Shown: piece by piece, positions 1 to 64,000 of the stretch
Numbering within the stretch: position 1 is the first letter of the stretch
How the letters are laid out: each line of letters opens with the position of its first letter
Assembly: GCA_023150835.1 (NCBI GenBank)
Contig: JAKLKB010000004.1
Location: forward strand, 93,301 to 157,300
Direction of reading: 5' to 3'
Length of the DNA: 64,000 bases
Source of the DNA: Myxococcota bacterium
GTDB lineage: Bacteria; Myxococcota_C; UBA6777
Notes under the pieces: model-generated
Seen by the model: only the letters and a program-made list of their open reading frames with translations
What the model was told of the DNA's origin: nothing
Database searches by the model: none
Position numbers and translations under genes: made by a program

Positions 1-1424
1 CGCGCCAAACAAGGCAACAGCCGCCGCCAATGCAACAAGCGGCGATAACACCACAGCAACGAATTCGGATCTTTGCGCTGCGCTTCGACGTTGACGCGCC
101 GAAAGTTCGGATGCACAGGAAGCCACGTCTTTTCTTTCGTACCAGAAAAGCCCGCGTGATGGCCATCTTCCCATTGCATCGGACTACGGCAGACGTCGCG
201 ATGGACAAACAATCCCATCCGCTTCATCCAAGGCCACAACAGATCAGGCACCCAGCCATAATGATGCGCCAGCGGATCGAGCGAAGACGAAAACGGCGTA
301 TCCAGCGATGTCATCCCGATCTCTTCGCCGTAGTAAAGAAACGGCACACCACGCGCCGTCAACTGCACAAAGGCCAATAGCGCCGCCCGACGGGGATCTC
401 CGTCAAGTCGATCGATCGATCGTGCGCGATCATGGTTCCCAAACACCCATGTCGGCAACAGCGGCGGCGCAAAGTGTTGTTCGTACTCCGCAATCAACGC
501 TCGAAACGCTTCTGCTCGAAACGCCGTTCGCATCGCTCGAAACAAAAAGACCAGATGCAAACCATCGGCATGTTCGCCACAATAACGCTTGAGCGCTTCG
601 GGAGAGCCAAAGACTTCGCCGACCAAAAAGCGCGAAGGATGGCTGTAGCTATCTAACACAGCCCGAAGCTCTTTGGAAAAAGCCAAGGTATCGGGATGAT
701 CGATGGTGTGCAGCGGTCGTTGGAAAAATCCTTCGGGGCTGTCTTCGCTTGGAAAAGGTCGCCAAGATCGCGGATTATCCGCAAAAGAAGCATCTTTGAA
801 GATCGCATTAAAGATATCCAACCTGAAACCATCGACGCCTTGATCCAACCAAAAACGCACATGATCCAACATGGCCCGTTTGACTACAGGATTCCGATAA
901 TTCAGATCAGGCTGAAAAGGTAAAAAAGTGGCCCAATACCACTGCTCGGTTTGTTCTTCGTAATGCCATCCACTGCCGCCGATCATCGAACGCCAGTTGT
1001 TGGGGGGCTTTTTCCCGTCTTTCCCGCGCCCATCGCGCCACAAATACCAATCGCGCTTGGGATCATCGCGGTGACTGCGTGATGCCTCAAACCAAGCAGA
1101 ATCCGAGGATGTGTGGTTCATCACCATGTCCATCACCAAACGCATCCCTTGTGCATGAACGGCCTCGATCAGCCGCTTCATCGACTCCATCGTCCCATAT
1201 TCGGGCGCGATCGCTCGATAGTCGCTGATATCATAACCAAAGTCGCGTTGTGGACTCGCATACACGGGCGACAACCACAGCGTCTCGACTCCCAACCACT
1301 TGAGATATCCCAGACGCTGCAAGATCCCTTCGATATCCCCGATGCCATCGCCATCTGCATCCATAAACGAACGCGGGTAGATCTGATACACCGTCGTGGC
1401 TTTCCAGTCCTCACGCACTTCCAT
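1..1424 (-). CDS. GH13 alpha-glucosidase / oligo-1,6-glucosidase-like, 3' end outside window
   Basis: The gene starts at the ATG at 1424-1422, behind AAGGAAAGG, and runs off the left edge without a stop; about 474 codons are visible. The reverse-strand translation begins MEVREDWKATTVYQIYPRSF and shows the ordered GH13 motifs: MDMVMNHTS (region I), DGFRLDIFNAI with the nucleophile Asp (region II), FLVGEVFG with the acid/base Glu (region III) and FGNHDRARS (region IV). The motif QPDLN between regions I and II is typical of the oligo-1,6-glucosidase/alpha-glucosidase subgroup rather than alpha-amylases. There is no signal peptide, so a cytoplasmic enzyme hydrolysing short alpha-glucans is likely (inference). 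Exact linkage specificity cannot be read from sequence. The missing part would be the C-terminal beta domain. Confidence 0.92.
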   Translation of the reverse strand, partial: MEVREDWKATTVYQIYPRSFMDADGDGIGDIEGILQRLGYLKWLGVETLWLSPVYASPQRDFGYDISDYRAIAPEYGTMESMKRLIEAVHAQGMRLVMDMVMNHTSSDSAWFEASRSHRDDPKRDWYLWRDGRGKDGKKPPNNWRSMIGGSGWHYEEQTEQWYWATFLPFQPDLNYRNPVVKRAMLDHVRFWLDQGVDGFRLDIFNAIFKDASFADNPRSWRPFPSEDSPEGFFQRPLHTIDHPDTLAFSKELRAVLDSYSHPSRFLVGEVFGSPEALKRYCGEHADGLHLVFLFRAMRTAFRAEAFRALIAEYEQHFAPPLLPTWVFGNHDRARSIDRLDGDPRRAALLAFVQLTARGVPFLYYGEEIGMTSLDTPFSSSLDPLAHHYGWVPDLLWPWMKRMGLFVHRDVCRSPMQWEDGHHAGFSGTKEKTWLPVHPNFRRVNVEAQRKDPNSLLWCYRRLLHWRRLLPCLA

Positions 1425-1483
1425 GCTCGCACCTTTCCTTCTGTGTGCTACAATACCGCCTTGAAAGAAGGAGATCTCTCAAA

Positions 1484-2824
1484 ATGGCCCAGACCTACTT
1501 TGCTACCACGCTACCCGGCTTAGAAGAAGCCCTCCAACTCGAACTGCGCGCCATGCGCTGCAAACATACGCAGATCGTCTTGGGCGGTGTCGAGTTTGAA
1601 GCCACCCGAAAGGGCCTCTACACCGCCCTTTACACCACACGTTGCGCGCATCGGATACTGCTGCGCCTTGATGATTTTCGCGCAGGCGACCTCTTCACCC
1701 TCCATCGCAAAACCCAACGCATCGAATGGTCGCGTTATCTCCCGCCCCATGCGCCTTTGCAACTGCACATCACCAGCCACCGTTCCCGCCTCCACAGCCG
1801 CGATGCCATCGAACGCACCCTGATCGACGCCCTCCAAGACGCCCTCCCCAAAGCCCCGCCGATCCCGTCTCGTTCTTTGGAGGACGACGCATCGCCTCAT
1901 CTCTCTTCGGACGAAGCCAATCTATCGGACACAACAAACCCTTCGCGCTCCTTGCAAAACGCCGACGCATCGCCTCATCCACGCTCCTTGCAAAACGCCG
2001 ACGCATCGCCTCATCCACGCTCCTTGCAAAACGCCGACGCATCGCCTCATCCACGCTCCGCCCAACAAGACAGCCCATTCGGTTTGTGGGTTCGTGTCGA
2101 AGAAGACCGCTGCACCTTGAGTTTCGATACAACAGGGCCGTTGCTCTACCAACGCGGTTGGCGCACAGCCACAGGCGAAGCACCCCTGCGCGAATCCATC
2201 GCTTGCGCTTTGTTGTGGCTGCTTGGTTGGACGCCTGCGCAGCCTCTTGTCGACCCTGTCTGCGGCTCGGGAACTTTTCTGATCGAAGCAGCCCGCCTAC
2301 AAGCCGCCCTCCCTCCGCGCTTACCGCGTCCTTATCTTGTCCAGCGTTGGCCTGACTTTGACCCCGCCCTCTGGGAAGAAGTCTTGCGCGCTCCGTTGCT
2401 TCTTCCGCGCTGGAAAGCGCACAACCCACCGCCAACCGAACCCTCGCAACTGTGGGGATTCGACCACGATCCCAACGTCATCGGATACGCCAAGCAAAAC
2501 GCTCTTCGTGCCGAGGTTTCCCCGCTCACCCAGTTCTCGACGCGCTCCCTTGACGCCCTGCTCCCCCCCACCCCAAACGCAGGCTTCCTGATCGCCAACC
2601 CCCCTTACGGAAGACGCCTCTCCCGAAAAACACCACAACAAAAAGGCGCAGAGCAAGTCTTACTTCGACGCTTTGCTGACCACTTCACGGGATGGCGGAT
2701 GGGCTTGCTCTTGCCCCGCGATATCACGCCACAACACCCCGCCCTCCAAGCCCAAGAGATCGCTCGCTTTCGCAACGGTGGTTTCCCCGTGACCTTTTGG
2801 CGGCTCTCTCACCCACCCTCATAA
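1484..2824 (+). CDS. THUMP-domain N2-guanine RNA methyltransferase (RlmL/UPF0020 type)
   Basis: 446 aa. I chose the ATG at 1484 because AAGAAGGAGAT lies about 9 bases upstream; an in-frame upstream start at 1445 lacks a site. It begins MAQTYFATTLPGLEEAL, the usual opening of RlmL/Trm14-like enzymes, followed by a THUMP region. The SAM-binding motif I is DPVCGSGTFLIEAA and the catalytic motif is NPPYGRRL, as in the UPF0020 fold that methylates exocyclic N2 of guanine in rRNA or tRNA. It is shorter than E. coli RlmL (about 700 aa) and lacks the RlmK half. Between THUMP and the catalytic domain is a non-conserved insert with three perfect 12-residue copies. The precise target base is not deducible. 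Confidence 0.88.
   Translation: MAQTYFATTLPGLEEALQLELRAMRCKHTQIVLGGVEFEATRKGLYTALYTTRCAHRILLRLDDFRAGDLFTLHRKTQRIEWSRYLPPHAPLQLHITSHRSRLHSRDAIERTLIDALQDALPKAPPIPSRSLEDDASPHLSSDEANLSDTTNPSRSLQNADASPHPRSLQNADASPHPRSLQNADASPHPRSAQQDSPFGLWVRVEEDRCTLSFDTTGPLLYQRGWRTATGEAPLRESIACALLWLLGWTPAQPLVDPVCGSGTFLIEAARLQAALPPRLPRPYLVQRWPDFDPALWEEVLRAPLLLPRWKAHNPPPTEPSQLWGFDHDPNVIGYAKQNALRAEVSPLTQFSTRSLDALLPPTPNAGFLIANPPYGRRLSRKTPQQKGAEQVLLRRFADHFTGWRMGLLLPRDITPQHPALQAQEIARFRNGGFPVTFWRLSHPPS
1946..2053 (+). repeat. 36-bp x 3 in-frame tandem repeat in the methyltransferase gene
   Basis: Three perfect copies of a 36-bp unit encoding SLQNADASPHPR extend the linker between the THUMP and methyltransferase domains. 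A degenerate partial copy precedes it. It looks like recent in-frame slippage or duplication. Confidence 0.9.
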
Positions 2825-2893
2825 GGAGATCGCTGTGTATCGACGCCTATTCTTTCTTTCTCGCTCACTTTTCCGTATCATCCATTCCGATCG

Positions 2894-3064
2894 TACCCCT
2901 TTTTCTGGGGCGCTGCCCCACACCCCTTTTTCTGGGGCGCTGCCCCACACCCCTTTTTCTGGGGCGCTGCCCCACACCCCTTTTTCTGGGGCGCTGCCCC
3001 ACACCCCTTTTTCTGGGGCGCTGCCCCATTCCCCGCAAGGGAGCGCGGCTCCCTTGACCCCGTG
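2894..3064 (-). repeat. Family B element, reverse, partial, with 27-bp x 5 amplification
   Basis: In reverse orientation this matches the right half of family B (CGGGGTCAAGGGAGCC...GGGGCAGCGCCCC). The terminal GGGGCGCTGCCCC palindrome with its CACCCCTTTTTCT spacer has been tandemly amplified to five copies of 27 bp at 2894-3028. It lies between the methyltransferase stop and the next gene, whose GTG start falls at the element's edge. Confidence 0.8.
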
Positions 3065-3736
3065 CATGGCTTTTTTTATTTATTACTTCAAGTCTGTTAT
3101 TTCATAAGATTTTTTCTTGTATTATTCTTTTTCCTGCCTCCAACCGCCGTCTCTGCAAAAGGTCTATTGGCCGACTGCCTCAAACGCTGCACAGACCGAC
3201 AACAACAACGCTATCTCCGTTGCTTGCAAGATCAGCCTTCTTCTCCCACCTCCCCATGCCTTCGACCTTCCGAAGCTCTCTGCCACTCACGCTGCCAACA
3301 ATACGTCGCCCACTCCCGCGACCGCGAGCGCCATCTTTGTACGCAACAATACATCCTGCGGATGCGCTTGTGCCAAGATCTCCGCCCCTCCGAACAGCGC
3401 GCCTGTCGGCAATTTGCCATCCAACAAAAACGCCGTTGCCTCAAACCTTGTCTCCCTGCCCCCGCAGAATCCGACGTTTTGCGATGCCTCAGATATTGCA
3501 ACCAGTTCCAGTCCAAAAAGCTGCTTCGATGCAAACGCTTGCGCCTCTTGCCCCGCTTGCGCCGCCTCTGCGAACAACGCTACCGCGAAGAATACGACCG
3601 TTGCATCCACCTCTGCAAGCGCCCGTCTGCCCTCACCCCGCCCACTTCCCTTCCCTCCCCCACTTCCCTTCCCTCCCCCACTTCCCTTCCCCTGCGCGCT
3701 CTTCCGTCCTCCCCCACCTCCCGACCTGTGTGGTGA
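3062..3736 (+). CDS. Secreted cysteine-rich protein, unknown function
   Basis: 224 aa if read from GTG 3062. That start has no ribosome site and sits at the end of a repeat element, so the N-terminus is uncertain. A hydrophobic stretch ending TAVSA-KG looks like a signal peptide. The mature part has about 20 cysteines in CLKRC, CHSRC, CLKPC and CLRYC-type pairs separated by Arg/Gln-rich helices. It ends in a Pro/Ser/Thr-rich tail with a TSLPSP repeat (3650-3690). It stops 3 bases before the following lipoprotein gene, so the two are probably co-transcribed and act in the same envelope compartment (inference). I do not recognise the family. Confidence 0.6.
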   Translation: MHGFFYLLLQVCYFIRFFLVLFFFLPPTAVSAKGLLADCLKRCTDRQQQRYLRCLQDQPSSPTSPCLRPSEALCHSRCQQYVAHSRDRERHLCTQQYILRMRLCQDLRPSEQRACRQFAIQQKRRCLKPCLPAPAESDVLRCLRYCNQFQSKKLLRCKRLRLLPRLRRLCEQRYREEYDRCIHLCKRPSALTPPTSLPSPTSLPSPTSLPLRALPSSPTSRPVW

Positions 3737-3739
3737 TCC

Positions 3740-5245
3740 ATGAAAACAAAGCTTACCTTCGTCCTGTTGCTAAGCGTGTGTTTGTTCCATTGCAGCGAAC
3801 ATCTCCCCGTTTGTCGGTCTTCGATGGACTGCCACGCGGGCTTTGTTTGCGCAGAGGCCCAAGGTTCGACGCGGTTGCTTTGCGTGAGACTGCCCGCCCC
3901 CTCCGTATCGTCTCACAACCCTCCCGCTACCTCCCACAATCGCCGCCGCTCACAAATGCCCAACCCACCGCCCAGATCAGCTACATCTCCACCATCTCGC
4001 CAAACCGCCCCTCTGCCGTCTCCCCCAAATCAAACCGCCCCTCTGCCCTCCGCTTCTCCCAACGCGCTTTCGCCTGTGTCTCTCGCAGAAGACGCCCCGC
4101 CTTCCAACGCAAACGCTGCGGTCGATTGCTTGCCCTCACCCTACCTCCCCCCACAAGAGGCCGAAAACGGCGGCCGCACCGTCCACATCGACGCGCAAGA
4201 TCAAGCGTTGTTTCGCACCTTGCGCTTGCTTTATCACGTCGGCCAACGTTGCAGCGCGAAGATCTGGTCCGAGAGCTTTCGCATCGACCGCATCCCGAGC
4301 TACTTCGTCAACATCGGAGCCTCTTCTCCCGAGCAACAACGGCCCCTTCGAGGCTTTTTGATCAACCATCCCAACCCCCCTTCGGACGCGATCCTCGTCG
4401 ACTCACGCCAAGCCCAAGGTCTCACCAACGTGTACCTTTACAACACCCAAAAAAGGCAGATCCCCGCCCCCGGGTTCACTTTTCAGCTTCGGATCCACGA
4501 GATACCAAGCTACGCCATGCTTTATGGCGCACAAAAAAGCCTGCGCGCAGAAAGCCACTCTTTCAAACGCCTGTTGGTTCACGAGATCTTCCACCGCGCA
4601 CAGATCATCGAAAAAGCGTGGAGATACCCACACGGCATCCAAAACCGATCAGGCTATGCCTTTGACTCCCAAAGCATCGCGCTGGCTCTTTTGGAAAACC
4701 GCCTCCTTGCACGAGGACTCCAAAGCCCCCAACCTGAGCGCTTTCTGTTGCTTTTTTATGCGGTGCGTTCTTCGCGGATCATGCGAAATCCTGACCGACA
4801 AAATCGCATCGAAGACTACGACAATTATCAAGAATGGCTGGAAGGTACCGCCATGTTTGTGGAGCATCAATTCTCTCTTTATGCGGGCTTCCCATTCCAA
4901 CACAACGATCTAGAAAGCATCTCCCAACGCCTCTTGATCTTTGAACAAAACCATCGCGACCTCGACTCTAGTTTCGTGCGCGAAGGTCTTTTTGCGCGAT
5001 TTTATGGAACAGGCGCAGCCATCGGTCTTTTGCTTGATCGGTTGGGCGACACACGCTGGCGTCATGCTTGCCGCGAAGGGCGCACACTCTATCAACATCT
5101 GCAAGCTCGGTGGGGCCGTCTCTCCACCCAAAAACAGCGCGCCCTCCTTCGAGAAGCGCAACATCAACACGGAATGACCGAACTTCAACACATCGCCCAA
5201 AGCTTTTCAAAGAGGCTGCGAAGCCGTCACACCGACAACGAGTGA
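3740..5245 (+). CDS. Lipoprotein with HExxH zinc-protease-like motif
   Basis: 501 aa, ATG 3740. The N-terminus MKTKLTFVLLLSVCLFHC is a lipoprotein signal with acceptor Cys19. Next comes a small Cys-containing segment of the SMDCHAGFVC type, then a long Pro/Ser linker (about residues 50-140) and a globular domain. That domain contains HEIFHRAQ, an HExxH metal-binding motif, and further on EWLEGTAMFVEHQ, whose first Glu could be the third zinc ligand of a gluzincin. The family is not one I can name. An outer-envelope metalloprotease is a reasonable inference, but a non-catalytic role is possible. It follows the Cys-rich gene after 3 bases. Confidence 0.7.
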   Translation: MKTKLTFVLLLSVCLFHCSEHLPVCRSSMDCHAGFVCAEAQGSTRLLCVRLPAPSVSSHNPPATSHNRRRSQMPNPPPRSATSPPSRQTAPLPSPPNQTAPLPSASPNALSPVSLAEDAPPSNANAAVDCLPSPYLPPQEAENGGRTVHIDAQDQALFRTLRLLYHVGQRCSAKIWSESFRIDRIPSYFVNIGASSPEQQRPLRGFLINHPNPPSDAILVDSRQAQGLTNVYLYNTQKRQIPAPGFTFQLRIHEIPSYAMLYGAQKSLRAESHSFKRLLVHEIFHRAQIIEKAWRYPHGIQNRSGYAFDSQSIALALLENRLLARGLQSPQPERFLLLFYAVRSSRIMRNPDRQNRIEDYDNYQEWLEGTAMFVEHQFSLYAGFPFQHNDLESISQRLLIFEQNHRDLDSSFVREGLFARFYGTGAAIGLLLDRLGDTRWRHACREGRTLYQHLQARWGRLSTQKQRALLREAQHQHGMTELQHIAQSFSKRLRSRHTDNE

Positions 5246-5248
5246 CGT

Positions 5249-5335
5249 CGTCGACAAAAAAACCCCATGCTCGCGCCCGTTGCGAGCGACAAAGTTGTGG
5301 GTGTGAAAGACCCGTGATCTTTTCACCCCACAAAC
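5249..5335 (+). repeat. Family B element, left-half fragment
   Basis: AAAAAAACCCCATGCTCGCG followed by GAGCGACAAAGTTGTGGGTGTGAAAGACCC matches the left half of family B. The right half (GGGGTCAAGGGGCG onward) is missing. It fills most of the gap between the HExxH lipoprotein and the Cys-repeat lipoprotein. Confidence 0.6.
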
Positions 5336-5377
5336 ACGATCCAACCCTTCGCGTGCAAGAATCATAAGGAGAAGAAA

Positions 5378-8323
5378 ATGATCCGATGGAAACGACACCT
5401 TGGGCTGCTTGGCCCCTTGGTGCTGTGGTGGTGGATGGCCGCTTGTGGCTCTCCCATCGGCACTTGCCAACAAGACAGCGAATGTAGCGGCGGCCAAAAG
5501 TGCCTCGAAAAGCTCTGCCGTTGTCCCGATGCTTCCGCTCGTTGCGCAAATACTTGTGTTTCTTTGCTCAACGACAACGCCCATTGCGGCGCTTGCACCT
5601 GCAAGTCGGGCGAAAAGTGTGCGGCAGGTCGTTGTGTCGTCGCCTGTCCTGCCCTCACTCCCGACGCTTGCGGCGATGCCTGTATCTCCCTTCAAACCAA
5701 CGTCAACCATTGCGGCTCTTGCAACAAAGCCTGTTCTGCCGGTCAAACCTGTCAAAATGGTCAATGCCTTTGTCCTTCGGGCCAGCGCGATTGTGGCGGT
5801 GCTTGCGTCGATGTCGTGCTTTCGCCCAAACATTGCGGCGCTTGCAACAACGCCTGTCCAAGCGGCCAATCCTGCGCGATCGGCGAATGTGTTCAACAAT
5901 GCCCCGCATCGACTCCCACGCTTTGCCTTGGAAGCTGCGTCGATATGACCCGTGATGCCGCCCATTGCGGCGCGTGTGGAAGCGCCTGTCCTACGGGTCA
6001 ACGCTGCCAAGAAGGGCGCTGCACATGCCCCGATGGAAGCACCCTATGCGCGGGACGTTGCGTCGATCTACAAAGCAGCGGCCAGCATTGCGGTGTGTGC
6101 GACAATCCCTGCGCAAGCGGCAGCGTTTGCGCCGAAGGTCTGTGCATCCCGTCCTGTCCGAGTGCGACCTCCGCTTCTTGTTTTGGTGGATGCGTCTCGA
6201 CGCAGACCAACGCCGATCATTGCGGTGGATGCGGGAAAGCTTGCAAAGAAGGAGAAGTCTGCAACAGCGGAAGCTGCGCTTGTCCGAGCGGTATGCTGTC
6301 GTGCGATGGAGCCTGCCTCGATCCAAAAGTCAATCGCCTACACTGCGGGGCGTGCAACAGCCTGTGCAAAGCAGGAGAAGTCTGTGCAGGCGGTAGTTGC
6401 GTGCAATCGTGTCCTACCGTCACCAACACCGCCTGTTATGGAGGATGTTTCGACATCCAACAAGACGCCCGTCATTGCGGCAAATGCGGCATCGCTTGTC
6501 GCGTCGGCCTTGTTTGCAAGGCGGGTGTGTGTACTTGTCCAAACGAACAAGCCTCTTGTCGTGGCCGTTGCACCGATCTCCAAACCGACAACCAAAACTG
6601 CGGTGGGTGCGGCAAGATCTGCCGTTCCACCGAGTCTTGCGACAAAGGCCAATGCGTCTTACGTTGCACCTCTCCGACCCAAGCCTGCAACGGCGCTTGT
6701 GTCGATACCAAAACCAACAACCAACACTGCGGAAGTTGCGGGAATGGCTGTGCGAGTACCCAACAATGCAAAGATGGAAAATGCGTTTGTGGCGAAGGGC
6801 GCGCAGATTGTGGCGATGGGCGATGTGTCGATACACTCTATAATGCCCGTCACTGCGGAGCTTGCAACAATGCTTGCCAAAGTGATCAGACCTGTGCGCA
6901 AGGCAAATGCTTGTGCCGCCCAGACGGCTGTCACTTTGCGCTGCACAGCCCGGGCAGCGATCCCATGAGCGAAGCGCGTATCGTGCAGATGGCCGATGGT
7001 CGCAACAAAGAAGTCATCTATGCCTTTTCGTATCGAGGCGGAGCTTTTACCTTCGCAGGAAAAACCTTCCCTGCCTCCCCGAGCGCACAATCTTTTGCGA
7101 TCGCCGCGCTCGACGAAAACAACAAGCTCCTCTGGAGCCAAGACGTCGCTGGAAAAGGCAACCAAGGAGCCAAAACCACCGATCTCTTCGTCGCTCCCAA
7201 CGGAGATATCTTCGTCTTCGGCCAATTCACCAGCGAGCTTACCCTCGGTGCGCAAACGCTCAAACCTACAGACTCCTCCGTACAGCCGTACGACCTCTTG
7301 GGATTCATCGCCAAACTCAACGCCCAAGGGCAATGGCAAGGCGCACAGATCCTTGAGATATCACGGCTCCCCTCGTTGGAAAGCCCCTTTGTTGAACTCC
7401 ATTCGATAGCCCGCGCAAGCAACGGGGATCTGTACCTGAGTGGTTCTTATCAAGGAAAACTGCGCTTTCTGACCTCTTCTATCGATAATCTCGCACGCCA
7501 AGCCTTTGTCTTGCGCATCAACAGCCAACTCCAAAGCCCGCTTTTTGCGCGAACAATATCTGGTGCAACCCCCAGCACCGTCGACTACACCAGCCTTGTC
7601 ATCGACGAAAACGACAAAACCTACCTCCTCGGCCAAGCCAACGGAGAAGTGGTGTTTGGCACACACAAACTCACCCCCAGCAGCACCAAAGCTCCAACTG
7701 GCTTTTTGGTGCGCTTCGATCTCCAAGTCGCCGATCCTTGGGTGGTCGCTCCTTATGCTTTGCCGCCGTGGCCTTTTTCAAACAACCATGCCAACGTGGC
7801 GACGGCAGCGACGGGCGGCGGTGTGGTGTGGGCCGGCTCCTACACAAAAGCTTTCCAGATCAGCAACATCAGACGCCCTGATCCCCCACGCTCCACCGCA
7901 TACATCGCCTCCATCGACGGCAGCGGCACCATGCGCTGGCTAAAAGAATCGACCGGCCCCTCCGACACAGAAAGCTCTTTCGTTCGCCGCTCCCCCACCA
8001 AGGAACTCCAATGGGTCGTTCAAGCCAACGATGCCATACAATTCGGTCGATCCACCCACCCCTATCCGTACCAAGGAGGCGACGCCCCCCATCATGTCGC
8101 TTTTTTCCTCAACGAGAACGGCGATCTCCAAGCCTCAAAAACCCTGTGGCTCGGTGAATTATTACTCTCTGGCCTCCGTATCGGGATCCGCTCCGTCCTC
8201 TTGCGCTCCGAAAGTGCTTTGATCGGCGGCTCCATCCAAGGCAGCGGCTTCACTCTCTACGGCAAAACATACCAACCTACCGGAACAGAAGACGTTTTTC
8301 TTTTCCGAAGCTTCTACCGCTAA
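5378..8323 (+). CDS. Large lipoprotein: Cys-rich repeats plus C-terminal propeller-like domain
   Basis: 981 aa, ATG 5378 behind AAGGAGAAGAAA. The signal peptide ends with lipobox MAAC, so Cys23 is the lipidation site. Residues about 30-525 are some 20 copies of a Cys repeat, roughly C-x-G-x-C-V-D-x(7)-H-C-G-A-C-x-x-x-C-x-x-G-x-x-C-x-x-G-x-C, a pattern common in myxobacterial surface proteins. The remaining 450 residues lack cysteine. They read like repeated blades (IVQMADGRNKEVIYAFSY, FVAPNGDIFVFGQF, GDLYLSGSY), as in SBBP/beta-propeller domains. It is probably an exposed adhesion or recognition protein (inference). It shares its repeat type with the genes at 19659-21257 and 60222-61362. Confidence 0.85.
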   Translation: MIRWKRHLGLLGPLVLWWWMAACGSPIGTCQQDSECSGGQKCLEKLCRCPDASARCANTCVSLLNDNAHCGACTCKSGEKCAAGRCVVACPALTPDACGDACISLQTNVNHCGSCNKACSAGQTCQNGQCLCPSGQRDCGGACVDVVLSPKHCGACNNACPSGQSCAIGECVQQCPASTPTLCLGSCVDMTRDAAHCGACGSACPTGQRCQEGRCTCPDGSTLCAGRCVDLQSSGQHCGVCDNPCASGSVCAEGLCIPSCPSATSASCFGGCVSTQTNADHCGGCGKACKEGEVCNSGSCACPSGMLSCDGACLDPKVNRLHCGACNSLCKAGEVCAGGSCVQSCPTVTNTACYGGCFDIQQDARHCGKCGIACRVGLVCKAGVCTCPNEQASCRGRCTDLQTDNQNCGGCGKICRSTESCDKGQCVLRCTSPTQACNGACVDTKTNNQHCGSCGNGCASTQQCKDGKCVCGEGRADCGDGRCVDTLYNARHCGACNNACQSDQTCAQGKCLCRPDGCHFALHSPGSDPMSEARIVQMADGRNKEVIYAFSYRGGAFTFAGKTFPASPSAQSFAIAALDENNKLLWSQDVAGKGNQGAKTTDLFVAPNGDIFVFGQFTSELTLGAQTLKPTDSSVQPYDLLGFIAKLNAQGQWQGAQILEISRLPSLESPFVELHSIARASNGDLYLSGSYQGKLRFLTSSIDNLARQAFVLRINSQLQSPLFARTISGATPSTVDYTSLVIDENDKTYLLGQANGEVVFGTHKLTPSSTKAPTGFLVRFDLQVADPWVVAPYALPPWPFSNNHANVATAATGGGVVWAGSYTKAFQISNIRRPDPPRSTAYIASIDGSGTMRWLKESTGPSDTESSFVRRSPTKELQWVVQANDAIQFGRSTHPYPYQGGDAPHHVAFFLNENGDLQASKTLWLGELLLSGLRIGIRSVLLRSESALIGGSIQGSGFTLYGKTYQPTGTEDVFLFRSFYR

Positions 8324-8367
8324 TCCTCGGCTACTTCGATCTCCCTCTCCTTTTGTCTCCCTTAGAT

Positions 8368-11300
8368 ATGGCAGCTTTCTATTCTTGCAATCGGTTCATG
8401 CCTCGCCTACAATCACGAAGATCCACCGCGCAAAAGTCTCCGCCCGCAAGCGCACCCAAACACAACACTCGACAAGGAGCTGATCTTCTCTTGCTCGATC
8501 AAAGCCGCCTCCCTCAGTCATTCCCAACACGCCTACCGCAAACGCGGTGTGTCGGACTCTTCTGCGCTTGCCTTTCGGCTTGCTTGCTTTGGCTTGCTTG
8601 GTCGATCTGCCCCCACGATGCCTTGTCTTCTCCGTTGCCTCAACCTTTTTCTTCCGCACTGACCCAAAAAGACCGCCCCTCTAAGGAGATCCTCCTTGAT
8701 GCTCGTGCACCCTTCGTTTCGCTCGGTCGCCAAGTAGAGATCCTTCCCGATACTCTAGGTAAATACACCTTTCAAGAGGTACAACAACCCCCGCTTTTTC
8801 GCGCCTTCCAGCCCTCCACCCAAGATATCGTCAGCTTCGGGCAAACCAAAACAACCTACTGGCTGCGCTTTCGTATCCACCAAACGACCGATACTCCGCG
8901 ACTTTGGTATCTCGTCACTCCGCGTTGGTGGCTTCAACTCGCCCTCCACGACCCCACCCAAAATCGCCCGACACACCTCGCCATCCGCCGCTATGATCGC
9001 CCTTTTCACGAACGCCTGTTCCCTTACTACGGAGCCGTGTTCCCCCTTGAACTCCCTCCCCTCAAAGCCCACCACTTCCGCTCTTTTCCCAACGCTTCCT
9101 CCTCCTTGCCGCATCCGCTTTCTACCACCACCCCTCCTTCTACCACCCGACCCCATCCGCTTTCTACCACCCCCCCTCCTTCTACCACCCGACCCGCTCC
9201 AAGTCCTCCTCCCCTCGCTCTATCGGCCACACACACCTTTTATCTGCGCGCACAAACCGACTTTGGCTCCATGAGCGTACCTCTGGCGCTCTGGCAACCT
9301 CATGCCCTCCGAAGCCAGTTGCTCCTCGAATACGTCCTCTGGGGGCTGTTTTTCGGAACACTTTTTTCCCTTCTTTTCTACAATCTTTTCTTGTATCTCT
9401 CTTTGCACGAACGCCCCTACCTCGACTACGTGATCTATATCGGTGGATTGGCCCTCTACATGGCCTCCAACAATGGCCTTGCCTTCCAATACCTCTGGCC
9501 GAACGCGCCTTGGTGGAACCAACGGGCGGCCTTGTTTTTTGTAGGCTTTGCACTCTTTGGAGCGGTGCGCTTCATCGCAGGATTTTTGGACACCAAACAT
9601 CATCTGCCTCGACACCACCGCTTCTTACAAGCGCTGATGCTTGGCTGCTTGTGTTTGATCGCCTCTTCGCTCGTGGATGCGGGCATCGCCAACCAACTCT
9701 CTACATGGCTTGCGTTGCTCACGGCCCTGTTTGCTCTCACAGCGATCATTCGATGCGCCCACAAACGCCACCGCAGCGCTTACTTTGTCCTCGCAGGATG
9801 GGGCGCGTTGCTTGGTGGAGGAGCCCTGTATGCGTGCGCGATTATGGGATGGCTGCCTTTCTCACCCATCACACAAAACGGCCTACTCTTCGGAGCCGTC
9901 ATCGAAGCGCTGCTGCTTTCCTTTGCGCTCGCCGATCGCGTCCACACGCTCAACCAAACCCTCGACACCCAAAAACACCAACTCTCCAAACAAAACGCCA
10001 CCCTTGCTCGCCTCGACCAACTCAAAGACGAACTGATCGCCAACACTTCTCACGAGCTACGCACTCCCCTCAACGGCATGATCGGCTTGACCGAAGCCCT
10101 GCTCGAAGATTACGCAGAAGCCCTTCCTGCCGATGCCCAACAAGATCTTCAGCTACTCGCTCAAAGCAGCCGACGCCTTGCCGCGCTTGTCAACGATCTC
10201 CTCGATTTCTCCAGCCTCAAACAAAACCACCTAACCCTCCAAACCGCCCCCGTCGATCTTGCCCATGCCGCCGAGACCGTCATCGCCCTCTCCCAACAAG
10301 CAGCCCACAAAAAACAGATCTCTCTCCATAACCAGATCTCTCCAAAAGCACCGCTCGTCGAAGCCGATCCCAACAGACTCCAACAGATCCTCCATAACCT
10401 CGTCCACAACGCGATCAAGTTCACTCCTTGCGGACACATCACCCTCTCCGCACACACACAAAGCGATGCCCTCGCAATATCCGTCGAAGACACAGGCATC
10501 GGCATCAAAGAACAAGATCAGACCCGTATCTTCCGCTCTTTTGAACAAGTCGATGGCTCCCACAAACGCCCCCACGAAGGTCTCGGTCTTGGGCTTGCCA
10601 TCACCAAACAACTTGTCAACCTCCACGGCGGTGAGATATCCGTCCGCTCGATCCTCGGACAAGGCACCCGCTTTACCTTCACCCTCCCGATCGCCCAAAC
10701 CCCAACCGCCCTCTCGCCTGCCACCACTTCTTCTCTCGATATCGCCCCATCTACCTCCTCTCCCGATACCCCCCAAACCACTCCCGCTTATCCCTCCAAC
10801 CAAACCGCTCCTGCTCTCGATATCGCCCCATCCACCTCCTCTCTCGATATCGCCCCATCCACCTCCTCTCTCGATATCGCCCCATCCACCTCCTCTCTCG
10901 ATATCGCCCCATCCACCGAAGAAACTCCTCAAAACAAAATCCGACTCACAACCGATCCTCCCCAAACCACCACACCCGAAAGCGTGTCCACCCCGCTCTC
11001 TCACGAGGACGAACCTATGCGCCAACCTGTGCGCATCCTCGCCGTAGACGACGACCCCATGAATCTCCGCGTGCTCCAAGCCCAACTTCGCCCTCCCGCC
11101 TACCTTCTCACGCTCGTCCAAAGTGGCCCCCAAGCCCTCCAACAGATCGAACAACACGGCCCTTTTGATATCGTTCTCATGGACATCATGATGCCCTATA
11201 TGTCCGGCTATGAAGTCGTTCAAACACTTCGGCAACATCACCCTCCCCACCAACTCCCCATCCTTATGCTCTCCGCCAAAAACCAAGTCAAAGACTTCGC

Positions 11301-11409
11301 GGCTGCTTTTCAAGCAGGAGCCAACGATTACATCGCCAAACCTTACGCAAAGTCCGAACTGATCGCCCGCATCCAACGCCATCTCACCTCTCCCCAAAGC
11401 GACGGATAA
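8368..11409 (+). CDS. 7TMR-DISM hybrid sensor histidine kinase with C-terminal receiver
   Basis: 1013 aa from ATG 8368. ATG 8398 or TTG 8353 are also possible; none has a clear ribosome site. Order of parts: a hydrophobic signal/anchor near residue 70; an extracellular 7TMR-DISM sensor-like region (about 100-310) interrupted by a Pro/Ser repeat; seven membrane segments (about 320-530); a coiled linker; HisKA with phospho-acceptor His in NTSHELRTPLNGM; HATPase with N box NLVHNAIKFT, G1 VEDTGIGIK and GLGLGLAI. A long repeat linker follows, then a receiver domain with VDDDP, phospho-acceptor Asp in VLMDIMMP and Lys in YIAKPY. It should autophosphorylate on His and relay to its own receiver. No partner regulator is adjacent. 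Its stop codon abuts a family A element. Confidence 0.9.
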   Translation: MAAFYSCNRFMPRLQSRRSTAQKSPPASAPKHNTRQGADLLLLDQSRLPQSFPTRLPQTRCVGLFCACLSACLLWLAWSICPHDALSSPLPQPFSSALTQKDRPSKEILLDARAPFVSLGRQVEILPDTLGKYTFQEVQQPPLFRAFQPSTQDIVSFGQTKTTYWLRFRIHQTTDTPRLWYLVTPRWWLQLALHDPTQNRPTHLAIRRYDRPFHERLFPYYGAVFPLELPPLKAHHFRSFPNASSSLPHPLSTTTPPSTTRPHPLSTTPPPSTTRPAPSPPPLALSATHTFYLRAQTDFGSMSVPLALWQPHALRSQLLLEYVLWGLFFGTLFSLLFYNLFLYLSLHERPYLDYVIYIGGLALYMASNNGLAFQYLWPNAPWWNQRAALFFVGFALFGAVRFIAGFLDTKHHLPRHHRFLQALMLGCLCLIASSLVDAGIANQLSTWLALLTALFALTAIIRCAHKRHRSAYFVLAGWGALLGGGALYACAIMGWLPFSPITQNGLLFGAVIEALLLSFALADRVHTLNQTLDTQKHQLSKQNATLARLDQLKDELIANTSHELRTPLNGMIGLTEALLEDYAEALPADAQQDLQLLAQSSRRLAALVNDLLDFSSLKQNHLTLQTAPVDLAHAAETVIALSQQAAHKKQISLHNQISPKAPLVEADPNRLQQILHNLVHNAIKFTPCGHITLSAHTQSDALAISVEDTGIGIKEQDQTRIFRSFEQVDGSHKRPHEGLGLGLAITKQLVNLHGGEISVRSILGQGTRFTFTLPIAQTPTALSPATTSSLDIAPSTSSPDTPQTTPAYPSNQTAPALDIAPSTSSLDIAPSTSSLDIAPSTSSLDIAPSTEETPQNKIRLTTDPPQTTTPESVSTPLSHEDEPMRQPVRILAVDDDPMNLRVLQAQLRPPAYLLTLVQSGPQALQQIEQHGPFDIVLMDIMMPYMSGYEVVQTLRQHHPPHQLPILMLSAKNQVKDFAAAFQAGANDYIAKPYAKSELIARIQRHLTSPQSDG
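10816..10916 (+). repeat. 27-bp x 4 in-frame repeat (SSLDIAPST) in the kinase linker
   Basis: Four near-identical 27-bp units encode SSLDIAPST between the ATPase and receiver domains. A further copy at about 10735 precedes them. They lengthen a flexible linker. Confidence 0.85.
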
Positions 11410-11522
11410 TACGAAATCCGCTCGTTGTGTGATCGTAAAAATGTAGGAGCAGCCTCCTGTGGCTGCCCAAGCACAGGGCGTCTACGCGCTCGCCTTCGAT
11501 CACAGATCACTCGGATATCGTA
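11410..11522 (+). repeat. Family A element, forward
   Basis: It begins TACGAAATCCG, has the internal hairpin GCAGCCTCCTGTGGCTGC and ends CGGATATCGTA. It starts one base after the TAA of the histidine kinase and may form a terminator-like hairpin at that gene's 3' end. Confidence 0.85.
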
Positions 11523-11792
11523 TACGATGCCGCCAATTTGTATTTTTTCCCATACACCTCCCGATCTCAGATATCTGAAAGCCTCCGCCTGTAGAGGAAT
11601 CCCCGCCATTCAAGGACATCTGCATAAACACTTGATTATAAAAACAAAATAAACAATCGTTGTGTTGGCCTATTTTTTGGAGAAAGACTCCACAACAAGA
11701 TCGCAACGCGCCAGCACGCAACCAAACAAGCGTACCGCTGACGCGAACTGTATCCACACAACCAAACCTTCCGAATCCAAAAGGAGTTTCCG

Positions 11793-12281
11793 ATGAAAAC
11801 CAACACCATCCTGTCTTTGCTGTTTTCCGCCTTGCTGTTCTCGCACCTCACGGCTTGTGGGCCAGACAACCGCGTACAAACCACCGCTCTCCAACAAAGC
11901 GCTTGCCTCTCCAACCAAGCCCAACCCGATCCCGGTAAAGAGCCGCCCAACCCCTACAACACCAAGCCCGAGATCGCCGTCACCAAAGCCACCAGCACGC
12001 TCAACGTGATGTACAAAAATGTACGCTTTCGATGCGAACAAAAAACCTTGATCGAAGCCTTTCTTGACGGACAAATCCTCCGCGTCGTCGCCCGTCCCAT
12101 CGAGATGAACCCAAGCGTTGTCGCTGGCTGCGACTGCATCTACGATCTCGGCGCACAAGTCGGCCCGCTACCCGTTGGAAAATATACCCTCAAAGTTCAG
12201 CGCCAAACCGACAACTACGGTGGAAAAAGTGAAACCTCCGACCTTCACACCCAAGAGATCGAACTCGGCAATCCACGATAA
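11793..12281 (+). CDS. Small lipoprotein, paralogue of the next gene
   Basis: 162 aa, ATG 11793 behind AAAAGGAGTTT. The signal peptide ends LTAC (lipobox), so an outer-membrane or periplasmic lipoprotein is expected. It shares with the gene at 12495 the block TALQQSACL, then RCEQKTLIEAFLDGQILRVV and P-x-E-M-N-P-S-V-V, then CDCIYDLGAQVGPLPVGKYT and a D-N-Y-G turn. Five conserved Cys suggest disulfides. The KYT-x-KVQ ending resembles an Ig-like or beta-sandwich fold. I do not recognise the family. The two genes are a tandem duplication separated by a family B element. Confidence 0.75.
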   Translation: MKTNTILSLLFSALLFSHLTACGPDNRVQTTALQQSACLSNQAQPDPGKEPPNPYNTKPEIAVTKATSTLNVMYKNVRFRCEQKTLIEAFLDGQILRVVARPIEMNPSVVAGCDCIYDLGAQVGPLPVGKYTLKVQRQTDNYGGKSETSDLHTQEIELGNPR

Positions 12282-12301
12282 CAATCTCTCTCTTTTCTCA
12301 T

Positions 12302-12476
12302 AAGACTTACGCAGTCGCCAAAAAAAGCCGTGTTCGCGACACTTCAAGCGACAGAGTCGTTGTTTTGAAAAACCGTGATCTGTTCGCCCCTCTCGGGGTC
12401 AAGGGGCGACAGTCTATGGCGGGGCGTGGGGTGACACCCCACAAAATAAGCCCAACTGCGGAACTCCGATCTTACA
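12302..12476 (+). repeat. Family B element, forward, nearly full length
   Basis: The left end AAGACTTACGCAGTCGCC matches the family B inverted repeat; the right end CAACTGCGGAACTCC is a degenerate inverse. The inner core TTCAAGCGACAGAGTCGTTG and GGGGTCAAGGGGCGACAGTC are canonical. It separates two paralogous lipoprotein genes. Confidence 0.85.
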
Positions 12477-12494
12477 TAAAAGGAGATTTTCCTA

Positions 12495-12956
12495 ATGAAA
12501 AAGTGTTTTCTACTTCTTGGAAATATCTGGCTATTTTCATTTTTCGCTTGTGCGACTCCGACAGGAACCGCGCTCCAAGCAACCGCTATCCAACAAAGCG
12601 CTTGCTTGCCCAACTCCCAAACCCAAGATCCCGCCAAAACGGACGGAAAAGAAGCCTTTACGGTGGCGGCCAACGGCGACCAAGTGGAGATCAGCTTTAA
12701 AAACGCACATCTTCGCTGCGAACAAAAAGTGACGTGGGAAGCCTCGCTTGATGGACAGATCCTGACTGCTGTGGTGCGCCCCCAAGAGATGAACCCCACC
12801 ACCGTCCCTCGCTGCGACTGCCGCTACGATCTCGGCGTCAAGATCGGTCCGCTCAACAAAGGCAAATACACCGTCAAGATCCAGCAAAAGTCTGATAACT
12901 ACGGCAGCCCCAGCACCACCAAAGACGTACACACCAGCGAAGTCACCATCCCTTAA
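12495..12956 (+). CDS. Small lipoprotein, paralogue of the previous gene
   Basis: 153 aa, ATG 12495 behind AAAAGGAGATT. The signal peptide ends FFAC (lipobox). It aligns along its whole length with the product of 11793-12281: TAIQQSACL, LRCEQKVTWEASLDGQIL, PQEMNPTTV, CDCRYDLGVKIGPL and KYTVKIQQKSDNYG. The spacing of conserved Cys is the same. Its ribosome site lies just outside the right end of the family B element, so transcription of this copy may be separated from the first. Function is unknown. Confidence 0.75.
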   Translation: MKKCFLLLGNIWLFSFFACATPTGTALQATAIQQSACLPNSQTQDPAKTDGKEAFTVAANGDQVEISFKNAHLRCEQKVTWEASLDGQILTAVVRPQEMNPTTVPRCDCRYDLGVKIGPLNKGKYTVKIQQKSDNYGSPSTTKDVHTSEVTIP

Positions 12957-13019
12957 AACTCCCTCTCCCCCATCCACCCCCTCGCCATCTACCTTATCGC
13001 TCGCTCTTGAATCGGGTTA

Positions 13020-13123
13020 TACGATATCCGAGTGGCGTACACAGCAAAGGAGAATACGTAAGTGCCCGATTATTGGGCAGCTGCTCCTACCTCTTTACGG
13101 TAACGCAACGGGCGGATTTCGTG
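13020..13123 (-). repeat. Family A element, reverse
   Basis: Ends TACGATATCCG and CGGATTTCGTG, with core GGGCAGCTGCTCCTAC. Its right boundary touches the stop codon of the nickel superoxide dismutase gene on the minus strand. Confidence 0.8.
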
Positions 13124-13594
13124 TTATTTCTTCGGAGTCCAGTCGCCTGCGATGCCGTCGATGGCTTTGTGAAGTCCTTCTGCTGCGCTCAGGGATGCTT
13201 GTTGTTTGGTGAACATCGCAGCTCGCATCACGGCATGATGGCGCGCCAGCTTCGCAAGATACGCGCTGTGGTCTTTGTGACCGGCTGGAACAGGGGCGAT
13301 CTTTTGGGTCAAGAAATACTCTGCAATCACTTTGATGATATTTGAGGCATGAGCTTCTTTTGTCATCACCCAACGCACCAACTGATTCTTGCTTTGTGCA
13401 TCTGTTTTATCGCTAAGTGCAAGAATATTTTTGATGGCTTTGGTGATGGTTTGGCTGTCTTCATACAAGGCATGAACACGCGCATGATCATCATAAATCC
13501 CGCAAGGTACTTGGCAGTGCGCGTCCACTTTTTGAGAACCGACAGTCGTCATCCCCAACACCAGAAACCAGATCACGCTCCATCGCTTGATCAT
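13124..13594 (-). CDS. sodN: Nickel superoxide dismutase with Sec-type signal peptide
   Basis: 156 aa from ATG 13594, with AAAAGGAG upstream. The longer frame start at 13675 has no support. After a hydrophobic signal (residues 7-20) and V-D-A comes HCQVPCGIYDD. This is the nickel hook, in which His1, Cys2 and Cys6 of the mature enzyme and its N-terminal amine bind Ni. The rest matches the four-helix NiSOD body (ARVHALYEDSQTITKAIK; HASNIIKVIAEYFLTQKI; LARHHAVMRAAM). It converts superoxide to peroxide and oxygen. Typical NiSODs have a short propeptide cut by SodX. Here signal-peptidase cleavage after Ala25 would itself expose His1, implying a periplasmic or secreted enzyme (inference). No sodX is adjacent. 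Confidence 0.93.
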   Translation of the reverse strand: MIKRWSVIWFLVLGMTTVGSQKVDAHCQVPCGIYDDHARVHALYEDSQTITKAIKNILALSDKTDAQSKNQLVRWVMTKEAHASNIIKVIAEYFLTQKIAPVPAGHKDHSAYLAKLARHHAVMRAAMFTKQQASLSAAEGLHKAIDGIAGDWTPKK

Positions 13595-13745
13595 TTTTTT
13601 CTCCTTTTTCTGTGCTTGCCTGTTTGCCCAGTTGCGCCTGCTCGCTCGGATACTCGGGGGTGCGAGACGGAACACAACGGCGGCATCCTAGGCCCGACGG
13701 TTTTTTCTGTCAAGGCAACCGCTGTGGCGTGTCCCCTAGGCCTTA

Positions 13746-13866
13746 TACGATATCCGAAAGATGTGTGCTCGAAGGGCAGCTGCGATCCGCTGTAACTGCC
13801 CTGTCCTTGGGCAGCCACAGGGGGCTGCCCCTACGTTTTACGATCACACAATGGGCGGATTCCGTA
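13746..13866 (-). repeat. Family A element, reverse
   Basis: Ends TACGATATCCG and CGGATTCCGTA around GGGCAGCCACAGGGGGCTGCCCC. It lies upstream of sodN and about 180 bp before the darT promoter. Confidence 0.85.
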
Positions 13867-14138
13867 TTATCCATCCGATGCCACCTCATGCCTCGTGATC
13901 TTCGACCTCTCGCGCCGCCCTCAACGCCTCGCTGCCGCTCGCCTACAAAGCCACCTTTGGCAGAAAAAAAGAACGACGCTACAAAACAGCCCGCCAAATC
14001 AAACGTACTTATCGGGGTTCTTCCACCCAGACGCGAGCTCTCTTGACAACGATCATCCTGATGGAATATAAACAACACAGTTCGCACAAACGTTGTATCA
14101 AAGTTCTTAATTTCATCAGAAATTATACTAAAGCGTGT
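13867..14138. other. Intergenic region upstream of darT
   Basis: Apart from the darT promoter, I see no supportable gene. Base composition changes from GC-rich to AT-rich near 14040, marking the left side of the darTG cassette. Confidence 0.5.
14043..14072 (+). promoter_or_regulatory. Sigma-70-type promoter for darTG
   Basis: TTGACA (14043-14048) and TATAAA (14067-14072) are separated by 18 bp, close to consensus. It lies inside the longest possible darT frame, so translation must start downstream of about 14080. That supports ATG 14139 or 14157. Confidence 0.7.
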
Positions 14139-14792
14139 ATGCCTACAGTGAACAATATGATTCCAAAAGACTTAAAGATTTACCACATCGTTCATCTGGA
14201 CAGACTGGTGTCGATTATCAGCGAGGGCTGTTTGTGGAGTGATGCGGCAGGTCAAGCAAAAAATTTGGGCGGAACCATGATCGGAATGTCCCATATCAAA
14301 CAGAGGCGTATGACCAACAGCATATCAAGTCACCAAGGATTAACCGTCGGACAATGCGTGCCGTTCTACTTCTGCCCACGTTCTATCATGCTCTACATCA
14401 TTTCACAACAAAGCCATGAGAATATCTCGTATCGAGGTGGGCAACAACCCATTATTCACCTGCAAGCTGATCTGAATCGGGTTATCTGCTGGGCACAGCA
14501 GAACAATAAACGGTGGGCTTTTACAGATTCAAACGCAGGGTCTTTCTACTTCAACGATTATTGCACTTTAGGTGATCTGAAACGAATTGATTGGAACGCG
14601 GTAAATGCCTACTCATGGTCGCGATGTAAAGAACAAAAACAGGCTGAATTTCTACTGGAAGAACAATTCCCGTGGACGCTGATTGAAGCGGTCGGCGTCT
14701 ATTCGCAGACGCAAGATCAGCAAGTCAGAGCTAGATTGAATTCAGCAGGGCATCGACCGCCCATTTCAATTCAGCGCGACTGGTATCACTAA
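14139..14792 (+). CDS. darT: DarT-type DNA ADP-ribosyltransferase toxin
   Basis: 217 aa from ATG 14139 (ATG 14157 also possible). The opening DLKIYHIVHLDRLVSII-EGCLWSDA, VPFYFCPRSIMLYII, and the late segment QAEFLLEEQFPWTLIEAVGVYS, whose first Glu is the likely catalytic one, are the hallmarks of DarT (DUF4433). Members transfer ADP-ribose from NAD+ to thymidine in single-stranded DNA and block replication. The gene is less GC-rich than its neighbours, consistent with horizontal acquisition. The antitoxin gene starts 15 bases after its stop. Confidence 0.92.
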   Translation: MPTVNNMIPKDLKIYHIVHLDRLVSIISEGCLWSDAAGQAKNLGGTMIGMSHIKQRRMTNSISSHQGLTVGQCVPFYFCPRSIMLYIISQQSHENISYRGGQQPIIHLQADLNRVICWAQQNNKRWAFTDSNAGSFYFNDYCTLGDLKRIDWNAVNAYSWSRCKEQKQAEFLLEEQFPWTLIEAVGVYSQTQDQQVRARLNSAGHRPPISIQRDWYH

Positions 14793-14806
14793 AGGAGGAC
14801 GCTCAG

Positions 14807-15850
14807 GTGATTACCTACAAAACAGGCGATATTTTTAAAGAAGAAGCAGATGCGATAGTCAACACGGTAAATTGTGTAGGCATCATGGGGCGTGGCATCG
14901 CGTTGCAGTTCAAGAAGTGGTTTCCCGAAAACTTCAAAGTTTACGCGGCTGCCTGCAAACACAAGAAAGTCGTGCCCGGAAGAATGTTTGTGCATGAAAC
15001 AGGCTCCCTGATGGGGCCTAAATACGTCATCAATTTTCCGACCAAACGGCACTGGCGTGGAGCCAGCCGCATGGAAGATATCGAGTCTGGCCTTCAAAAT
15101 TTGGCAGAGGTTATACCGACCCTGAATATCGAATCCATCGCTCTTCCGCCGCTCGGCTGCGGGTTAGGCGGGCTAAACTGGGATGAGGTTCGAGAGCGTA
15201 TCGAAAATACGCTTTCTCATTTGTCAGATACGCGAGTCATCGTTTTTGAACCTCAAGGGGCACCCGAAGCGAAAGAGATGGCAAAGAACCGCAAGGCACC
15301 GAAGATAACCGCCGGCAGAGCTGCGTTGGTCGAATTGGTGCATCGCTACCTTGGCGGTCTACTCGATCCTTTTATTTCTCTGCTTGAGATTCAAAAACTA
15401 CTGTATTTTTTGCAAGAAAGTGGTGAACCTCTCCATTTGAACTATCAGAAAAATATCTATGGTCCTTATGCTGAAAATTTGCGCCATGTATTGAATGCCG
15501 TTGAAAACCACCTGCTTTCTGGCTACGCAGATGGTGGCGACAGACCAGACAAAGAACTCAGGCTGGTTTCGGGAGCCTACGAAGCCGCGTCAAAGTTCAT
15601 GGCGGAGCATCCCCAGACAAAGCAGCGTTTCGATAAAGTTTCTGATCTAGTTGAAGGCTTTGAATCTCCCTTTGGGATGGAGCTACTTGCGACAGTTCAC
15701 TGGGTTGCCACAAAAGAAAGTGCCAAAACGAAAGATCGGGTCGTCTCAGGAGTTCACGGATGGAATGATCGTAAGAAGCAATTTACGCCTCGCCAGATTG
15801 GGTTGGCTTTCGACGTTTTATCAGAAAAAGGCTGGATTGATCAAGATTGA
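14807..15850 (+). CDS. darG: DarG-type macrodomain antitoxin
   Basis: 347 aa, GTG 14807 with AAAGGAGG 8 bases upstream. The N-terminal macrodomain (about 1-155) has the ADP-ribose-binding motifs NTVNCVGIMGRGIALQFK and LPPLGCGLGGLNW. DarG macrodomains hydrolyse the thymidine-linked ADP-ribose placed by DarT. The C-terminal domain (about 170-347; LLEIQKLLYFLQESG, NIYGPYAENLRHVL) matches the DarG region that sequesters the toxin. Length is typical. Operon with darT. A hairpin follows the stop. Confidence 0.93.
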   Translation: MITYKTGDIFKEEADAIVNTVNCVGIMGRGIALQFKKWFPENFKVYAAACKHKKVVPGRMFVHETGSLMGPKYVINFPTKRHWRGASRMEDIESGLQNLAEVIPTLNIESIALPPLGCGLGGLNWDEVRERIENTLSHLSDTRVIVFEPQGAPEAKEMAKNRKAPKITAGRAALVELVHRYLGGLLDPFISLLEIQKLLYFLQESGEPLHLNYQKNIYGPYAENLRHVLNAVENHLLSGYADGGDRPDKELRLVSGAYEAASKFMAEHPQTKQRFDKVSDLVEGFESPFGMELLATVHWVATKESAKTKDRVVSGVHGWNDRKKQFTPRQIGLAFDVLSEKGWIDQD

Positions 15851-15854
15851 CGTC

Positions 15855-15914
15855 CTCCCTCCACCAAACCAAGAGACGAAGCTTGCGCAACGTCTCAAAG
15901 GTTGTGGTGGGAGC
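15855..15914 (+). other. Imperfect hairpin after darG, possible terminator
   Basis: CTCCCTCCACCAAACC and GGTTGTGGTGGGAG form an imperfect outer stem around a perfect GAGACG/CGTCTC inner stem. There is no T-tract, so its role as terminator is uncertain. Confidence 0.4.
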
Positions 15915-15954
15915 CTTCCCGCTCGTCTTGGGTAAACGTGGTGTTGGAGGCGTT

Positions 15955-16078
15955 CGTCGCTCGCGGTACTTCAAGCGACAGAGTTGTTGGCGTAAAAAGC
16001 GATGACTTCTTCGCCAACGCGGGGCCAAGGGGACCGTGTCAAGGAATTGGGGCGTGGAGCCGCGCTCCAAACCATCCA
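15955..16078 (+). repeat. Family B element, degenerate
   Basis: CGGTACTTCAAGCGACAGAG, then CTTCTTCGCCAACGCGGGGC and GGGGCGTGGAGCCGCGCTCC follow family B in order but have drifted. No terminal repeats are recognisable. Confidence 0.6.
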
Positions 16079-16149
16079 ACAAGCCGATCCTGTACTCTCC
16101 AAACAACAGGAATGCGATCCATTCCCTTCACACGAACAGGAGTTCCACG

Positions 16150-17415
16150 ATGATCGCGATACCCTCATCCACCACGACAAACCGCTCATGGTTCGGTGGC
16201 CTTGCGCTCTCGGTGCTTTGCTTTGCCCTGCTTCCGTGGGCCTACGGAAGCCCACCCACCACCCAGCCCTCACGCCTCACTTCTACAACAGCGCCATCCA
16301 AACAGCCCTCTGTTTCGCGCCGTTCGCTCGCCCCTCAGCCTCTGCCCACGCCGCCACAGGGCTACATCCCCGCCTCCCCTCGCCAACTTACCTCCCAAGG
16401 GGTCAACGGAGAGGCCTATTTTTCACCCGATGGAAAAAAACTGATCTTTCAATCCTACGGAAGAAAAGAACACGCCCATACACAAATCTACATCCTTGAC
16501 CTCCAAAATGGAAAAGAAACGCGCCTTACCAACCATGACGGCGATGATACATGTTCTTATTTCCATCCAAACGGAAAGAGTATCCTTTACGCCTCGACCG
16601 TTGATGAAGTCAGAGAATCTTACCACTTCCGTTTTTTCGCCCCCTCTTGGGTCGCCAAGCACCGCGCACAACGCGAACAAGCTGCCAAGTCCCAAAAATG
16701 GGGCAAAAAAAACCGCGCAAAACACAAACGAACCTACACTTGGGTCTACAAACCCTACGAGATCTATCTTGCGGGGCTTGATGGCAAAAATCCCCGACGC
16801 CTGACCCACGCCAACGGCTATGATGCCGAAGGAACCTACAGCACCGATGGAAAGCATATCATCTTTAGCTCCCACCGCGACGGCGACCAAGAGCTTTACT
16901 TGATGAACGCAGACGGCACAGCCCAACGCCGCCTCACTTGGCGCAAAGGCAACGATGGTGGCCCCTTCCTCTCCCCCAGCGGAAAAGCCGTGACTTGGCG
17001 CTCTTTTGACGTCAAAGGCAATTCCCAGATCTTTGTGGCCGACCTGCAAGACGCAACACTCCGCAATATCCGCCAATTGACCTTCAAATCGGGCATCCAC
17101 TGGGCACCCTTCTGGCATCCCTCCGAAAAATGGGTTCTTTTCAGCGCCAACAGCGACGACCGCAAAAACTTTGAACTCTATCTCGTCAACACCGAAGGAA
17201 CCTGCCTCAAACGCCTGACTTACAGCCACGCTCAAGATGTCTTGCCCGTCTTCTCCCCTGATGGGAAACAGATCGCTTTTACAGCCCGAAAAGGCCGATA
17301 CAGCCAGCTTTACATCATGCCTTTTGTGATGCCCAGCCACTGCGAAGATCCTCGCCTCCACCGCACTCCCCAAAGCCTTCTCCACTTCCCTCCACCCCCA
17401 CCTCAAAAACACTAA
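16150..17415 (+). CDS. Exported TolB-like WD40/PD40 beta-propeller protein
   Basis: 421 aa, ATG 16150 with ACAGGAG upstream. The N-terminus has an export signal (FGGLALSVLCFALLPWAYGS). A Pro/Ser linker is followed by six or so propeller blades with PD40 signatures: AYFSPDGKKLIFQS, SYFHPNGKSILYAS, TYSTDGKHIIFSSHRDG, PFLSPSGKAVTWRS and VFSPDGKQIAFTARK. These blades resemble those of the periplasmic TolB protein and of DPP-type peptidases, but no peptidase domain follows. A positively charged insert (AKSQKWGKKNRAKHKR) sits in the second blade. It may bind proteins or glycan in the periplasm. Too unlike TolB to name it so. Confidence 0.78.
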   Translation: MIAIPSSTTTNRSWFGGLALSVLCFALLPWAYGSPPTTQPSRLTSTTAPSKQPSVSRRSLAPQPLPTPPQGYIPASPRQLTSQGVNGEAYFSPDGKKLIFQSYGRKEHAHTQIYILDLQNGKETRLTNHDGDDTCSYFHPNGKSILYASTVDEVRESYHFRFFAPSWVAKHRAQREQAAKSQKWGKKNRAKHKRTYTWVYKPYEIYLAGLDGKNPRRLTHANGYDAEGTYSTDGKHIIFSSHRDGDQELYLMNADGTAQRRLTWRKGNDGGPFLSPSGKAVTWRSFDVKGNSQIFVADLQDATLRNIRQLTFKSGIHWAPFWHPSEKWVLFSANSDDRKNFELYLVNTEGTCLKRLTYSHAQDVLPVFSPDGKQIAFTARKGRYSQLYIMPFVMPSHCEDPRLHRTPQSLLHFPPPPPQKH

Positions 17416-17469
17416 ACTCCGCTCCCACACAAACACCCCAACCACGAGACACAAAGAAAGGCAGCCTCC

Positions 17470-19497
17470 ATGCCCAACTCAACACGCACCAACCCCCATC
17501 GTCCCCTCCCCCCCGCGCCCAACACACCTCACCTCTCCAACACCGCTCCCGTCGCCCCCACCCCAAGCCCTGCCTCCACCCGCGATCCACACCGCTTTGA
17601 GCGTCCCGCTCCAAGTCCCACCAACCCGCACACGCCCCCCGCACACACACCCGCCACTCCTGCCGAACGCTACATGCAGCCCCTTGATCACGGCTTTTGG
17701 AAAGATCCCCAAAGCACCGCACCCATCGGCAAGATCAACGGCTACATCGACTTTGCCGTCCAAAACTACGAGTACCACAAAAAGATGGCTGTCGAAGTCC
17801 AAGTCGAGCGCGAAGACGGAAGCACCGAGCGTTACCTCTATCGCCCCCAATACAAAGGCAAACTCCCCGATGGCCGCGAAAAATGGGGCGTCGATCCGAT
17901 CTCCATCTTCCCCGATATCCCGGGCCGATCTGCTGTCAAAGAAGTCCGCTTTTCTTATAAGGTACAAGCCGACGTCGATCACGACGGACAACGCGACCTT
18001 TGCGTCTCCCACAACTTCTACAAGATCGCCGACGCCAACGCGCTGCGGACTCCCTCCACACAACTTGGCTCACCCGCTCCCACCGCTCAAAATCCCGAAG
18101 CCATCGCCCCTCTCGCCGATCCCTCACGCATCCACAACGCCGCAGCTTCCCTCAAAGACACCGTCCCACCCGTCGAAGTCTACTTCGCTCCCTACCAACA
18201 CCCCGAACGCGCTTTGATCGCCGAGATCGACAAAGTCATCCAAGCCAAACGCCTTGACCCACAAAGCCACCACAGCATCCATGCTTCTGTCTTCAACATC
18301 AACGACCCCGAGATCGCAAACAAACTGATCGAAGCCCATCAAACTGGCGTGGAGGTCAAACTGCTCACCGCCGCCCACCAGATGGATCCCAACAAAGCCT
18401 ATCAACTCGAATACAAGCGACTCCAACAAGCCGGTGTCCCCGTCATCGGCATCGCACGCGACGAGATGTTTGCCTCCAATCATACAAAGTTTGCGATCTT
18501 TGACGGACACACCGTGACTACAGGTTCTTACAATTGGGAAAGCCGCTCGAACGACGAAAACAATGAAAATATGATGATCTTGCGTTCTCCTGCCGTCGCG
18601 GCTCTCTACGAAGATATCTTCCGAGGCGTCGCGGGTGAAGCCCAAGTCGACCGCTCCATCCAACCTCTCGACAAAGTCAACGTCCTCTACTCCCAGCAAC
18701 ACAACGTCCCCAAAGCCATCTACGACGAGATCGAAAAAGCCAAAGACAGCATCACCCTCTCGATGTTCACCTTGCGCTCCCTCCAATTCGAGGACGCAGG
18801 ACAGCACAAAGATATCCTTGATGCACTGATCCGCGCTCAACAACGCGGTGTCAAAGTCTCGATCCTTCTTGAGAAAAATATTGCAGATGCGGGTGAATAT
18901 TACGGACGCCTTACAGAAAATGATCCGACCGACGAACGCCTTGCACAACACGGCATCGAGATCGTCAAGATCAAAACCAACTTCAACAACAACCCCTATG
19001 CGGCCATGCACCACAAGTTCGCCGTGTTTGACGGCCAAACCACCATGACGGGAGCCTACAATTGGTACGCAGGGAGCCAAGTGTCCGACGACGACTTGAT
19101 CGTGATCCGCGACACCGATATCGCCCAACGCTACCTCGGCGAAGTCACCAACCTACGCCGACACTACGATCCCGACTTCGATCCAAGCAGCGTCCCCCAC
19201 ACCCAAGTCGCCTTCTCCGTCCAACACCCCCACACCCGACCCGGAGACCAAGTCTACCTCGTCGGCGATATCCCCGAGCTTGGCGGATGGGATCTCGACA
19301 AGGGCATCCGCCTCAACGCAAACGACTGGCCCGACTGGAAGGTCGCTCTCGATATCCCCGCAGGTACGCACTTTGAGTACAAGTTTGTCGTCAAAAACCC
19401 TTGGAGTGGCCGCGTCTGGGAAGCCGGCGCAAACCGCGAACATACCGCCAACTCCAACCAACCCAAGGATGCCCTCTTCGAGCATTTTCGCGGATAG
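17470..19497 (+). CDS. PLD-fold (two HKD) protein flanked by starch-binding-type modules
   Basis: 675 aa, ATG 17470 behind AAAGGCAGCC. Residues 1-65 are a Pro/Thr-rich lead. Residues about 75-188 (IGKINGYIDFAVQNYEYHKKM, VRFSYKVQADVDHDGQRD) resemble a CBM21-type glycogen/starch-binding module. Residues 235-570 hold two phospholipase-D motifs, H338-x-K340-x4-D345 with TTGSYNW and H514-x-K516-x4-D521 with MTGAYNW. Residues 578-675 (VYLVGDIPELGGWDLDKGI, WKVALDIPAGTHFEYKFVVK) are a CBM20-like starch-binding module. No signal peptide is visible, so a cytoplasmic, glycogen-associated phosphodiesterase or nuclease is the simplest inference. The substrate is unknown. Both HKD sites appear intact. Confidence 0.85.
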   Translation: MPNSTRTNPHRPLPPAPNTPHLSNTAPVAPTPSPASTRDPHRFERPAPSPTNPHTPPAHTPATPAERYMQPLDHGFWKDPQSTAPIGKINGYIDFAVQNYEYHKKMAVEVQVEREDGSTERYLYRPQYKGKLPDGREKWGVDPISIFPDIPGRSAVKEVRFSYKVQADVDHDGQRDLCVSHNFYKIADANALRTPSTQLGSPAPTAQNPEAIAPLADPSRIHNAAASLKDTVPPVEVYFAPYQHPERALIAEIDKVIQAKRLDPQSHHSIHASVFNINDPEIANKLIEAHQTGVEVKLLTAAHQMDPNKAYQLEYKRLQQAGVPVIGIARDEMFASNHTKFAIFDGHTVTTGSYNWESRSNDENNENMMILRSPAVAALYEDIFRGVAGEAQVDRSIQPLDKVNVLYSQQHNVPKAIYDEIEKAKDSITLSMFTLRSLQFEDAGQHKDILDALIRAQQRGVKVSILLEKNIADAGEYYGRLTENDPTDERLAQHGIEIVKIKTNFNNNPYAAMHHKFAVFDGQTTMTGAYNWYAGSQVSDDDLIVIRDTDIAQRYLGEVTNLRRHYDPDFDPSSVPHTQVAFSVQHPHTRPGDQVYLVGDIPELGGWDLDKGIRLNANDWPDWKVALDIPAGTHFEYKFVVKNPWSGRVWEAGANREHTANSNQPKDALFEHFRG

Positions 19498-19499
19498 AT

Positions 19500-19619
19500 T
19501 ATGAAATCCGCCCATCGCGTGCGCCGACACGTAGGGGCAGCCCCCTGTGGCTGCCCAACCATAGGGCGTCTACAGCGGATCACACCTACCCTTCGTGTAC
19601 ACTTCTCTCGGATATCGTA
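19500..19619 (+). repeat. Family A element, forward
   Basis: Starts TATGAAATCCG and ends CGGATATCGTA, with hairpin GGGGCAGCCCCCTGTGGCTGCCC. It begins three bases after the stop of the PLD/starch-binding gene. Confidence 0.87.
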
Positions 19620-19658
19620 AAATATCGCGCCTCACCACAAACAGCCCCTCATCCCCTC

Positions 19659-21257
19659 TCACAACAACGAGCAGATCCCCACAACACAGACTTTGAACAA
19701 GCCCGAACATTTGTTTCCACAACGACCACAGTTGTTCGGATCCGTAAGAAATGTCACACACTTACCGCCGCAGTCACGAGGTTGAAGAAGCGGGCATTCG
19801 CACTTGCCCTTCTCACAGGACTGATTACTGTGACACGCCGCACCGCACCTTCCGCAATGCCGCGTATCATCGCGCAGATTCACACAAGCCTCTCCGCAAC
19901 GTGTGAGTCCCTCTCGGCAAACACACTGCCCTGCTCCACAAACTTCTAGTTTCGAGCAGACTTTGTCACAGGCCCCGCAATGATCGGGATCTTTTTGTAG
20001 ATCGCGGCACGCACCGCCACACGACACATACCCATCCCTGCATCGACAAGCCCCCTGATCACAGATCTGATTTTCCGCGCACTTCGTCGTGCAATCCCCG
20101 CAATGTTGCGGATCGCTTTTCAAATCGACGCATCGCCCATCGCATGAAGACTTGCCCTCTGAACAAGAAAGTACACACTTGCCTTCTTGGCAGCTTTGCT
20201 CGGCCCCACACACCACACCACAACGACCGCAATTCGACGGATCCAACGAGAGATCCGCACAGCGAACTCCGCACAGCGTCCGCCCCACCGCGCAACGGCA
20301 CTCGCTTGGACAAAAAGCCCCTTGACATGCCGAATCGATCGGCAAACAGACCTCTTCGTTTGCACAAAGATTCCCGCACGATCCACAATGCTTTGGCCCC
20401 CATGCCGTCAAGCAGCGCTGCTCACAAACCACCGTGTCACAGCCGCAATCTTCGTCCACCACTCCGTCACAATCGTCGTCCAATCCGTTGCATTTTTCGC
20501 TAGGCAACGGCAAGACTTCGCCTTCGCAAACATCGGACCATTCATTGTTTTCCTTGCAACGCTGCTTGCCTTGTTGGCAGATCCCCACCCCCGCAAACCG
20601 CAGATCTCCCGAATAGCAAGGCCGCTCTTCTCCTGCCTTACAATCGCAGCTTTTGTCTTTCGGGTTGTCGATCTTTCCGTCGCAATCTGTATCCAAACCA
20701 TCGCATTTTTCGGGGCTTGGCAGCACTTGTCCCAAACAGTTCCCCCACCGAAACACCCCATCTTCGGCCACTTCGCAAAGCTGGATCCCTGCGCGACACG
20801 ATCCGACAGGCTCACTCTGCCCCACCAACAAAGGCCCCGCATAACAAGGTCGCTGCGCCCCCAGCGCAAGGCATGTACAAGCGTTGTTTCCGACGTTGTC
20901 GATCTTCCCGTCACAGTCGTTGTCGATCCGATCGCAGATCTCGGCTGTTGGGGTGACTTCACCTTTGCAAACCGACCACACCCCGTCTCTTCCACAAAAC
21001 CGCTCTCCCCACCGACAAGGCGATGTATCGGCGGTTTGTGGAGAGCTGCTGCACCGCTCGATATCACCCGCAACGCACTCCGCCACTTCGCAGGTCTTGT
21101 ATGCGGCATTCGGCAAGTTCAAACAATGCACCGCAGGCGCACTCCCCCTACAGTCTTCGGCTGTTTCGCAAGCTCTCTTCACTTTACCGATGCACCCTCC
21201 CCACAACAACGAGACACTCCACAACACCACACATCCGATCCGCACACCACCACGCAT
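19659..21257 (-). CDS. Lipoprotein with MopE-like and Cys-rich repeats
   Basis: 532 aa from ATG 21257. The signal peptide ends LLWGGC (lipobox). Residues about 100-260 contain three MopE-type putative metal-binding motifs: EICDRIDNDCDGKIDN, EKCDGLDTDCDGKIDN and EKCNGLDDDCDGVVDE. From about 280 to the end there are seven copies of the H-C-G-x-C-G-x-x-C Cys repeat also found in the 5378-8323 product. It ends without a membrane or sorting tail. Such proteins are usually surface-exposed in this kind of bacterium; calcium or copper binding is possible from the Asp-rich motifs but not shown. It is divergent from the radical SAM gene. Confidence 0.87.
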   Translation of the reverse strand: MRGGVRIGCVVLWSVSLLWGGCIGKVKRACETAEDCRGSAPAVHCLNLPNAAYKTCEVAECVAGDIERCSSSPQTADTSPCRWGERFCGRDGVWSVCKGEVTPTAEICDRIDNDCDGKIDNVGNNACTCLALGAQRPCYAGPLLVGQSEPVGSCRAGIQLCEVAEDGVFRWGNCLGQVLPSPEKCDGLDTDCDGKIDNPKDKSCDCKAGEERPCYSGDLRFAGVGICQQGKQRCKENNEWSDVCEGEVLPLPSEKCNGLDDDCDGVVDEDCGCDTVVCEQRCLTAWGPKHCGSCGNLCANEEVCLPIDSACQGAFCPSECRCAVGRTLCGVRCADLSLDPSNCGRCGVVCGAEQSCQEGKCVLSCSEGKSSCDGRCVDLKSDPQHCGDCTTKCAENQICDQGACRCRDGYVSCGGACRDLQKDPDHCGACDKVCSKLEVCGAGQCVCREGLTRCGEACVNLRDDTRHCGRCGAACHSNQSCEKGKCECPLLQPRDCGGKCVTFLTDPNNCGRCGNKCSGLFKVCVVGICSLL

Positions 21258-21603
21258 CCATCACCTCGCTCCACACTCGCCTCACAAACAAACCATGCCA
21301 CCACACACCCCAAGCATCCGCGATCTTCGACCACTTGCACCTTTACCACATCGCTCACAAACAAGCCAAGCCGTCACACACCAAGCATCCCCCAAAAAAC
21401 ACCTCTTCACAAGGCTTTACAAAAAACAGGCGCGATCGCACACTCCAGCCCGCAGGAAAGGTCTGTACAACACCGCACACGCCCCCCCACAAGACCAAAG
21501 ACCACAAGACCAGACCCTCTGCACACCACCCATGCCCGCAAACAAGGCCCGTCCTCTTCACAGCGACGCGCTCCTGCGCGGCTTTTGCAAACGAGAAAAA
21601 AAC
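21258..21603. other. Divergent intergenic region, A/C-rich
   Basis: It lies between the divergent lipoprotein and YgiQ-type genes. The top strand is dominated by A and C and is open in several frames, but no frame shows a protein-like composition or a family motif. Both promoters should lie here; no convincing boxes were seen. Confidence 0.4.
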
Positions 21604-23640
21604 ATGTCCGCCCCACGCACACGTTCTTTAACCGACTGGCTTCCCACCACCCCCAAAGAGGCCCAACTTCGCGGCTGGGATGAACTCGATGTGATCTTGG
21701 TTTCGGGTGATGCCTATATCGATCACCCCGCGTTTGGCACCGCTGTGATCGGTCGCCTCATCGAAAGTATGGGCCTGCGTATCGCTCTCGTCTGCCAACC
21801 CAACTGGAAAGACGATCTGCGCGACTTCAAAAAGTTTGGCCCACCTCGCCTTTTCTTCGGTGTCACCGCTGGCTGCATGGACTCCATGGTCAACAAATAC
21901 ACCGCAGGCAAACGCCTTCGCTCCAACGACGCCTACACACCAAGCGGTGAATCGGGCTTTCGCCCTGACTACGCAGCCACCGCCTACTCCCGCATCCTCA
22001 AACAACTCTACCCCGAAACACCCGTACTGATCGGCGGGATCGAAGCCTCCCTTCGGCGCGTCACTCACTACGACTATTGGTCCGATCAAGTCAAACCCTC
22101 CATCCTGATCGACAGCAACGCCGACCTCCTTGTCTACGGCATGGGCGAACAACCCCTCCGCGAGATCGTCCGCCTCCTCCAAAAAGGCGTCCCCTTTGAA
22201 AGCCTCAAAACCATCCCCCAAACCGCTTTCGCTCAACCTCGCCAAGAAGCCCTCCCCAAACACAAACAATGGCAAAGCTTCGCCCTCGCAAGCCACGAAG
22301 ATTGCCTCAACAACAAAAAAGTGTACGCCCGTAACTTTAAATACGTCGAGCAAGAATCCAATAAACAATTTGCTCGACGTCTGACACAAGATTGCGGTGA
22401 GTCGACGGTGGTGATCAACCCACCCTTTCAAACCATGACCGAAAAAGAGATCGATACCTCTTTCGATCTGCCTTATACCCGACTCCCTCACCCCAAATAC
22501 GCCAAACGCGGGCCGATCCCTGCCTACGAGATGATCAAGTTTTCCGTCAATATGCACCGTGGATGCTTCGGTGGCTGTAGCTTTTGCACCATATCTGCCC
22601 ACCAAGGCAAGTTTATCGCCAGCCGCTCGAAAGAATCGATCCTTAAAGAAGTCGATGCCATCACCAAGATGGAGGACTTTCGCGGATACATCAGCGATCT
22701 CGGCGGTCCTTCCGCCAATATGTACAAGATGAAAGGAAAAGTCCAAGAGATCTGCGACCGCTGCGTCAGCCCTTCTTGTATCTTCCCTGTCGTCTGCCAC
22801 AACCTCGACACCAACCACCGACCCATGCTCGAAGTCTATCGCGCAGTCGCTCAACACCCCGATGTCAAAAAAGCCATCGTATCAAGCGGTATCCGATACG
22901 ATCTGTTCATCGACAAAGACCCCGAAGAAGACGCCCAAAACGGCTATACCGCCTACCTCGAACAACTCGTCACCCAACACGTCTCAGGCCGCCTCAAGGT
23001 CGCCCCCGAACATACCTCCGACAACGTCCTCAAGATGATGAGAAAACCTTCGTTCCAGCTTTTCCACAAGTTCAAAGCCCGATTCGACGCCATCTGTGAA
23101 CGCGAACAGATCAACCAACAACTCATCCCCTATTTCATCTCCAGCCACCCCGGCTGCGACCTCAAGGATATGGCCCACCTTGCCGCTGAAACCAAAGAAC
23201 TCGGCTTCCAACTCGAACAAGTCCAAGACTTTACGCCCACCCCCATGACCGTCGCCACCGAGATCTATTACTCTGGTTATCATCCTTACACGCTCAAGGA
23301 GATCAGTACGGCACGCACACACCAACAAAAGACACTTCAACGCCGCTTTTTCTTTTGGCATGAGAAAGAAAATCACTCATGGATCCGCCAAGCCCTCCAA
23401 GAGATCAAGATGGAAAGTCTCGCCAAAAAACTGCTTGATGAACCCTCCCCAACGGCTCCCACTACTTCTGCGATCTCCCGCCCCGCCCACCGCAGCCAAG
23501 AGTCCCCTCCAACAACGCCGCCCAAAGATCGCCCCGCCTCGACCTCCCGCCAAGTCCCCTACCGCGCCCCTCACCCCAAGGCCAAACATCGCGCCCTCCA
23601 AAGTCATCGCTCTCCCCGTCCTCACGGCCCAGAAAGATAA
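21604..23640 (+). CDS. YgiQ-family radical SAM protein
   Basis: 678 aa. I chose ATG 21604 because the family starts RSLTDWLPTTPKEAQLRGWDELDVILVSGDAY; the open frame continues upstream without family sequence. The cobalamin-binding-like N-terminal half includes VTAGCMDSMVNKYTA and IGGIEASLRR-x-x-HYDYWSD. The radical SAM cluster motif is C-F-G-G-C-S-F-C in HRGCFGGCSFCTISAHQGK. The later HVSGRLKVAPEHTS and FTPTPMT-x-ATEIYYSG blocks are YgiQ-specific. The reaction catalysed by this family is not established. The Pro-rich tail (about residues 610-678) is extra. Its last 19 bases overlap the convergent gene at 23622. Confidence 0.92.
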   Translation: MSAPRTRSLTDWLPTTPKEAQLRGWDELDVILVSGDAYIDHPAFGTAVIGRLIESMGLRIALVCQPNWKDDLRDFKKFGPPRLFFGVTAGCMDSMVNKYTAGKRLRSNDAYTPSGESGFRPDYAATAYSRILKQLYPETPVLIGGIEASLRRVTHYDYWSDQVKPSILIDSNADLLVYGMGEQPLREIVRLLQKGVPFESLKTIPQTAFAQPRQEALPKHKQWQSFALASHEDCLNNKKVYARNFKYVEQESNKQFARRLTQDCGESTVVINPPFQTMTEKEIDTSFDLPYTRLPHPKYAKRGPIPAYEMIKFSVNMHRGCFGGCSFCTISAHQGKFIASRSKESILKEVDAITKMEDFRGYISDLGGPSANMYKMKGKVQEICDRCVSPSCIFPVVCHNLDTNHRPMLEVYRAVAQHPDVKKAIVSSGIRYDLFIDKDPEEDAQNGYTAYLEQLVTQHVSGRLKVAPEHTSDNVLKMMRKPSFQLFHKFKARFDAICEREQINQQLIPYFISSHPGCDLKDMAHLAAETKELGFQLEQVQDFTPTPMTVATEIYYSGYHPYTLKEISTARTHQQKTLQRRFFFWHEKENHSWIRQALQEIKMESLAKKLLDEPSPTAPTTSAISRPAHRSQESPPTTPPKDRPASTSRQVPYRAPHPKAKHRALQSHRSPRPHGPER

Positions 23641-26600
23641 ACGTACACCAAAAAGATCAACAGCAAAAACACCGCACCCAACCCCAACGCTTTGATTCCA
23701 CCACTAATCTCAGGCCCCGAAGCCGCAGGATTTCGGGCTTTTTCAGCGGCGAGGCTGCGTTTTTCGCCTGTTTTGCTCGGCGTCGTGGGATGGCCTGCGC
23801 TTGGCCTTGAAGGAGAGGCCAAAGACGCAGACGGCGGAGGCGGCGTACCCGCGACAACAGGCGATCGCCCCCCTGCTGACGCAGCAGGGCGGCCTGCGGC
23901 GGCAGGCGAAGTCTGAGCGGACGAGCGGGGCGCGATCTTTTGCGCTTCTTGCGTATAAGCACCGGGCGGCATCGGCTGAAACAGCGGGATCTTGGACAAA
24001 ACTTCGACAGGTGCAAGCAAGATCTCATCAGGCGGCAAGATCCCACCACCCGCAGGTTTGTGCTGTGGAGCGTGCTGTTGCAGCAAAGCTTGTGCAACAA
24101 ACCGAATCATCGGGCTTTCATCCGCCAGTAGCTTTTGCATCATGGTGCGCCGCCAAACGCCATGCCCGCGTTGCCACAAGGTGTACATCAATTGAAAGCG
24201 CAGCTTTTCGCCAAGCATCGAAGCAGCGGGCGAAAACAGAGCTTCTTCAAACAGCGCACGCCCTTCTTCGGGAGGCAAACAACCGATCATCCAAACCGCG
24301 TGGTGGCGTTGGGCAGCAGGGCGATTGGCATGAAAGATCTCCGAACGCAAAAACCCCGAGGCATCGAATCCTTGCGTTCTCGCCCATGCGGAAAAGACCA
24401 TCTCTTCGATGAACGGGATAAAAGCGAGAGCGCGCTGCCGCAAGCACTGATCCAGCCACCACTGCAAACGCGGCGAAGGATGCAACAACGCTTGGGTCAC
24501 CCACAGATGAAAACTGCGCGGAGATTGCTCGTATTGGAGGTGATCGAGGATCATCGACTCAAGGATATCGGGCGCACAACTCCGCGCAAGATCACAAAAG
24601 ATCTGCCACATCTCCAAAGAAGGCGGATGGTGGTCAAAATACTCAAAGATGATGTGAAACGCCGAAGCAACGCGGGCTTTGTCTGCACGCAATGCGACTT
24701 GGGCAAAGATCTCGGCTTGTTGTTCGCGCAAAGGACCTTCTGGACTCTTGATCAAAAAGCGCGCACACAACGGCAACGACTCAGGAGCCAACTCCGCCAA
24801 CAAGGCCCGCGCCTCTTCTCCGTGTGGGTGCATCCCTTCACGCAAGATATGCGTCATGCGGTGGCGGGTCTTGAGATGGCCGAGCATCTCACGCAGACTC
24901 AACTGGATACGACGCGAGGGATTTTCTTGCGCAATCTTCTCTAAAAAAGAAACCATTTGGCGAACGGATCTCCAATCCGTTGTCTGAAGCTGTGCATCGA
25001 CGATGTCTTTGGAAAGAGAAAGGGCGCTTTCCAAAAGTTCGCGGTTGGGGCTGTCTTGGATCTTGGTGATCAGATCGCGCTGGACGTGTTGAATCGTATC
25101 GGGAGACAACACACGCAACAAACCGCGCCGAACGGCCTTTCCAAACGCATCGGAAGACGAGGCTTGCAACCAATACTGCGCGATCAACGACTCATCCAAC
25201 GCAGCGATCTGTTGGAGGACGCCCAAGACAAATTGCTTGCGCAGAGCATCTTCTTGGATCTGGCCGACCGCTTCGCCAAAACGGGAGAGATCTTCTTGGA
25301 TGGTCTGTTGAGTGACGGGCGCGACAAGATGTTTTGGATCGCGCTGCGACGCTGCGTAAGTCTGCAAACCACGCAATGAGGCTTGCACATAACGCGGAAA
25401 GTTCGGCTGCTGCATCAATTCGCCGAAACGCTGCGAGCGAACGATCTCTTCGATACGCAAAGACTTGGGCCACCGATCGAGCGGAACGTTCGCGGCTTGG
25501 TTCCAATCGATATCGTCGAACGACGGCAACGGCGCAGCGTAGCCCGAAGCATGAGCCTCCACCACAAGCCCCTGCCCTGTCGGGGTCGCCCCACGCGACT
25601 CCACCATTGAGCGCGCATCGCTCGCGCTAAGGTGATCTAACGAAGCCGTCACATCGACAAATCCGCCAAAGTCTTGTTGCGATCCGCTGACGTCGACGCC
25701 TGCGATCGACATACTTTCTTCGCCCTGTCGGGTGACATCAAACATCTCGACCGAATGCGTCGAGGCATCCACCCGATGCCCCGTGATCTGCAACGGATCT
25801 GCCGTTTCCGCAGATCCACTACGAGCCGCAACATCCGATGCAGCGGGAGCCACAACAACCGACGGAACGCCTCCTGAGCGATCCAAAGATCGGCTGTTCT
25901 GGCCTTGTTGTGCGGGTTGAGGTTGCGCGGTACGCAACGCTTGCGCCAACTGCTCTTGCCATGTCAACAAACGGGCGAGTGCTTCGGCGGCTTCGACGCT
26001 CATCTCTTGTTCTTGAGCAGCGCGAGTGTCTCGTTCCGCAGCCGCCAAAAGCTCCGAAAGAGACGGAAGCTGTAGCGGTTCCCCCACTCCACCGATCCCT
26101 TGGGGGCCTTTTGCGGAAAACAGATCTTGGCGTTGCGCCATCGCGTTGGACAACGCATCCAACATGGGATCCGCAGCGGCAGATTCTTCGGCTGCAAACC
26201 CCGATTCGGCTTGCGCGGGTGGGATGTCGGCGAACAATTCGTTGGGCAAAAACTGCGATGGATCGAGGGGTATCGGAACGCTGGTCACGCCTTGCGTATG
26301 CAACACTCCACCCGCTTTGGCGGGCATCTCACCCTGCCAAGGGAGCGGTGCGCCCGAGCCTTCAAAAAAGGGCTGGAGCGGCGCGGGAGCCGCCGCTTCT
26401 TTTTCCATCGTGCGCTTGTTCTGTGGCCCTGCGATCCCCTCCGAAAGCACCTCCAACAACCCACGCGATCCAGATCGCGGCAGAGAGATATCCTCCGAAA
26501 CAGGCATCCCTTCGAGAACTTCAAGCCCCTTCGGAGGAGCCTGCATCCCGCTTCCACTTGAGAATGGCCTTGCACTCGGGGCTTGCCCTTGACTTCCAGA

Positions 26601-27560
26601 AAAACCTGTTGTCGGCCCTTGGCTTCCAGAAAAGCCCGCCATCTGTCCTTGACTGGTCGAAAGAGCTGCCATCTGCCCTTGACTTGCAGAAAGAGCAGCA
26701 CGGCTTGGCACCGTCGAGAGGCGAGCAGAAGTCCCCGCAGCGTGAGAGGCTCCGGCTTTTGTTTGGCGCAACGCCCGTTCTCGGCGATAACGCGTGTCTC
26801 GTTTGATCAAGGTGAAAGCGAAAAGTCCCGAACGAACGGCATCTTCGAGATGCTGTTCTTGTTTGGCGACGTTTGGATCAACCGATCCCTGCATCGCTTC
26901 TGACGGTGCTTCGGGCGACTGTGCGTTCGGCTGTTCGAGCGCTTCCAAAAATTCGGGGGCCAGTTGCTCATCTTCAAGCCCCAGTTCTTTCAACAACGAA
27001 TCGCGATCCATCGATGCCATGATCTCGCGCACAGACAGCTTGTCGCGCACCTGCTCGCTGGCGTGTCGAGTGACGACTTGCCGATTCAACTGAAGGTGCG
27101 GAAAATGCGACTGTTGCAGATCGACACGAAAGGAAGCATCGTCGTCTTCGACATCTTGGCGGCTGATAAAACGCAACCACTCGGCAAATTCTTGAACCTG
27201 TGTCGTTCGATCGTACACCACCGTCTTGACACCACGCGCAACAAAGATCTTGGCGAGTTCTTGTGCAAGCCGAGACTCGGCGACGTTGCGCGGAACAGGC
27301 TCGCCGTTGAATTCGATGTTGTCCGATGCAAAGTTCAAGACCAATTGCCCAAGCGAGTCACACAACGCCCCCATCCCACGCGCAAAACGTTCGACGCTGC
27401 GCTGGATCATCTGGTTTCCGGGCGGGTACATCCGAAACGCATTGATCACGGCGCGCAACAGTCGCACTAGCTCGATAGAGTCCGCAATACGGGGCTTTGC
27501 GAGGTCTTGAAGATGGATGACTTGTGCGTCGACTTGGAGCAGGCCCTGTTGCGTACTCAT
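23622..27560 (-). CDS. Large tail-anchored helical repeat protein
   Basis: 1312 aa from ATG 27560, whose ATGA overlaps the stop of the upstream pseudokinase gene, implying translational coupling. The N-terminal 200 residues (IELVRLLRAVINAFRMYPPGNQMI-x-x-SVERF) resemble the start of HEAT/TPR regulatory proteins seen in myxobacteria. A 400-residue linker rich in Ser, Gly and Gln carries SGSQGQ-like repeats (26570-26700). Residues about 650-1150 are helical and look HEAT-like (FFDHHPPSLEMWQIFCDLARS; ARALLAELAPESLPLCARFL). A Pro/Ala segment precedes one C-terminal membrane helix (LGLGAVFLLLIFLVYVYLSG). It is probably a cytoplasmic scaffold anchored at the membrane (inference). Confidence 0.75.
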   Translation of the reverse strand: MSTQQGLLQVDAQVIHLQDLAKPRIADSIELVRLLRAVINAFRMYPPGNQMIQRSVERFARGMGALCDSLGQLVLNFASDNIEFNGEPVPRNVAESRLAQELAKIFVARGVKTVVYDRTTQVQEFAEWLRFISRQDVEDDDASFRVDLQQSHFPHLQLNRQVVTRHASEQVRDKLSVREIMASMDRDSLLKELGLEDEQLAPEFLEALEQPNAQSPEAPSEAMQGSVDPNVAKQEQHLEDAVRSGLFAFTLIKRDTRYRRERALRQTKAGASHAAGTSARLSTVPSRAALSASQGQMAALSTSQGQMAGFSGSQGPTTGFSGSQGQAPSARPFSSGSGMQAPPKGLEVLEGMPVSEDISLPRSGSRGLLEVLSEGIAGPQNKRTMEKEAAAPAPLQPFFEGSGAPLPWQGEMPAKAGGVLHTQGVTSVPIPLDPSQFLPNELFADIPPAQAESGFAAEESAAADPMLDALSNAMAQRQDLFSAKGPQGIGGVGEPLQLPSLSELLAAAERDTRAAQEQEMSVEAAEALARLLTWQEQLAQALRTAQPQPAQQGQNSRSLDRSGGVPSVVVAPAASDVAARSGSAETADPLQITGHRVDASTHSVEMFDVTRQGEESMSIAGVDVSGSQQDFGGFVDVTASLDHLSASDARSMVESRGATPTGQGLVVEAHASGYAAPLPSFDDIDWNQAANVPLDRWPKSLRIEEIVRSQRFGELMQQPNFPRYVQASLRGLQTYAASQRDPKHLVAPVTQQTIQEDLSRFGEAVGQIQEDALRKQFVLGVLQQIAALDESLIAQYWLQASSSDAFGKAVRRGLLRVLSPDTIQHVQRDLITKIQDSPNRELLESALSLSKDIVDAQLQTTDWRSVRQMVSFLEKIAQENPSRRIQLSLREMLGHLKTRHRMTHILREGMHPHGEEARALLAELAPESLPLCARFLIKSPEGPLREQQAEIFAQVALRADKARVASAFHIIFEYFDHHPPSLEMWQIFCDLARSCAPDILESMILDHLQYEQSPRSFHLWVTQALLHPSPRLQWWLDQCLRQRALAFIPFIEEMVFSAWARTQGFDASGFLRSEIFHANRPAAQRHHAVWMIGCLPPEEGRALFEEALFSPAASMLGEKLRFQLMYTLWQRGHGVWRRTMMQKLLADESPMIRFVAQALLQQHAPQHKPAGGGILPPDEILLAPVEVLSKIPLFQPMPPGAYTQEAQKIAPRSSAQTSPAAAGRPAASAGGRSPVVAGTPPPPSASLASPSRPSAGHPTTPSKTGEKRSLAAEKARNPAASGPEISGGIKALGLGAVFLLLIFLVYVYLSGP

Positions 27561-29644
27561 CGCCCCTCCTTCTTTTGGTGCGACTTGCCTTTCTTGCGGC
27601 GAATTTTGTTCGGACGCTTTCGGCTTTTTGGACGGCGTTTTTTGGCCCGCGAACGGGGAAAAGAAGAACGGCGCTTGAGTCGACGGCGTATCGGCTTTTT
27701 TCGCCTTTTTGCGGACTCAACCGCAGGTTCGTTTGCGTCATTCGTGGAATCACGCTCCCGACTAGGCAAAGCTCGGTTCTCTGTAGGCTCATCGCGTCGG
27801 GCCGGCGCTTCGCCTGGTGGCAAAGGACGAGCTGCCGAAGGTACGATCGCTTTATTCGTCCGCATATCGGGTGGAATCAAACGCCGACGCGGTACAGCAA
27901 CAGATTCATCTGTCGTACCCGAGCGCAGATACCAGCCGATCAAAGCCGTCAGTCCAAGCAACACCACCAAAAGGCCAACGATGGCCCGCCACGCCCTTCT
28001 TTTTGTAGAAGCTCTCTTCTCAGAAATCGCGTTCATCTCGATATCATCGAGATCTTGTGACCTCGGCGAAGCATGATGCAAAGAAGCATCAGGGGGAGAA
28101 AGCTTGCGCCCCTTTTCTTCGGGGCCTTGCTGGATCTGTGCAAGGCCGGGCAGTCGGGCCTCTAATTCGGAAAGAGACAAGATCTCCTTGGCTGCCAACG
28201 CCTGCACACTTTGACTCTTGTTGCCCGCCCCTTTCTCCGCCATCTCTTGCGTTAAAGCGCGGAAACGACCCGTACGCTGTGCCCCTGAAGCCTCGCCTAA
28301 CCGCCCAAGACGCGCCATCGCTTGACGCGCACGCTGCGCATCGGGGATCTGCTCGACCAACCCACGCGACAACGCCGAGGAGCCGCTGCGCTGCATGTGA
28401 AACGACAACAGATCCACCCATGCCCCTTCTTCTCGTAGCTTTTTCTGACTCGCCTCCGAGATCGCCCCCTCCCCAAAAGTCCCCAACGCACCTCGATCGA
28501 TCCAACCATCCAACTGCGCACGCAACGATGCCGGAACATAGGGCAATATCAACTGCCACGCTTCGAGATGATCCGCCATCCCGAACAGTCCCAAACGCCC
28601 GCCCCCCACAGCGTGCGCCCTGTCTGGAGGCAACTCACGCGGGATCTCCACAGGGATCTCCGCAACGATCGGCGGCGTCCACAACGCAACCGCCTCTTGC
28701 CAACGCTCCAACACCTCTTGCATCGACGCGGGCCGATGAATCGGGTCTTTTTGCAACATCTGCTCAACCAATGTTTCCAACGCCTCAGGAAACGAGATCT
28801 GCGGCGCGATCTGCGACAGACGCGGAGGCTTCATCACCTCATGACGCTCACGCCAATCCAAATGCGGCTGCCGCTCCCGCTCTCGTTCCCCCCCCACCAT
28901 CGGCACATCCAAAGGATGTTGGCCTGTCAACATCTCAAACAACAACAGCCCCGATGTGTAGATATCGCTCCGATGATCCGATGGTTCCGCACCACGCACT
29001 TGCTCTGGAGACCGATACTTCAAGCCAAACGAACCGCTACAACAAGCGATCATCTCCGCCGTCTCACGCCCAATCCAACGCGGCACACCAAACCAACCCA
29101 CCCGCACCTCAGACCAACCCCGACCCGACGGCCACCACAGCGCAGACGGACTCAAATAACCATGCGCAAGCCCCTTGCGATGCGAAAAATGCAACGCCTC
29201 ACAAAAAGACGGCCACAGCTTCACGATCTGCTCCCGCGACAAGGCCCCCCAACTCCCCATCATCGACCGCAAACTATGCCCCAAACAAGCCTCAGACACC
29301 ACAAAACTACCCAACCCCTCTTCTTTTCCAACATGCAGCAGCGACAAGATGTGCGGATGTTGCAACGTCGCAGCAACCCGAATCTCTCGCTCGAAACGCT
29401 CTTCCACTTCGCTGTCGGTACTGACTTGATAAGGATACAAACGCACCCACACGCGCTGATGACGCGCACGATCCACCGCCCCATACACCAACCCCAACGC
29501 CTCTTCAGCGATCCACTTCTCTAAATAAAATCGCCCCTCCAACAACCGCCCCGCATGGACGCCACGTTGGGCCTCGTCTTCTCCGACGGCCCGCCCTTCC
29601 CGTCCTTTCTCCTGAGAAAAAGAACCCTGTTGCAATACACTCAT
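27557..29644 (-). CDS. Membrane-anchored Ser/Thr pseudokinase
   Basis: 695 aa from ATG 29644; starts further upstream (to 29791) cannot be excluded. Residues 33-310 are a protein-kinase fold with catalytic residues replaced. The VAIK lysine is Arg68 (VWVRLYPY). HRDxKxxN is HGYLSPSALW (161-170), so the Asp is Tyr163 and the Lys is Ser165. DFG is WFG (184-186). The scaffold is kept: SPEQ, SDIYTSGLLLFEMLTG, RPASMQEVLERW. Then follow a helical region, one membrane helix (IVGLLVVLLGLTALIGWYL) and a strongly basic Arg/Lys C-terminus. Without Lys and both Asp it should not phosphorylate. It probably acts as a scaffold with the coupled downstream protein. Confidence 0.85.
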   Translation of the reverse strand: MSVLQQGSFSQEKGREGRAVGEDEAQRGVHAGRLLEGRFYLEKWIAEEALGLVYGAVDRARHQRVWVRLYPYQVSTDSEVEERFEREIRVAATLQHPHILSLLHVGKEEGLGSFVVSEACLGHSLRSMMGSWGALSREQIVKLWPSFCEALHFSHRKGLAHGYLSPSALWWPSGRGWSEVRVGWFGVPRWIGRETAEMIACCSGSFGLKYRSPEQVRGAEPSDHRSDIYTSGLLLFEMLTGQHPLDVPMVGGERERERQPHLDWRERHEVMKPPRLSQIAPQISFPEALETLVEQMLQKDPIHRPASMQEVLERWQEAVALWTPPIVAEIPVEIPRELPPDRAHAVGGGRLGLFGMADHLEAWQLILPYVPASLRAQLDGWIDRGALGTFGEGAISEASQKKLREEGAWVDLLSFHMQRSGSSALSRGLVEQIPDAQRARQAMARLGRLGEASGAQRTGRFRALTQEMAEKGAGNKSQSVQALAAKEILSLSELEARLPGLAQIQQGPEEKGRKLSPPDASLHHASPRSQDLDDIEMNAISEKRASTKRRAWRAIVGLLVVLLGLTALIGWYLRSGTTDESVAVPRRRLIPPDMRTNKAIVPSAARPLPPGEAPARRDEPTENRALPSRERDSTNDANEPAVESAKRRKKPIRRRLKRRSSFPRSRAKKRRPKSRKRPNKIRRKKGKSHQKKEGR

Positions 29645-29885
29645 ACCGAACGTCCCGTGAAGGTGGGCCACTTCGCCTTCTCTCTCTCGTATGCCCCAAC
29701 GCATCGAAACGTAGCCCTTGCTTCGCTGCGGCGCGGCATCCTCTCCGCATCCAGATCTTCCAAGCAAACCACAGGTCAACCACCAAAGCAAGGTTTCCTT
29801 TCTCTCCCCCTTGTCACGCTATCCCCTCCCGCACTAGCATCACTCTCTCTTGCGTTATTTCACCTTCCACCTTGTGAGCGACACC

Positions 29886-31079
29886 ATGCCATCTTCCGAT
29901 CTCGAAGCACTTCCTGCCTCTCTCTCCGAAGCCATCCATGCCGTCGCCAAAGACCCCGCTTCTCTCGATGAACGCACGGCCCTCGCCGCCCTCCTCCAAT
30001 CCAAGGCCCACCCCCAAGCCAACGCGGCTTGGGAAGCCGTCGCTTTTCTTGCCGCTGCTCGCGGCGAGTTCTTCCACAGCCTTTTGCTCACCCGCCTACA
30101 CCTCGACGACGAACAGCAGCGCCGCGTCCTTCAAACCATCCTCCCTTACTTTCTCGCCCCCCCTTCCGACAACACCGCCCCTTGGAATCCTCAACTCCCC
30201 CCCCTCTCTCTCCAGATCCCTCCCTCTCCCTCCGCTCAACTCGCTCTCGCCTTTCAACTGATCCGCGACCTCAAAGGCGTCAAACTCACCGCAGCCCTCC
30301 CCAAACCTGCCTTGGCGATCTTTAGCGACCTCCCCGAAAAACTCCTGCTCCATCTCCTCCGAAAAATGGAAGCCGTCCCTCTCCTCGAAGGCGATCACCT
30401 CCTTCAACAGGGCCAAAATGAACAAGCCTGCTACCTCCTCACTCACGGACGGGTTCGCCTCTTTCAGCGCCGAAACAACGGCCAAGAGATCCCTCTCTCT
30501 CGCCTCCGCGCACCCGCCTTACTCGGAGCCGCCTCTCTGCTCACCACTTCTCCCCACCGTATCACTCTCTCCGCCGACGAACCCTCGATCGCATGGCGCA
30601 TCGACCTCGCTCTGTTCACCTCCCTCGCACAACGACACCAAGTCCTCGTTCATAAACTTCGCAGCTTTGTCCGCGAATATCTCCAAACACTTCTTCTTCG
30701 CTTTTACCCACAACTCATGTCTTTGTCTGAACCCGAACGAGATCTGTTATTACAAACCTTTTTGCTTCAATCCATCGAACCCAACGGAACCATCCTCCAA
30801 CAAGGAGCCCCCTCTCCCGGCCTCTTTATCCCCGCCTACGGCGAAGCTCTGGTCTTTACCTCCCAAGGCGGGGCCATGCAAGTCTGGGTGGCCGAACTCC
30901 CCGAAGGCGATATCTGCGGCGCACGCGCCTTTTGGCAACAAACCCCCTCCCCCTACACCATCCTCATGCCCGAAGGTGGCTTTGTCTTTCACCTCGGCTC
31001 CCGCGAACTTCAACTCCTCCAACAACAAGCCCCCAACCTCTTCCACAAACTCTCCGAACTCCGACAACTCCCCTACTGA
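29886..31079 (+). CDS. Protein with two cyclic-nucleotide-binding-type domains
   Basis: 397 aa from ATG 29886; TTG 29850 in frame is also possible. Residues about 1-90 are helical (PASLSEAIHAVAKDPASLDERTALAALL). A cNMP-binding fold follows at about 140-250 (FSDLPEKLLLHLLRKMEAVPLLEGDHLLQQGQNEQACYLLTHGRVRLF). A second at about 270-390 (FYPQLMSLSEPERDLLLQTFLL, NGTILQQGAPSPGLFIPAYGEALV). Neither has the full R-x-A phosphate-binding cassette of cAMP-binding proteins, so ligand binding is doubtful. No DNA-binding helix-turn-helix is present. Divergent from the pseudokinase gene; a role in the same signalling module is inferred. Confidence 0.75.
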   Translation: MPSSDLEALPASLSEAIHAVAKDPASLDERTALAALLQSKAHPQANAAWEAVAFLAAARGEFFHSLLLTRLHLDDEQQRRVLQTILPYFLAPPSDNTAPWNPQLPPLSLQIPPSPSAQLALAFQLIRDLKGVKLTAALPKPALAIFSDLPEKLLLHLLRKMEAVPLLEGDHLLQQGQNEQACYLLTHGRVRLFQRRNNGQEIPLSRLRAPALLGAASLLTTSPHRITLSADEPSIAWRIDLALFTSLAQRHQVLVHKLRSFVREYLQTLLLRFYPQLMSLSEPERDLLLQTFLLQSIEPNGTILQQGAPSPGLFIPAYGEALVFTSQGGAMQVWVAELPEGDICGARAFWQQTPSPYTILMPEGGFVFHLGSRELQLLQQQAPNLFHKLSELRQLPY

Positions 31080-31153
31080 GAGGACTTACGCAGTTCGATA
31101 CGAAAAAGGCCCATGTTCGGGCGCGGGCGGTTCGCGAACCGCCCCTACAACGG
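31080..31153 (+). repeat. Family B terminal fragment
   Basis: It starts AGGACTTACGCAGTT, identical to the family B inverted end, one base after the preceding stop codon. It continues AAAAAGGCCCATGTTCGGGC before diverging into the small palindrome GGGCGGTTCGCGAACCGCCC. Confidence 0.55.
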
Positions 31154-31202
31154 GTTGATTCTTCACGCTTTCCCTTTTCAACTCCGACAACTCCCCTACT
31201 GA

Positions 31203-31315
31203 TACGGGATCCGAAAGATCTGCGATCGTCGGATCGTGCGTAAACGCCCTGCTATCGGGCAGCCACTTGTGGCTGCACCTACCTCTTTACGATCACACAA
31301 CGGGCGGATTTTGTA
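31203..31315 (-). repeat. Family A element, reverse
   Basis: Ends TACGGGATCCG and CGGATTTTGTA; core CGGGCAGCCACTTGTGGCTGCACC. It lies between the convergent cNMP-domain and sigma-factor genes. Confidence 0.8.
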
Positions 31316-31340
31316 GAACGCACCCTACACCTCCAAAGCT

Positions 31341-32285
31341 TCAGTCCGATGTATCCTGCTCCTGCAATGAAGTATCCGAATCTCCCGTCTCTTCGGACTT
31401 TAACAAACGGTGCAGACTCAGATCCAAGCGGCTGCGGATCATCTCCATCAAGCTGTCGAATTCTTCTTGCGGCAGTTTTAGCCGCGCCAACAGCGCATCG
31501 CGTGTGCGTGCAAGCAAGACCTCTCGCGCACGAGCGATCCGACGTGCAGCTGTCGCCCGATGGATGTGATAGATCGCCCCGATCTGATCGATCGAAAGAC
31601 CTGCGATCAGGTTTTGCCGCAGCAGATTCCGCTCGCCGCTGCTCAACGATCGCATCGCCTCCTCGAAAGCTTCTTTGAACTGGTTTCGATACTCACGCTT
31701 CAAAAAGTCCAACTCGACATCGGTTTGCAGGTCAGGAGCGTTCATCAACCGATCATCGTCCGCCCCATGCTCGCGTTTTTGCTGCGCACCGCTACGCACA
31801 CAATCCAAAAAAGTCCGCGTGGCGGTCACCCGCAACCAACTGTGAAACGGCCCTTGTCCCGCATAATGCCGAATCCGCGCATCTCGCTGCGGTGTATCCA
31901 CAAATAACTTTTCGCGCAAGATCTGGAGCAGATCTTCTTCGGGATGTGCTTGACTCGCAAAACGCCTTGCGATCTGACGCACCATCGAAGCGTGTTGGCG
32001 CTCCAACATCTCGATGGCTTCGGCGTCTTGTTGGGTACAAGCAAAGGCAAGATACAGATCCGAAGCATACAACCGAGAAAACCACGCATCCAAGGGCATA
32101 TTCGACGCATGGCTCACATAACTCTGCGCCAAATGCCTCACAAACGCCGAAGAATCCATAAGGATCGTTGGCCAACATTGCTGCGCTTGCTGCATATGCC
32201 CTTGCAGGCGCGCTTCGAGATCAAAGATGGCTTGGGCTTGCTTGCCTAAGGTAGGACCGAGAGCTTGCACAAAGATTTCTTGCAT
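31341..32285 (-). CDS. RNA polymerase sigma-70 (ECF-like) factor
   Basis: 314 aa from ATG 32285, with CGGAG upstream; GTG 32324 is a weaker alternative. The first 120 residues are family-specific. Region 2 is at about 130-190 (RFASQAHPEEDLLQILREKLF, GPFHSWLRVTATRTFLDCVR). Region 4 is at about 225-285 (AMRSLSSGERNLLRQNLIAGLSIDQIGAIYHIHRATAARRIARAR), a good helix-turn-helix. The arrangement resembles the long ECF-type sigma factors of myxobacteria that pair with Ser/Thr kinases. It is divergent from a kinase gene carrying an anti-sigma-type zinc motif, so regulation by that kinase is likely (inference). The C-terminus is acidic and rich in Ser/Thr. Confidence 0.85.
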   Translation of the reverse strand: MQEIFVQALGPTLGKQAQAIFDLEARLQGHMQQAQQCWPTILMDSSAFVRHLAQSYVSHASNMPLDAWFSRLYASDLYLAFACTQQDAEAIEMLERQHASMVRQIARRFASQAHPEEDLLQILREKLFVDTPQRDARIRHYAGQGPFHSWLRVTATRTFLDCVRSGAQQKREHGADDDRLMNAPDLQTDVELDFLKREYRNQFKEAFEEAMRSLSSGERNLLRQNLIAGLSIDQIGAIYHIHRATAARRIARAREVLLARTRDALLARLKLPQEEFDSLMEMIRSRLDLSLHRLLKSEETGDSDTSLQEQDTSD

Positions 32286-32337
32286 CCAATACTCCGAGAG
32301 ATCCGCGCAATACAAAACAACCACACCAAAACAGTCA

Positions 32338-32449
32338 TACGCGATCCGAGTGATGTGTACACAAAGGAGAGTACCTAGACGCCCGATTATAGGGCATCCC
32401 CCTGTGGCTACCCCTGCCTTTCACGATCGCACAACGGGCGGATCTCGTA
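32338..32449 (-). repeat. Family A element, reverse, between sigma and kinase genes
   Basis: Ends TACGCGATCCG and CGGATCTCGTA. It sits 53 bp upstream of the sigma factor start and so inside the shared divergent promoter region. Flanks are TCA on both sides, compatible with a TA or TCA duplication. Confidence 0.83.
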
Positions 32450-32629
32450 TCACTCGCCAAACGCCGGGCACAGCGTTGCAAAAAAAACAGTCGCTCACGA
32501 AAGATGCGCCAGACGTCGTGTTGCGTTAAGATACCCCAGACCTTGCAGAAGCGAAAGATCGCAGCGCCAAACTCCACACCCTCGACGCTCGAAACGCTCG
32601 TTTCGCAAGATCCACACACGGAGGTCTGT

Positions 32630-34222
32630 ATGCCCGCACCAAAAAAGCCTTCGCTCCGACCTCTCGGACTCGAAAGCACAAACGAAGCCACGACCACACC
32701 ACAAGATCCACCCGCAACGCTCGAAACCACCGCATGGGGTGACTCGACCATGCGCGACGGCGAAACCGCCTCTGTCTTGCCCCCTCGCCAACAAGATCCA
32801 GACCTCACCTCACGAGATGCAGAATCCTCTGCTTCCCTTTGGACCGCAGCCTTGGGCGAACAAACCCTCCGCGAACAAGAAGAAACTTCCCGATCCTCTC
32901 GCCTCAAACGCAACGCAACCGACGCCTTGGGCGAACAAACCCTCCGCGAACAAGAAGAAACCCCATCCTCCCTGCTCTCTTTCTTCGATGCTGTGCCAAG
33001 ATCAGATTTAGCTCATATCTCTCCTTCCTTTAATTCTTTTTTTGATTCTTCTCCTATCCTTCAAATAATACAAGAAAAAAATACGAAATGCTCTTTTACA
33101 GATTGCCCAGACGAAAATCAATTCGTCGCGCTACTCCAAGGACAACTCAGCCCCCAAGAAGTCCAACACCTTGAAGAAGTGATGGATCGTTGCGTCTACT
33201 GCTCCGAACTGATGATCGAGATCGCACACACTCTGCAACCCCAAGAACCCCCTCCCGCACCTGAGCAACGCCCCCGCCAAATCGGGCGCTATCAACTCGA
33301 AAGGCTGCTTGGGGCGGGTGGGATGGGCGTTGTCTATGCCGCACAAGATCAAGAACTCCGACGCAAAGTCGCGATCAAACTCTTGCGCCCCGACGTCACC
33401 GATCCCGAACTACGCGAAGCCCACAAAGCAAGAATGATCCAAGAAGCCCGCCTATTGGCCTCTCTCTCTCACCCCCACATCCTCACCATCTACGAAGTCG
33501 GCACATGGAACGCACAGATCTTTCTCGCGATCCAATACGTCGATGGCGTCAACCTCCGCCAATGGCTCGACGACCACAATCCACCTTGGCACGAAGTCTT
33601 ACGTATGTTTTACGCCGTCGGCGAAGCCTTGATCGCCGCCCACGCCGCCGATATCATCCACCGTGATATCAAACCCGACAACATCCTCGTGTCTCGCAAC
33701 GGTAGCCTCTTCTTAACCGACTTCGGCCTCGCCCGTGTCTCCCAAACTACCCACCACTCGATCAGCGCTCTCCTCACCAAGTACCCCAACCTCGAAGAAC
33801 ACCGACTGACCGCTGTCGGAGACATCCTCGGTACTCCTGCTTATATGTCTCCCGAACATTTTCGTGGGCGCGGTGTAAGCAAACGCTCTGATCAATTTTC
33901 TTTTTGTGTCGCGCTCTACGAGGCATTGTACGGGATGCTTCCTTTTGGCGGTCACAACGTCCAGCAGATCATGGAAGCTGCCGAATCAGGCCGCCTCGAT
34001 ACACCTCGCCACTCCAGCGTCCCCCAAGCGATCTTTCGCGTCTTGCGCCGTGGACTACACCCCCTCCCTCGTGAACGTTTCGGCTCCATGCAAGAGCTAC
34101 TCGACGCCCTCCGCCAAGCCCAACATTCCACGCAGCAGCGCCGAAAGCTCCTTCCCATCGCCCTCATCGCGATCGTCTCCTTGCTCCTCTCCGCTGCTTT
34201 GTTTGCCTTCTTTCAGATCTGA
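32630..34222 (+). CDS. Ser/Thr protein kinase with anti-sigma-type zinc motif and C-terminal TM
   Basis: 530 aa from ATG 32630 behind GGAGGTCTGT. Residues 1-150 are a polar region with a 25-residue duplication (ALGEQTLREQEET twice). Residues about 165-200 carry CSFTDCPDENQFVALLQGQL and HLEEVMDRCVYCSEL. The H-x(6)-C-x-x-C pattern matches the zf-HC2 zinc-binding anti-sigma domain. A complete kinase domain follows: GAGGMGVVYAA, VAIKLL, IIHRDIKPDNIL, LTDFGLA, GTPAYMSPEHF. It should be active. One membrane helix ends the protein (LPIALIAIVSLLLSAALFAFF). With the divergent sigma factor it forms a probable kinase/anti-sigma and sigma pair. Confidence 0.9.
   Translation: MPAPKKPSLRPLGLESTNEATTTPQDPPATLETTAWGDSTMRDGETASVLPPRQQDPDLTSRDAESSASLWTAALGEQTLREQEETSRSSRLKRNATDALGEQTLREQEETPSSLLSFFDAVPRSDLAHISPSFNSFFDSSPILQIIQEKNTKCSFTDCPDENQFVALLQGQLSPQEVQHLEEVMDRCVYCSELMIEIAHTLQPQEPPPAPEQRPRQIGRYQLERLLGAGGMGVVYAAQDQELRRKVAIKLLRPDVTDPELREAHKARMIQEARLLASLSHPHILTIYEVGTWNAQIFLAIQYVDGVNLRQWLDDHNPPWHEVLRMFYAVGEALIAAHAADIIHRDIKPDNILVSRNGSLFLTDFGLARVSQTTHHSISALLTKYPNLEEHRLTAVGDILGTPAYMSPEHFRGRGVSKRSDQFSFCVALYEALYGMLPFGGHNVQQIMEAAESGRLDTPRHSSVPQAIFRVLRRGLHPLPRERFGSMQELLDALRQAQHSTQQRRKLLPIALIAIVSLLLSAALFAFFQI
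32849..32998 (+). repeat. 75-bp x 2 in-frame duplication in the kinase gene
   Basis: GCCTTGGGCGAACAAACCCT recurs at 32849 and 32924, giving two copies of a 25-residue unit in the disordered N-terminal region. Confidence 0.75.
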
Positions 34223-35400
34223 GTTCTTGTCTCGCCCCCCTTGCCGCTCTCTTGCGCCCCGCTCTCCCGCCAGATCCGCACGTCCTCAAACCCTGTCACC
34301 CACCACAACGGTTCTTCTCCGCCCATCGCTTGCGCACTCCCCTCGCGGATCGCTTGCGCACGCGCCGCGCACCACCGCCGATAATGCGCTCGCTGCTCTT
34401 CCCGTTCTGTGGCCTCCAGCGCATACGCAAAACGCAGGCTCACTCCACCCCCACGATGCTCGTCCGCACGACTCCGATACAACACCCGATCCAACGCCGC
34501 TCCCGCCCCCAGATGCAAGCGCAAGATCGCCAACGCTGGCGTACCATCCTCCCGACTGACCGAATGGATCACATACGGGATCATCCCCACAAAACTGGGC
34601 TCGGCCCATGAAAGCGCCGCTCCCGAAGCCCCTCCTTCCCAAAAGCTTTGTGCCTGCTCCACCAACCAAGGCAGCCCCTCCGCCGGTGACAACGTAAACA
34701 CCCTTGCCTCCGAAGAAAGCGCCTGTACCCATGACAACGCCGCTCCCACCAACTGCCGCCCAAGATCCATCCCTCGCGCTGCCTCGCTCACCGTCGCCGC
34801 GATCAGATGCCAAGCCCCGCCCATCGGGCGCGACGACCCCCGCCAATCCCCTCCCTCACAAGATTCCAACAAGTCATCAAAACGCTCCACAGGACGCGCT
34901 GACCACACACCCACGATCGCTCCCAACCATCCCAAATCCCCAACAGTCCGCTCTTTCAGCTCCTTCATCTTTCGCCCACCACCCGACGCCTCCTCTGCAA
35001 CAGCGCCTTCCTCTGCCTCCATCGCTTCCTCTGCAACAGCGCCTTCCTCTGCAACAGCGCCTTCCTCTGCAACAGCGCCTTCCTCCACCTCCGCTTGCGC
35101 CTTCTCTTCGCGTGCCACCAACAAAAACACCGGCCATCCGCCATCCGTTCGCAACAACGAAAACCACCGCGTCACCCCTGCCTCTGCCCAACTGCGATGA
35201 AGCTGCACAAAAGCCCGTCGCTCCGCCCCCTCTGTGTCCATCCTCTCCAACGGAACCTCCGCGATCTGAAGATTCGCCCCTATATTCCTTGCCGAAGCAT
35301 CACGCTGCCTCTGACCGCTTCCTACGGGGCTTTGCACCACATCGACAAAAGCGGGGGTATGTACCTTTTCTGTAGAAGTTGGTTTTGGAATCTTTCGCAT
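34213..35400 (-). CDS. Uncharacterised protein, possibly GNAT-fold
   Basis: 395 aa from ATG 35400 behind AGGGAGGCCGCG. Residues about 110-140 are an expanded Glu/Ala repeat (EEGAVA units). The segment WHLIAATVSEAARGMDLGRQLVGAAL looks like the acetyl-CoA-binding A-R-G-x-x-L-G-x-x-L motif of GNAT enzymes. The following VFTLSPAEGLPWLVEQAQSF recalls the T-L-S-P-x-x-G stretch in malonyl-CoA-decarboxylase-like and related acyltransferases. These are impressions by eye, not a family assignment. Its last 10 bases overlap the convergent kinase gene. Confidence 0.6.
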   Translation of the reverse strand: MRKIPKPTSTEKVHTPAFVDVVQSPVGSGQRQRDASARNIGANLQIAEVPLERMDTEGAERRAFVQLHRSWAEAGVTRWFSLLRTDGGWPVFLLVAREEKAQAEVEEGAVAEEGAVAEEGAVAEEAMEAEEGAVAEEASGGGRKMKELKERTVGDLGWLGAIVGVWSARPVERFDDLLESCEGGDWRGSSRPMGGAWHLIAATVSEAARGMDLGRQLVGAALSWVQALSSEARVFTLSPAEGLPWLVEQAQSFWEGGASGAALSWAEPSFVGMIPYVIHSVSREDGTPALAILRLHLGAGAALDRVLYRSRADEHRGGGVSLRFAYALEATEREEQRAHYRRWCAARAQAIREGSAQAMGGEEPLWWVTGFEDVRIWRESGAQESGKGGETRTQI

Positions 35401-35627
35401 CGCGGCCTCCCTTCTTGCTACACAGCGTAGCTGCCCCCACAAAGCTAAGAACCACAAGCACTTAGCGCAAGCTGCTTGCTTGCTCGCGCAACAATGCCCA
35501 CGCTTCCACCGTCCTCACAAAGACGCCCACGGCAGACAAGCACACGGCCCATCCGCACACACCCCAACACCCGCGCTTGACTCGCCGATACGCAGCCCAC
35601 AAATCCCCCCTATACCGAGGAAACAAG
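35401..35627. other. Divergent intergenic region
   Basis: It lies between the GNAT-like and membrane-protein genes. No motif, repeat element or protein-like reading frame is supportable. It should hold both promoters. Confidence 0.3.
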
Positions 35628-36734
35628 ATGTCCACGCCTGCCCCTGCTTTTCAAAAAGCCAAACAATGGCTGGGTTATCGAAAGATGCCCTCTCCTCTTG
35701 ACTCCACCGAAGCAATCCTCACCAAACGCCATCCTCTCCTTCATGGCTCTAGCGTCGTCGGCTACGGGGCGCTCTTGTATGCAGCCATCCATGACACAAA
35801 GTACGCCACAGGAGTTCTGCTGCTTCTGCTTTTTATGCTGATCACCTCCGTTCCGATGCTTTTGCGCAATTGGAAGATGCTTCTTTTGATCCTTGGGATC
35901 GTTGCCGTCTCTGCGACCTTTCCACCCCTCGCTCCCGTTTTCCTCATCGTTTTCGTTCTTTTTTATATGCGTAGATTGCTGATGGTTCTTACACATTGGC
36001 GACCTGTCCTCTCGGGTATGTTGCTCTATACGTCGGTGATCTTTGTGCAAGGGATCGCTGTGGTCACCGATTCCTCATCAAGTTCTCTTTTGGCGGACGC
36101 CGCCCGAACCCGCGCTGGTGTGGCCTTGTTTGTCGTCCCTTTCGGCGCTTTTTGCTTCCATCGTCTGCTTCACTGGCTGAACCGCCATCACTACAACACC
36201 CAAACCGCTCTTGCGGTGATGGGCGTCTTTCCCCTTTTGGTGCTGGCCCTTGTCATGCCCCTGTTCAAATTCGACCTTGGTATCGAGGTTCCCGAGATCC
36301 CTGCTGAAACCCCCGCAGGTGGCTTGGTTGCAGAAGGTAGTTTGGTTGCAGAAGGCACGCTCGCAGCACAATCCTCCACAGCAAACGTACTCGAAGCCTC
36401 GACCGCCCAACAAGCCACACTCGCAGCCCAATCCTCCGCCTCAAACGCACTCGAAGCCTCGACCGCCCAACAAGCCACACTCCAAGCCCAAGAAACCACC
36501 GTCCTCACGGGACTCAATAACGCAAAAACCGCCATCGCAACGTCCCATCCTGCCGCCGAAGACACCCATACATCGGTCGAAGACACCGATACATCCGCCA
36601 AAGAATCCGATACGACCGCCAAAGAATCCGATACGACCGCCAAAGAATCCGATACATCCGCCGAAGACACCGCCCTTGAGATCGCCGAAGAAGTCGCCGA
36701 CCAAGCCCTCAAATCCCAACGCCAAGATACTTAG
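35628..36734 (+). CDS. Multi-pass membrane protein with repetitive C-terminal tail
   Basis: 368 aa from ATG 35628 behind CCGAGGAAACA. About six hydrophobic helices lie within residues 45-225 (TGVLLLLLFMLITSVPMLL; LLLILGIVAVSATFPPLAPVFLIVFVLF; LAVMGVFPLLVLALVMPLF). A 135-residue tail follows, rich in Ala, Ser, Thr, Glu and Asp. It contains a duplicated NxLEASTAQQATLAAQSS unit and four copies of a 7-residue S-D-T-T-A-K-E unit (36590-36665). I do not recognise the membrane domain. The stop overlaps the stop of the convergent CBS gene. Confidence 0.7.
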   Translation: MSTPAPAFQKAKQWLGYRKMPSPLDSTEAILTKRHPLLHGSSVVGYGALLYAAIHDTKYATGVLLLLLFMLITSVPMLLRNWKMLLLILGIVAVSATFPPLAPVFLIVFVLFYMRRLLMVLTHWRPVLSGMLLYTSVIFVQGIAVVTDSSSSSLLADAARTRAGVALFVVPFGAFCFHRLLHWLNRHHYNTQTALAVMGVFPLLVLALVMPLFKFDLGIEVPEIPAETPAGGLVAEGSLVAEGTLAAQSSTANVLEASTAQQATLAAQSSASNALEASTAQQATLQAQETTVLTGLNNAKTAIATSHPAAEDTHTSVEDTDTSAKESDTTAKESDTTAKESDTSAEDTALEIAEEVADQALKSQRQDT

Positions 36735-37111
36735 GGCATCTCCGCCAACAGACAGCGGAAGATATCAAGATAGCTCACCACTCCCAACAACTGCCGCGCC
36801 TCGTTGACGACAGGGATCGAACTGAGCTTGTTGTCCAACATGATCTGCATCACCTGTTTCAGCGATGCTTCGGGCGAGATCGTCACCGTTTGACCGCGCA
36901 TCAGATCACTCACCCACTCGTCCAGCTTGGCCTCCAGCCCCGCGCCATCGTCGTGGATATCCCGATCGCTCAGATACGCCACCAACTCGCCATCATGCAC
37001 CACAGGGATATGCCGAATCCCCGTTGAAAACATCCAATCCCGCACTTCGCGCAGACGATTGTTCACTTGGGCCGTCACAGGGGACGTCGTCATCACATCT
37101 CTTGCCAACAT
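36731..37111 (-). CDS. Tandem CBS-domain protein
   Basis: 126 aa from ATG 37111 behind AGGAGGTTGCG. Two CBS domains: residues about 5-58 (ARDVMTTSPVTAQVNNRLREVRDWM, IRHIPVVHDGELVAYLSDRDI) and about 70-124 (SDLMRGQTVTISPEASLKQVMQIML, LSSIPVVNEARQLLGVVSYLDI). Stand-alone CBS pairs bind adenine nucleotides and regulate partner enzymes or transporters. No partner is adjacent on the same strand. Confidence 0.9.
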   Translation of the reverse strand: MLARDVMTTSPVTAQVNNRLREVRDWMFSTGIRHIPVVHDGELVAYLSDRDIHDDGAGLEAKLDEWVSDLMRGQTVTISPEASLKQVMQIMLDNKLSSIPVVNEARQLLGVVSYLDIFRCLLAEMP

Positions 37112-37388
37112 CGCAACCTCCTTCGCTGGGTATCTTGTGCGCTGTGTTGTTTGCTCCAACACATACAGCGACGCACGATACTTTTATGTTACCGCTTTGC
37201 ACACCAACGCGACGCCTCACCATCAAGGGGGATGCTGATCGATGTCAAGAGAGCAGCCCTGATCCACATCCGGGCCTCTGGACAATCTCGGCTCGCTCCT
37301 CCTACACTCCGCCTGCTCTCGCACAAGCATCGCCTGCCTCGCCACAACACAGGGCAAGACTTTTTCCAAACATAAGGAGCGTGGTTGC
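37112..37388. other. Divergent intergenic region
   Basis: 277 bp between the CBS gene and the F420-oxidoreductase-like gene. No repeat element, RNA gene or supportable open frame was seen. Confidence 0.3.
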
Positions 37389-38042
37389 ATGAAGATCGGG
37401 ATCTTTGGAACAGGAATGGTCGGACAAGCCATCGGTAGCAAACTTGTTTCTCTCGGACACAGCGTCAAGATGGGCAGTCGACAAGCAGGCAACGAAAAAG
37501 CCGTCGCATGGGTTCAACAAGCCGGTGCAGGCGCTTCAGAAGGCAGCTTTGCCGAGGCAGCGGCCTTTGGGGAGATGCTCTTTCACTGTGGACTCGGACA
37601 CGCCGCACTCGATATCCTCCATGCCGCAGGTGCTGACAACCTCAAAGGAAAGATCTTGGTGGATATCACGAACCCACTGGACTTTTCCAAAGGTATGCCA
37701 CCCACGCTCTTCGTCTCGGGCGACGACTCTCTTGGCGAACGCATCCAAGCCGCTTTTCCCCAAACCAAGGTCGTCAAGTCGCTCAATACCATCAGCAATC
37801 CCGTGATGATCGATCCCGCAAGACTCGGAGCGGATCACGATGTCTTTGTCAGCGGCAATGATGCCGATGCCAAGGCCCAAGTCACCGCGTTGCTCAAAAA
37901 CGGCTTCGGTTGGAAAAGCGTGATCGATCTCGGAGATATCACGACCGCACGCGGAACAGAATCTTATCTCTTGCTGTGGATTCGCCTCTGGGGATGCCTT
38001 GGTTCCGCCGATTTCAACATCAAGATCGTCAAACCCTCCTAA
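37389..38042 (+). CDS. NAD(P)-binding F420-dependent-oxidoreductase-like protein
   Basis: 217 aa, ATG 37389 behind AAGGAGCGTGG. It starts [31 protein letters not shown], a Rossmann G-x-G-x-x-G loop of the NADP oxidoreductase/F420-dependent type. [14 protein letters not shown] and [12 protein letters not shown] follow, as in the same family. Many non-F420 bacteria carry such proteins, where the electron donor is probably NADPH. The substrate is unknown. The last 20 residues correspond to the short all-helical tail. A separate transcription unit from hutG is possible because of the 57-bp gap. Confidence 0.85.
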
Positions 38043-38099
38043 ATCCCCCGTCAAACCCGCCCACACCGCCCCGCACTCACCCACAGAAAGGTCTCCACG

Positions 38100-38933
38100 A
38101 TGTCATCCCACCGCACCGATACGCACTCTCCCTACCATCTCGTCCATCCCACCGCGCCGCTCCGACCGATCCTTGTGAGCGTCCCTCATTGTGGAACCGC
38201 TTTCCCTGACGATCTCCGCGATCTCTACCTGCCACAACACACCCAACATCCCGATGATACCGATTGGTTTGTTCATCAGCTATACGACTTTGCCCCAAGC
38301 ATCGGCATCACGCTACTTTATGCTCGCTACAGCCGCTATGTGATCGATATCAACCGCGACCCCGAAGGCAAGCCTCTTTACAACGATGGCCGCGTGATCA
38401 CAGAGCTTGTTCCCTCGCGCACGTTTGCTGATCAACCCCTCTATCTCGGCCCCCCCCCCGATCAACACGCCATCCAAGATCGAAAGATCCGCTACTTTGA
38501 GCCTTACCACCAACAGATCCGCCTCTTGCTCACACAGCTTCGGCAACAATTCCCTCGCGTCTTGTTGTGGGATGCCCATTCCATCCGCCGATACGTCCCC
38601 ACCATCCGCCCACAACCCTTCCCCGATCTGATCCTCGGTGACCAAGATGGAAAAACTGCAGCACCCGCCTTGATCGATCTCGCCCAAACACACCTCTCCA
38701 ACGGCCCCTACGCTCTCTCTCACAACGACCCCTTCAAAGGCGGCTACATCACCCGCCACTTTGGCCGCCCCGATCAATCTGTTCATGCCCTTCAATTGGA
38801 GATGGCCAAAACACTCTACATGGACGAAGACACCACCACCTACGATCCCACTCGCGCCCAAACCATCCGCCAGATCCTCCAAAACACACTGATCGTACTT
38901 GCCGATCTCCTTGAATCTTCCGTCACCTTGTAA
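38100..38933 (+). CDS. hutG: N-formylglutamate amidohydrolase
   Basis: 277 aa, ATG 38100 behind GAAAGGTCTCC. Motifs of the family: ILVSVPHCGTAFPDDL, DTDWFVHQLYDFAP, RYVIDINRDPEGKPLY, LLWDAHSI and the late GGYITRHFG. The His, Asp and Glu in these blocks build the metal centre. It hydrolyses N-formyl-L-glutamate to glutamate and formate, the last step of the five-step histidine degradation route. That agrees with the hutF gene 340 bp downstream on the same strand. No hutH, hutU or hutI is in this window. Confidence 0.93.
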   Translation: MSSHRTDTHSPYHLVHPTAPLRPILVSVPHCGTAFPDDLRDLYLPQHTQHPDDTDWFVHQLYDFAPSIGITLLYARYSRYVIDINRDPEGKPLYNDGRVITELVPSRTFADQPLYLGPPPDQHAIQDRKIRYFEPYHQQIRLLLTQLRQQFPRVLLWDAHSIRRYVPTIRPQPFPDLILGDQDGKTAAPALIDLAQTHLSNGPYALSHNDPFKGGYITRHFGRPDQSVHALQLEMAKTLYMDEDTTTYDPTRAQTIRQILQNTLIVLADLLESSVTL

Positions 38934-38945
38934 AGATCTTCTGAA

Positions 38946-39049
38946 TTGAGTCTTACGCCACCTTTTCACGATGTTTTGACTTGAGTCTTCCGCCACCTTT
39001 TTACGATGTTTTGACTTGAGTCTTCCACCACCTTTTCGCGATCTTCTCG
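38946..39049. repeat. 35-bp x 3 tandem repeat downstream of hutG
   Basis: Units begin TTGAGTCTTCCGCCACCTTT at 38946, 38981 and 39016; the third copy decays into CGCGATCTTCTCGCGATC. Non-coding. Confidence 0.8.
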
Positions 39050-39088
39050 CGATCTGTTCGGGATCTTCTCACGCAATCGAAGCAAGGC

Positions 39089-39238
39089 CGTGAACAAATA
39101 CCCCCGTGTTCGCGGCCCTTCAAGCGACAGCGCCGTTTGTTTGAAAAGCAACGCTGTCTTCGCCGATACGGGGTGAAGGGAGCCGCGCTCCCTTCTGGGG
39201 TATGGGCCAACACCCCATCAAACAAACCTCAACGGCAT
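39089..39238 (+). repeat. Family B element, forward
   Basis: CCCCGTGTTCGCGGCCCTTC, AAGCGACAGCGCCGTT and CGGGGTGAAGGGAGCCGCGC with GGGCCAACACCCC follow the family B core in order. The ends are not clear. It lies just upstream of hutF. Confidence 0.75.
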
Positions 39239-39272
39239 CCATCCTCGGCAAGAAAAATTAATGGAGGTTTTT

Positions 39273-40652
39273 GTGTACTACCGCATCCTTCGTTTTGACG
39301 CCTTGTGGGACACCACTCAATGGATCACACCAGCCTACGTCGCCCTCGATAGCAAGGGCCTGATCGCCGCTGTGTCCACCACACCTGCATACGATCAACC
39401 TGCCGAACGCATCGCAGGTTTCGCATTGCCGGGCTACCACAACGCCCACTCCCATGCTTTCCAATACGCGATGGCCGGCCTTGCAGAGCATCTCCCCACC
39501 CACGCTCTTGAGGACGACTTTTGGACATGGCGTGAAGCCATGTATCGGCTTGCACTGACCGTCTCACCCGATGCGATGGAAGATATCGCCGCGATGCTTT
39601 ACGCGCAGATGGCGGCTTGTGGCTATACTTCGGTCGCAGAGTTCCACTACCTTCACCACGATACCAACGGCCATCCTTACGACAATAAGGCTGAGATGGG
39701 CCAGCGACTGATCGCTGCGGCCTCTCGCGCAGGCATCAAGATCACGCTGATACCGACGTTTTATCAGCGCGGAGGCTTCGGCAAACCCGCTCAACCTCAA
39801 CAACGCCGTTTTGTCTCCGCTTCCGTCGAAGACTTTTTCGATCTGCTTGAAAGCAGCCGAACAGCGGTCTCTTCTGCGGATCATGCACGCCTTGGCGTGG
39901 CTGTTCACTCTCTGCGCGCTGCCACCACCGAAGACACACGAACGATCTTTTCCCAAGCCGATCCGACGTTGATCCGCCACATCCACGCCGCCGAACAACA
40001 AAAAGAAGTCGACGATTGCCTTGCCCATCTCGGCGAAAGGCCCGTCGCTTGGCTACTTCGACATCTGCCTCTGGATGCGCGTTACCACTTGATCCACGCC
40101 ACACACATCCTCGATGATGAAGCCCGTGCGCTCGCCCAAAGCGGCGCTCACGTCGTGCTTTGCCCTTCCACCGAAGGCAACCTCGGGGATGGCTTTTTCC
40201 CACTACGCACCTTCATGGAAGCTGGTGGACGCTGGAGCATCGGCACGGACAGCCACATCGGGATCGATCTGTGCGAAGAACTCCGCTGGATGGATTATGT
40301 GCAGCGCCTTCGCCGCCAAAAACGCAACCGCCTCTGCATCCACGCAGACCAAGACAGCGGCCAGATCGCACTCCAACACGCCATCCAAAACGGACGCGCC
40401 GCCAACGGCCACACCGCACCGCCCTTTGCCATCGGCCAACCTCTCGATGCTGTGGTCTACGATGCCCACCATCCCCTCCTTGCAGCCGCCCCCTCCGAAC
40501 GTCGCCTCTCCACCATCGTTTACGCCTCCGATGCTTGCGCTCGCCTCGGAACGCTCGTCAACGGCCAATGGATCGTCCATCACCGACAGCATCGACACCA
40601 AGACGCCCTTCGCACCGCCTTTTTACGCACACTCCGCTCTCTCCAAGCCTAG
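39273..40652 (+). CDS. hutF: Formimidoylglutamate deiminase
   Basis: 459 aa if started at GTG 39273. ATGGAGG at 39261 looks like the ribosome site rather than the start, although ATG 39261 is in frame and would add four residues. It is an amidohydrolase-superfamily protein: GYHNAHSHAFQYAM with the metal HxH, GYTSVAEFHYLHHD, GVAVHSLRAA, RHIHAAEQQKEVDDC, HATHILDDEA and the metal Asp in SIGTDSHIGIDLCEELRWMD. HutF deiminates N-formimidoyl-L-glutamate to N-formylglutamate plus ammonia, feeding the upstream hutG product. Length fits the family (about 450 aa). Confidence 0.93.
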   Translation: MYYRILRFDALWDTTQWITPAYVALDSKGLIAAVSTTPAYDQPAERIAGFALPGYHNAHSHAFQYAMAGLAEHLPTHALEDDFWTWREAMYRLALTVSPDAMEDIAAMLYAQMAACGYTSVAEFHYLHHDTNGHPYDNKAEMGQRLIAAASRAGIKITLIPTFYQRGGFGKPAQPQQRRFVSASVEDFFDLLESSRTAVSSADHARLGVAVHSLRAATTEDTRTIFSQADPTLIRHIHAAEQQKEVDDCLAHLGERPVAWLLRHLPLDARYHLIHATHILDDEARALAQSGAHVVLCPSTEGNLGDGFFPLRTFMEAGGRWSIGTDSHIGIDLCEELRWMDYVQRLRRQKRNRLCIHADQDSGQIALQHAIQNGRAANGHTAPPFAIGQPLDAVVYDAHHPLLAAAPSERRLSTIVYASDACARLGTLVNGQWIVHHRQHRHQDALRTAFLRTLRSLQA

Positions 40653-40867
40653 CCCCCCCGTCCAGAGAAAACGCCCACAAGCAGAGAGCGCCCGCAACCG
40701 CTTTGAGAAACGAAGGTCTAGACAAAGAGGCCCAAAGTCTGGCACAGATGAACCCCTCTTCAACCAACGGATGTTTTTGCGCAACAAAAGAACACAACGA
40801 CCTCGACGCAGACGCATCTTGGAGAGAGTGGTTTTTGTAAGGTAGGAAGATCGGAGAAAAAGAGCAG

Positions 40868-42571
40868 ATGACCAAGTTACGCACCAGCAATATCCGCAAA
40901 CTCGCAGATCGCGTCTTTGATGTGTTGGTGATCGGAGGCGGAATCAACGGAGCCGTTTCGATGTCGGCGTTGTCAGGACAAGGCGCAAGCGTCGCATTGA
41001 TCGACCGAAACGACTTTGCAAGCGCAACCAGCCAAGAGTCCTCCAATCTTGTGTGGGGCGGGATCAAATACCTCGAAGGGATGGAGTTTGGTTTGGTGCG
41101 AAAGCTCTGTAAATCCCGCAACCACCTGATGCGCCACTACCCCTCGTCTGTGAAAGAAGTCCGCTTCTTTACCACGTTGGATCGAGATTTTCGCTACAAC
41201 CGCTCGTTTCTGTTTATGGGCGGCTTGTTGTATTGGACAATGGGCGGCTTTTTCACCGAAGCCCCGCGCCTGCTTTCGGTCAAGGCCATCCGCGAAGAAG
41301 AACCTTGTGTGAACACCGACCACAGCCAAGGTGGATTCGAGTATTCCGACGCCTACCTTGTGGACAACGATGCGCGTTTTGTCTTTGGCTTTGTGCGCGA
41401 AGCGCTCGATCATGGCGGAGTCGCGGCCAACTACGTCGAAGCCCTTGGCTCGAAGCGCATCGACGGGCTTTGGCATACACGAACACGCGACCGTATCAGC
41501 GGACGCGATATCACCGTCCGCTCCAAAGTCCTGCTCAATGCTTGTGGACCCTACGCAGACGCTTACAACCATGCCTCGCAGATCAAGACCCAACACCGCC
41601 ATCTTTTCTCCAAAGGCATCCACTTGATCGTCGATCGCATCACCCCCTCCAAAAAAGTCCTTGCCTTCTTTGCCAACGATGGCCGCTTGTTTTTTGTGAT
41701 CCCGATGGGTCCCAAAACCTGCATCGGAACGACGGATACGCGTGTGGATGAACTTCCTGCCCGTGTCACCGACGAAGATCGAGCGTTTGTCCTCGATAAC
41801 ATCAACCGCTTGCTCAAGCTCGAACATCCCCTCACCAAGGCCGATATCATCGCCGAACGCTGCGGCGTGCGACCGCTCGTCGTCGAACCCAAAAAAGAAG
41901 GCCAAGATCAAGGCGACTGGACCTCTCTTTCACGCAAACACGCCATCGACATCGACGCTACCCAACATTCCATCAGCATCTTCGGTGGAAAACTCACCGA
42001 TTGCCTCAACGTCGGCGAAGAGATCAGCGCCGCTGTCCGCCGCCTTGGTGTGCGCCTGCCCTTCGCGGGCAACAAATGGTACGGCGAACCCAAAGCCATC
42101 CGCCAAGAATTCTTCCACCAAGCCCGTCTGATGCGCCTCGACGATCTCACGCCTCCCACCCTCTCCGAACCTCTGAGCCAGCGCCTGTGGCGACGTTATA
42201 CAACGCGAGCCTTGTACCTCCTCGAAGAGATCCGCCAAGATCCAAGTATGGCGGAGCTTTTGATCGAAGGCACCGAGTACACACGCGCCGAACTCTATCA
42301 CGTCGCACAGCACGAGATGATCATCAAACTCGAAGACTTCTTGCGCCGCCGCTCCAAGATCGCCTTGATCGCTCGCCCTCAAGAGATTATGCGCTCCGCA
42401 GGAATGCGTGAAGCCTGCCGCATCCTCTTTGGTACAGATGCTGATGCTCGTTTTGAAGAATACTTCTCTGCTTTTTCTGAAACGCATCACGAAGCAAACA
42501 ACCCCTCTTTCTTGCCTTCACAAGAATCTCTTCCTGCACTTCCACCGACGCAGCCTGTCCATCATGCCTAA
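40868..42571 (+). CDS. glpD: FAD-dependent glycerol-3-phosphate dehydrogenase
   Basis: 567 aa, ATG 40868 with CGGAGAAAAAGAG upstream. The N-terminus has the FAD Rossmann motif DVLVIGGGINGAVSMSALSGQGASVALIDRNDFASATSQESSNLVWGG split across the usual GlpD signature G-I-x-Y-L-E-x-x-E-F. CGVRPLV and the later IFGGKLTDCLNVGEEI are also GlpD blocks. It oxidises sn-glycerol 3-phosphate to dihydroxyacetone phosphate and passes electrons to quinone at the inner membrane. The C-terminal about 25 residues are extra and end in a tandem repeat. No glpK or glpF is adjacent. Confidence 0.93.
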   Translation: MTKLRTSNIRKLADRVFDVLVIGGGINGAVSMSALSGQGASVALIDRNDFASATSQESSNLVWGGIKYLEGMEFGLVRKLCKSRNHLMRHYPSSVKEVRFFTTLDRDFRYNRSFLFMGGLLYWTMGGFFTEAPRLLSVKAIREEEPCVNTDHSQGGFEYSDAYLVDNDARFVFGFVREALDHGGVAANYVEALGSKRIDGLWHTRTRDRISGRDITVRSKVLLNACGPYADAYNHASQIKTQHRHLFSKGIHLIVDRITPSKKVLAFFANDGRLFFVIPMGPKTCIGTTDTRVDELPARVTDEDRAFVLDNINRLLKLEHPLTKADIIAERCGVRPLVVEPKKEGQDQGDWTSLSRKHAIDIDATQHSISIFGGKLTDCLNVGEEISAAVRRLGVRLPFAGNKWYGEPKAIRQEFFHQARLMRLDDLTPPTLSEPLSQRLWRRYTTRALYLLEEIRQDPSMAELLIEGTEYTRAELYHVAQHEMIIKLEDFLRRRSKIALIARPQEIMRSAGMREACRILFGTDADARFEEYFSAFSETHHEANNPSFLPSQESLPALPPTQPVHHA

Positions 42572-42660
42572 ATCCGATCACACCCGGCTTGCGCTTCGAC
42601 GCAGCCTGCCCACCATGCCTAAACCCGATCACACCCGACTTGCGCTTCGACGCAGCCTGT
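42546..42660. repeat. 51-bp tandem repeat spanning the glpD stop
   Basis: Units starting CGACGCAGCCTG at 42546, 42597 and 42648 (period 51 bp; the last is partial). The first unit contributes the final codons of glpD. Confidence 0.8.
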
Positions 42661-42680
42661 GCATCCTGTCCAAACCAGAT

Positions 42681-42849
42681 AGGACTTACGCAGTTGCCAA
42701 AAAAACCCGTGTTCGCGCTGTTTCAAGCGACAGAGTCGTCGATTTGAAAAACCTGCGATCTCTTCGCCCCTTTCGGGGTCAAGGGGGCGGCGACCCCTTG
42801 CGGGGTGTGGGGTGGAACCCCACAAAACCGAACCAACTGCGTAAGTCCT
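42681..42849 (+). repeat. Family B element, complete reference copy with TIR and 7-bp target duplication
   Basis: 169 bp bounded by perfect 16-bp inverted repeats: AGGACTTACGCAGTTG on the left and its inverse CAACTGCGTAAGTCCT on the right. It is flanked directly by ACCAGAT at 42674-42680 and 42850-42856, a 7-bp target-site duplication. No coding capacity. This defines family B as a miniature inverted-repeat element. Confidence 0.93.
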
Positions 42850-42942
42850 ACCAGATCACACAGAGGCGATATCTCGGGGTTTTCGTCTCGCCCTCGCGCC
42901 TTCTGCTCACCGCGCCTCACCCAAACCACAAGGAATCCCTCC

Positions 42943-43821
42943 ATGCCCTTCATCAAGATGGAACGCCACTTTGCCCACAGCAGCGACGGATGCCAGATCG
43001 CTTATTGGACCCACGGCAACGGGCCTCACGCAATGCTTTTGGTTCCCGGTCTCGGCACTCCGCCCGAAGCTTACCACTTTCTCGTACAACACTTTTCCCC
43101 TCGATTCCGTTGCATCACATGGAACTTGCGCGGCACCTTTGATTCCTCCCCTCCCCCCGAAGGCCACCTCGATATCCCTTTTCACGTCGCAGATCTCGAA
43201 GCTGTCGTAGCTGCCGAGGCTTTGACCCAATTTGTCCTCGGTGGTTGGTCGCTCGGCGTCCAGATCGCCCTTGAATACGCACTCCACCACCAAGACCGCA
43301 TCCAAGCCCTTGTCCTGATCAACGGCACCTTCGGCCATCCGATGCGCTTCAACGATCCCTTGCGCAAAGCCTTGCTCTCCGTGACACCGCCTGTCTTACG
43401 CGCCATCGACAAGCCCCTCCAACGCCTGATCCAAGGCAGTTTCCGCCTCCCTTGGCTCTGGCAACAAAGCCTCCGCTTTACCGGCTTTGTCGCCAACAAC
43501 CACGACACCTTCATCGATCTTGCCGCCATCTACACCACCCAGTCCTTCCGCACTCTCCTCGATATCGTCGAAGCTGCCGATCAACACACCATCGAACCTT
43601 TTCTCCATCAGATCGATATCCCTGCCCTTGTCACCGCTGGAACACACGACTGGATGACTCCCCCCGAACGCGCCAAACGCCTCGCTGAACAACTCCCCCA
43701 AGCCACCTACATCGAGATCCCGGGCGGTACGCATTACACCCCCCTCGAATATCCCGAACCCATCAACGCCGCCATCGAATCCCTCCTCCATCCTCTTCTC
43801 TCTGACGAAGGTCTCCGATAG
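42943..43821 (+). CDS. Alpha/beta-hydrolase fold protein
   Basis: 292 aa from ATG 42943 behind AAGGAATCCC; the frame is open upstream into the family B element but that part is not family-like. Order: HSSDGCQIAYWTHGNGPHAMLLVPGLG (oxyanion region), FRCITWNLRGTFDS, GGWSLGVQIALEYAL with nucleophile Ser, TAGTHDWMTPPERAKRLAE with acid Asp, and PGGTHYTPLEYPEPI with the catalytic His. It is a serine hydrolase of esterase, haloperoxidase-like or thioesterase type. The substrate is unknown. Monocistronic. Confidence 0.87.
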   Translation: MPFIKMERHFAHSSDGCQIAYWTHGNGPHAMLLVPGLGTPPEAYHFLVQHFSPRFRCITWNLRGTFDSSPPPEGHLDIPFHVADLEAVVAAEALTQFVLGGWSLGVQIALEYALHHQDRIQALVLINGTFGHPMRFNDPLRKALLSVTPPVLRAIDKPLQRLIQGSFRLPWLWQQSLRFTGFVANNHDTFIDLAAIYTTQSFRTLLDIVEAADQHTIEPFLHQIDIPALVTAGTHDWMTPPERAKRLAEQLPQATYIEIPGGTHYTPLEYPEPINAAIESLLHPLLSDEGLR

Positions 43822-43865
43822 ACTCCGTTTTGTTTGGAATGGGTGTCGCTTGTTCGTTCAATTTG

Positions 43866-43998
43866 ACCAAACCCGTGCCCGCAGGTATTCACGCGGCACA
43901 GTCGTTGGTTTCAAAGCCAACGGTCTCTCCGCCGATACGGGGTCAAGGGGCGACAGTCTATGGCGGGGTTTGGGGCAGCGCCCCGCAAAACACTTGCT
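43866..43998 (+). repeat. Family B element, forward
   Basis: GCACAGTCGTTGGTTTCAAA, CCGATACGGGGTCAAGGGGC and GGGGCAGCGCCCCGCAAAAC match the family core. It lacks recognisable terminal repeats. It lies upstream of the formamidase-like gene. Confidence 0.75.
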
Positions 43999-44022
43999 CC
44001 ACACTTAAAAAGAAAAAAAAGA

Positions 44023-44997
44023 ATGGCAAAACATACACTTTTCCCTACTCTCGATACGCTACATTCTTACTATTCTCCTTCTCTGCATCCTGCATTAACG
44101 ATCCGAAACGGTGATATCGTAGAAGTCCAGACCCTCGATGTCGGCTGGGGGATGGGCCAACACGACCGAATGAACAAGACGCGCCTCAAGCACCCACGCC
44201 CCCAAGGGCACGAAAGCGGCCCCGCTTTGTGCGGTCCCATCGCTATCGAAGGGCTGCGTGCAGGTGAGACGCTGGCGATCCACATCGAATCGATCGAGAC
44301 GGACACATGGGGATGGTCATACAGCGGCGGAAAAGGGTTTCTTAATGCCTCTTGGAACGAAGCGTTGCGAGTACAAGACGAAGAAGTGCTTTTGTTGTGG
44401 ACGCTCGATCCCGCCCAAGGTACGGGCATCAGCGAAGAAGGCCACACGGTTCCGTTGCGCCCTTTTTTAGGGATGTTGGGCCTCTGCCCCGCAGGCGACG
44501 GGCCACACAACGCTTGGCATCCAACCCGCGTGGGTGGAAACACCGATTGCCGCCGTCTGATCGCAGGAACCACGCTGCATCTGCCCGTTGAAGTGGACGG
44601 TGGGTTGTTGTCTTTGGGCGATGGTCATGCTTACCAAAGCGACGGAGAGATGGGAGGAACCGCCATCGAATGCCCCATGCAGCGTGTGATCCTTCGATTG
44701 GAGCGCAGTCCTTACCCCACACAAGGCCCCTTCGCACAAACCCCCGAAGGATGGGCGACACTCGGCTTTGGCTCCACCCTTGACGCAGCCGCACAACAAG
44801 CCGCCAACGGGATACTCGATCAGATCTGCGCACACCTTCCGATCTCACGCGCACGCGCCGTCGCTCTTGCCAGTCTCTACGTCGATCTCCACATCTCTCA
44901 AGTCGCCAACGGTGTCGTCGGTGTCCACGCCTTCCTCTCGAACGACCACAAACAACGCCTCTTTGCCCCCTACGACCACACACCGCTTACCAAATGA
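44023..44997 (+). CDS. Acetamidase/formamidase family protein
   Basis: 324 aa from ATG 44023, chosen over ATG/GTG starts lying in the repeat element. It has the FmdA/AmdA signature order: GDIVEVQTLDVGWG, ALCGPIAIEGLRAGETLAIHIE, PFLGMLGLCPAG, HNAWHPTRVGGNTDCRRL, LPVEVDGGLLSLGDGHAYQSDGE (metal-binding Asp/His) and FLSNDHKQRLFAP at the end. Family members hydrolyse short amides to ammonia and the acid. The ammonia and formate of the hut route are chemically related, but a link is only inference. Confidence 0.88.
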   Translation: MAKHTLFPTLDTLHSYYSPSLHPALTIRNGDIVEVQTLDVGWGMGQHDRMNKTRLKHPRPQGHESGPALCGPIAIEGLRAGETLAIHIESIETDTWGWSYSGGKGFLNASWNEALRVQDEEVLLLWTLDPAQGTGISEEGHTVPLRPFLGMLGLCPAGDGPHNAWHPTRVGGNTDCRRLIAGTTLHLPVEVDGGLLSLGDGHAYQSDGEMGGTAIECPMQRVILRLERSPYPTQGPFAQTPEGWATLGFGSTLDAAAQQAANGILDQICAHLPISRARAVALASLYVDLHISQVANGVVGVHAFLSNDHKQRLFAPYDHTPLTK

Positions 44998-45071
44998 CGC
45001 TGCTCGGTGGAAGGCATCAAGATTTGGCTGACTTGGAAAACTTGGGCTTGGAGGTGGGAGGTGGAAATTGA
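44994..45071 (+). pseudogene. C-terminal remnant of a nucleotidyltransferase-type gene
   Basis: An ATG overlapping the formamidase stop opens 25 codons reading LLGGRHQDLADLENLG before TGA at 45069. The G-R-x-x-D-L-A-D-x-x-x-L string is the usual C-terminus of MNT/AbiEii/DUF6036-type nucleotidyltransferases. The rest of such a gene is absent, so this is probably a stub left after deletion. The downstream small ORF overlaps it. Confidence 0.4.
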
Positions 45072-45265
45072 AAATCGAACAAATCAAACTCAGGATGAAG
45101 AAAAAGATTGAATTATCCAATGAATTGATCGAACAGAGGCTTGAAGAACTCAAGTTATTGTATGAACTAAGTATGTCGTTGATGACCGCAAAGCCTTATA
45201 AGAGAGAAGAAAAAAAGAGTAATGCTGGTTTTTCATTGCGGCATCGTTATTCGACTTTGGTATGA
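45068..45265 (+). CDS. Small helical protein, likely partner of the lost nucleotidyltransferase
   Basis: 65 aa from TTG 45068, preceded by GGAGGTGGAAA and overlapping the upstream TGA. It is Lys/Glu-rich: LSNELIEQRLEELKLLYELS, then SLMTAKPYK. The R-L-E-E-L-x-x-L-Y-x-L and A-K-P core is like small proteins I associate with genes next to DUF6036-type nucleotidyltransferases (recollection, not a search). The last 20 residues look unrelated and the 3' end may be altered. AT-rich compared with the surroundings. Confidence 0.45.
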   Translation: MKIEQIKLRMKKKIELSNELIEQRLEELKLLYELSMSLMTAKPYKREEKKSNAGFSLRHRYSTLV

Positions 45266-45415
45266 TTCGCAGGAGAAAGACACGACATCGGGACTGTTGT
45301 ATGGTGGTCGAGGCCCTCTCTGCGCCCCGAACTCCCAACGAGCCAAGCAATGTACCGAAGCGATGCACCGAAGCCATCGAACAGTACGCCTTGACGAAGT
45401 GAGAGGGTGTTTGTG
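45266..45415. other. Spacer before the amidohydrolase gene
   Basis: No supportable gene. The sequence returns to GC-rich composition and ends with the ribosome site GAGAGG. Confidence 0.3.
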
Positions 45416-46288
45416 ATGAGAATCGATATCCATGCCCATACATCGAATCATCCGTTGTGGGGATTGCATACAACGACAGCCAATTTGGAGACCTTAGAAC
45501 GTCATGCGCAGGAATTTGGCATTTCGCAGATCGTGTTGATGGCCACCTATTTTCCGTTCAAACGGTCGGGATTACCCAACCGAGAGTTGGCCCAACGGAT
45601 TCAAGAAAGACCGTTATTTCGTATGTTTGGCAGTTTGGATGTTGTGAATCATCGAGAAGACGGGCTGATCGAACTTCGCGAATTGCTAGAGCAAAAGACC
45701 ATCGTTGGGATCAAGCTCTATCCGGGCTACCAGAAGTTTCGGTTAAGTGATCCGCAAGTGTATCCCGTGTACGCTTTGGCCGAACAATACGGGGTACCGG
45801 TCGCCATCCATACGGGCGAACTCCATGCTTGCTGCTCGAAAACCGCGAATAGTCAAGGCCCGTACCGTTGTGGGGAGATGTTTTGCTGGCTGGAACGCTT
45901 ACAGGATTGGTCACGTCCGCAAGAAGCCGAAGCGCCGATTCGCGACTTTCCCGAAGTAGCGTTTGTCCTAGCGCATCTGGGAAATCCTTACTTTGAAGAA
46001 ACACAAGCCCTCATGGCCCGTTATCCGAACGTCTATACCGACCTCTCCGGTCAATGGGTTTCAGGAAGCGAGGAGGATACACCGGCCTATCACGAACAGA
46101 TCCAGCGGGTATTACACGAGTTTTTGACGATTCCTCACGCCAACGAACGTTTGTTGTTTGCCACCGACTTTCCGATTCAATCGTATGCCGACTCTGTTCG
46201 GATGGTGCAAGACTTACAATTGTCCCCCGAAGACGAGGCCAGAATCTTTTATCAAAATGCCCAAACGCTTCTGAATCCGAGGAGATAA
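45416..46288 (+). CDS. Amidohydrolase-2-type TIM-barrel metal hydrolase
   Basis: 290 aa from ATG 45416; GAGAGGGTGT upstream. Metal-site motifs: RIDIHAHTSN (HxH), IHTGELHACC, FVLAHLGNPYFEE and ATDFP near the C-terminus (the metal Asp). This is the amidohydrolase-related (PF04909) layout used by decarboxylases and lactone hydrolases. The extra Cys-rich turn ACCSKTANSQGPYRCGEMFC after the second motif is unusual. Codon use differs from the surrounding metabolic genes (more AT-ending codons), suggesting acquisition. The next gene starts 4 bases after its stop. Confidence 0.85.
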   Translation: MRIDIHAHTSNHPLWGLHTTTANLETLERHAQEFGISQIVLMATYFPFKRSGLPNRELAQRIQERPLFRMFGSLDVVNHREDGLIELRELLEQKTIVGIKLYPGYQKFRLSDPQVYPVYALAEQYGVPVAIHTGELHACCSKTANSQGPYRCGEMFCWLERLQDWSRPQEAEAPIRDFPEVAFVLAHLGNPYFEETQALMARYPNVYTDLSGQWVSGSEEDTPAYHEQIQRVLHEFLTIPHANERLLFATDFPIQSYADSVRMVQDLQLSPEDEARIFYQNAQTLLNPRR

Positions 46289-46292
46289 GCGT

Positions 46293-47279
46293 ATGGAAAG
46301 AAATCCGCGCCCACTCTTCTGTCGGTGGATAGGGTATGGTGGATGGCTGTGCCTCTTCGTTCTCGCTTGCCGAACCCCAGATCCGATGGTGCGACGAATT
46401 CAACGACTTCCGCCTCCAGAAGTTTCGCCAAAGCGTCCAGCGGATGTCGGATTAAAGGAGGAAGACGATATCCGAGAGGTGGTGTTTCGGCACTTGTGGC
46501 AGCACAACGAATCTGGTCAACAAAAACAAGCGGGTTTCTATTTTTTGATGGTGGGCGTAGGCGGGGATCCTTCTATCGAGTTATTGCAAAGATTTCAAAA
46601 ACATCAACCTCCTGTCCGTCCAGTTTCCGCCTCACGCGTCGTACGCTACAGTGGTAGCGTGGATCGACAGACAGGACGACGCGGGCTGGTCTTTTTTGTC
46701 AATTTGATTGGGTGGCGTTCTCGGACGGAGGTTTTGCTCGAAGGCGGATATATGGAATCCTCCACCAGTTTTTCGATCCATCACTATAACGTTCAAAAGC
46801 AACAAGGCCGATGGCGGGTCGTTCGCGATATCCTTTATGCTATTTCTCAAAGGCAGTCCAAGGCTACTCACACGATATCCGAGAGATGTATACACGAAGA
46901 GTCGTGCGTAGACGCCCTGTGGTTGGGCAGCCACGGGGGGCTGCCCCTACATCTTTACGATCACACTATGGGCGGATTTCGTATGAGAGGGTGTCTAACA
47001 CGGCGATATCTTTTGGAAGCGTACACATATCGGAGCCATCTGTGGGCAAAAAAAGCCGTGTTCGCAAGCGTTCGAGCGGTCGATCTGTTGGTTTTGAAAA
47101 ACGTTGCTCGCCCCGTCCATACGGGGTCAAGGGAGCCGCGCCTTGGAGGCGGGGCATGGGGCAGCGCTCCGTCAAGTCAAGTAAAACCCAACCCGATCGC
47201 TCCTATCCAGAACGAACCTTTTTTTTGGACACCCTCTCGTCTGATCGTGCGCAGAAAAGAACGGCTTCGCTGCTCATAG
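46293..47279 (+). CDS. Lipoprotein with C-terminus overrun by repeat elements
   Basis: 328 aa as read, from ATG 46293 with AGGAGATAAGC. The signal peptide ends LFVLAC (lipobox). Native sequence seems to run to about residue 190 (VLLEGGYMESSTSFSIHHYNVQKQQGRWRVVRDILYAI). From 46871 the frame enters a family A element in reverse (residues about 194-230, such as LWLGSHGGLPLHLYDHTMGG) and from 46987 a family B-type element. The stop at 47279 lies just inside the family C repeat. The original C-terminus was therefore lost or extended. Operon with the amidohydrolase. Function unknown. Confidence 0.7.
   Translation: MERNPRPLFCRWIGYGGWLCLFVLACRTPDPMVRRIQRLPPPEVSPKRPADVGLKEEDDIREVVFRHLWQHNESGQQKQAGFYFLMVGVGGDPSIELLQRFQKHQPPVRPVSASRVVRYSGSVDRQTGRRGLVFFVNLIGWRSRTEVLLEGGYMESSTSFSIHHYNVQKQQGRWRVVRDILYAISQRQSKATHTISERCIHEESCVDALWLGSHGGLPLHLYDHTMGGFRMRGCLTRRYLLEAYTYRSHLWAKKAVFASVRAVDLLVLKNVARPVHTGSREPRLGGGAWGSAPSSQVKPNPIAPIQNEPFFWTPSRLIVRRKERLRCS
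46871..46983 (-). repeat. Family A element, reverse, inside a reading frame
   Basis: Ends CACGATATCCG and CGGATTTCGTA, with core GGGCAGCCACGGGGGGCTGCCCC. It is translated as part of the lipoprotein frame. Confidence 0.83.
46987..47237 (+). repeat. Family B-type core within a longer element with different ends
   Basis: The core GAGCGGTCGATCTGTTGGTTTTG, GGGGTCAAGGGAGCCGCGCC and GGGGCAGCGCTCCGTCAAG is family B. The outer ends, GAGAGGGTGTC at 46987 and GACACCCTCTC at about 47227-47237, are an 11-bp perfect inverted repeat not seen on other copies. A family B copy may have been captured by, or inserted into, another element. Confidence 0.65.
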
Positions 47280-47371
47280 CACGGGACGATTGAACTGGTG
47301 ATGAAAAGAAGGCCGCAGCATCCGTGATCTTCGAGCTTCGGCTGCTCACCTTTTCAGTCGACCTCTGCTAT
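47276..47371 (+). repeat. Family C repeat, copy 1
   Basis: 96 bp from ATAGCACGGGACGATTGAAC to ACCTCTGCTAT. A near-identical reverse-complement copy (three or four differences) is at 53806-53901. Ends ATAGCA/TGCTAT are inverted. Confidence 0.88.
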
Positions 47372-47576
47372 CAAGCAGAACACGCTGAAAAACAGCCCCT
47401 CGTACGCAATCATCTTTGCATCTAGTTGATATCCAAAGTAGAAACACCTTGACGTTTTGGTTCTCGCCGACTATACCTAATCTTTGTGCGGCCATTCATC
47501 GCGAAGCACGACACCCTCGCGTATGTCTGTAAGACAACACCCCCGTTAAGCCACGATCCATTCGAAGGAGAGAGCG
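47372..47576. other. Spacer upstream of hicB
   Basis: About 205 bp without a supportable gene. It should contain the hicB promoter. A GAAGGAGAGAGCG ribosome site closes it. Confidence 0.3.
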
Positions 47577-47795
47577 ATGAAGACGGAATTCACAGCAATT
47601 ATTGAGTCGGCTCCTGAATGCGGATATTGGGCCATTTGCCTAGAAGTCCCCGGCGCAAATGGACAGGGCGAAACCGTAGAAGAAGCAAAAGAGAATTTAC
47701 GCCAAGCAATTGAATTGCTCTTAGAAGATCGAAGAGAAGATATTCTACGGGGCTTACCCGAAGACGCCATTCAGGAAAAGATTATCTTCACATGA
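47577..47795 (+). CDS. HicB-like antitoxin (short form)
   Basis: 72 aa, ATG 47577 behind GAAGGAGAGAGC. The sequence FTAIIESAPECGYWAICLEVPGANGQGETVEEAKENLRQAIELLLEDR is the partial-RNase-H fold of HicB antitoxins. G-x-T-x-E-E-A-x-x-N-x-x-x-A-I is the signature. There is no added DNA-binding domain, as in the short orphan-type HicB. Its TGA overlaps an ATG that opens MKRKDL, the usual start of HicA, but hicA is cut off after six codons by a family A element. It is thus probably an antitoxin without its toxin. Confidence 0.85.
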   Translation: MKTEFTAIIESAPECGYWAICLEVPGANGQGETVEEAKENLRQAIELLLEDRREDILRGLPEDAIQEKIIFT

Positions 47796-47812
47796 AGCGC
47801 AAGGATTTATAC
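47792..47812 (+). pseudogene. hicA toxin remnant, truncated by family A element
   Basis: ATG 47792 overlaps the hicB stop (ATGA), as in functional hicBA operons. The codons MKRKDL match the conserved N-terminus of HicA. At 47810 the frame enters the element (Y-E-I-R-L is already its TACGAAATCCGCCT end). No later HicA sequence (G-C-x-x-x-R-x-x-G-S-H) is found beyond the element. A 68-codon chimeric frame to 47998 remains open but is element-derived. Confidence 0.6.
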
Positions 47813-47929
47813 GAAATCCGCCTATCGTGTGCGCCAAAATGTAGGGGCAGCCCCCTGTGGCTGCCCAAACACAGGGCGTTTACGGCGGATCGCACCTACC
47901 CTTCGCTCACGCATCTCTTGGATATCGTA
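47810..47929 (+). repeat. Family A element, forward, inside hicA
   Basis: Starts TACGAAATCCG, ends TGGATATCGTA, with hairpin GGGGCAGCCCCCTGTGGCTGCCC. It interrupts hicA after codon 6. Confidence 0.87.
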
Positions 47930-47963
47930 TCGTGTAGACATACAAGCAAAAGGTTTGAGGATT

Positions 47964-48620
47964 ATGGAAATGGTCGGCTATGTTTATGTGCTTTATAACG
48001 ATGAAATTCCTCGCCATATAAAAGTAGGCAAAACAGCTAAAACCCCATCGTTAAGAGCAAAGGAATTAAGTAATGGAACTGGCGTCGTTGGGGATTGGCT
48101 AGTTGCTTATTTTGTTCGTGTTTCGGATTATGATGAAGTAGAAAAAAAAGCTCACGATTTATTACACAATTATCGCTCAAAAAAGAATAGAGAAATATTT
48201 AATACCAGCATTATAACAGGAATAGAGGCTGTAAACAAGGCGGCGATAAGCGTATCTTCTACAATCGATATACCAGGAATCGATGGCGTATCTGCTCAAT
48301 GTAAAACGATCAACGACAAAAGGAGCGAATCGGCCTCTGAGATCCCGCATTCTCCACTTTTCTCTACAATAAATAACCAAAGCGATGAAGAACATGTTTA
48401 TTTAACGTTGCGAAGTCGCTCAAAACGCATAAATTGCACATACTTTACACTCAGCGACGTTATTCGCGCAACGAGAAAGTGTAAAAATGTCACACAGGCT
48501 CAAGAAATGATGCTGTGCTTAAAAGCAAGAGGGTTGGTAGAATATATCGGAGAACGTGTATTAGAAAATCGAAAAAGATCAAATGTCTGGAAGATCTTAG
48601 AAAAAGAGGTCGGCGGTTAA
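47964..48620 (+). CDS. T5orf172 (GIY-YIG superfamily) domain protein
   Basis: 218 aa from ATG 47964 with TTTGAGGATT upstream; ATG 47970 is also possible. The frame open from 47829 is element-derived upstream. Residues 4-80 (GYVYVLYNDEIPRHIKVGKTAKTPSLRAKELSNGTG, DYDEVEKKAHDLLHNYR, REIFN) are the T5orf172/Mug113 variant of the GIY-YIG fold. The Y-V-Y, K-V-G-K-T, R-x-x-E-L and E-x-x-x-H elements are present. A C-terminal segment (FTLSDVIRATRKCKNVTQAQEMMLCLKARGLVEYIG) looks like a winged helix. It may be a DNA-end or modified-DNA processing accessory protein. Strongly AT-rich, clearly foreign. It overlaps by 4 bases the convergent methyltransferase stub. Confidence 0.8.
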   Translation: MEMVGYVYVLYNDEIPRHIKVGKTAKTPSLRAKELSNGTGVVGDWLVAYFVRVSDYDEVEKKAHDLLHNYRSKKNREIFNTSIITGIEAVNKAAISVSSTIDIPGIDGVSAQCKTINDKRSESASEIPHSPLFSTINNQSDEEHVYLTLRSRSKRINCTYFTLSDVIRATRKCKNVTQAQEMMLCLKARGLVEYIGERVLENRKRSNVWKILEKEVGG

Positions 48621-48838
48621 AAATTTAGGTAATAAGGAGGATCTTGGATCGCTAGAGTTGGTGCGGTGTTTTCGACCAGCGCTACGACGTGCGTTGCGTC
48701 GCTCGCGTTCAAACACCCAACCCTGTGCTTGCCTTTCGGATCTTTCCAGATCTCGCCTGCTTTCAACCGACAGTACGGCAACAGGCGGTTTCGCGATTCA
48801 GGGGAAAGATCCAGACGTGGTAACGGGTTGTTTTTCAT
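48617..48838 (-). pseudogene. DNA methyltransferase N-terminal remnant
   Basis: 73 codons from ATG 48838 to TAA 48617. It reads LKAGEIWKDPKGKHRVGCLNAS and then LAIQDPPYYLNF, where D-P-P-Y is the catalytic motif IV of N6-adenine/N4-cytosine DNA methyltransferases at about its normal distance from the start. Everything after D-P-P-Y is missing. The break coincides with the end of the T5orf172 gene. It is a decayed modification gene. Confidence 0.65.
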
Positions 48839-48862
48839 CGCAATTCCTGTTGGTATTCTGTA

Positions 48863-49007
48863 GTCTCCAAAAAGACGTGTTTGCGATCGCCCAAGCGGCA
48901 GAGTCGTTGGATTGAAAACGGACGATCACTCCGCCGAGTTGGGGTCAAGGGGCGACAGTCTATGGCGGGGCGTGGGGCAGTACCCCACAAACCATCGAAC
49001 TGCGTCA
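48863..49007 (+). repeat. Family B element, its right end split by family A
   Basis: GGCAGAGTCGTTGGATTGAA, GGGGTCAAGGGGCGACAGTC and GGGGCAGTACCCCACAAACC are followed by CGAACTGCG. The remaining terminal bases GAGTCCTA occur at 49250-49257 on the far side of an inserted family A element. Confidence 0.8.
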
Positions 49008-49248
49008 TACGATATCCGCCCATAGTGTGATCGTAAAGATGTAGGGGCAGCCCCCTGTGGCTGCCCTATTACAGGGTGTTTTGTTTATGCCCGACGGAAC
49101 GGATGGGAGGGCAGCCCCCTGTGGCTGCCCTATTACAGGGTGTTTTGTTTATGCCCGACGGAACGGATGGGAGGGCAGCCCCCTGTGGCTGCCCTATTAC
49201 AGGGCGTCTACGCACGCCCCTTCGTGTACGCATCACTCGGATATCGTA
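49008..49248 (+). repeat. Family A element, forward, internally amplified and nested in family B
   Basis: Ends TACGATATCCG and CGGATATCGTA. The middle segment (AGGGCAGCCCCCTGTGGCTG with the TGTTTTGTTTATGCCCGACG spacer) occurs three times, making the copy about 240 bp rather than 113 bp. Confidence 0.87.
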
Positions 49249-49313
49249 TGAGTCCTATCTGAAACGAAGAGCGTTGGCCTTCTTTGTCAACCTGATCAAA
49301 GGAGGTTTCGCTG

Positions 49314-49940
49314 TTATTCTTCCCGTAGGTAGGGTGCGCCTTCGTGGATCGCCTCCAACAGCGCCTCTTCATCGACCGCACCGTCTTCATCCAAAAAGTC
49401 CGGTAAAAAGTAGTCTTCGCAATCGTCGGGGGTTGCTTCGATCTTACAGCCTTGGATGCAGTCGCCATCGCCGATCACGACTGCCGTGACATCCGACTCA
49501 AAATCCATGTAAAAGTCCGTCGTCGCGATGATCAGCTCGGCTTTGGTTGGACCTTCGACACGCAACAAACCACCGTTGTCACCCTGCCGCCCCAAGATCG
49601 CCCCTCGCACACGCAAAGAGCCGCAGATATGGACATTGGGACAACCATGCAGCGCCACATTGTCGGCCACCACGTTGCCCGTCACAAACAAGAAAGAGCC
49701 GCTCCCCCACTCGTGCCAATCCACCGTCCCACGCACCGTCAGATCGCCATCCACGATAACGTTAAACGGATTCCAGTCCTGCGTACTGTCGCTCCCAAAG
49801 TCGCCCGATATCGTTTGATCGCCATCGTACAATCGGATCTCTTGCTCATCCTCAAAGTCTTGATACGGGTAATCGATCTTCTCCGAGATCCCAAAGCTCT
49901 CTTCTGCGTCCTCTGCCGAGATTAGCTTATACCTCGCCAT
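49314..49940 (-). CDS. Putative beta-helix (bactofilin/polymer-forming-like) protein
   Basis: 208 aa from ATG 49940. The central part has short regular repeats with valine/isoleucine every second residue and polar turns: NVIVDGDLTVRGTVDW, FVTGNVVADNVALHGCPNVHICGSLRVRGAI, LLRVEGPTKAELIIATTDF. This is the rhythm of right-handed beta-helix proteins such as bactofilins. Both termini are acidic. It also resembles a group of uncharacterised cytoplasmic proteins with G-D-L-x-V-x-G motifs; I cannot name it. No signal peptide. Same strand as, and downstream of, the RNA-processing fusion gene after 184 bp. Confidence 0.65.
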   Translation of the reverse strand: MARYKLISAEDAEESFGISEKIDYPYQDFEDEQEIRLYDGDQTISGDFGSDSTQDWNPFNVIVDGDLTVRGTVDWHEWGSGSFLFVTGNVVADNVALHGCPNVHICGSLRVRGAILGRQGDNGGLLRVEGPTKAELIIATTDFYMDFESDVTAVVIGDGDCIQGCKIEATPDDCEDYFLPDFLDEDGAVDEEALLEAIHEGAPYLREE

Positions 49941-50074
49941 CCTTCGTACTCCTGCTGTGTTGGGGCCTATGTCGACGCTTCCTTTGCGAATCCTCGCTCG
50001 TTTCCATCCTTACCCGATCTATCGTCTGTTGGCACAAAAAACTTCGCTCTTTGATAAAAAAAATCACCCCCTCC

Positions 50075-50150
50075 CCAACTTCGCCATCAATCGGGGCTTT
50101 TCGCCATACCACCCAACTTCGCCATCAATCGGGGCTTTTCGCCATACCAC
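50075..50150. repeat. 38-bp x 2 tandem repeat at the 3' end of the fusion gene
   Basis: CCAACTTCGCCATCAATCGG plus GGCTTTTCGCCATAC occurs at 50075 and 50113. The second copy covers the stop codon at 50125-50127. Confidence 0.8.
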
Positions 50151-53100
50151 CCAACCAGTCCTCCCAACTTCGCTTGCCTTGTTGGATCTCCTCAAGCTCC
50201 TTCTGTCCACAACGAAACGCTTGACGCAATTGGGCGAAGGTTTCGGGCGTAACCAAGCGTGCGCTGTTGCGCTGTGGCGCAACAGGCGTATAGATCGGCA
50301 TCAACCCTGTCGAAGGATCTTCTTCTGAACGCTTGTCGATGCGCGTGATCCCGATCGGGTGCATCCACGAACAATGCGAAAACGTCGCAAAGAACGCCTC
50401 CAACAACGCCACCCTTTGCGTCTGCTTCTGCGCTGCGGGATGCGTACACAGCCAAGCCACCAACAGCGCCCAACTCATCCCGCCAAGATATCCCTTCGCT
50501 TGTTCGTGAACTTCCGCTTGCACCGCCCAACACTTGATCACCCGCAAGATATCGGAAAACGCAGCGTGACATCCATAACGCGCAAGCACCGCACGCAGGT
50601 ACAACACATCCAACAGCCCCAACAGCGACCGCTGACTGGCGATATCCCACGCTTCCAGCGACAAGGCACGCTCGATATCTACCGAGTGACCGCGCTGCAC
50701 CATCCAAGAAAGATGCCCCAAGTTCTCCTGAAATCCAGCACTTTCGACAGCTTCTGGCATCCGCGCATACAAGATATCCACTTCGAGGCCCGCCGCTCGC
50801 AACTTCAACAACGGCACCCGCGCATCCCAGATCACTCGCGCCTCTTCGATCCCTTCCCATCCCAAAAGACCCGCCATCACAGAAGAATTGAACACCTCAC
50901 GCGACAACTCCGATGGCCCGATACACAAGATATCCGCATCGCTATGTAAGGTCTGCGCACCGTACGCCGCCGCTCCCACGGGCCACCAGACACGCCAAGG
51001 CAACGCACCTTTCGCCTCGACCGAACAGACACGCTCGCAAAGCCCACGCAATGCCTCCAACAACGCAGCCGAGCGCGTCTGTTTTTCCGAAACAGCCGCC
51101 TCCAACCCCTGCAACCAGCTCCGCAAGCCTTCTTCTGCTTTCTCGATATCGGCCTCTTCGGTCGCCTGTGGCGTCGATGTATCCGCCACGTTCGTGTGAG
51201 GAACGGCGCTTTCTTCTGGAGCCTGCTTTTGGCTTGCGACCACCGCTTGCTCTCGCTCTGGGGCGTTCTCTTCTCCCAAATAAATCGTGCGCTTACCGCC
51301 AAAGAAGACGCGCTCTTGTACTTCAAACGGGGCTTCTCCTTTGCGACAGATCAACGCAACGTGATCCACCACAAAACGGACGGGCCGCCACGATAGTTGC
51401 CAACCCTGTAAGGTTTTTTGTAGCTCTCCGCGAGCGTCCCCACGCAACTGACCCAAACTCAAATGGGGCGTATAACCCGAGCGAGAACGATGGCTTTGCT
51501 CATCGCAAAGCGGAAACAGCGCTTGTAAGGCCGATTGAAGACGGTGCAAGTCACGAGATGGTTCCACCGATGGCTCTAACCAGATCGTATCGCTCTTTCC
51601 GTGACGAAAGCTGCGCATCTGCGAAAAGCTCACTTCAAAGGGCTTCACTTGCGCAAGTGCCGCTTGGATGGCCTTGATCGCATCGGGAAAAAGCACCGAT
51701 TCCACAAAGCCGTACACCAAATTAAGATGAGGCATCCAACGCCTATAGCTTTTGTCGTGCTTTTGGCGGATCGCTTGGATCGGCTCCCACAGATCAGGCG
51801 GTGGTATCACGATCAACGCGCTATGATAGGTCGGTTGGGCCTTTGCCAGCCGTTCAAGCAACGGCTCCTCCAACGGATTCACAGCCTTCAAAGCCTTGGC
51901 CGCTTTCGATACCCCGGCCACCGCGACGATTTGGGTGGCTTCGGATGATTCGGCGACTGCGATGGTTTGAGTGGCTTCGAATACCTCGGCGACTGCGATG
52001 GCTTGAGTGGCTTTCGATACCCCGGCCACCGCGACGATTTGGGTGGCTTCGGATGATTCGGCGACTGCGATGGTTTGAGTGGCTTCGGATACCTCGGCGA
52101 CTGCGATGGTTTGGGTGGATTCGGAGGCTTCGTCAGATTCGGACGCATCGGAGGAGTTCTCGCCACGTTTCGCTCCGTCTGAGTTCTCGCCACGTTTCGC
52201 TCCATCCGAGTTCTCGATCTGTTCTTGCTTTTCGGATACGCCGACCAAATCAGAGGGATGTTGTGTTGCTTTGTTTGTCAACAGCGCAGGATCGGGCGAT
52301 TCATCCAAAGGCACAGAGAAAGACACCGCCAAACCGAAGTGATCCGAAGCGTAATCACGTCCAAGCAAGCCCCCCATCGAACGAGCCGAAGGGAAGCCAA
52401 ACATCTCTGCCTGCATCGGCATTACCGCTGCGTCGGGATCAGCCAACCAAACAGCGTCCAAACGCCGCGAGCGCCCCGAAACGCTCAAGGCCGATGCAAG
52501 TGGATTATGAAGCGGATCGAAACTTTCGCAGGGGCGCTCCATCTCCAACATCGGCCAAGTATCGACAAAACCCGCTGCTTCAACCGCATCCCAAAGCAAC
52601 GGGATACGGCTGGTGTCGAGATGAGCGAGTTCTTCGGGGATCTCCATCAAGGGATACCACACAACATCGCGGGGATCTTCGTTGAGGTCGCCAAACAAAA
52701 ACCCCCGCTTTTGTACAAGCGTCCAATCTTGCGCACAGATCGAAAGAATCTCTTCGCGATCAAGTACACGCAAAGACGCGGATGGTTGGGCGCTTTGCCA
52801 TGCCAAGACGCGACACAAGCTATGAAGCTGCAACGACCGAAGGAACCGACCCATCCGCGCAAAGTCACTGCTGAGATGAACGCACGCTGCAAAACTTAGC
52901 TTCCCACCGAGCGCAAACTGCGCGATCAGCGCGTGCTTTTCCCCTGAAAAACGCAGATCTTGAAGCAAAAAAGGCCGTCGCATCAACAGCAATTGTCCAA
53001 CGCCCTCGCCCAACCCCTGTGCGGTTTCCTCTTCGGACACCCAATAATGCGAGCGCACCGACGAGTTACGCAACAACATCCGCACCATCGCAGGTTCCAC

Positions 53101-53706
53101 TTCTTGCAGCCCGATCAGATCCGCATCACAGGCCGACAAGATCTCGATGGCTTGAGCATAACGCTTCTGGGTCTGATCGCCGCCTGCCGCGTAGCGGCCC
53201 GCAAGAACATTCCACGTCACAACGCGAAAGCTTGGAGATTCGGGGATGGGCTGGATCTCCCCCTCCCAAGGCATCCAGCGACCGAGTGTTGAAACAAACC
53301 GATAGCATCGGCGTGTACGCAACGACAAGCCTTTGAGATGTTGCCGCGCTAACGTGATCCACAGCGATTCTTCTGTCATACTCGACGGAAGAGCGACGAT
53401 CTCTGCGGGAGGCTCGCTCCCCTGCCCAACAACATCTGCCAAACGGTCGATCCGCGCAGCACGATCCCACACCACTTCACCGTTGTATTCGAATCGCTCG
53501 ATCCGATGCCAAGGCACTTCTTCTGGATCAAAACCGTCAAACGGGACGCGCTTGCTGCCCATAAACCGCTCTTGCATCTCGATCCAACAAGCTGCTGTGT
53601 CAAAACGCCGATCCCATCGGATCTGATCGTAGATCTGACGGCCCGTCCGAAATGGACCTTCCACGAGACTCTGGGTTTCTTGCGTTTTTGGGGGTAATTT
53701 TCGCAT
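50125..53706 (-). CDS. Four-domain RNA-end processing fusion: MJ1316/DUF504 + EEP + 2H/LigT + poly(A) polymerase
   Basis: 1193 aa from ATG 53706 behind GGAGGCAACGAAG. Residues 20-90 are a DUF504/MJ1316 domain (IYDQIRWDRRFD, VPFDGFDPEEVPWHRIERF, VVWDRAARIDRL). Residues 160-462 are an endonuclease/exonuclease/phosphatase domain: TWNVLAG, LQEVE (Glu202), FGDLNEDPRD, RRLDAVWL, SDHFGL. Residues 470-610 are a repetitive ATQ-x-x-AVA linker. Residues 625-805 are a 2H phosphoesterase with PHLNLV (His660) and PHLSLG (His748). Residues 890-1170 are a eukaryote-type poly(A) polymerase: GAAAYGAQTLHSDADILCIG (Asp923, Asp925), LEVDILYA (Asp977), GYLGGMSWALLVA and MPIYTPVAPQRNS. All active sites look intact. 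Likely RNA 3'-end recognition, trimming and nucleotide addition in RNA repair (inference). Confidence 0.9.
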   Translation of the reverse strand: MRKLPPKTQETQSLVEGPFRTGRQIYDQIRWDRRFDTAACWIEMQERFMGSKRVPFDGFDPEEVPWHRIERFEYNGEVVWDRAARIDRLADVVGQGSEPPAEIVALPSSMTEESLWITLARQHLKGLSLRTRRCYRFVSTLGRWMPWEGEIQPIPESPSFRVVTWNVLAGRYAAGGDQTQKRYAQAIEILSACDADLIGLQEVEPAMVRMLLRNSSVRSHYWVSEEETAQGLGEGVGQLLLMRRPFLLQDLRFSGEKHALIAQFALGGKLSFAACVHLSSDFARMGRFLRSLQLHSLCRVLAWQSAQPSASLRVLDREEILSICAQDWTLVQKRGFLFGDLNEDPRDVVWYPLMEIPEELAHLDTSRIPLLWDAVEAAGFVDTWPMLEMERPCESFDPLHNPLASALSVSGRSRRLDAVWLADPDAAVMPMQAEMFGFPSARSMGGLLGRDYASDHFGLAVSFSVPLDESPDPALLTNKATQHPSDLVGVSEKQEQIENSDGAKRGENSDGAKRGENSSDASESDEASESTQTIAVAEVSEATQTIAVAESSEATQIVAVAGVSKATQAIAVAEVFEATQTIAVAESSEATQIVAVAGVSKAAKALKAVNPLEEPLLERLAKAQPTYHSALIVIPPPDLWEPIQAIRQKHDKSYRRWMPHLNLVYGFVESVLFPDAIKAIQAALAQVKPFEVSFSQMRSFRHGKSDTIWLEPSVEPSRDLHRLQSALQALFPLCDEQSHRSRSGYTPHLSLGQLRGDARGELQKTLQGWQLSWRPVRFVVDHVALICRKGEAPFEVQERVFFGGKRTIYLGEENAPEREQAVVASQKQAPEESAVPHTNVADTSTPQATEEADIEKAEEGLRSWLQGLEAAVSEKQTRSAALLEALRGLCERVCSVEAKGALPWRVWWPVGAAAYGAQTLHSDADILCIGPSELSREVFNSSVMAGLLGWEGIEEARVIWDARVPLLKLRAAGLEVDILYARMPEAVESAGFQENLGHLSWMVQRGHSVDIERALSLEAWDIASQRSLLGLLDVLYLRAVLARYGCHAAFSDILRVIKCWAVQAEVHEQAKGYLGGMSWALLVAWLCTHPAAQKQTQRVALLEAFFATFSHCSWMHPIGITRIDKRSEEDPSTGLMPIYTPVAPQRNSARLVTPETFAQLRQAFRCGQKELEEIQQGKRSWEDWLGGMAKSPD
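51895..52130 (-). repeat. 60/120-bp tandem repeat in the fusion-gene linker
   Basis: About six 60-bp units encode E-A-T-Q-T-I-A-V-A-E-V/S-S and A-T-Q-I-V-A-V-A-G-V-S-K. They alternate so that a 180-bp higher-order unit is duplicated. A shorter SDGAKRGEN duplication follows at 52165-52215. Confidence 0.8.
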
Positions 53707-53805
53707 CTTCGTTGCCTCCGTGTTTGCGGCAACAAACGATCTCCCCCCTCCCAAAGTTCAAACCAACCCACAAAGGCCCTCTTTCTCTACAGCATCGGGT
53801 GTTTT

Positions 53806-53901
53806 ATAGCAGAGGTCGATTGAAAAGGTGAGCAGTCGAAGCTTGAAGATCACGGATGCTGCGGCCTTCTTTTCATCACCAGTTCAATCGTCCCGTGCTA
53901 T
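53806..53901 (-). repeat. Family C repeat, copy 2 (inverted)
   Basis: The reverse complement of 47276-47371, with three or four mismatches. It lies 100 bp upstream of the RNA-processing fusion gene. The two copies bracket 6.4 kb. Confidence 0.88.
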
Positions 53902-53940
53902 TAGAGTTTGATATGGGTAGTTGCACCACACGCGCCATTA

Positions 53941-54214
53941 TACGAGATCCGCCCGCTGTGTAATCGGTAAAGATGTAGGGGCAGCCCCCTGTGGCTGCCC
54001 AATCGTAGGGCGTCTAGCGCCATTATACGAGATCCGCCCGCTGTGTAATCGGTAAAGATGTAGGGGCAGCCCCCTGTGGCTGCCCAATCGTAGGGCGTCT
54101 AGCGCCATTATACGAGATCCGCCCGCTGTGTAATCGGTAAAGATGTAGGGGCAGCCTGCCCAATCGTAGGGCGTCTACATACTCTCCTTTGTGTACGCAT
54201 CTCTCGGGTATCGC
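53941..54214 (+). repeat. Family A element, forward, 85-bp unit x 3
   Basis: TACGAGATCCGCCCGCTGTG occurs at 53941, 54026 and 54111 (period 85 bp). Only the third unit continues to the family's right end (CGGGTATCGCA). The third unit lacks 8 bases (CCCCTGTGG region), which removes one arm of the hairpin. Confidence 0.9.
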
Positions 54215-54237
54215 ATTAGGCAGAGGCAACGCCGTAA

Positions 54238-54392
54238 AACCCCCGTGTTCGCACCCGTCCAAGCGACAGGGTCGTCTGTGTGAAAAACGATGATCTCCTC
54301 ACCAAACAAGGGGTCAAGGGGCGAACGTCCCTTGCGGGGCGTGGGGCAGAACCCCACAACACCTACCCAACGGCGGAATTCTTATCCTATCA
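54238..54392 (+). repeat. Family B element, forward
   Basis: CCCCGTGTTCGCACCCGTCC, AAGCGACAGGGTCGTCTGTG, GGGGTCAAGGGGCGAACGTC and GGGGCAGAACCCCACAAC follow the family order. The right end CAACGGCGGAATTCTTATCC is a degenerate inverted repeat. Confidence 0.8.
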
Positions 54393-54527
54393 AAAGAAAA
54401 AAGCGCAGTCATGCGGATCTTGTGGGTCTAAGAGGCCCACCTTGCGCAATCCCCCGAGCCTTCTGCGCATCCTCCGTGTTTCTCGTTCAGATCACGCAAC
54501 GTACACTCGATCACACGACCACGCCTG

Positions 54528-54761
54528 TCAACCCCTGCGTCCGTCGCGCCGCCACGCATCCTTGATCGCGCTGCGAGCGACTTGATAGATCCATGCGTTC
54601 ATGCGTTCTTCATCGCGAACATCGCCCAATCCACGCCATATCCGCAACAATGCCTCTTGCAAGACATCTTCTACATCCGACGCAGAGACTCGCTTGGCCA
54701 CGAATTGACGCAATCGTTCGCGCCATGCCCGCCACACCACTTGCCGATCTCCTTGTTCCAT
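54528..54761 (-). pseudogene. ECF sigma factor remnant (region 2 only)
   Basis: 77 codons from ATG 54761. RLRQFVAKRVSASDVEDVLQEALLRIWRGL and NAWIYQVARSAIKDAWRR are sigma-70 region 2, with the typical D-x-E-D-x-x-Q-E core. A TGA follows right after region 2 and no region 4 helix-turn-helix is found downstream, so it should not recognise a -35 element. It could be a frameshift or a deletion. It is flanked by a family A element 17 bp upstream and a family B element downstream. Confidence 0.65.
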
Positions 54762-54777
54762 CCGCTCTCTCCCGTTA

Positions 54778-55046
54778 TACGATATCCGAGTAGGTACACA
54801 AAGAAGAGTACGTAGACGCCCTATGATCGGGCAGACACTGCCCCTACATCCTTACGATCACACAACGGGCGGATCAAAGAAGAGTACGTAGACGCCCTAT
54901 GATCGGGCAGACACAGGGGTCTGCCCCTACATCCTTACGATCACACAACGGGCGGATCAAAGAAGAGTACGTAGACGCCCTATGATTGGGCAGACACAGG
55001 GGTCTGCCCCTACATCCTTACGATCACACAACGGGCGGATCTCGTA
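54778..55046 (-). repeat. Family A element, reverse, about 83-bp unit x 3
   Basis: Ends TACGATATCCG and CGGATCTCGTA. AAAGAAGAGTACGTAGACGC occurs near 54799, 54876 and 54959. The first unit lacks the AGGGGTCT hairpin arm present in the other two, mirroring the deletion in the copy at 53941. Confidence 0.9.
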
Positions 55047-55437
55047 TCATCTCTGCGTTACGTCGTTCCCAACCTGTTTTGGGCACTTTCGTACCTTCTA
55101 CACCACAAGACGCCACCCTCCACAAAAGGACGCAAGCCCACACCACGATTTTTCTTCCTCAACCACCCCAACGATGTGCAAAGCCTGCGCGTTCCGCACA
55201 AATCAACATTGAAACACGTTCACAAAATTTTCTCCGCGACCTTGCGCGACCCTTTTTTTGTGTACTCGTCTCCTCAGCCAACAGGATCGCTCCTTGACGC
55301 AACGGGCGAGATCGAGCAAGCCCAAAAAAGCACCGCTCTTTCCGCCTGCGTCATCACGCCTCATTGGAGCCCATTCTAGTTGACCGAAGCGATGACGCTC
55401 TGCTCTCTTCACCCCACTTTCTTTGGAGGATATTGTC
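55047..55437. other. Gene-poor spacer
   Basis: 390 bp between the family A array and the secreted-protein gene. No motif or open frame with protein character. The GGAGG at about 55425 is the ribosome site of the next gene. Confidence 0.3.
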
Positions 55438-56058
55438 ATGCGAATCCGCTCTCTTTTCTTGGCCGTCGCTGCTTGCTTTATGCTAAGCGGCTTCCTCTCT
55501 CAAAACGCAAACGCCCAGACGATCTATGGTCTGTGGCGTTCGACCACAGGAAACGTCTTTGAGATCCCTTATGCTCCCGGCAATTCTTTTGACATGGTGG
55601 TGACTTACACCAACGGACAACGCGCTGTCGTCCGTGGTGCTTGGATCCGTGGGATGCGTGGCAGCCAGTTTTTCTACGTCGCTGGTCAGTCCCGTTGCAC
55701 AGGCACGTTCTCGGCGATGCGCTCCAACGTCGTACGAGTCGATTGTAACGGGCGAGTCAGTTGGTGGCAGCGCTCTCGCTCACGCAAAAGCCGCAGTGTC
55801 GCCTACGCTGGAACATGGCAATCCACATCAGGTTCGCGCTTCACTGTCCCTGCGAGTCGTGGGCCGTTTAACATCATCGCCACGTTTCGTAATGGACAAA
55901 AAGCCGTCTATCGGGCTTATTGGGTCCCCGGCATGGTCGGAATCCAGTTCCGCTACGGCAACCCCGCTGTCACGGTGACCTACAACCCAAGCAATCCGGG
56001 CGTCTTGCGCGTTGTCGATGCCCGTGGTGGGGTCTTCTGGTGGCGTCGTCTCTACTAA
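55438..56058 (+). CDS. Secreted protein with two internal repeats
   Basis: 206 aa from ATG 55438 behind GGAGGATATT. A signal peptide (SLFLAVAACFMLSGFLSQNANA-Q) is followed by two homologous halves of about 80 residues. GLWRSTTGNVFEIPY, FDMVVTYTNGQRAVVRGAWI, RGSQFFY, NGRVSWWQR pairs with GTWQSTSGSRFTVPA, FNIIATFRNGQKAVYRAYWV, VGIQFRY, GGVFWWRR. The G-x-W-x-S-T-x-G-x-x-F pattern suggests small beta-barrel or lipocalin-like domains. Very basic (R/K). Function unknown. Monocistronic and convergent with the AsmA-like gene 11 bp away. Confidence 0.75.
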   Translation: MRIRSLFLAVAACFMLSGFLSQNANAQTIYGLWRSTTGNVFEIPYAPGNSFDMVVTYTNGQRAVVRGAWIRGMRGSQFFYVAGQSRCTGTFSAMRSNVVRVDCNGRVSWWQRSRSRKSRSVAYAGTWQSTSGSRFTVPASRGPFNIIATFRNGQKAVYRAYWVPGMVGIQFRYGNPAVTVTYNPSNPGVLRVVDARGGVFWWRRLY

Positions 56059-56069
56059 AAACCTTCCTC

Positions 56070-58064
56070 CTACCAACGCTTGCGGCGTTCTTCTCGCCGT
56101 TTTTTTCGTTCTTCCCGCCACCGCGCAAACAGTCCTTTGGGCTTGTCTTTGGGGATCAAGCCAGCGTTGCGTTGAATGCCTTTCTGAAAAGGTCGCAGTA
56201 TCGGGTGTTTTTCAATCAAGGCATCTAAAAACCCACGAAGAAACCGACGAGACAACATCTGCATCAGGCGGGGATTCATATCCGCAAGCAGATGACTATC
56301 GACGGAAAATCCCGTTTGAAGGGCGTATCCATTCGGGAGTTTTCGCACGTGCTGGTTGACGATGCCTGACAAGATGCCGAACAACGCTTTTTTGAAGACC
56401 TGTTTGTTTTGTTTCACCACCCCCACATCAAGCTGATGTACTCGAAATTGGGCTTGGATGCGCGTGCGTTCGTTGGAACGAGGCGAAAGATCGAGACGTG
56501 CGGTGATCAGACCTTTGTTGATTTGAAGGGGGGTTTTTTGCTGATCGATAAAACGGTTGAGCAGCGTGGAAGGGATGCGATGAACGATCAGGCGATGGTT
56601 GTGTTCCGCTTGTTTTTGTGAAGAGAAGCGCACCCCGCCATGCCCCAAGACCCACGCTGATCCTTCGGCAGAAAAAGGACGAGCCAGCAGATAACGGATA
56701 TCGAGATCACGAACATCTGCTTGCACGCGATTCATTTGGATCTGTACACGGCGCGGGGGTTTGGAAGGATCTTTGCGATCGCGCAAGGTGAAGTGCAAAC
56801 GGACTTCGCCTTCTTGGACTTTGGCATGGCGCATCTGCAACCACGGCGGTTTGCGATGATGACGAGGCGGGTGAGTGCGTTTCTTGAGAAAATGCAGCGT
56901 AAAGATCGGCTTTTGCGCCACAACATCGTCAAGAGCGATGATGCCATACAACAACGGCCACATCTGGATCGTCGCATCGGCTTGCGGGATCTCCAAACGC
57001 ATCTGTTGATGGGGTTCTTGGCTTTTTAAGACAAATCCGCGCAGGCGCACAGAGCCTTGCAGATCTTTCAGATCCGCTTGGAGATGGCTGATCTGGAGAT
57101 CGCGCTCGCGCCCCACTTCAAGCCGATGCTGCATCGAAAAGCGCCCGCCCTCGATCACCAACGAAGACAGGCGCGGCGACAACAGCGTAAGCGTTTGGCG
57201 CAACGCTACGGGATCTCGCGGAGGATCGGGGGGACCGCTTCGCACCAGCCGCACCGCCGGTCCGATCAGCCGAACGCGTTCCAACGCAGGAGACGGAGCC
57301 AACAGCGCATCCACATCCAAAGCCAACTCCCCTTCGGGTATTTGGACGGACAAGGTTTGCTTCTTCATACTTACGGATGCTTCGGCTTGTTTTATCTTCA
57401 CACGACCTTGCATCCTCGCTAACGTCGCCTCCACCGAACCCACACGCACCACGATCTTTTGGGGCTGATGTTGCTCAAACAACATCCGACCTTCCGCGAT
57501 CTCCAGCCGCTCGATCACCAACAAACGCGACCGAAACTTCTTCATCGCTTCTTGCATACGCTTGACTTGCGCCCGAACACCCGATGCTCCGCCCTGTTTG
57601 AAAGAGGCGCTACCGCCCGATGCTTCGCCCTGTTTGAAAGAGGCGCTACCGCCCGACGCACCGACGTCTTGAGAGGACTGGAGCGTGATGTCCTGCGTAG
57701 AGACGCCCCGCAAGATACGGATCTGGGGTTGCTTGACTTGGACGGAGGCAAGCCGCCGACTTCCGAGCAACACCCGCCAGATCGGCAGGCGAACGGCTCC
57801 CTCGGAGGCTTGCAAGGAAAACGAGGTCTCGCGCTGCACCCGCAACAACCGAAAAGATCGCACACGCAAGACTCCCGAAAAGATATCCGCTTCGACCACT
57901 TTTCCTGAAACACCATGCTCTTTTAGCCGATCCAACGCCATCTGCGCCAACGCGATCGGAAACAACAACCCCACCCCGACAGCGCCCAACCCAAGCAACA
58001 AGCCCCCCCCAACAAGCCATCGCAACCATCGAAAGGATCGCTTTTTTTCTTTGTTTTCACTCAT
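56070..58064 (-). CDS. AsmA-like / DUF748-type inner-membrane anchored protein
   Basis: 664 aa from ATG 58064, which overlaps the stop of the upstream glycosyltransferase gene (ATGA). One N-terminal membrane helix (LVGGGLLLGLGAVGVGLLFPIAL) is followed by VEADIFSGVLRVRSFRLLR and a long periplasmic part of alternating beta-strand repeats (LASVQVKQPQIRI; ISHLQADLKDLQGSVRLRGFVLK; INKGLITARLDLSP). These are typical of AsmA/TamB-like lipid-transport proteins. A duplicated GGSASFKQG unit (57580-57660) and a highly basic C-terminus (EERKKRREERRKR) are unusual. It may take part in moving lipids between membranes (inference from family resemblance). Confidence 0.7.
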   Translation of the reverse strand: MSENKEKKRSFRWLRWLVGGGLLLGLGAVGVGLLFPIALAQMALDRLKEHGVSGKVVEADIFSGVLRVRSFRLLRVQRETSFSLQASEGAVRLPIWRVLLGSRRLASVQVKQPQIRILRGVSTQDITLQSSQDVGASGGSASFKQGEASGGSASFKQGGASGVRAQVKRMQEAMKKFRSRLLVIERLEIAEGRMLFEQHQPQKIVVRVGSVEATLARMQGRVKIKQAEASVSMKKQTLSVQIPEGELALDVDALLAPSPALERVRLIGPAVRLVRSGPPDPPRDPVALRQTLTLLSPRLSSLVIEGGRFSMQHRLEVGRERDLQISHLQADLKDLQGSVRLRGFVLKSQEPHQQMRLEIPQADATIQMWPLLYGIIALDDVVAQKPIFTLHFLKKRTHPPRHHRKPPWLQMRHAKVQEGEVRLHFTLRDRKDPSKPPRRVQIQMNRVQADVRDLDIRYLLARPFSAEGSAWVLGHGGVRFSSQKQAEHNHRLIVHRIPSTLLNRFIDQQKTPLQINKGLITARLDLSPRSNERTRIQAQFRVHQLDVGVVKQNKQVFKKALFGILSGIVNQHVRKLPNGYALQTGFSVDSHLLADMNPRLMQMLSRRFLRGFLDALIEKHPILRPFQKGIQRNAGLIPKDKPKGLFARWREERKKRREERRKRW

Positions 58065-58837
58065 GCCCCTCTCCGCTCTGTTCGTGCCATCCACGCAAGA
58101 TGCCCCATCTCCCACAACGCTTGCGAAAGATGCTGCCCAAATAACCCCGAATATCCTTGCGCTTCCCAACGACGCAACGGATACTCCACCGTTCTTCGGT
58201 TGGTCTCTTCCACTTGAACCTGCAACCGCAGCAGCACCTCCGATTGCCACAACAGCCTACACGCAAAGGGCTTTTCTAAAGCCCGCAACACGGCTGCTGA
58301 GGGCAAAAAAGCTTGCGTAAAACACAACGTATCATACGTCGCGATATCCAGCGCAAGACTAATCCCCGTCGCCAAGATCCGCTCATAATAAAGCTGCACC
58401 AACGAACGCTTGATATCCCGTCCCAACAAGCGCAACCGCACAGCCATCACATGATCCACGCCCCGCGTTCCCCGCAAAACGCCGAGCATCCCGTCGAGAT
58501 CGGCGACATCCACTTCGCCCTCTGCATCCCAAAAACAGCCTGCCACCGCACCTTCCGAAAAACTCCACAACAACCCCTCGCGCACAGCCTCGATCATCTC
58601 CGCAGAACGCACCACAAACGCTGCCTTCGCACGATAAATCCCGTGTATACGCCCCTTTCCCACTTCGGCCAGCCGCTCACCGATCTGCCCAAACTCCCCC
58701 TCCAACAACCCCACCACCACCACATCCACCAACGGCATCGACACCAACGCTTTTTCCATCCAACGCATCTTGCGATCCCAACGCTCTCGACCCGCAAAAG
58801 GCACCACCAACGCGATCCGATCTGCCAAACGACCCAT
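58061..58837 (-). CDS. GT2 (dolichyl-phosphate-mannose-synthase-like) glycosyltransferase, divergent
   Basis: 258 aa from ATG 58837 behind AAAGG; the frame continues to TTG 58879 without support. It follows the Dpm1-like layout: ALVVPFAG, then VGKGRIHGIYRAKAAFV, then GAVAGCFWDAEGEVDVADLDGML for the D-x-D region, then MAVRLRLLGRDIKRSLVQLYYERIL and TYDTLCFTQAFLPSAAVL, and VEETNRRTVEYPLRRW near the end. The usual V-V-D-D-G-S string is not obvious, so activity is uncertain. Translationally coupled to the AsmA-like gene. The methyltransferase gene on the same strand is 345 bp upstream across two inserted elements. Confidence 0.6.
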   Translation of the reverse strand: MGRLADRIALVVPFAGRERWDRKMRWMEKALVSMPLVDVVVVGLLEGEFGQIGERLAEVGKGRIHGIYRAKAAFVVRSAEMIEAVREGLLWSFSEGAVAGCFWDAEGEVDVADLDGMLGVLRGTRGVDHVMAVRLRLLGRDIKRSLVQLYYERILATGISLALDIATYDTLCFTQAFLPSAAVLRALEKPFACRLLWQSEVLLRLQVQVEETNRRTVEYPLRRWEAQGYSGLFGQHLSQALWEMGHLAWMARTERRGA

Positions 58838-58903
58838 CCATCCGACCTTTCTTTCTTCGACTTCGCCCAATCCACCCAATATCTCTTCTCAACACCGAAC
58901 GTA

Positions 58904-59016
58904 TACGATATCCAAGTGATCTGTGATCGAAGGAGAGCGCGTAGACGCCCTCTGCTCGGACAGCAACAGGGGGCTGCCCCTACATTCTTACGATCACACA
59001 ACGGGCGGATTTCGTA
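58904..59016 (-). repeat. Family A element, reverse, nested at the left end of family B
   Basis: Ends TACGATATCCA and CGGATTTCGTA; core CAACAGGGGGCTGCCCC. The following bases GATGCAGTGG correspond to the inner part of the family B left end, so it appears to sit in that end. Confidence 0.85.
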
Positions 59017-59180
59017 TGATGCAGTGGTCAAAAAAAGCCGTGTCACGAACGCCCAAGCGACAGAGTCGTTGTCTTGAAAGATCTGCGATCTCTTCGCCAA
59101 CACGGGGTCAAGGGGCGACAGTTCACGGCGGAGTCTGGTACCTCGCCCCACAAAATAAGCCCAGCTGCGCCAGTCCTATC
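59017..59180 (+). repeat. Family B element, forward, left end interrupted
   Basis: AAAAAAAGCCGTGTCACGAA, AAGCGACAGAGTCGTTGTCT, GGGGTCAAGGGGCGACAGTT and right end CAGCTGCGCCAGTCCTATC. It is adjacent to family A on its left. Confidence 0.82.
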
Positions 59181-59181
59181 A

Positions 59182-59952
59182 TCAAAGAGCTTTGCGGCGG
59201 CACAACGCCCACACACTTAGCCCCGGCAAACGCACTCCCTTTCGCTCCATCCATAACAACAAACGATTCTCCATTGTCAAACCATCGGATATCACTTCCG
59301 TCAACCCATCTCCGCCGCTCCAAGCCCCGATCCCACCGCCTGAAACGGACTTCCCTACAAGCTGACGCAGCTTCTCCAACAACACCGAGACTCCACGCGC
59401 TGGCAACAACGAAGCAAACAGATATCCCCAACGCACAGGCTCCAACCCCGCCCCCACCAACACAGGCTCCAGCGTCTCCCATCGATACCGCCGATAATGC
59501 GCCAAAAAACGATCGTGCTGCGCAAACAACAACTGAAACGCTGGAACCGTCACCAACACGTACCCATCCGCACGCAAACCATGCTCTACATAACGGCGCA
59601 ACAAACCAAGATCATCAGGAATATGCTCTAACACATCCAACAACAGCAACAACCCAAACCCCCTAGCCTCCACTTCTTCCACATCCCGCACAAAACGCGC
59701 CCTCGGATACTCCCGCAACAACGCGCTGATCTCTCCATCCGTAAGCGCAGGATCGACCCCCACCCAACGCGCTTCTCCGCGCAATCCTCGACACACCTCT
59801 GCCGCCGTAAACCCATCTCCACACCCCACATCCAACACCTGCAAACCCGCCGCAAGCGGCACATCCGCCACGATCTCCGCCAAAGTCCGTGCCCGCGCAA
59901 TCTCCCACGGATGACGCCTCTTCCCCTCCAATCTCGCCTCTTTCAGATCCAT
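59182..59952 (-). CDS. Class I SAM-dependent methyltransferase
   Basis: 256 aa from ATG 59952 behind AGGAGCGTGA. Motif I LQVLDVGCGDGFTAAEV, the acidic loop VGVDPAL, and motif FGLLLLLDVLEHIPDDLGLLRRY (post-I to II), then GYVLVTVPAFQLLF-x-x-HD and HYRRYRWETL. This is the UbiE/Coq5-like group that often sits with GT2 glycosyltransferases in surface-polysaccharide or lipid-linked sugar loci. Its stop lies right after the family B end (59180). It was probably in one operon with the GT2 and AsmA-like genes before the elements inserted. Confidence 0.85.
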   Translation of the reverse strand: MDLKEARLEGKRRHPWEIARARTLAEIVADVPLAAGLQVLDVGCGDGFTAAEVCRGLRGEARWVGVDPALTDGEISALLREYPRARFVRDVEEVEARGFGLLLLLDVLEHIPDDLGLLRRYVEHGLRADGYVLVTVPAFQLLFAQHDRFLAHYRRYRWETLEPVLVGAGLEPVRWGYLFASLLPARGVSVLLEKLRQLVGKSVSGGGIGAWSGGDGLTEVISDGLTMENRLLLWMERKGVRLPGLSVWALCRRKAL

Positions 59953-59989
59953 TCACGCTCCTGCTTTCTTTTTTCTCTTGTCTTCTCGT

Positions 59990-60136
59990 AAGATTTATGC
60001 CAGCGAATTTTTTGGTGGGGCGCTGCCACACACCCCGCAAGGGACGTTCGCCCCTTGACCCCGTATCGGCGAACAGATCACTGTTTTTCAAACCAACAAC
60101 TCCGTCGCTTGAAGCATCACAAACACGGGGGGTTCC
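59990..60136 (-). repeat. Family B element, reverse
   Basis: Reading the minus strand: CCCCCGTGTTTGTGATGCTT, AAGCGACGGAGTTGTTGGTT, GGGGTCAAGGGGCGAACGTC, then GGCAGCGCCCCACC. The ends have decayed. Confidence 0.8.
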
Positions 60137-60161
60137 ATCAGCCCATTTCTACCGTCCATCA

Positions 60162-60247
60162 TCTTTGCGCCGGCCCGCTATCTTTACACCTGCTCGCTAT
60201 CTTTGCGCCGGCCCGCTATCTTTACACCTGCTCGCTATCTTTGCGCC
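60162..60247. repeat. 38-bp tandem repeat at the end of the Cys-repeat gene
   Basis: TCTTTGCGCCGGCCCGCTAT plus CTTTACACCTGCTCGCTA occurs at 60162 and 60200, with a partial third copy at 60238. The last copy overlaps the stop of the minus-strand gene (60222). Confidence 0.85.
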
Positions 60248-61362
60248 TTGGTGTGCTTCTACCGCGCTTTCTTCGATACAACAAAAATACCCAAAACCCA
60301 AGCCCCCACATAGACATCCCTTCCGCGCCAACCCATCCACACAAGCATCCCGAAGCGCGCACCACAAACCCCGAATCTCTCGTTTCTTCCGATCTTTCCA
60401 CCTCCATCGCTGTTTCTCCTGCCCCTTCCACCGCTGTTTCCCCCTCCGCCTCGCCCGCGTCCCCCACGATCGTCTCTGTAGGCTCGACACAACGCCCGCC
60501 CAAACACGGCCATCCTTCGCTACATCGCTGATCGCACCCCCCACAATGCCAATCATCAAACATCAAATCGACACAACCTCCCCCACAACGCTGCGAACCC
60601 GGCGGACACACCGAAAGAATCTCACAACGACCTTTGATGCAGTCCTCTCCCAAACCACACGCCCGACCGCACGCCCCACAATGCAGCCGATCGCTCATCC
60701 CATCGACGCACTGCCCCCCACAGATCTGCTCACCTGCTGCGCAACGCCCCTTACATCGGCCACCTTCGCAGATCTCATCCTCGCCACAATCCTGCCCGCA
60801 CGCCCCACAATTCGCCGCACTTTTCTGTAGATCCACACAAACGCTCTCGCACAAGGTCTCGCTTCCCCCACAACCTTGACCCACACAAACGCCTTTCTCG
60901 CAACGTCCGCCTGCTTGGCACGCCTTCCCACAAGCCCCACAATGCGACGCTTCCATTTGAAGATCCGCACACACTGCACCACAACGCACCCAACCTGCCC
61001 GACAATCTTCGATGCACACACCTTGCGTACACGTCTGCCCCGCAGCACAGGCCCGATCACATCCTCCGCAATGGATCGGGTGGGTCTGTAGATCCACACA
61101 GAGCGCACCACACAAGCCTTGCCCCGCCGAGCATTGGGCGCTGCTCGTGTAGCGGATCTCCACCGCAAAAGCATCCACCCAAGCGTCGCTATCGCGCTTT
61201 CCGCCCGGATGACGGTCCTGTCTCGCTGTACCCGGGATCTCCATCATCAACGATCTTTTCCCACGCGCTTTGCGCCTGCGCCTCCCCACAACCCCACGCC
61301 CACACCAACACAAAGACCACCCCCATAAACCAGAACTTCGTCGCTTGTATCGTCTCGGCCAT
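60222..61362 (-). CDS. Exported Cys-repeat protein with sorting-tail-like C-terminus; frameshifted
   Basis: ATG 61362 opens MAETIQATKFWFMGVVFVLV-x-AWGCGEAQA, a clear signal peptide, then WEKIVDDGDPGYSETG, and stops at 61189. The rest, from SDAWVDAFAVEIRYTSSAQC, is in the +1 frame and runs to 60222. Without a shift the Cys part would have no signal. The Cys part has six repeats of C-G-x-x-C-V-D-L-x(6)-H-C-G-x-C-x-x-A-C. Near the end, SGCLCGWVG, a hydrophobic stretch WGLGFWVFLLY and RRKRGR resemble MYXO-CTERM-type sorting tails (Cys, helix, Arg cluster). The D-D-G-D-P-G-Y-S-E-T-G segment resembles the start of golvesin-type domains. A one-base indel near 61200, real or an assembly error, explains the two frames. 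Confidence 0.7.
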
Positions 61363-61462
61363 CGTTCGATATCTCCTTGACAGCGCGGATCATCACCGCC
61401 AACCTCACACCACCCCATCCTCCCAAACATCCATAACCCACACCAAACTGCAAGGTATTTTG

Positions 61463-62176
61463 ATGACCACAACCCAACAGCCTACCACTCCACCTCCGAC
61501 ATTTCCCAAAGCCGTTCTTCGCGTCGCGCTCATGACCCTGTTTGTGGGGGTCCTTCTCTTCGGTGCATCGGGTGATATCTATTGGCTCGGCGCTTGGATC
61601 GTCTTTGGTCTGATGATCCTTAACGTCGTCTCGAACATTGCGATCATGGCATTCCTCCATCCCGACCTGATGCTTGAGCGGATGCGTTGGAAAGAACACG
61701 CCAACGCCAAAGCATGGGACAAAAAGATCATGCCGCTGATGGCGGTGTTTGGCTCGCTTTCCATCCTCTTGGTCAGCGCACTTCAGCACCGCTTTGCGCC
61801 TTCTCTGACTGCTCCTTGGCAATTACTTGTAGGAACGAGCCTCATGTTGCTCGGACAGATGTTTGGGACATGGGCGGTGGCCTCCAATCGCTTTTTCTCA
61901 GCCATCGTACGCATCCAAACCGACCGAGGCCACGTGGTGATCGATCATGGCCCCTACGCGATCGTCCGTCACCCCGGATATGCTGGAGCCTTTCTGGTTT
62001 ATGTCGGCCTCCCTTTGCTCTTGGGGGCTTGGTGGGCTTTTGTGCCTTCGGCCTTTGCGCTCGGTTTGCTGTTCTACCGAACTGCCCGCGAAGATCAAAC
62101 GCTGTGCGAAGAACTCGACGGATACGCTGCTTACACTCAACGCGTCCGATCTCGCCTATTCCCCGGCCTTTGGTGA
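61463..62176 (+). CDS. ICMT / phospholipid-methyltransferase-like membrane protein
   Basis: 237 aa from ATG 61463 with CAAGG upstream. Five or so membrane helices (LRVALMTLFVGVLLFGASG; YWLGAWIVFGLMILNVVSNIAIMAFL). The C-terminal half has the isoprenylcysteine carboxyl methyltransferase/PEMT signature: VVIDHGPYAIVRHPGYAG, LPLLLGAW, and a final RTAREDQTLCEELDGYAAYTQRVRSRLFPGLW. The R-H-P-x-Y and E-E-L-x-x-Y residues bind SAM. Bacterial members methylate lipids or small hydrophobic compounds; the substrate here is unknown. Divergent from the Cys-repeat gene. Confidence 0.87.
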   Translation: MTTTQQPTTPPPTFPKAVLRVALMTLFVGVLLFGASGDIYWLGAWIVFGLMILNVVSNIAIMAFLHPDLMLERMRWKEHANAKAWDKKIMPLMAVFGSLSILLVSALQHRFAPSLTAPWQLLVGTSLMLLGQMFGTWAVASNRFFSAIVRIQTDRGHVVIDHGPYAIVRHPGYAGAFLVYVGLPLLLGAWWAFVPSAFALGLLFYRTAREDQTLCEELDGYAAYTQRVRSRLFPGLW

Positions 62177-62218
62177 CAGAAAGAAATCCATCGCCCCACC
62201 CGCAAAGCCCCGCGCACC

Positions 62219-63100
62219 CTACTTTTGCAGCTTTTTCGACAGACTCGGCTCGCGCATCATCGACCGAATCGACTGGATCTCCTGACGCAGACGCTGGATC
62301 TCCTTGGCTTGCGCCTCCACAAGCCGCTTTTGTGCCTCAACAGCCCGCGATTGCGCCTCCATTACCTGCTTTTGTGCCTCAACAGCCCGCGATTGCGCCT
62401 CCATCACCTGCCGTTGCGATGCAAAGGCCCGCGCTTGCGCTTGCATCGAAGCCACCACCATGCTCGTGTATTGATACAGATCCACCATGCTGCGTTTCGC
62501 ATCCACTGCCGGACTTTCGGGTTGATCTTCAAGAATAAATCCGAGATGCTTTTTGCTCTTGCTTGGATCAAAGGTGTAGCGATAGGTCGCAAGCCGAAAG
62601 CCCATCAACGTACGGTAGATAGCTTCTTGCTCGTGCGTTTCAAGATAACGGATATCGCGCTTCAAGCGGCGCGTCGAGATCGGGCACCCGCCCACTTGTT
62701 TCTTTGGGTCGGTCTTGCTGCACAAAAACAGTTGATTGCACGAATTGATCGGATCGCACTTCTCTCCCTCGCTTGTACACGTCGTCCCTTCTTTTTGGCT
62801 GGTACAAGCGCTCACCCCTTGTTGCGGGCGATGCCCACCACACGCGGGATCTCCGCAGGTCGTGTACCACTTCAATTCCCCAGCCTCATCGCTCACAACA
62901 CCATCGCTCACAACACCATCCGCAATGCCATCGCTCACAACACCATCCGCAACGCCATCCGCAATGCCATCATTCACACCACCATCCGCCGTCTTTTCGC
63001 TCTGCACTTTTTCCTGATCCACAGGACTTACACAAGCTTGGCTGCCCAACCACAGCAGCAGTCCCGCGCACACAAACAACACGCTCTGCAAACGCGCCAT
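62219..63100 (-). CDS. Lipoprotein with S74 self-cleaving chaperone domain
   Basis: 293 aa from ATG 63100 behind AGGGAGGTGTTTG. The signal peptide ends LGSQAC (lipobox). An Asp/Gly/Val repeat (SDGVVSDGIADGVVSD) and a Cys-containing region (CGDPACGG, CDPINSCNQLFLC) follow. Residues about 145-225 (STRRLKRDIRYLETHEQEAIYRTLMGFRLATYRY, KHLGFILEDQPES, MVDLYQYTSMVVASMQ) match Peptidase_S74, the intramolecular chaperone of phage tail spikes, with the Ser/Lys dyad in S-T-R-R-L-K. A coiled coil of A-V-E-A-Q-K-x-x-M-E-A-Q-S-R repeats ends the protein. The domain would help trimerise and then cut itself off (known in phage; inferred here). Confidence 0.85.
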   Translation of the reverse strand: MARLQSVLFVCAGLLLWLGSQACVSPVDQEKVQSEKTADGGVNDGIADGVADGVVSDGIADGVVSDGVVSDEAGELKWYTTCGDPACGGHRPQQGVSACTSQKEGTTCTSEGEKCDPINSCNQLFLCSKTDPKKQVGGCPISTRRLKRDIRYLETHEQEAIYRTLMGFRLATYRYTFDPSKSKKHLGFILEDQPESPAVDAKRSMVDLYQYTSMVVASMQAQARAFASQRQVMEAQSRAVEAQKQVMEAQSRAVEAQKRLVEAQAKEIQRLRQEIQSIRSMMREPSLSKKLQK

Positions 63101-63296
63101 CAAACACCTCCCTTCATTTCTTAGAAGAACCGCGCTCTCCCGCGCAAGCCTTGCTCTCTTTCTTCACGATATCGCACCTAAAAAAGTATAGGCAGCCAAA
63201 AGAAAAACTGATAGAAGAAGATTTGCTCTTCTTTTTTGCTTGTTTTCTGTATTTTTCCTCTTTTTTCACCACAAAATCATGTAAAAATAGAAGTAA
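63101..63296. other. AT-rich spacer upstream of the S74 lipoprotein
   Basis: No gene. It holds a weak AT hairpin (63215-63237) with no gene to terminate. The promoter for the lipoprotein should be here. Confidence 0.3.
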
Positions 63297-63442
63297 TCTA
63301 GTTGCAAAAAACTCGCGCTCGCGGAAGGTCTAGCGGCAGCGCTGTTAGCCTGAAAAACACCTGTTTGCTCCGCCAATACAGGGTCAAGAGAGCCGCGCTC
63401 CCTTGCGGGGTCTGGGGCAGCGCCCCATAAAAACCATCCAAC
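63297..63442 (+). repeat. Family B element, forward
   Basis: AGTTGCAAAAAACTCGCGCT, CTAGCGGCAGCGCTGTTAG, GGGTCAAGAGAGCCGCGCTC and GGGGCAGCGCCCCATAAAAA with CCAACTCGCGAGCATCC at the right end. It is among the more diverged copies. Confidence 0.75.
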
Positions 63443-63588
63443 TCGCGAGCATCCGCAGCGATCTCTTCAAACAGATCGCTAACAAACTCACGCAAACCCT
63501 GATCGAAGCAGAACAAAAACTGCTCCAACAACTCGAAGAACTGGCTCGAAACGAACTCAACGCTCTCTCTGAAATCAACCAAATTTAA
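63443..63588 (+). pseudogene. Possible short helical remnant
   Basis: An open frame from the end of the family B element reads RSDLFKQIANKLTQTLIEAE, then LLQQLEELARNELNALSEI, a coiled-coil-like helix with no start of its own. It may be the tail of a deleted gene or chance. Confidence 0.2.
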
Positions 63589-63697
63589 TTTTTTTCACCT
63601 TCTGCAACGTTTTTTTTCCACCCCTAAGGCAATCTCGTTTGGGAGACATCACCCGCAACGCGATCCGCACGATCGTTTTTGCCGAAGGGAACACAAC

Positions 63698-64000
63698 ATG
63701 GGAAAAGAACACACCTCTCCACAAATCCCCACCCTCGATCCCAGCGAACAAGCCGCCGTTATCATCGAGACCTACCTACGCAAGCACTACAACGACAGCC
63801 TCGCCGAAGAAGCCTCCGCTCTTTGGAAAGCCTTTCACCACGAACAGCCCCTGCGCTTCCGCAAAGCCCTTTCTCACGCCGCTGCTTTTCTTTGCGCGTT
63901 CTTGCGCCTGCGCCTGACCTATCCCCCCCAACAACAGGCCATCCTCAAAGAGCTACAGATCTCCACCCACGCCGTCGCTCGCTTAATTTCCCGCTACCAC
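63698..64000 (+). CDS. Hypothetical protein, 3' end outside window
   Basis: ATG 63698 with GAAGGGAACAC upstream; 101 codons are visible without a stop. It starts MGKEHTSPQIPTLDPSEQAA and continues VIIETYLRKHYNDSLAEEAS, WKAFHHEQPLRFRKALSHAA and LKELQISTHAVARLISRY. It is helical, basic and has no signal peptide or membrane segment (AFLCAFLRLRLTY is only mildly hydrophobic). I do not recognise it. Confidence 0.6.
   Translation, partial: MGKEHTSPQIPTLDPSEQAAVIIETYLRKHYNDSLAEEASALWKAFHHEQPLRFRKALSHAAAFLCAFLRLRLTYPPQQQAILKELQISTHAVARLISRYH

Follow-up and report, generated by a model that had tools for sequence, protein, structure and literature searches.

Multidomain proteins carrying an MJ1316/DUF504 domain, among which belong the LENG9-type eukaryotic proteins, were reportedly predicted to act in RNA repair by Burroughs and Aravind in 2016. 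The protein described here shares with them the fusion of MJ1316 to RNA-repair domains; to our knowledge, its four-domain architecture has no biochemistry, and the RNA repair system to which such proteins would belong is without a bench test. Our literature search returned no paper combining the Pfam accessions of the four domains, the 2016 prediction lying outside its reach, and we do not claim the architecture as unseen, as MJ1316 repair fusions are already a predicted kind. The operon coupling, the loss of an HD motif, the TDP2-like character of the EEP domain and the co-occurrence of poly(A) polymerase (PAP) and MJ1316 domains were found in this analysis, and their novelty has been only partly checked.

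MJ1316 is described as a predicted reader of RNA cyclic-phosphate ends that occurs fused to a variety of RNA-repair domains (PMC6514570). The bacterial Rnl/HD-Pnk and Pnkp1–Rnl–Hen1 modules have in common with the system considered here a coupled RNA ligase and polynucleotide kinase, and Pnkp1–Rnl–Hen1 has been shown to repair RNA cleaved by ribotoxins (PMC4411300). Unlike in those modules, 2H and EEP domains together with a nucleotide-adding PAP would here replace the HD/MPE phosphatase and the Hen1 methylase. We analysed one such protein, encoded in a 64,000-nucleotide stretch of DNA from a member of the Myxococcota (the window); very probably, the protein belongs to an RNA repair system that has received little study. 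The reading we favour, and consider rather probable, is that it heals RNA ends and adds nucleotides at the 3′ end, acting alongside a sealing module formed by a separate ligase–kinase, so that cut or damaged RNA is restored.

The four-domain protein and its relatives

The open reading frame lies on the minus strand, and its coordinates and length (Table 1) agree with those given in the preliminary description. A ggagg-like ribosome-binding site precedes the ATG at 53706, and an alternative in-frame TTG at 53754 would extend the protein to 1209 aa. All four domains that had been assigned from the letters gave Pfam matches above the curated cut-offs, namely MJ1316 (PF04457, 4.8e-14, 53.2 bits against a cut-off of 26.3), EEP (PF03372 Exo_endo_phos, 7.6e-6), 2H (PF13563 2_5_RNA_ligase2, 2.4e-38) and PAP_central (PF04928, 3.1e-20), the DUF504 and PAP matches, on which the description had made itself depend, both being significant; PAP_NTPase (PF20750) just missed its cut-off (26.9 against 27 bits). 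An AlphaFold model predicted mostly confident domains (pLDDT about 75–94) separated by disordered linkers.

Table 1. Positions of the four-domain gene and of its parts within the window
Feature	Coordinates	Strand	Residues	Basis or details
Four-domain protein gene	50125..53706	minus		1193 aa; ATG at 53706, stop 50127-50125
MJ1316/DUF504 domain	53461..53649	minus	20-82	PF04457
EEP hydrolase domain, TDP2-like	52306..53247	minus	~154-467	PF03372, family profile, structure
Low-complexity repeat linker, EEP-to-2H	51902..52125	minus		36/108-bp coding repeats; predicted disordered
2H phosphoesterase domain	51337..51804	minus	635-790	H660-L-N, H748-L-S; PF13563
PAP-type nucleotidyltransferase + PAP_central	50146..51159	minus	~850-1187	PF04928, structure, family alignment

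An assembly chimera of adjacent genes, a doubt raised at the outset, was ruled out by full-length homologues in several phyla, the closest of which, in a metagenome-assembled genome titled Myxococcota (KLAP109), is 87–89% identical to the window protein. A pseudogene was likewise ruled out, because each of the four domains shows purifying selection: between the window and KLAP109, dN/dS was 0 for MJ1316 (dN = 0), 0.08–0.12 for EEP, 0.22–0.26 for 2H and 0.21–0.24 for the PAP part. The two long linkers, after EEP and after 2H, gave 0.6–1.4, and the repeat linker falls in that range with a pLDDT below 50. The MJ1316 domain, modelled in isolation, was confident (pLDDT 91.8), and no PDB chain matched it with a Foldseek E value below 0.89 or a VIA Z score above 3.3, an absence that does not by itself establish a new fold for the model.

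The survey of homologues for domain order that had been suggested earlier found the order MJ1316–EEP–2H–PAP in about 30 more full-length relatives, and nearly all long homologues share it. They occur in Myxococcota, in Actinomycetota (including Embleya and Nonomuraea) and on one cyanobacterial plasmid, a conjugative plasmid of Calothrix; a phage origin was rejected, as 50,697 phage records gave no match. PF04457 was present in 4 of 5 genomes from the small phylum to which the window belongs, in 63/195 from the phylum containing the Myxococcus-like family and in 2/396 from an actinobacterial phylum. In a sample of 386 bacterial genomes it was found in six, PAP_central was found in exactly those six, and, to judge from contigs and frame lengths, the two domains share a single frame in every one of them; PAP_central was absent from all 14 control genomes. 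Reduced forms also exist. MJ1316–2H is encoded on two Streptomyces plasmids, and about ten Myxococcus-like genomes carry MJ1316 alone, without a remnant of the other domains; at the two of these loci that were compared, the neighbouring genes correspond to those around full-length copies. The full machine is thus dispensable, since EEP, 2H and PAP have been lost from these genomes and MJ1316 has stayed, a point against the favoured reading. We draw no transfer history from the family tree because its long branches meet.

Coupling to an RNA ligase–kinase

At all four actinobacterial four-domain loci, a gene encoding an RNA_ligase domain and an AAA_33 kinase lies directly upstream, its stop codon overlapping the start of the four-domain gene as TGATG. 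Among 396 actinobacterial genomes, only two have the full ligase–kinase, and these are the two with the four-domain gene; were the genes independent, such a match would have a chance of 1 in 78,210, a figure that ignores the shared ancestry of the two genomes, which belong to one genus. An RNA ligase gene also stands head-to-head with the four-domain gene in a distant myxobacterial genus (g617; 4/4 genomes). Neither the window locus nor the Myxococcaceae-type loci examined had a ligase or kinase gene beside the four-domain gene, which counts against the favoured reading; no defence or repair genes were recognised among its neighbours in the window, and an Rfam search of the window matched no RNA family. 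Elsewhere in the window genome, one contig (C97) encodes, by sequence, a module of an HD-Pnk, a T4Rnl2-like ligase and a ligase that shares 57% identity with the partner in the actinobacterium Embleya, and RtcB is encoded on another (C120).

An alignment of the actinobacterial fusion with the HD-Pnk that the window's genus encodes separately, which keeps its HD motif, showed the motif FLHDIGKP replaced by LHAER, LHAHP or LHRTP in the fusion. Because the actinobacterial ligase–kinase is without the HD phosphatase motif, 3′-end healing must have another source, the simplest being the coupled four-domain protein, to which this step seems to have passed in actinobacteria. Together, the Rnl–PNK coupling in actinobacteria and the strict co-occurrence in the sample support RNA end repair beyond what the domain names alone suggest.

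An RNA-end repair role is therefore well supported, and the reactions, their order and the nucleotide added are what we infer from it and from the domain families. In the proposed scheme, MJ1316 would dock on the RNA end, as the literature predicts; the 2H domain, to judge from its family, would open a 2′,3′-cyclic phosphate; the TDP2-like EEP domain might hydrolyse whatever phosphate block is left, or an adduct at the end, with either polarity; the PAP-type transferase would add nucleotides of unspecified kind to the freed 3′-OH; and the Rnl/Pnk partner would phosphorylate the 5′-OH end and then seal. The preliminary description had proposed that the protein senses, opens, trims and re-extends damaged 3′ ends. 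The coupling and co-occurrence support RNA end repair in general, whereas trimming was a guess, the EEP domain being nearest to TDP2. To call the protein a repair machine in a single polypeptide was an overstatement because sealing needs partner proteins.

The coupling turns a prediction from a domain list into a testable system: the ligase–kinase partner is translationally coupled and has a dead HD phosphatase, Streptomycetaceae and Myxococcus relatives are tractable hosts, and MJ1316 alone, MJ1316–2H and PAP lacking its RRM-like domain are natural reduced forms that could serve as controls. If active, the protein would give a tested function to the MJ1316 domain, for which our structure searches recognised no solved structure.

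The EEP and 2H domains

The EEP metal-site residues of the window protein are N166, E202, H277, D340, N342, D417 and D455-H456, and the corresponding columns (N, E, H, GDxN, D and SDH) are invariant over about 20 diverse homologues. A family profile matched TDP2 at 2.2e-23, compared with 2.7e-9 for nocturnin and 1.9e-4 for ANGEL2, and structure comparison by VIA-align gave Z scores of 24–26 for TDP2 (26.0 for the human protein), in agreement with Foldseek. An ANGEL2-like 2′,3′-cyclic phosphatase, tested as an identity because it would fit the end-repair idea, was not supported over TDP2 by the profile values. By sequence profile and predicted structure alike, the domain is TDP2-like and not ANGEL2/CCR4-like. 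It shares with TDP2, its best PDB family by both measures, the EEP fold, the motifs and the pattern D-x-W...N...RLDR...SDH. It differs in having only 20% identity, in an insertion of about 50 aa in the window copy and in carrying Phe (Phe or Tyr across the family) at the position of TDP2 Trp297.

These assignments bear on two further readings. The first is RNA surveillance, in which PAP would tail damaged RNAs and EEP and 2H would trim their 3′ ends towards decay. Bacterial polyadenylation usually drives decay and deadenylases occur among the EEP families; however, an EEP domain closer to TDP2 than to CCR4/ANGEL2, and an operon shared with an RNA ligase–kinase, an RNA-restoring activity, make this reading quite unlikely. 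In the second, the EEP domain would free the 5′ end of an RNA from a peptide or nucleotide adduct, and 3′-end processing would fall to the remaining domains; the RNA acted on might come from an invader (phage) or be host RNA with a chemical block. We judge it very unlikely: Phe replaces Trp297, neutral sphingomyelinase is nearly level with TDP2 in structure (Z 24.1 against 26.0), and we know of no protein-linked RNA in these hosts. A 5′-end role is nevertheless a live rival because TDP2 cuts 5′-tyrosyl RNA bonds, and that TDP2 is known as a 5′-end enzyme also speaks against the end-repair scheme that we favour. TDP2, the best PDB family of the EEP profile, is the VPg unlinkase, which cleaves tyrosyl–RNA bonds at the 5′ end (PMC7077319, PMC3049768), and one copy of the four-domain gene is on the conjugative Calothrix plasmid.

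For the 2H domain, a family profile matched the Bacillus subtilis protein 2d4g at 4.9e-10. Both histidines are present, as had been described, and are invariant over about 20 homologues. Motif 2 (HLS) fits the H-x-S/T type; motif 1, in contrast, is H-L-N in the window protein and not H-x-T/S, and relatives have HVT, HIT, HIN or HVN.

The poly(A) polymerase part

The two sequence blocks previously read as those of eukaryotic PAP, G-Y-L-G-G-x-S-W-A and M-P-I-Y-T-P-x-x-P-Q-x-N-S, are both present. Human PAP gamma was matched at E = 8.9e-24 by the whole protein (phmmer) and at 1.5e-25 by the PAP part, and a family profile matched canonical PAP at E = 5e-71. In structure comparison, yeast PAP (2q66; VIA-align Z 33.0, rmsd 2.7, 314 aligned residues) and mammalian PAPs scored Z 30–33, well above TUTases (23–25), and Foldseek agreed. 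The window protein has in common with the canonical eukaryotic enzymes (PAP alpha/gamma, yeast Pap1 and Pla1) the NTase and PAP_central fold, the Asp triad and the GYLGG-SW and MPIYTP-PQ-NS blocks, and many of its relatives also carry the RRM-like domain. Unlike in those enzymes, PAP is embedded in a four-domain protein, and the window copy is without the RRM-like domain and differs at three ATP-contact positions.

The family relationship also bears on a signalling role, in which a PAP/CD-NTase-like domain would make an oligonucleotide messenger and 2H and EEP would degrade it, as in OAS/CBASS immunity. Models of CBASS cyclases were matched weakly (NCBIfam 1.5e-4, PADLOC 0.002), far below cut-off and over no more than the shared central fold, and a CBASS cyclase identity was rejected; canonical PAP matched hugely better (profile E 5e-71, Z 33), and the neighbouring genes in the window included no recognised CBASS effector. 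We regard signalling as extremely improbable.

Alignment with bovine PAP (numbering of chain 1q78) placed D923, D925, D977 and K1058 of the window protein at bovine D113, D115, D167 and K228, and the D-x-D is invariant over about 20 diverse homologues. At the ATP-contact residues Ser102, Asn202 and Tyr237 of bovine PAP, the window protein has Ala, Leu and His. The earlier statement that all checkable catalytic residues are present thus holds for the residues that bind metal and fails at these three positions of mammalian PAP. The C-terminal RRM-like RNA-binding domain, which is present in Myxococcaceae-type homologues and aligns there to human PAP gamma, is absent from the window protein and KLAP109 in the family alignment, and by this comparison the window genus has lost it. 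Because of this loss and the three changed positions, poly(A) activity of the window protein is not assured, and the proposed re-extension would in the window genus depend on a PAP without its RNA-binding domain and with an altered ATP pocket, features that count against the favoured reading.

The same changes (S102→A, N202→L and Y237→H, and an RRM-like domain lost in both species of the genus) favour a reading in which the PAP part there would serve as an RNA-binding scaffold, either non-catalytic or of altered specificity, and the protein would in effect be an MJ1316-guided phosphodiesterase that carries out end healing only. We consider this unlikely: the three catalytic Asp residues and the Lys228 equivalent are kept, the PAP part has the low dN/dS given above, GA in place of GS is found also in one otherwise intact-looking homologue (the second copy of L063), and the Asn202 and Tyr237 equivalents vary in relatives, both being kept in several (for example, L009).

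On the favoured reading of an end-healing, nucleotide-adding enzyme, an active PAP part would mean that a eukaryote-type PAP is used in bacterial RNA repair. A bolder form, to which we attach a low probability, is a bacterial pathway of healing, refilling and sealing, in which the 2H and TDP2-like domains would clear the end, PAP would re-synthesise lost 3′ nucleotides without a template and the coupled Rnl–Pnk would seal. If true, such a pathway would rescue RNA that is missing nucleotides, beyond a broken phosphodiester bond. The window genome also encodes two bacterial-type PcnB/CCA enzymes elsewhere, and because these ordinary enzymes are present separately, the four-domain protein is not the housekeeping tailing enzyme.

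Reduced, apparently broken and duplicated forms

Myxococcus-like genomes (loci L043, L050, L051, L052, L058–L061, L076 and L077) keep an MJ1316 (DUF504) protein of approximately 80–100 aa alone; the EEP hydrolase, 2H phosphoesterase and poly(A)-polymerase (PAP) parts of the four-domain protein are gone, with no remnants. Modelled in isolation (window 53431–53667), the MJ1316 domain has a confidently predicted fold (pLDDT 91.8), and comparison of this model with the PDB revealed no convincing neighbour. Two-domain MJ1316–2H proteins are encoded on linear Streptomyces plasmids (table). In two Myxococcus-like genomes, the full-length gene is apparently disrupted by frameshifts (L047:4636-7841 and L049:6131-8565), which reflect either gene decay or sequencing error. 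At L063:3206-9802 the gene is tandemly duplicated, and copy 2 is more divergent, with GA in place of the PAP GS motif and the WDP of MJ1316 replaced.

RNA repair genes outside the window

The genome of the window carries an RNA repair operon apart from the four-domain gene (table). Myxococcus-like genomes G838, G863 and G893 each gave six or seven RtcB matches, an unusual count in which some matches represent one gene in two pieces.

Features of the window

A GGGGCAGCCCCCTGTGGCTGCCC-like palindrome occurs in the tandem arrays of the window, and the 85-bp unit, shortly upstream of the four-domain gene, contains a TATAAT-like box. A T5orf172-domain gene (window 47829–48617) has amidohydrolase and formamidase genes nearby.

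Coordinates of tandem arrays, the RNA repair operon and two-domain proteins
Feature	Location	Description
Intergenic tandem array	window 53932-54156	85-bp unit, 2.5 copies, perfect or near-perfect
Intergenic tandem array	window 54838-55041	83-bp unit, 2.5 copies, perfect or near-perfect
Intergenic tandem array	window 49045-49204	64-bp unit, 2.5 copies, perfect or near-perfect
RNA repair operon	G000 contig C97 (L102:302-3807)	RNA ligase, HD-polynucleotide kinase, T4Rnl2-like ligase
MJ1316–2H protein	L113:4247-5122	linear Streptomyces plasmid; absent from annotation in gene table used
MJ1316–2H protein	L114:4944-5819	linear Streptomyces plasmid; absent from annotation in gene table used
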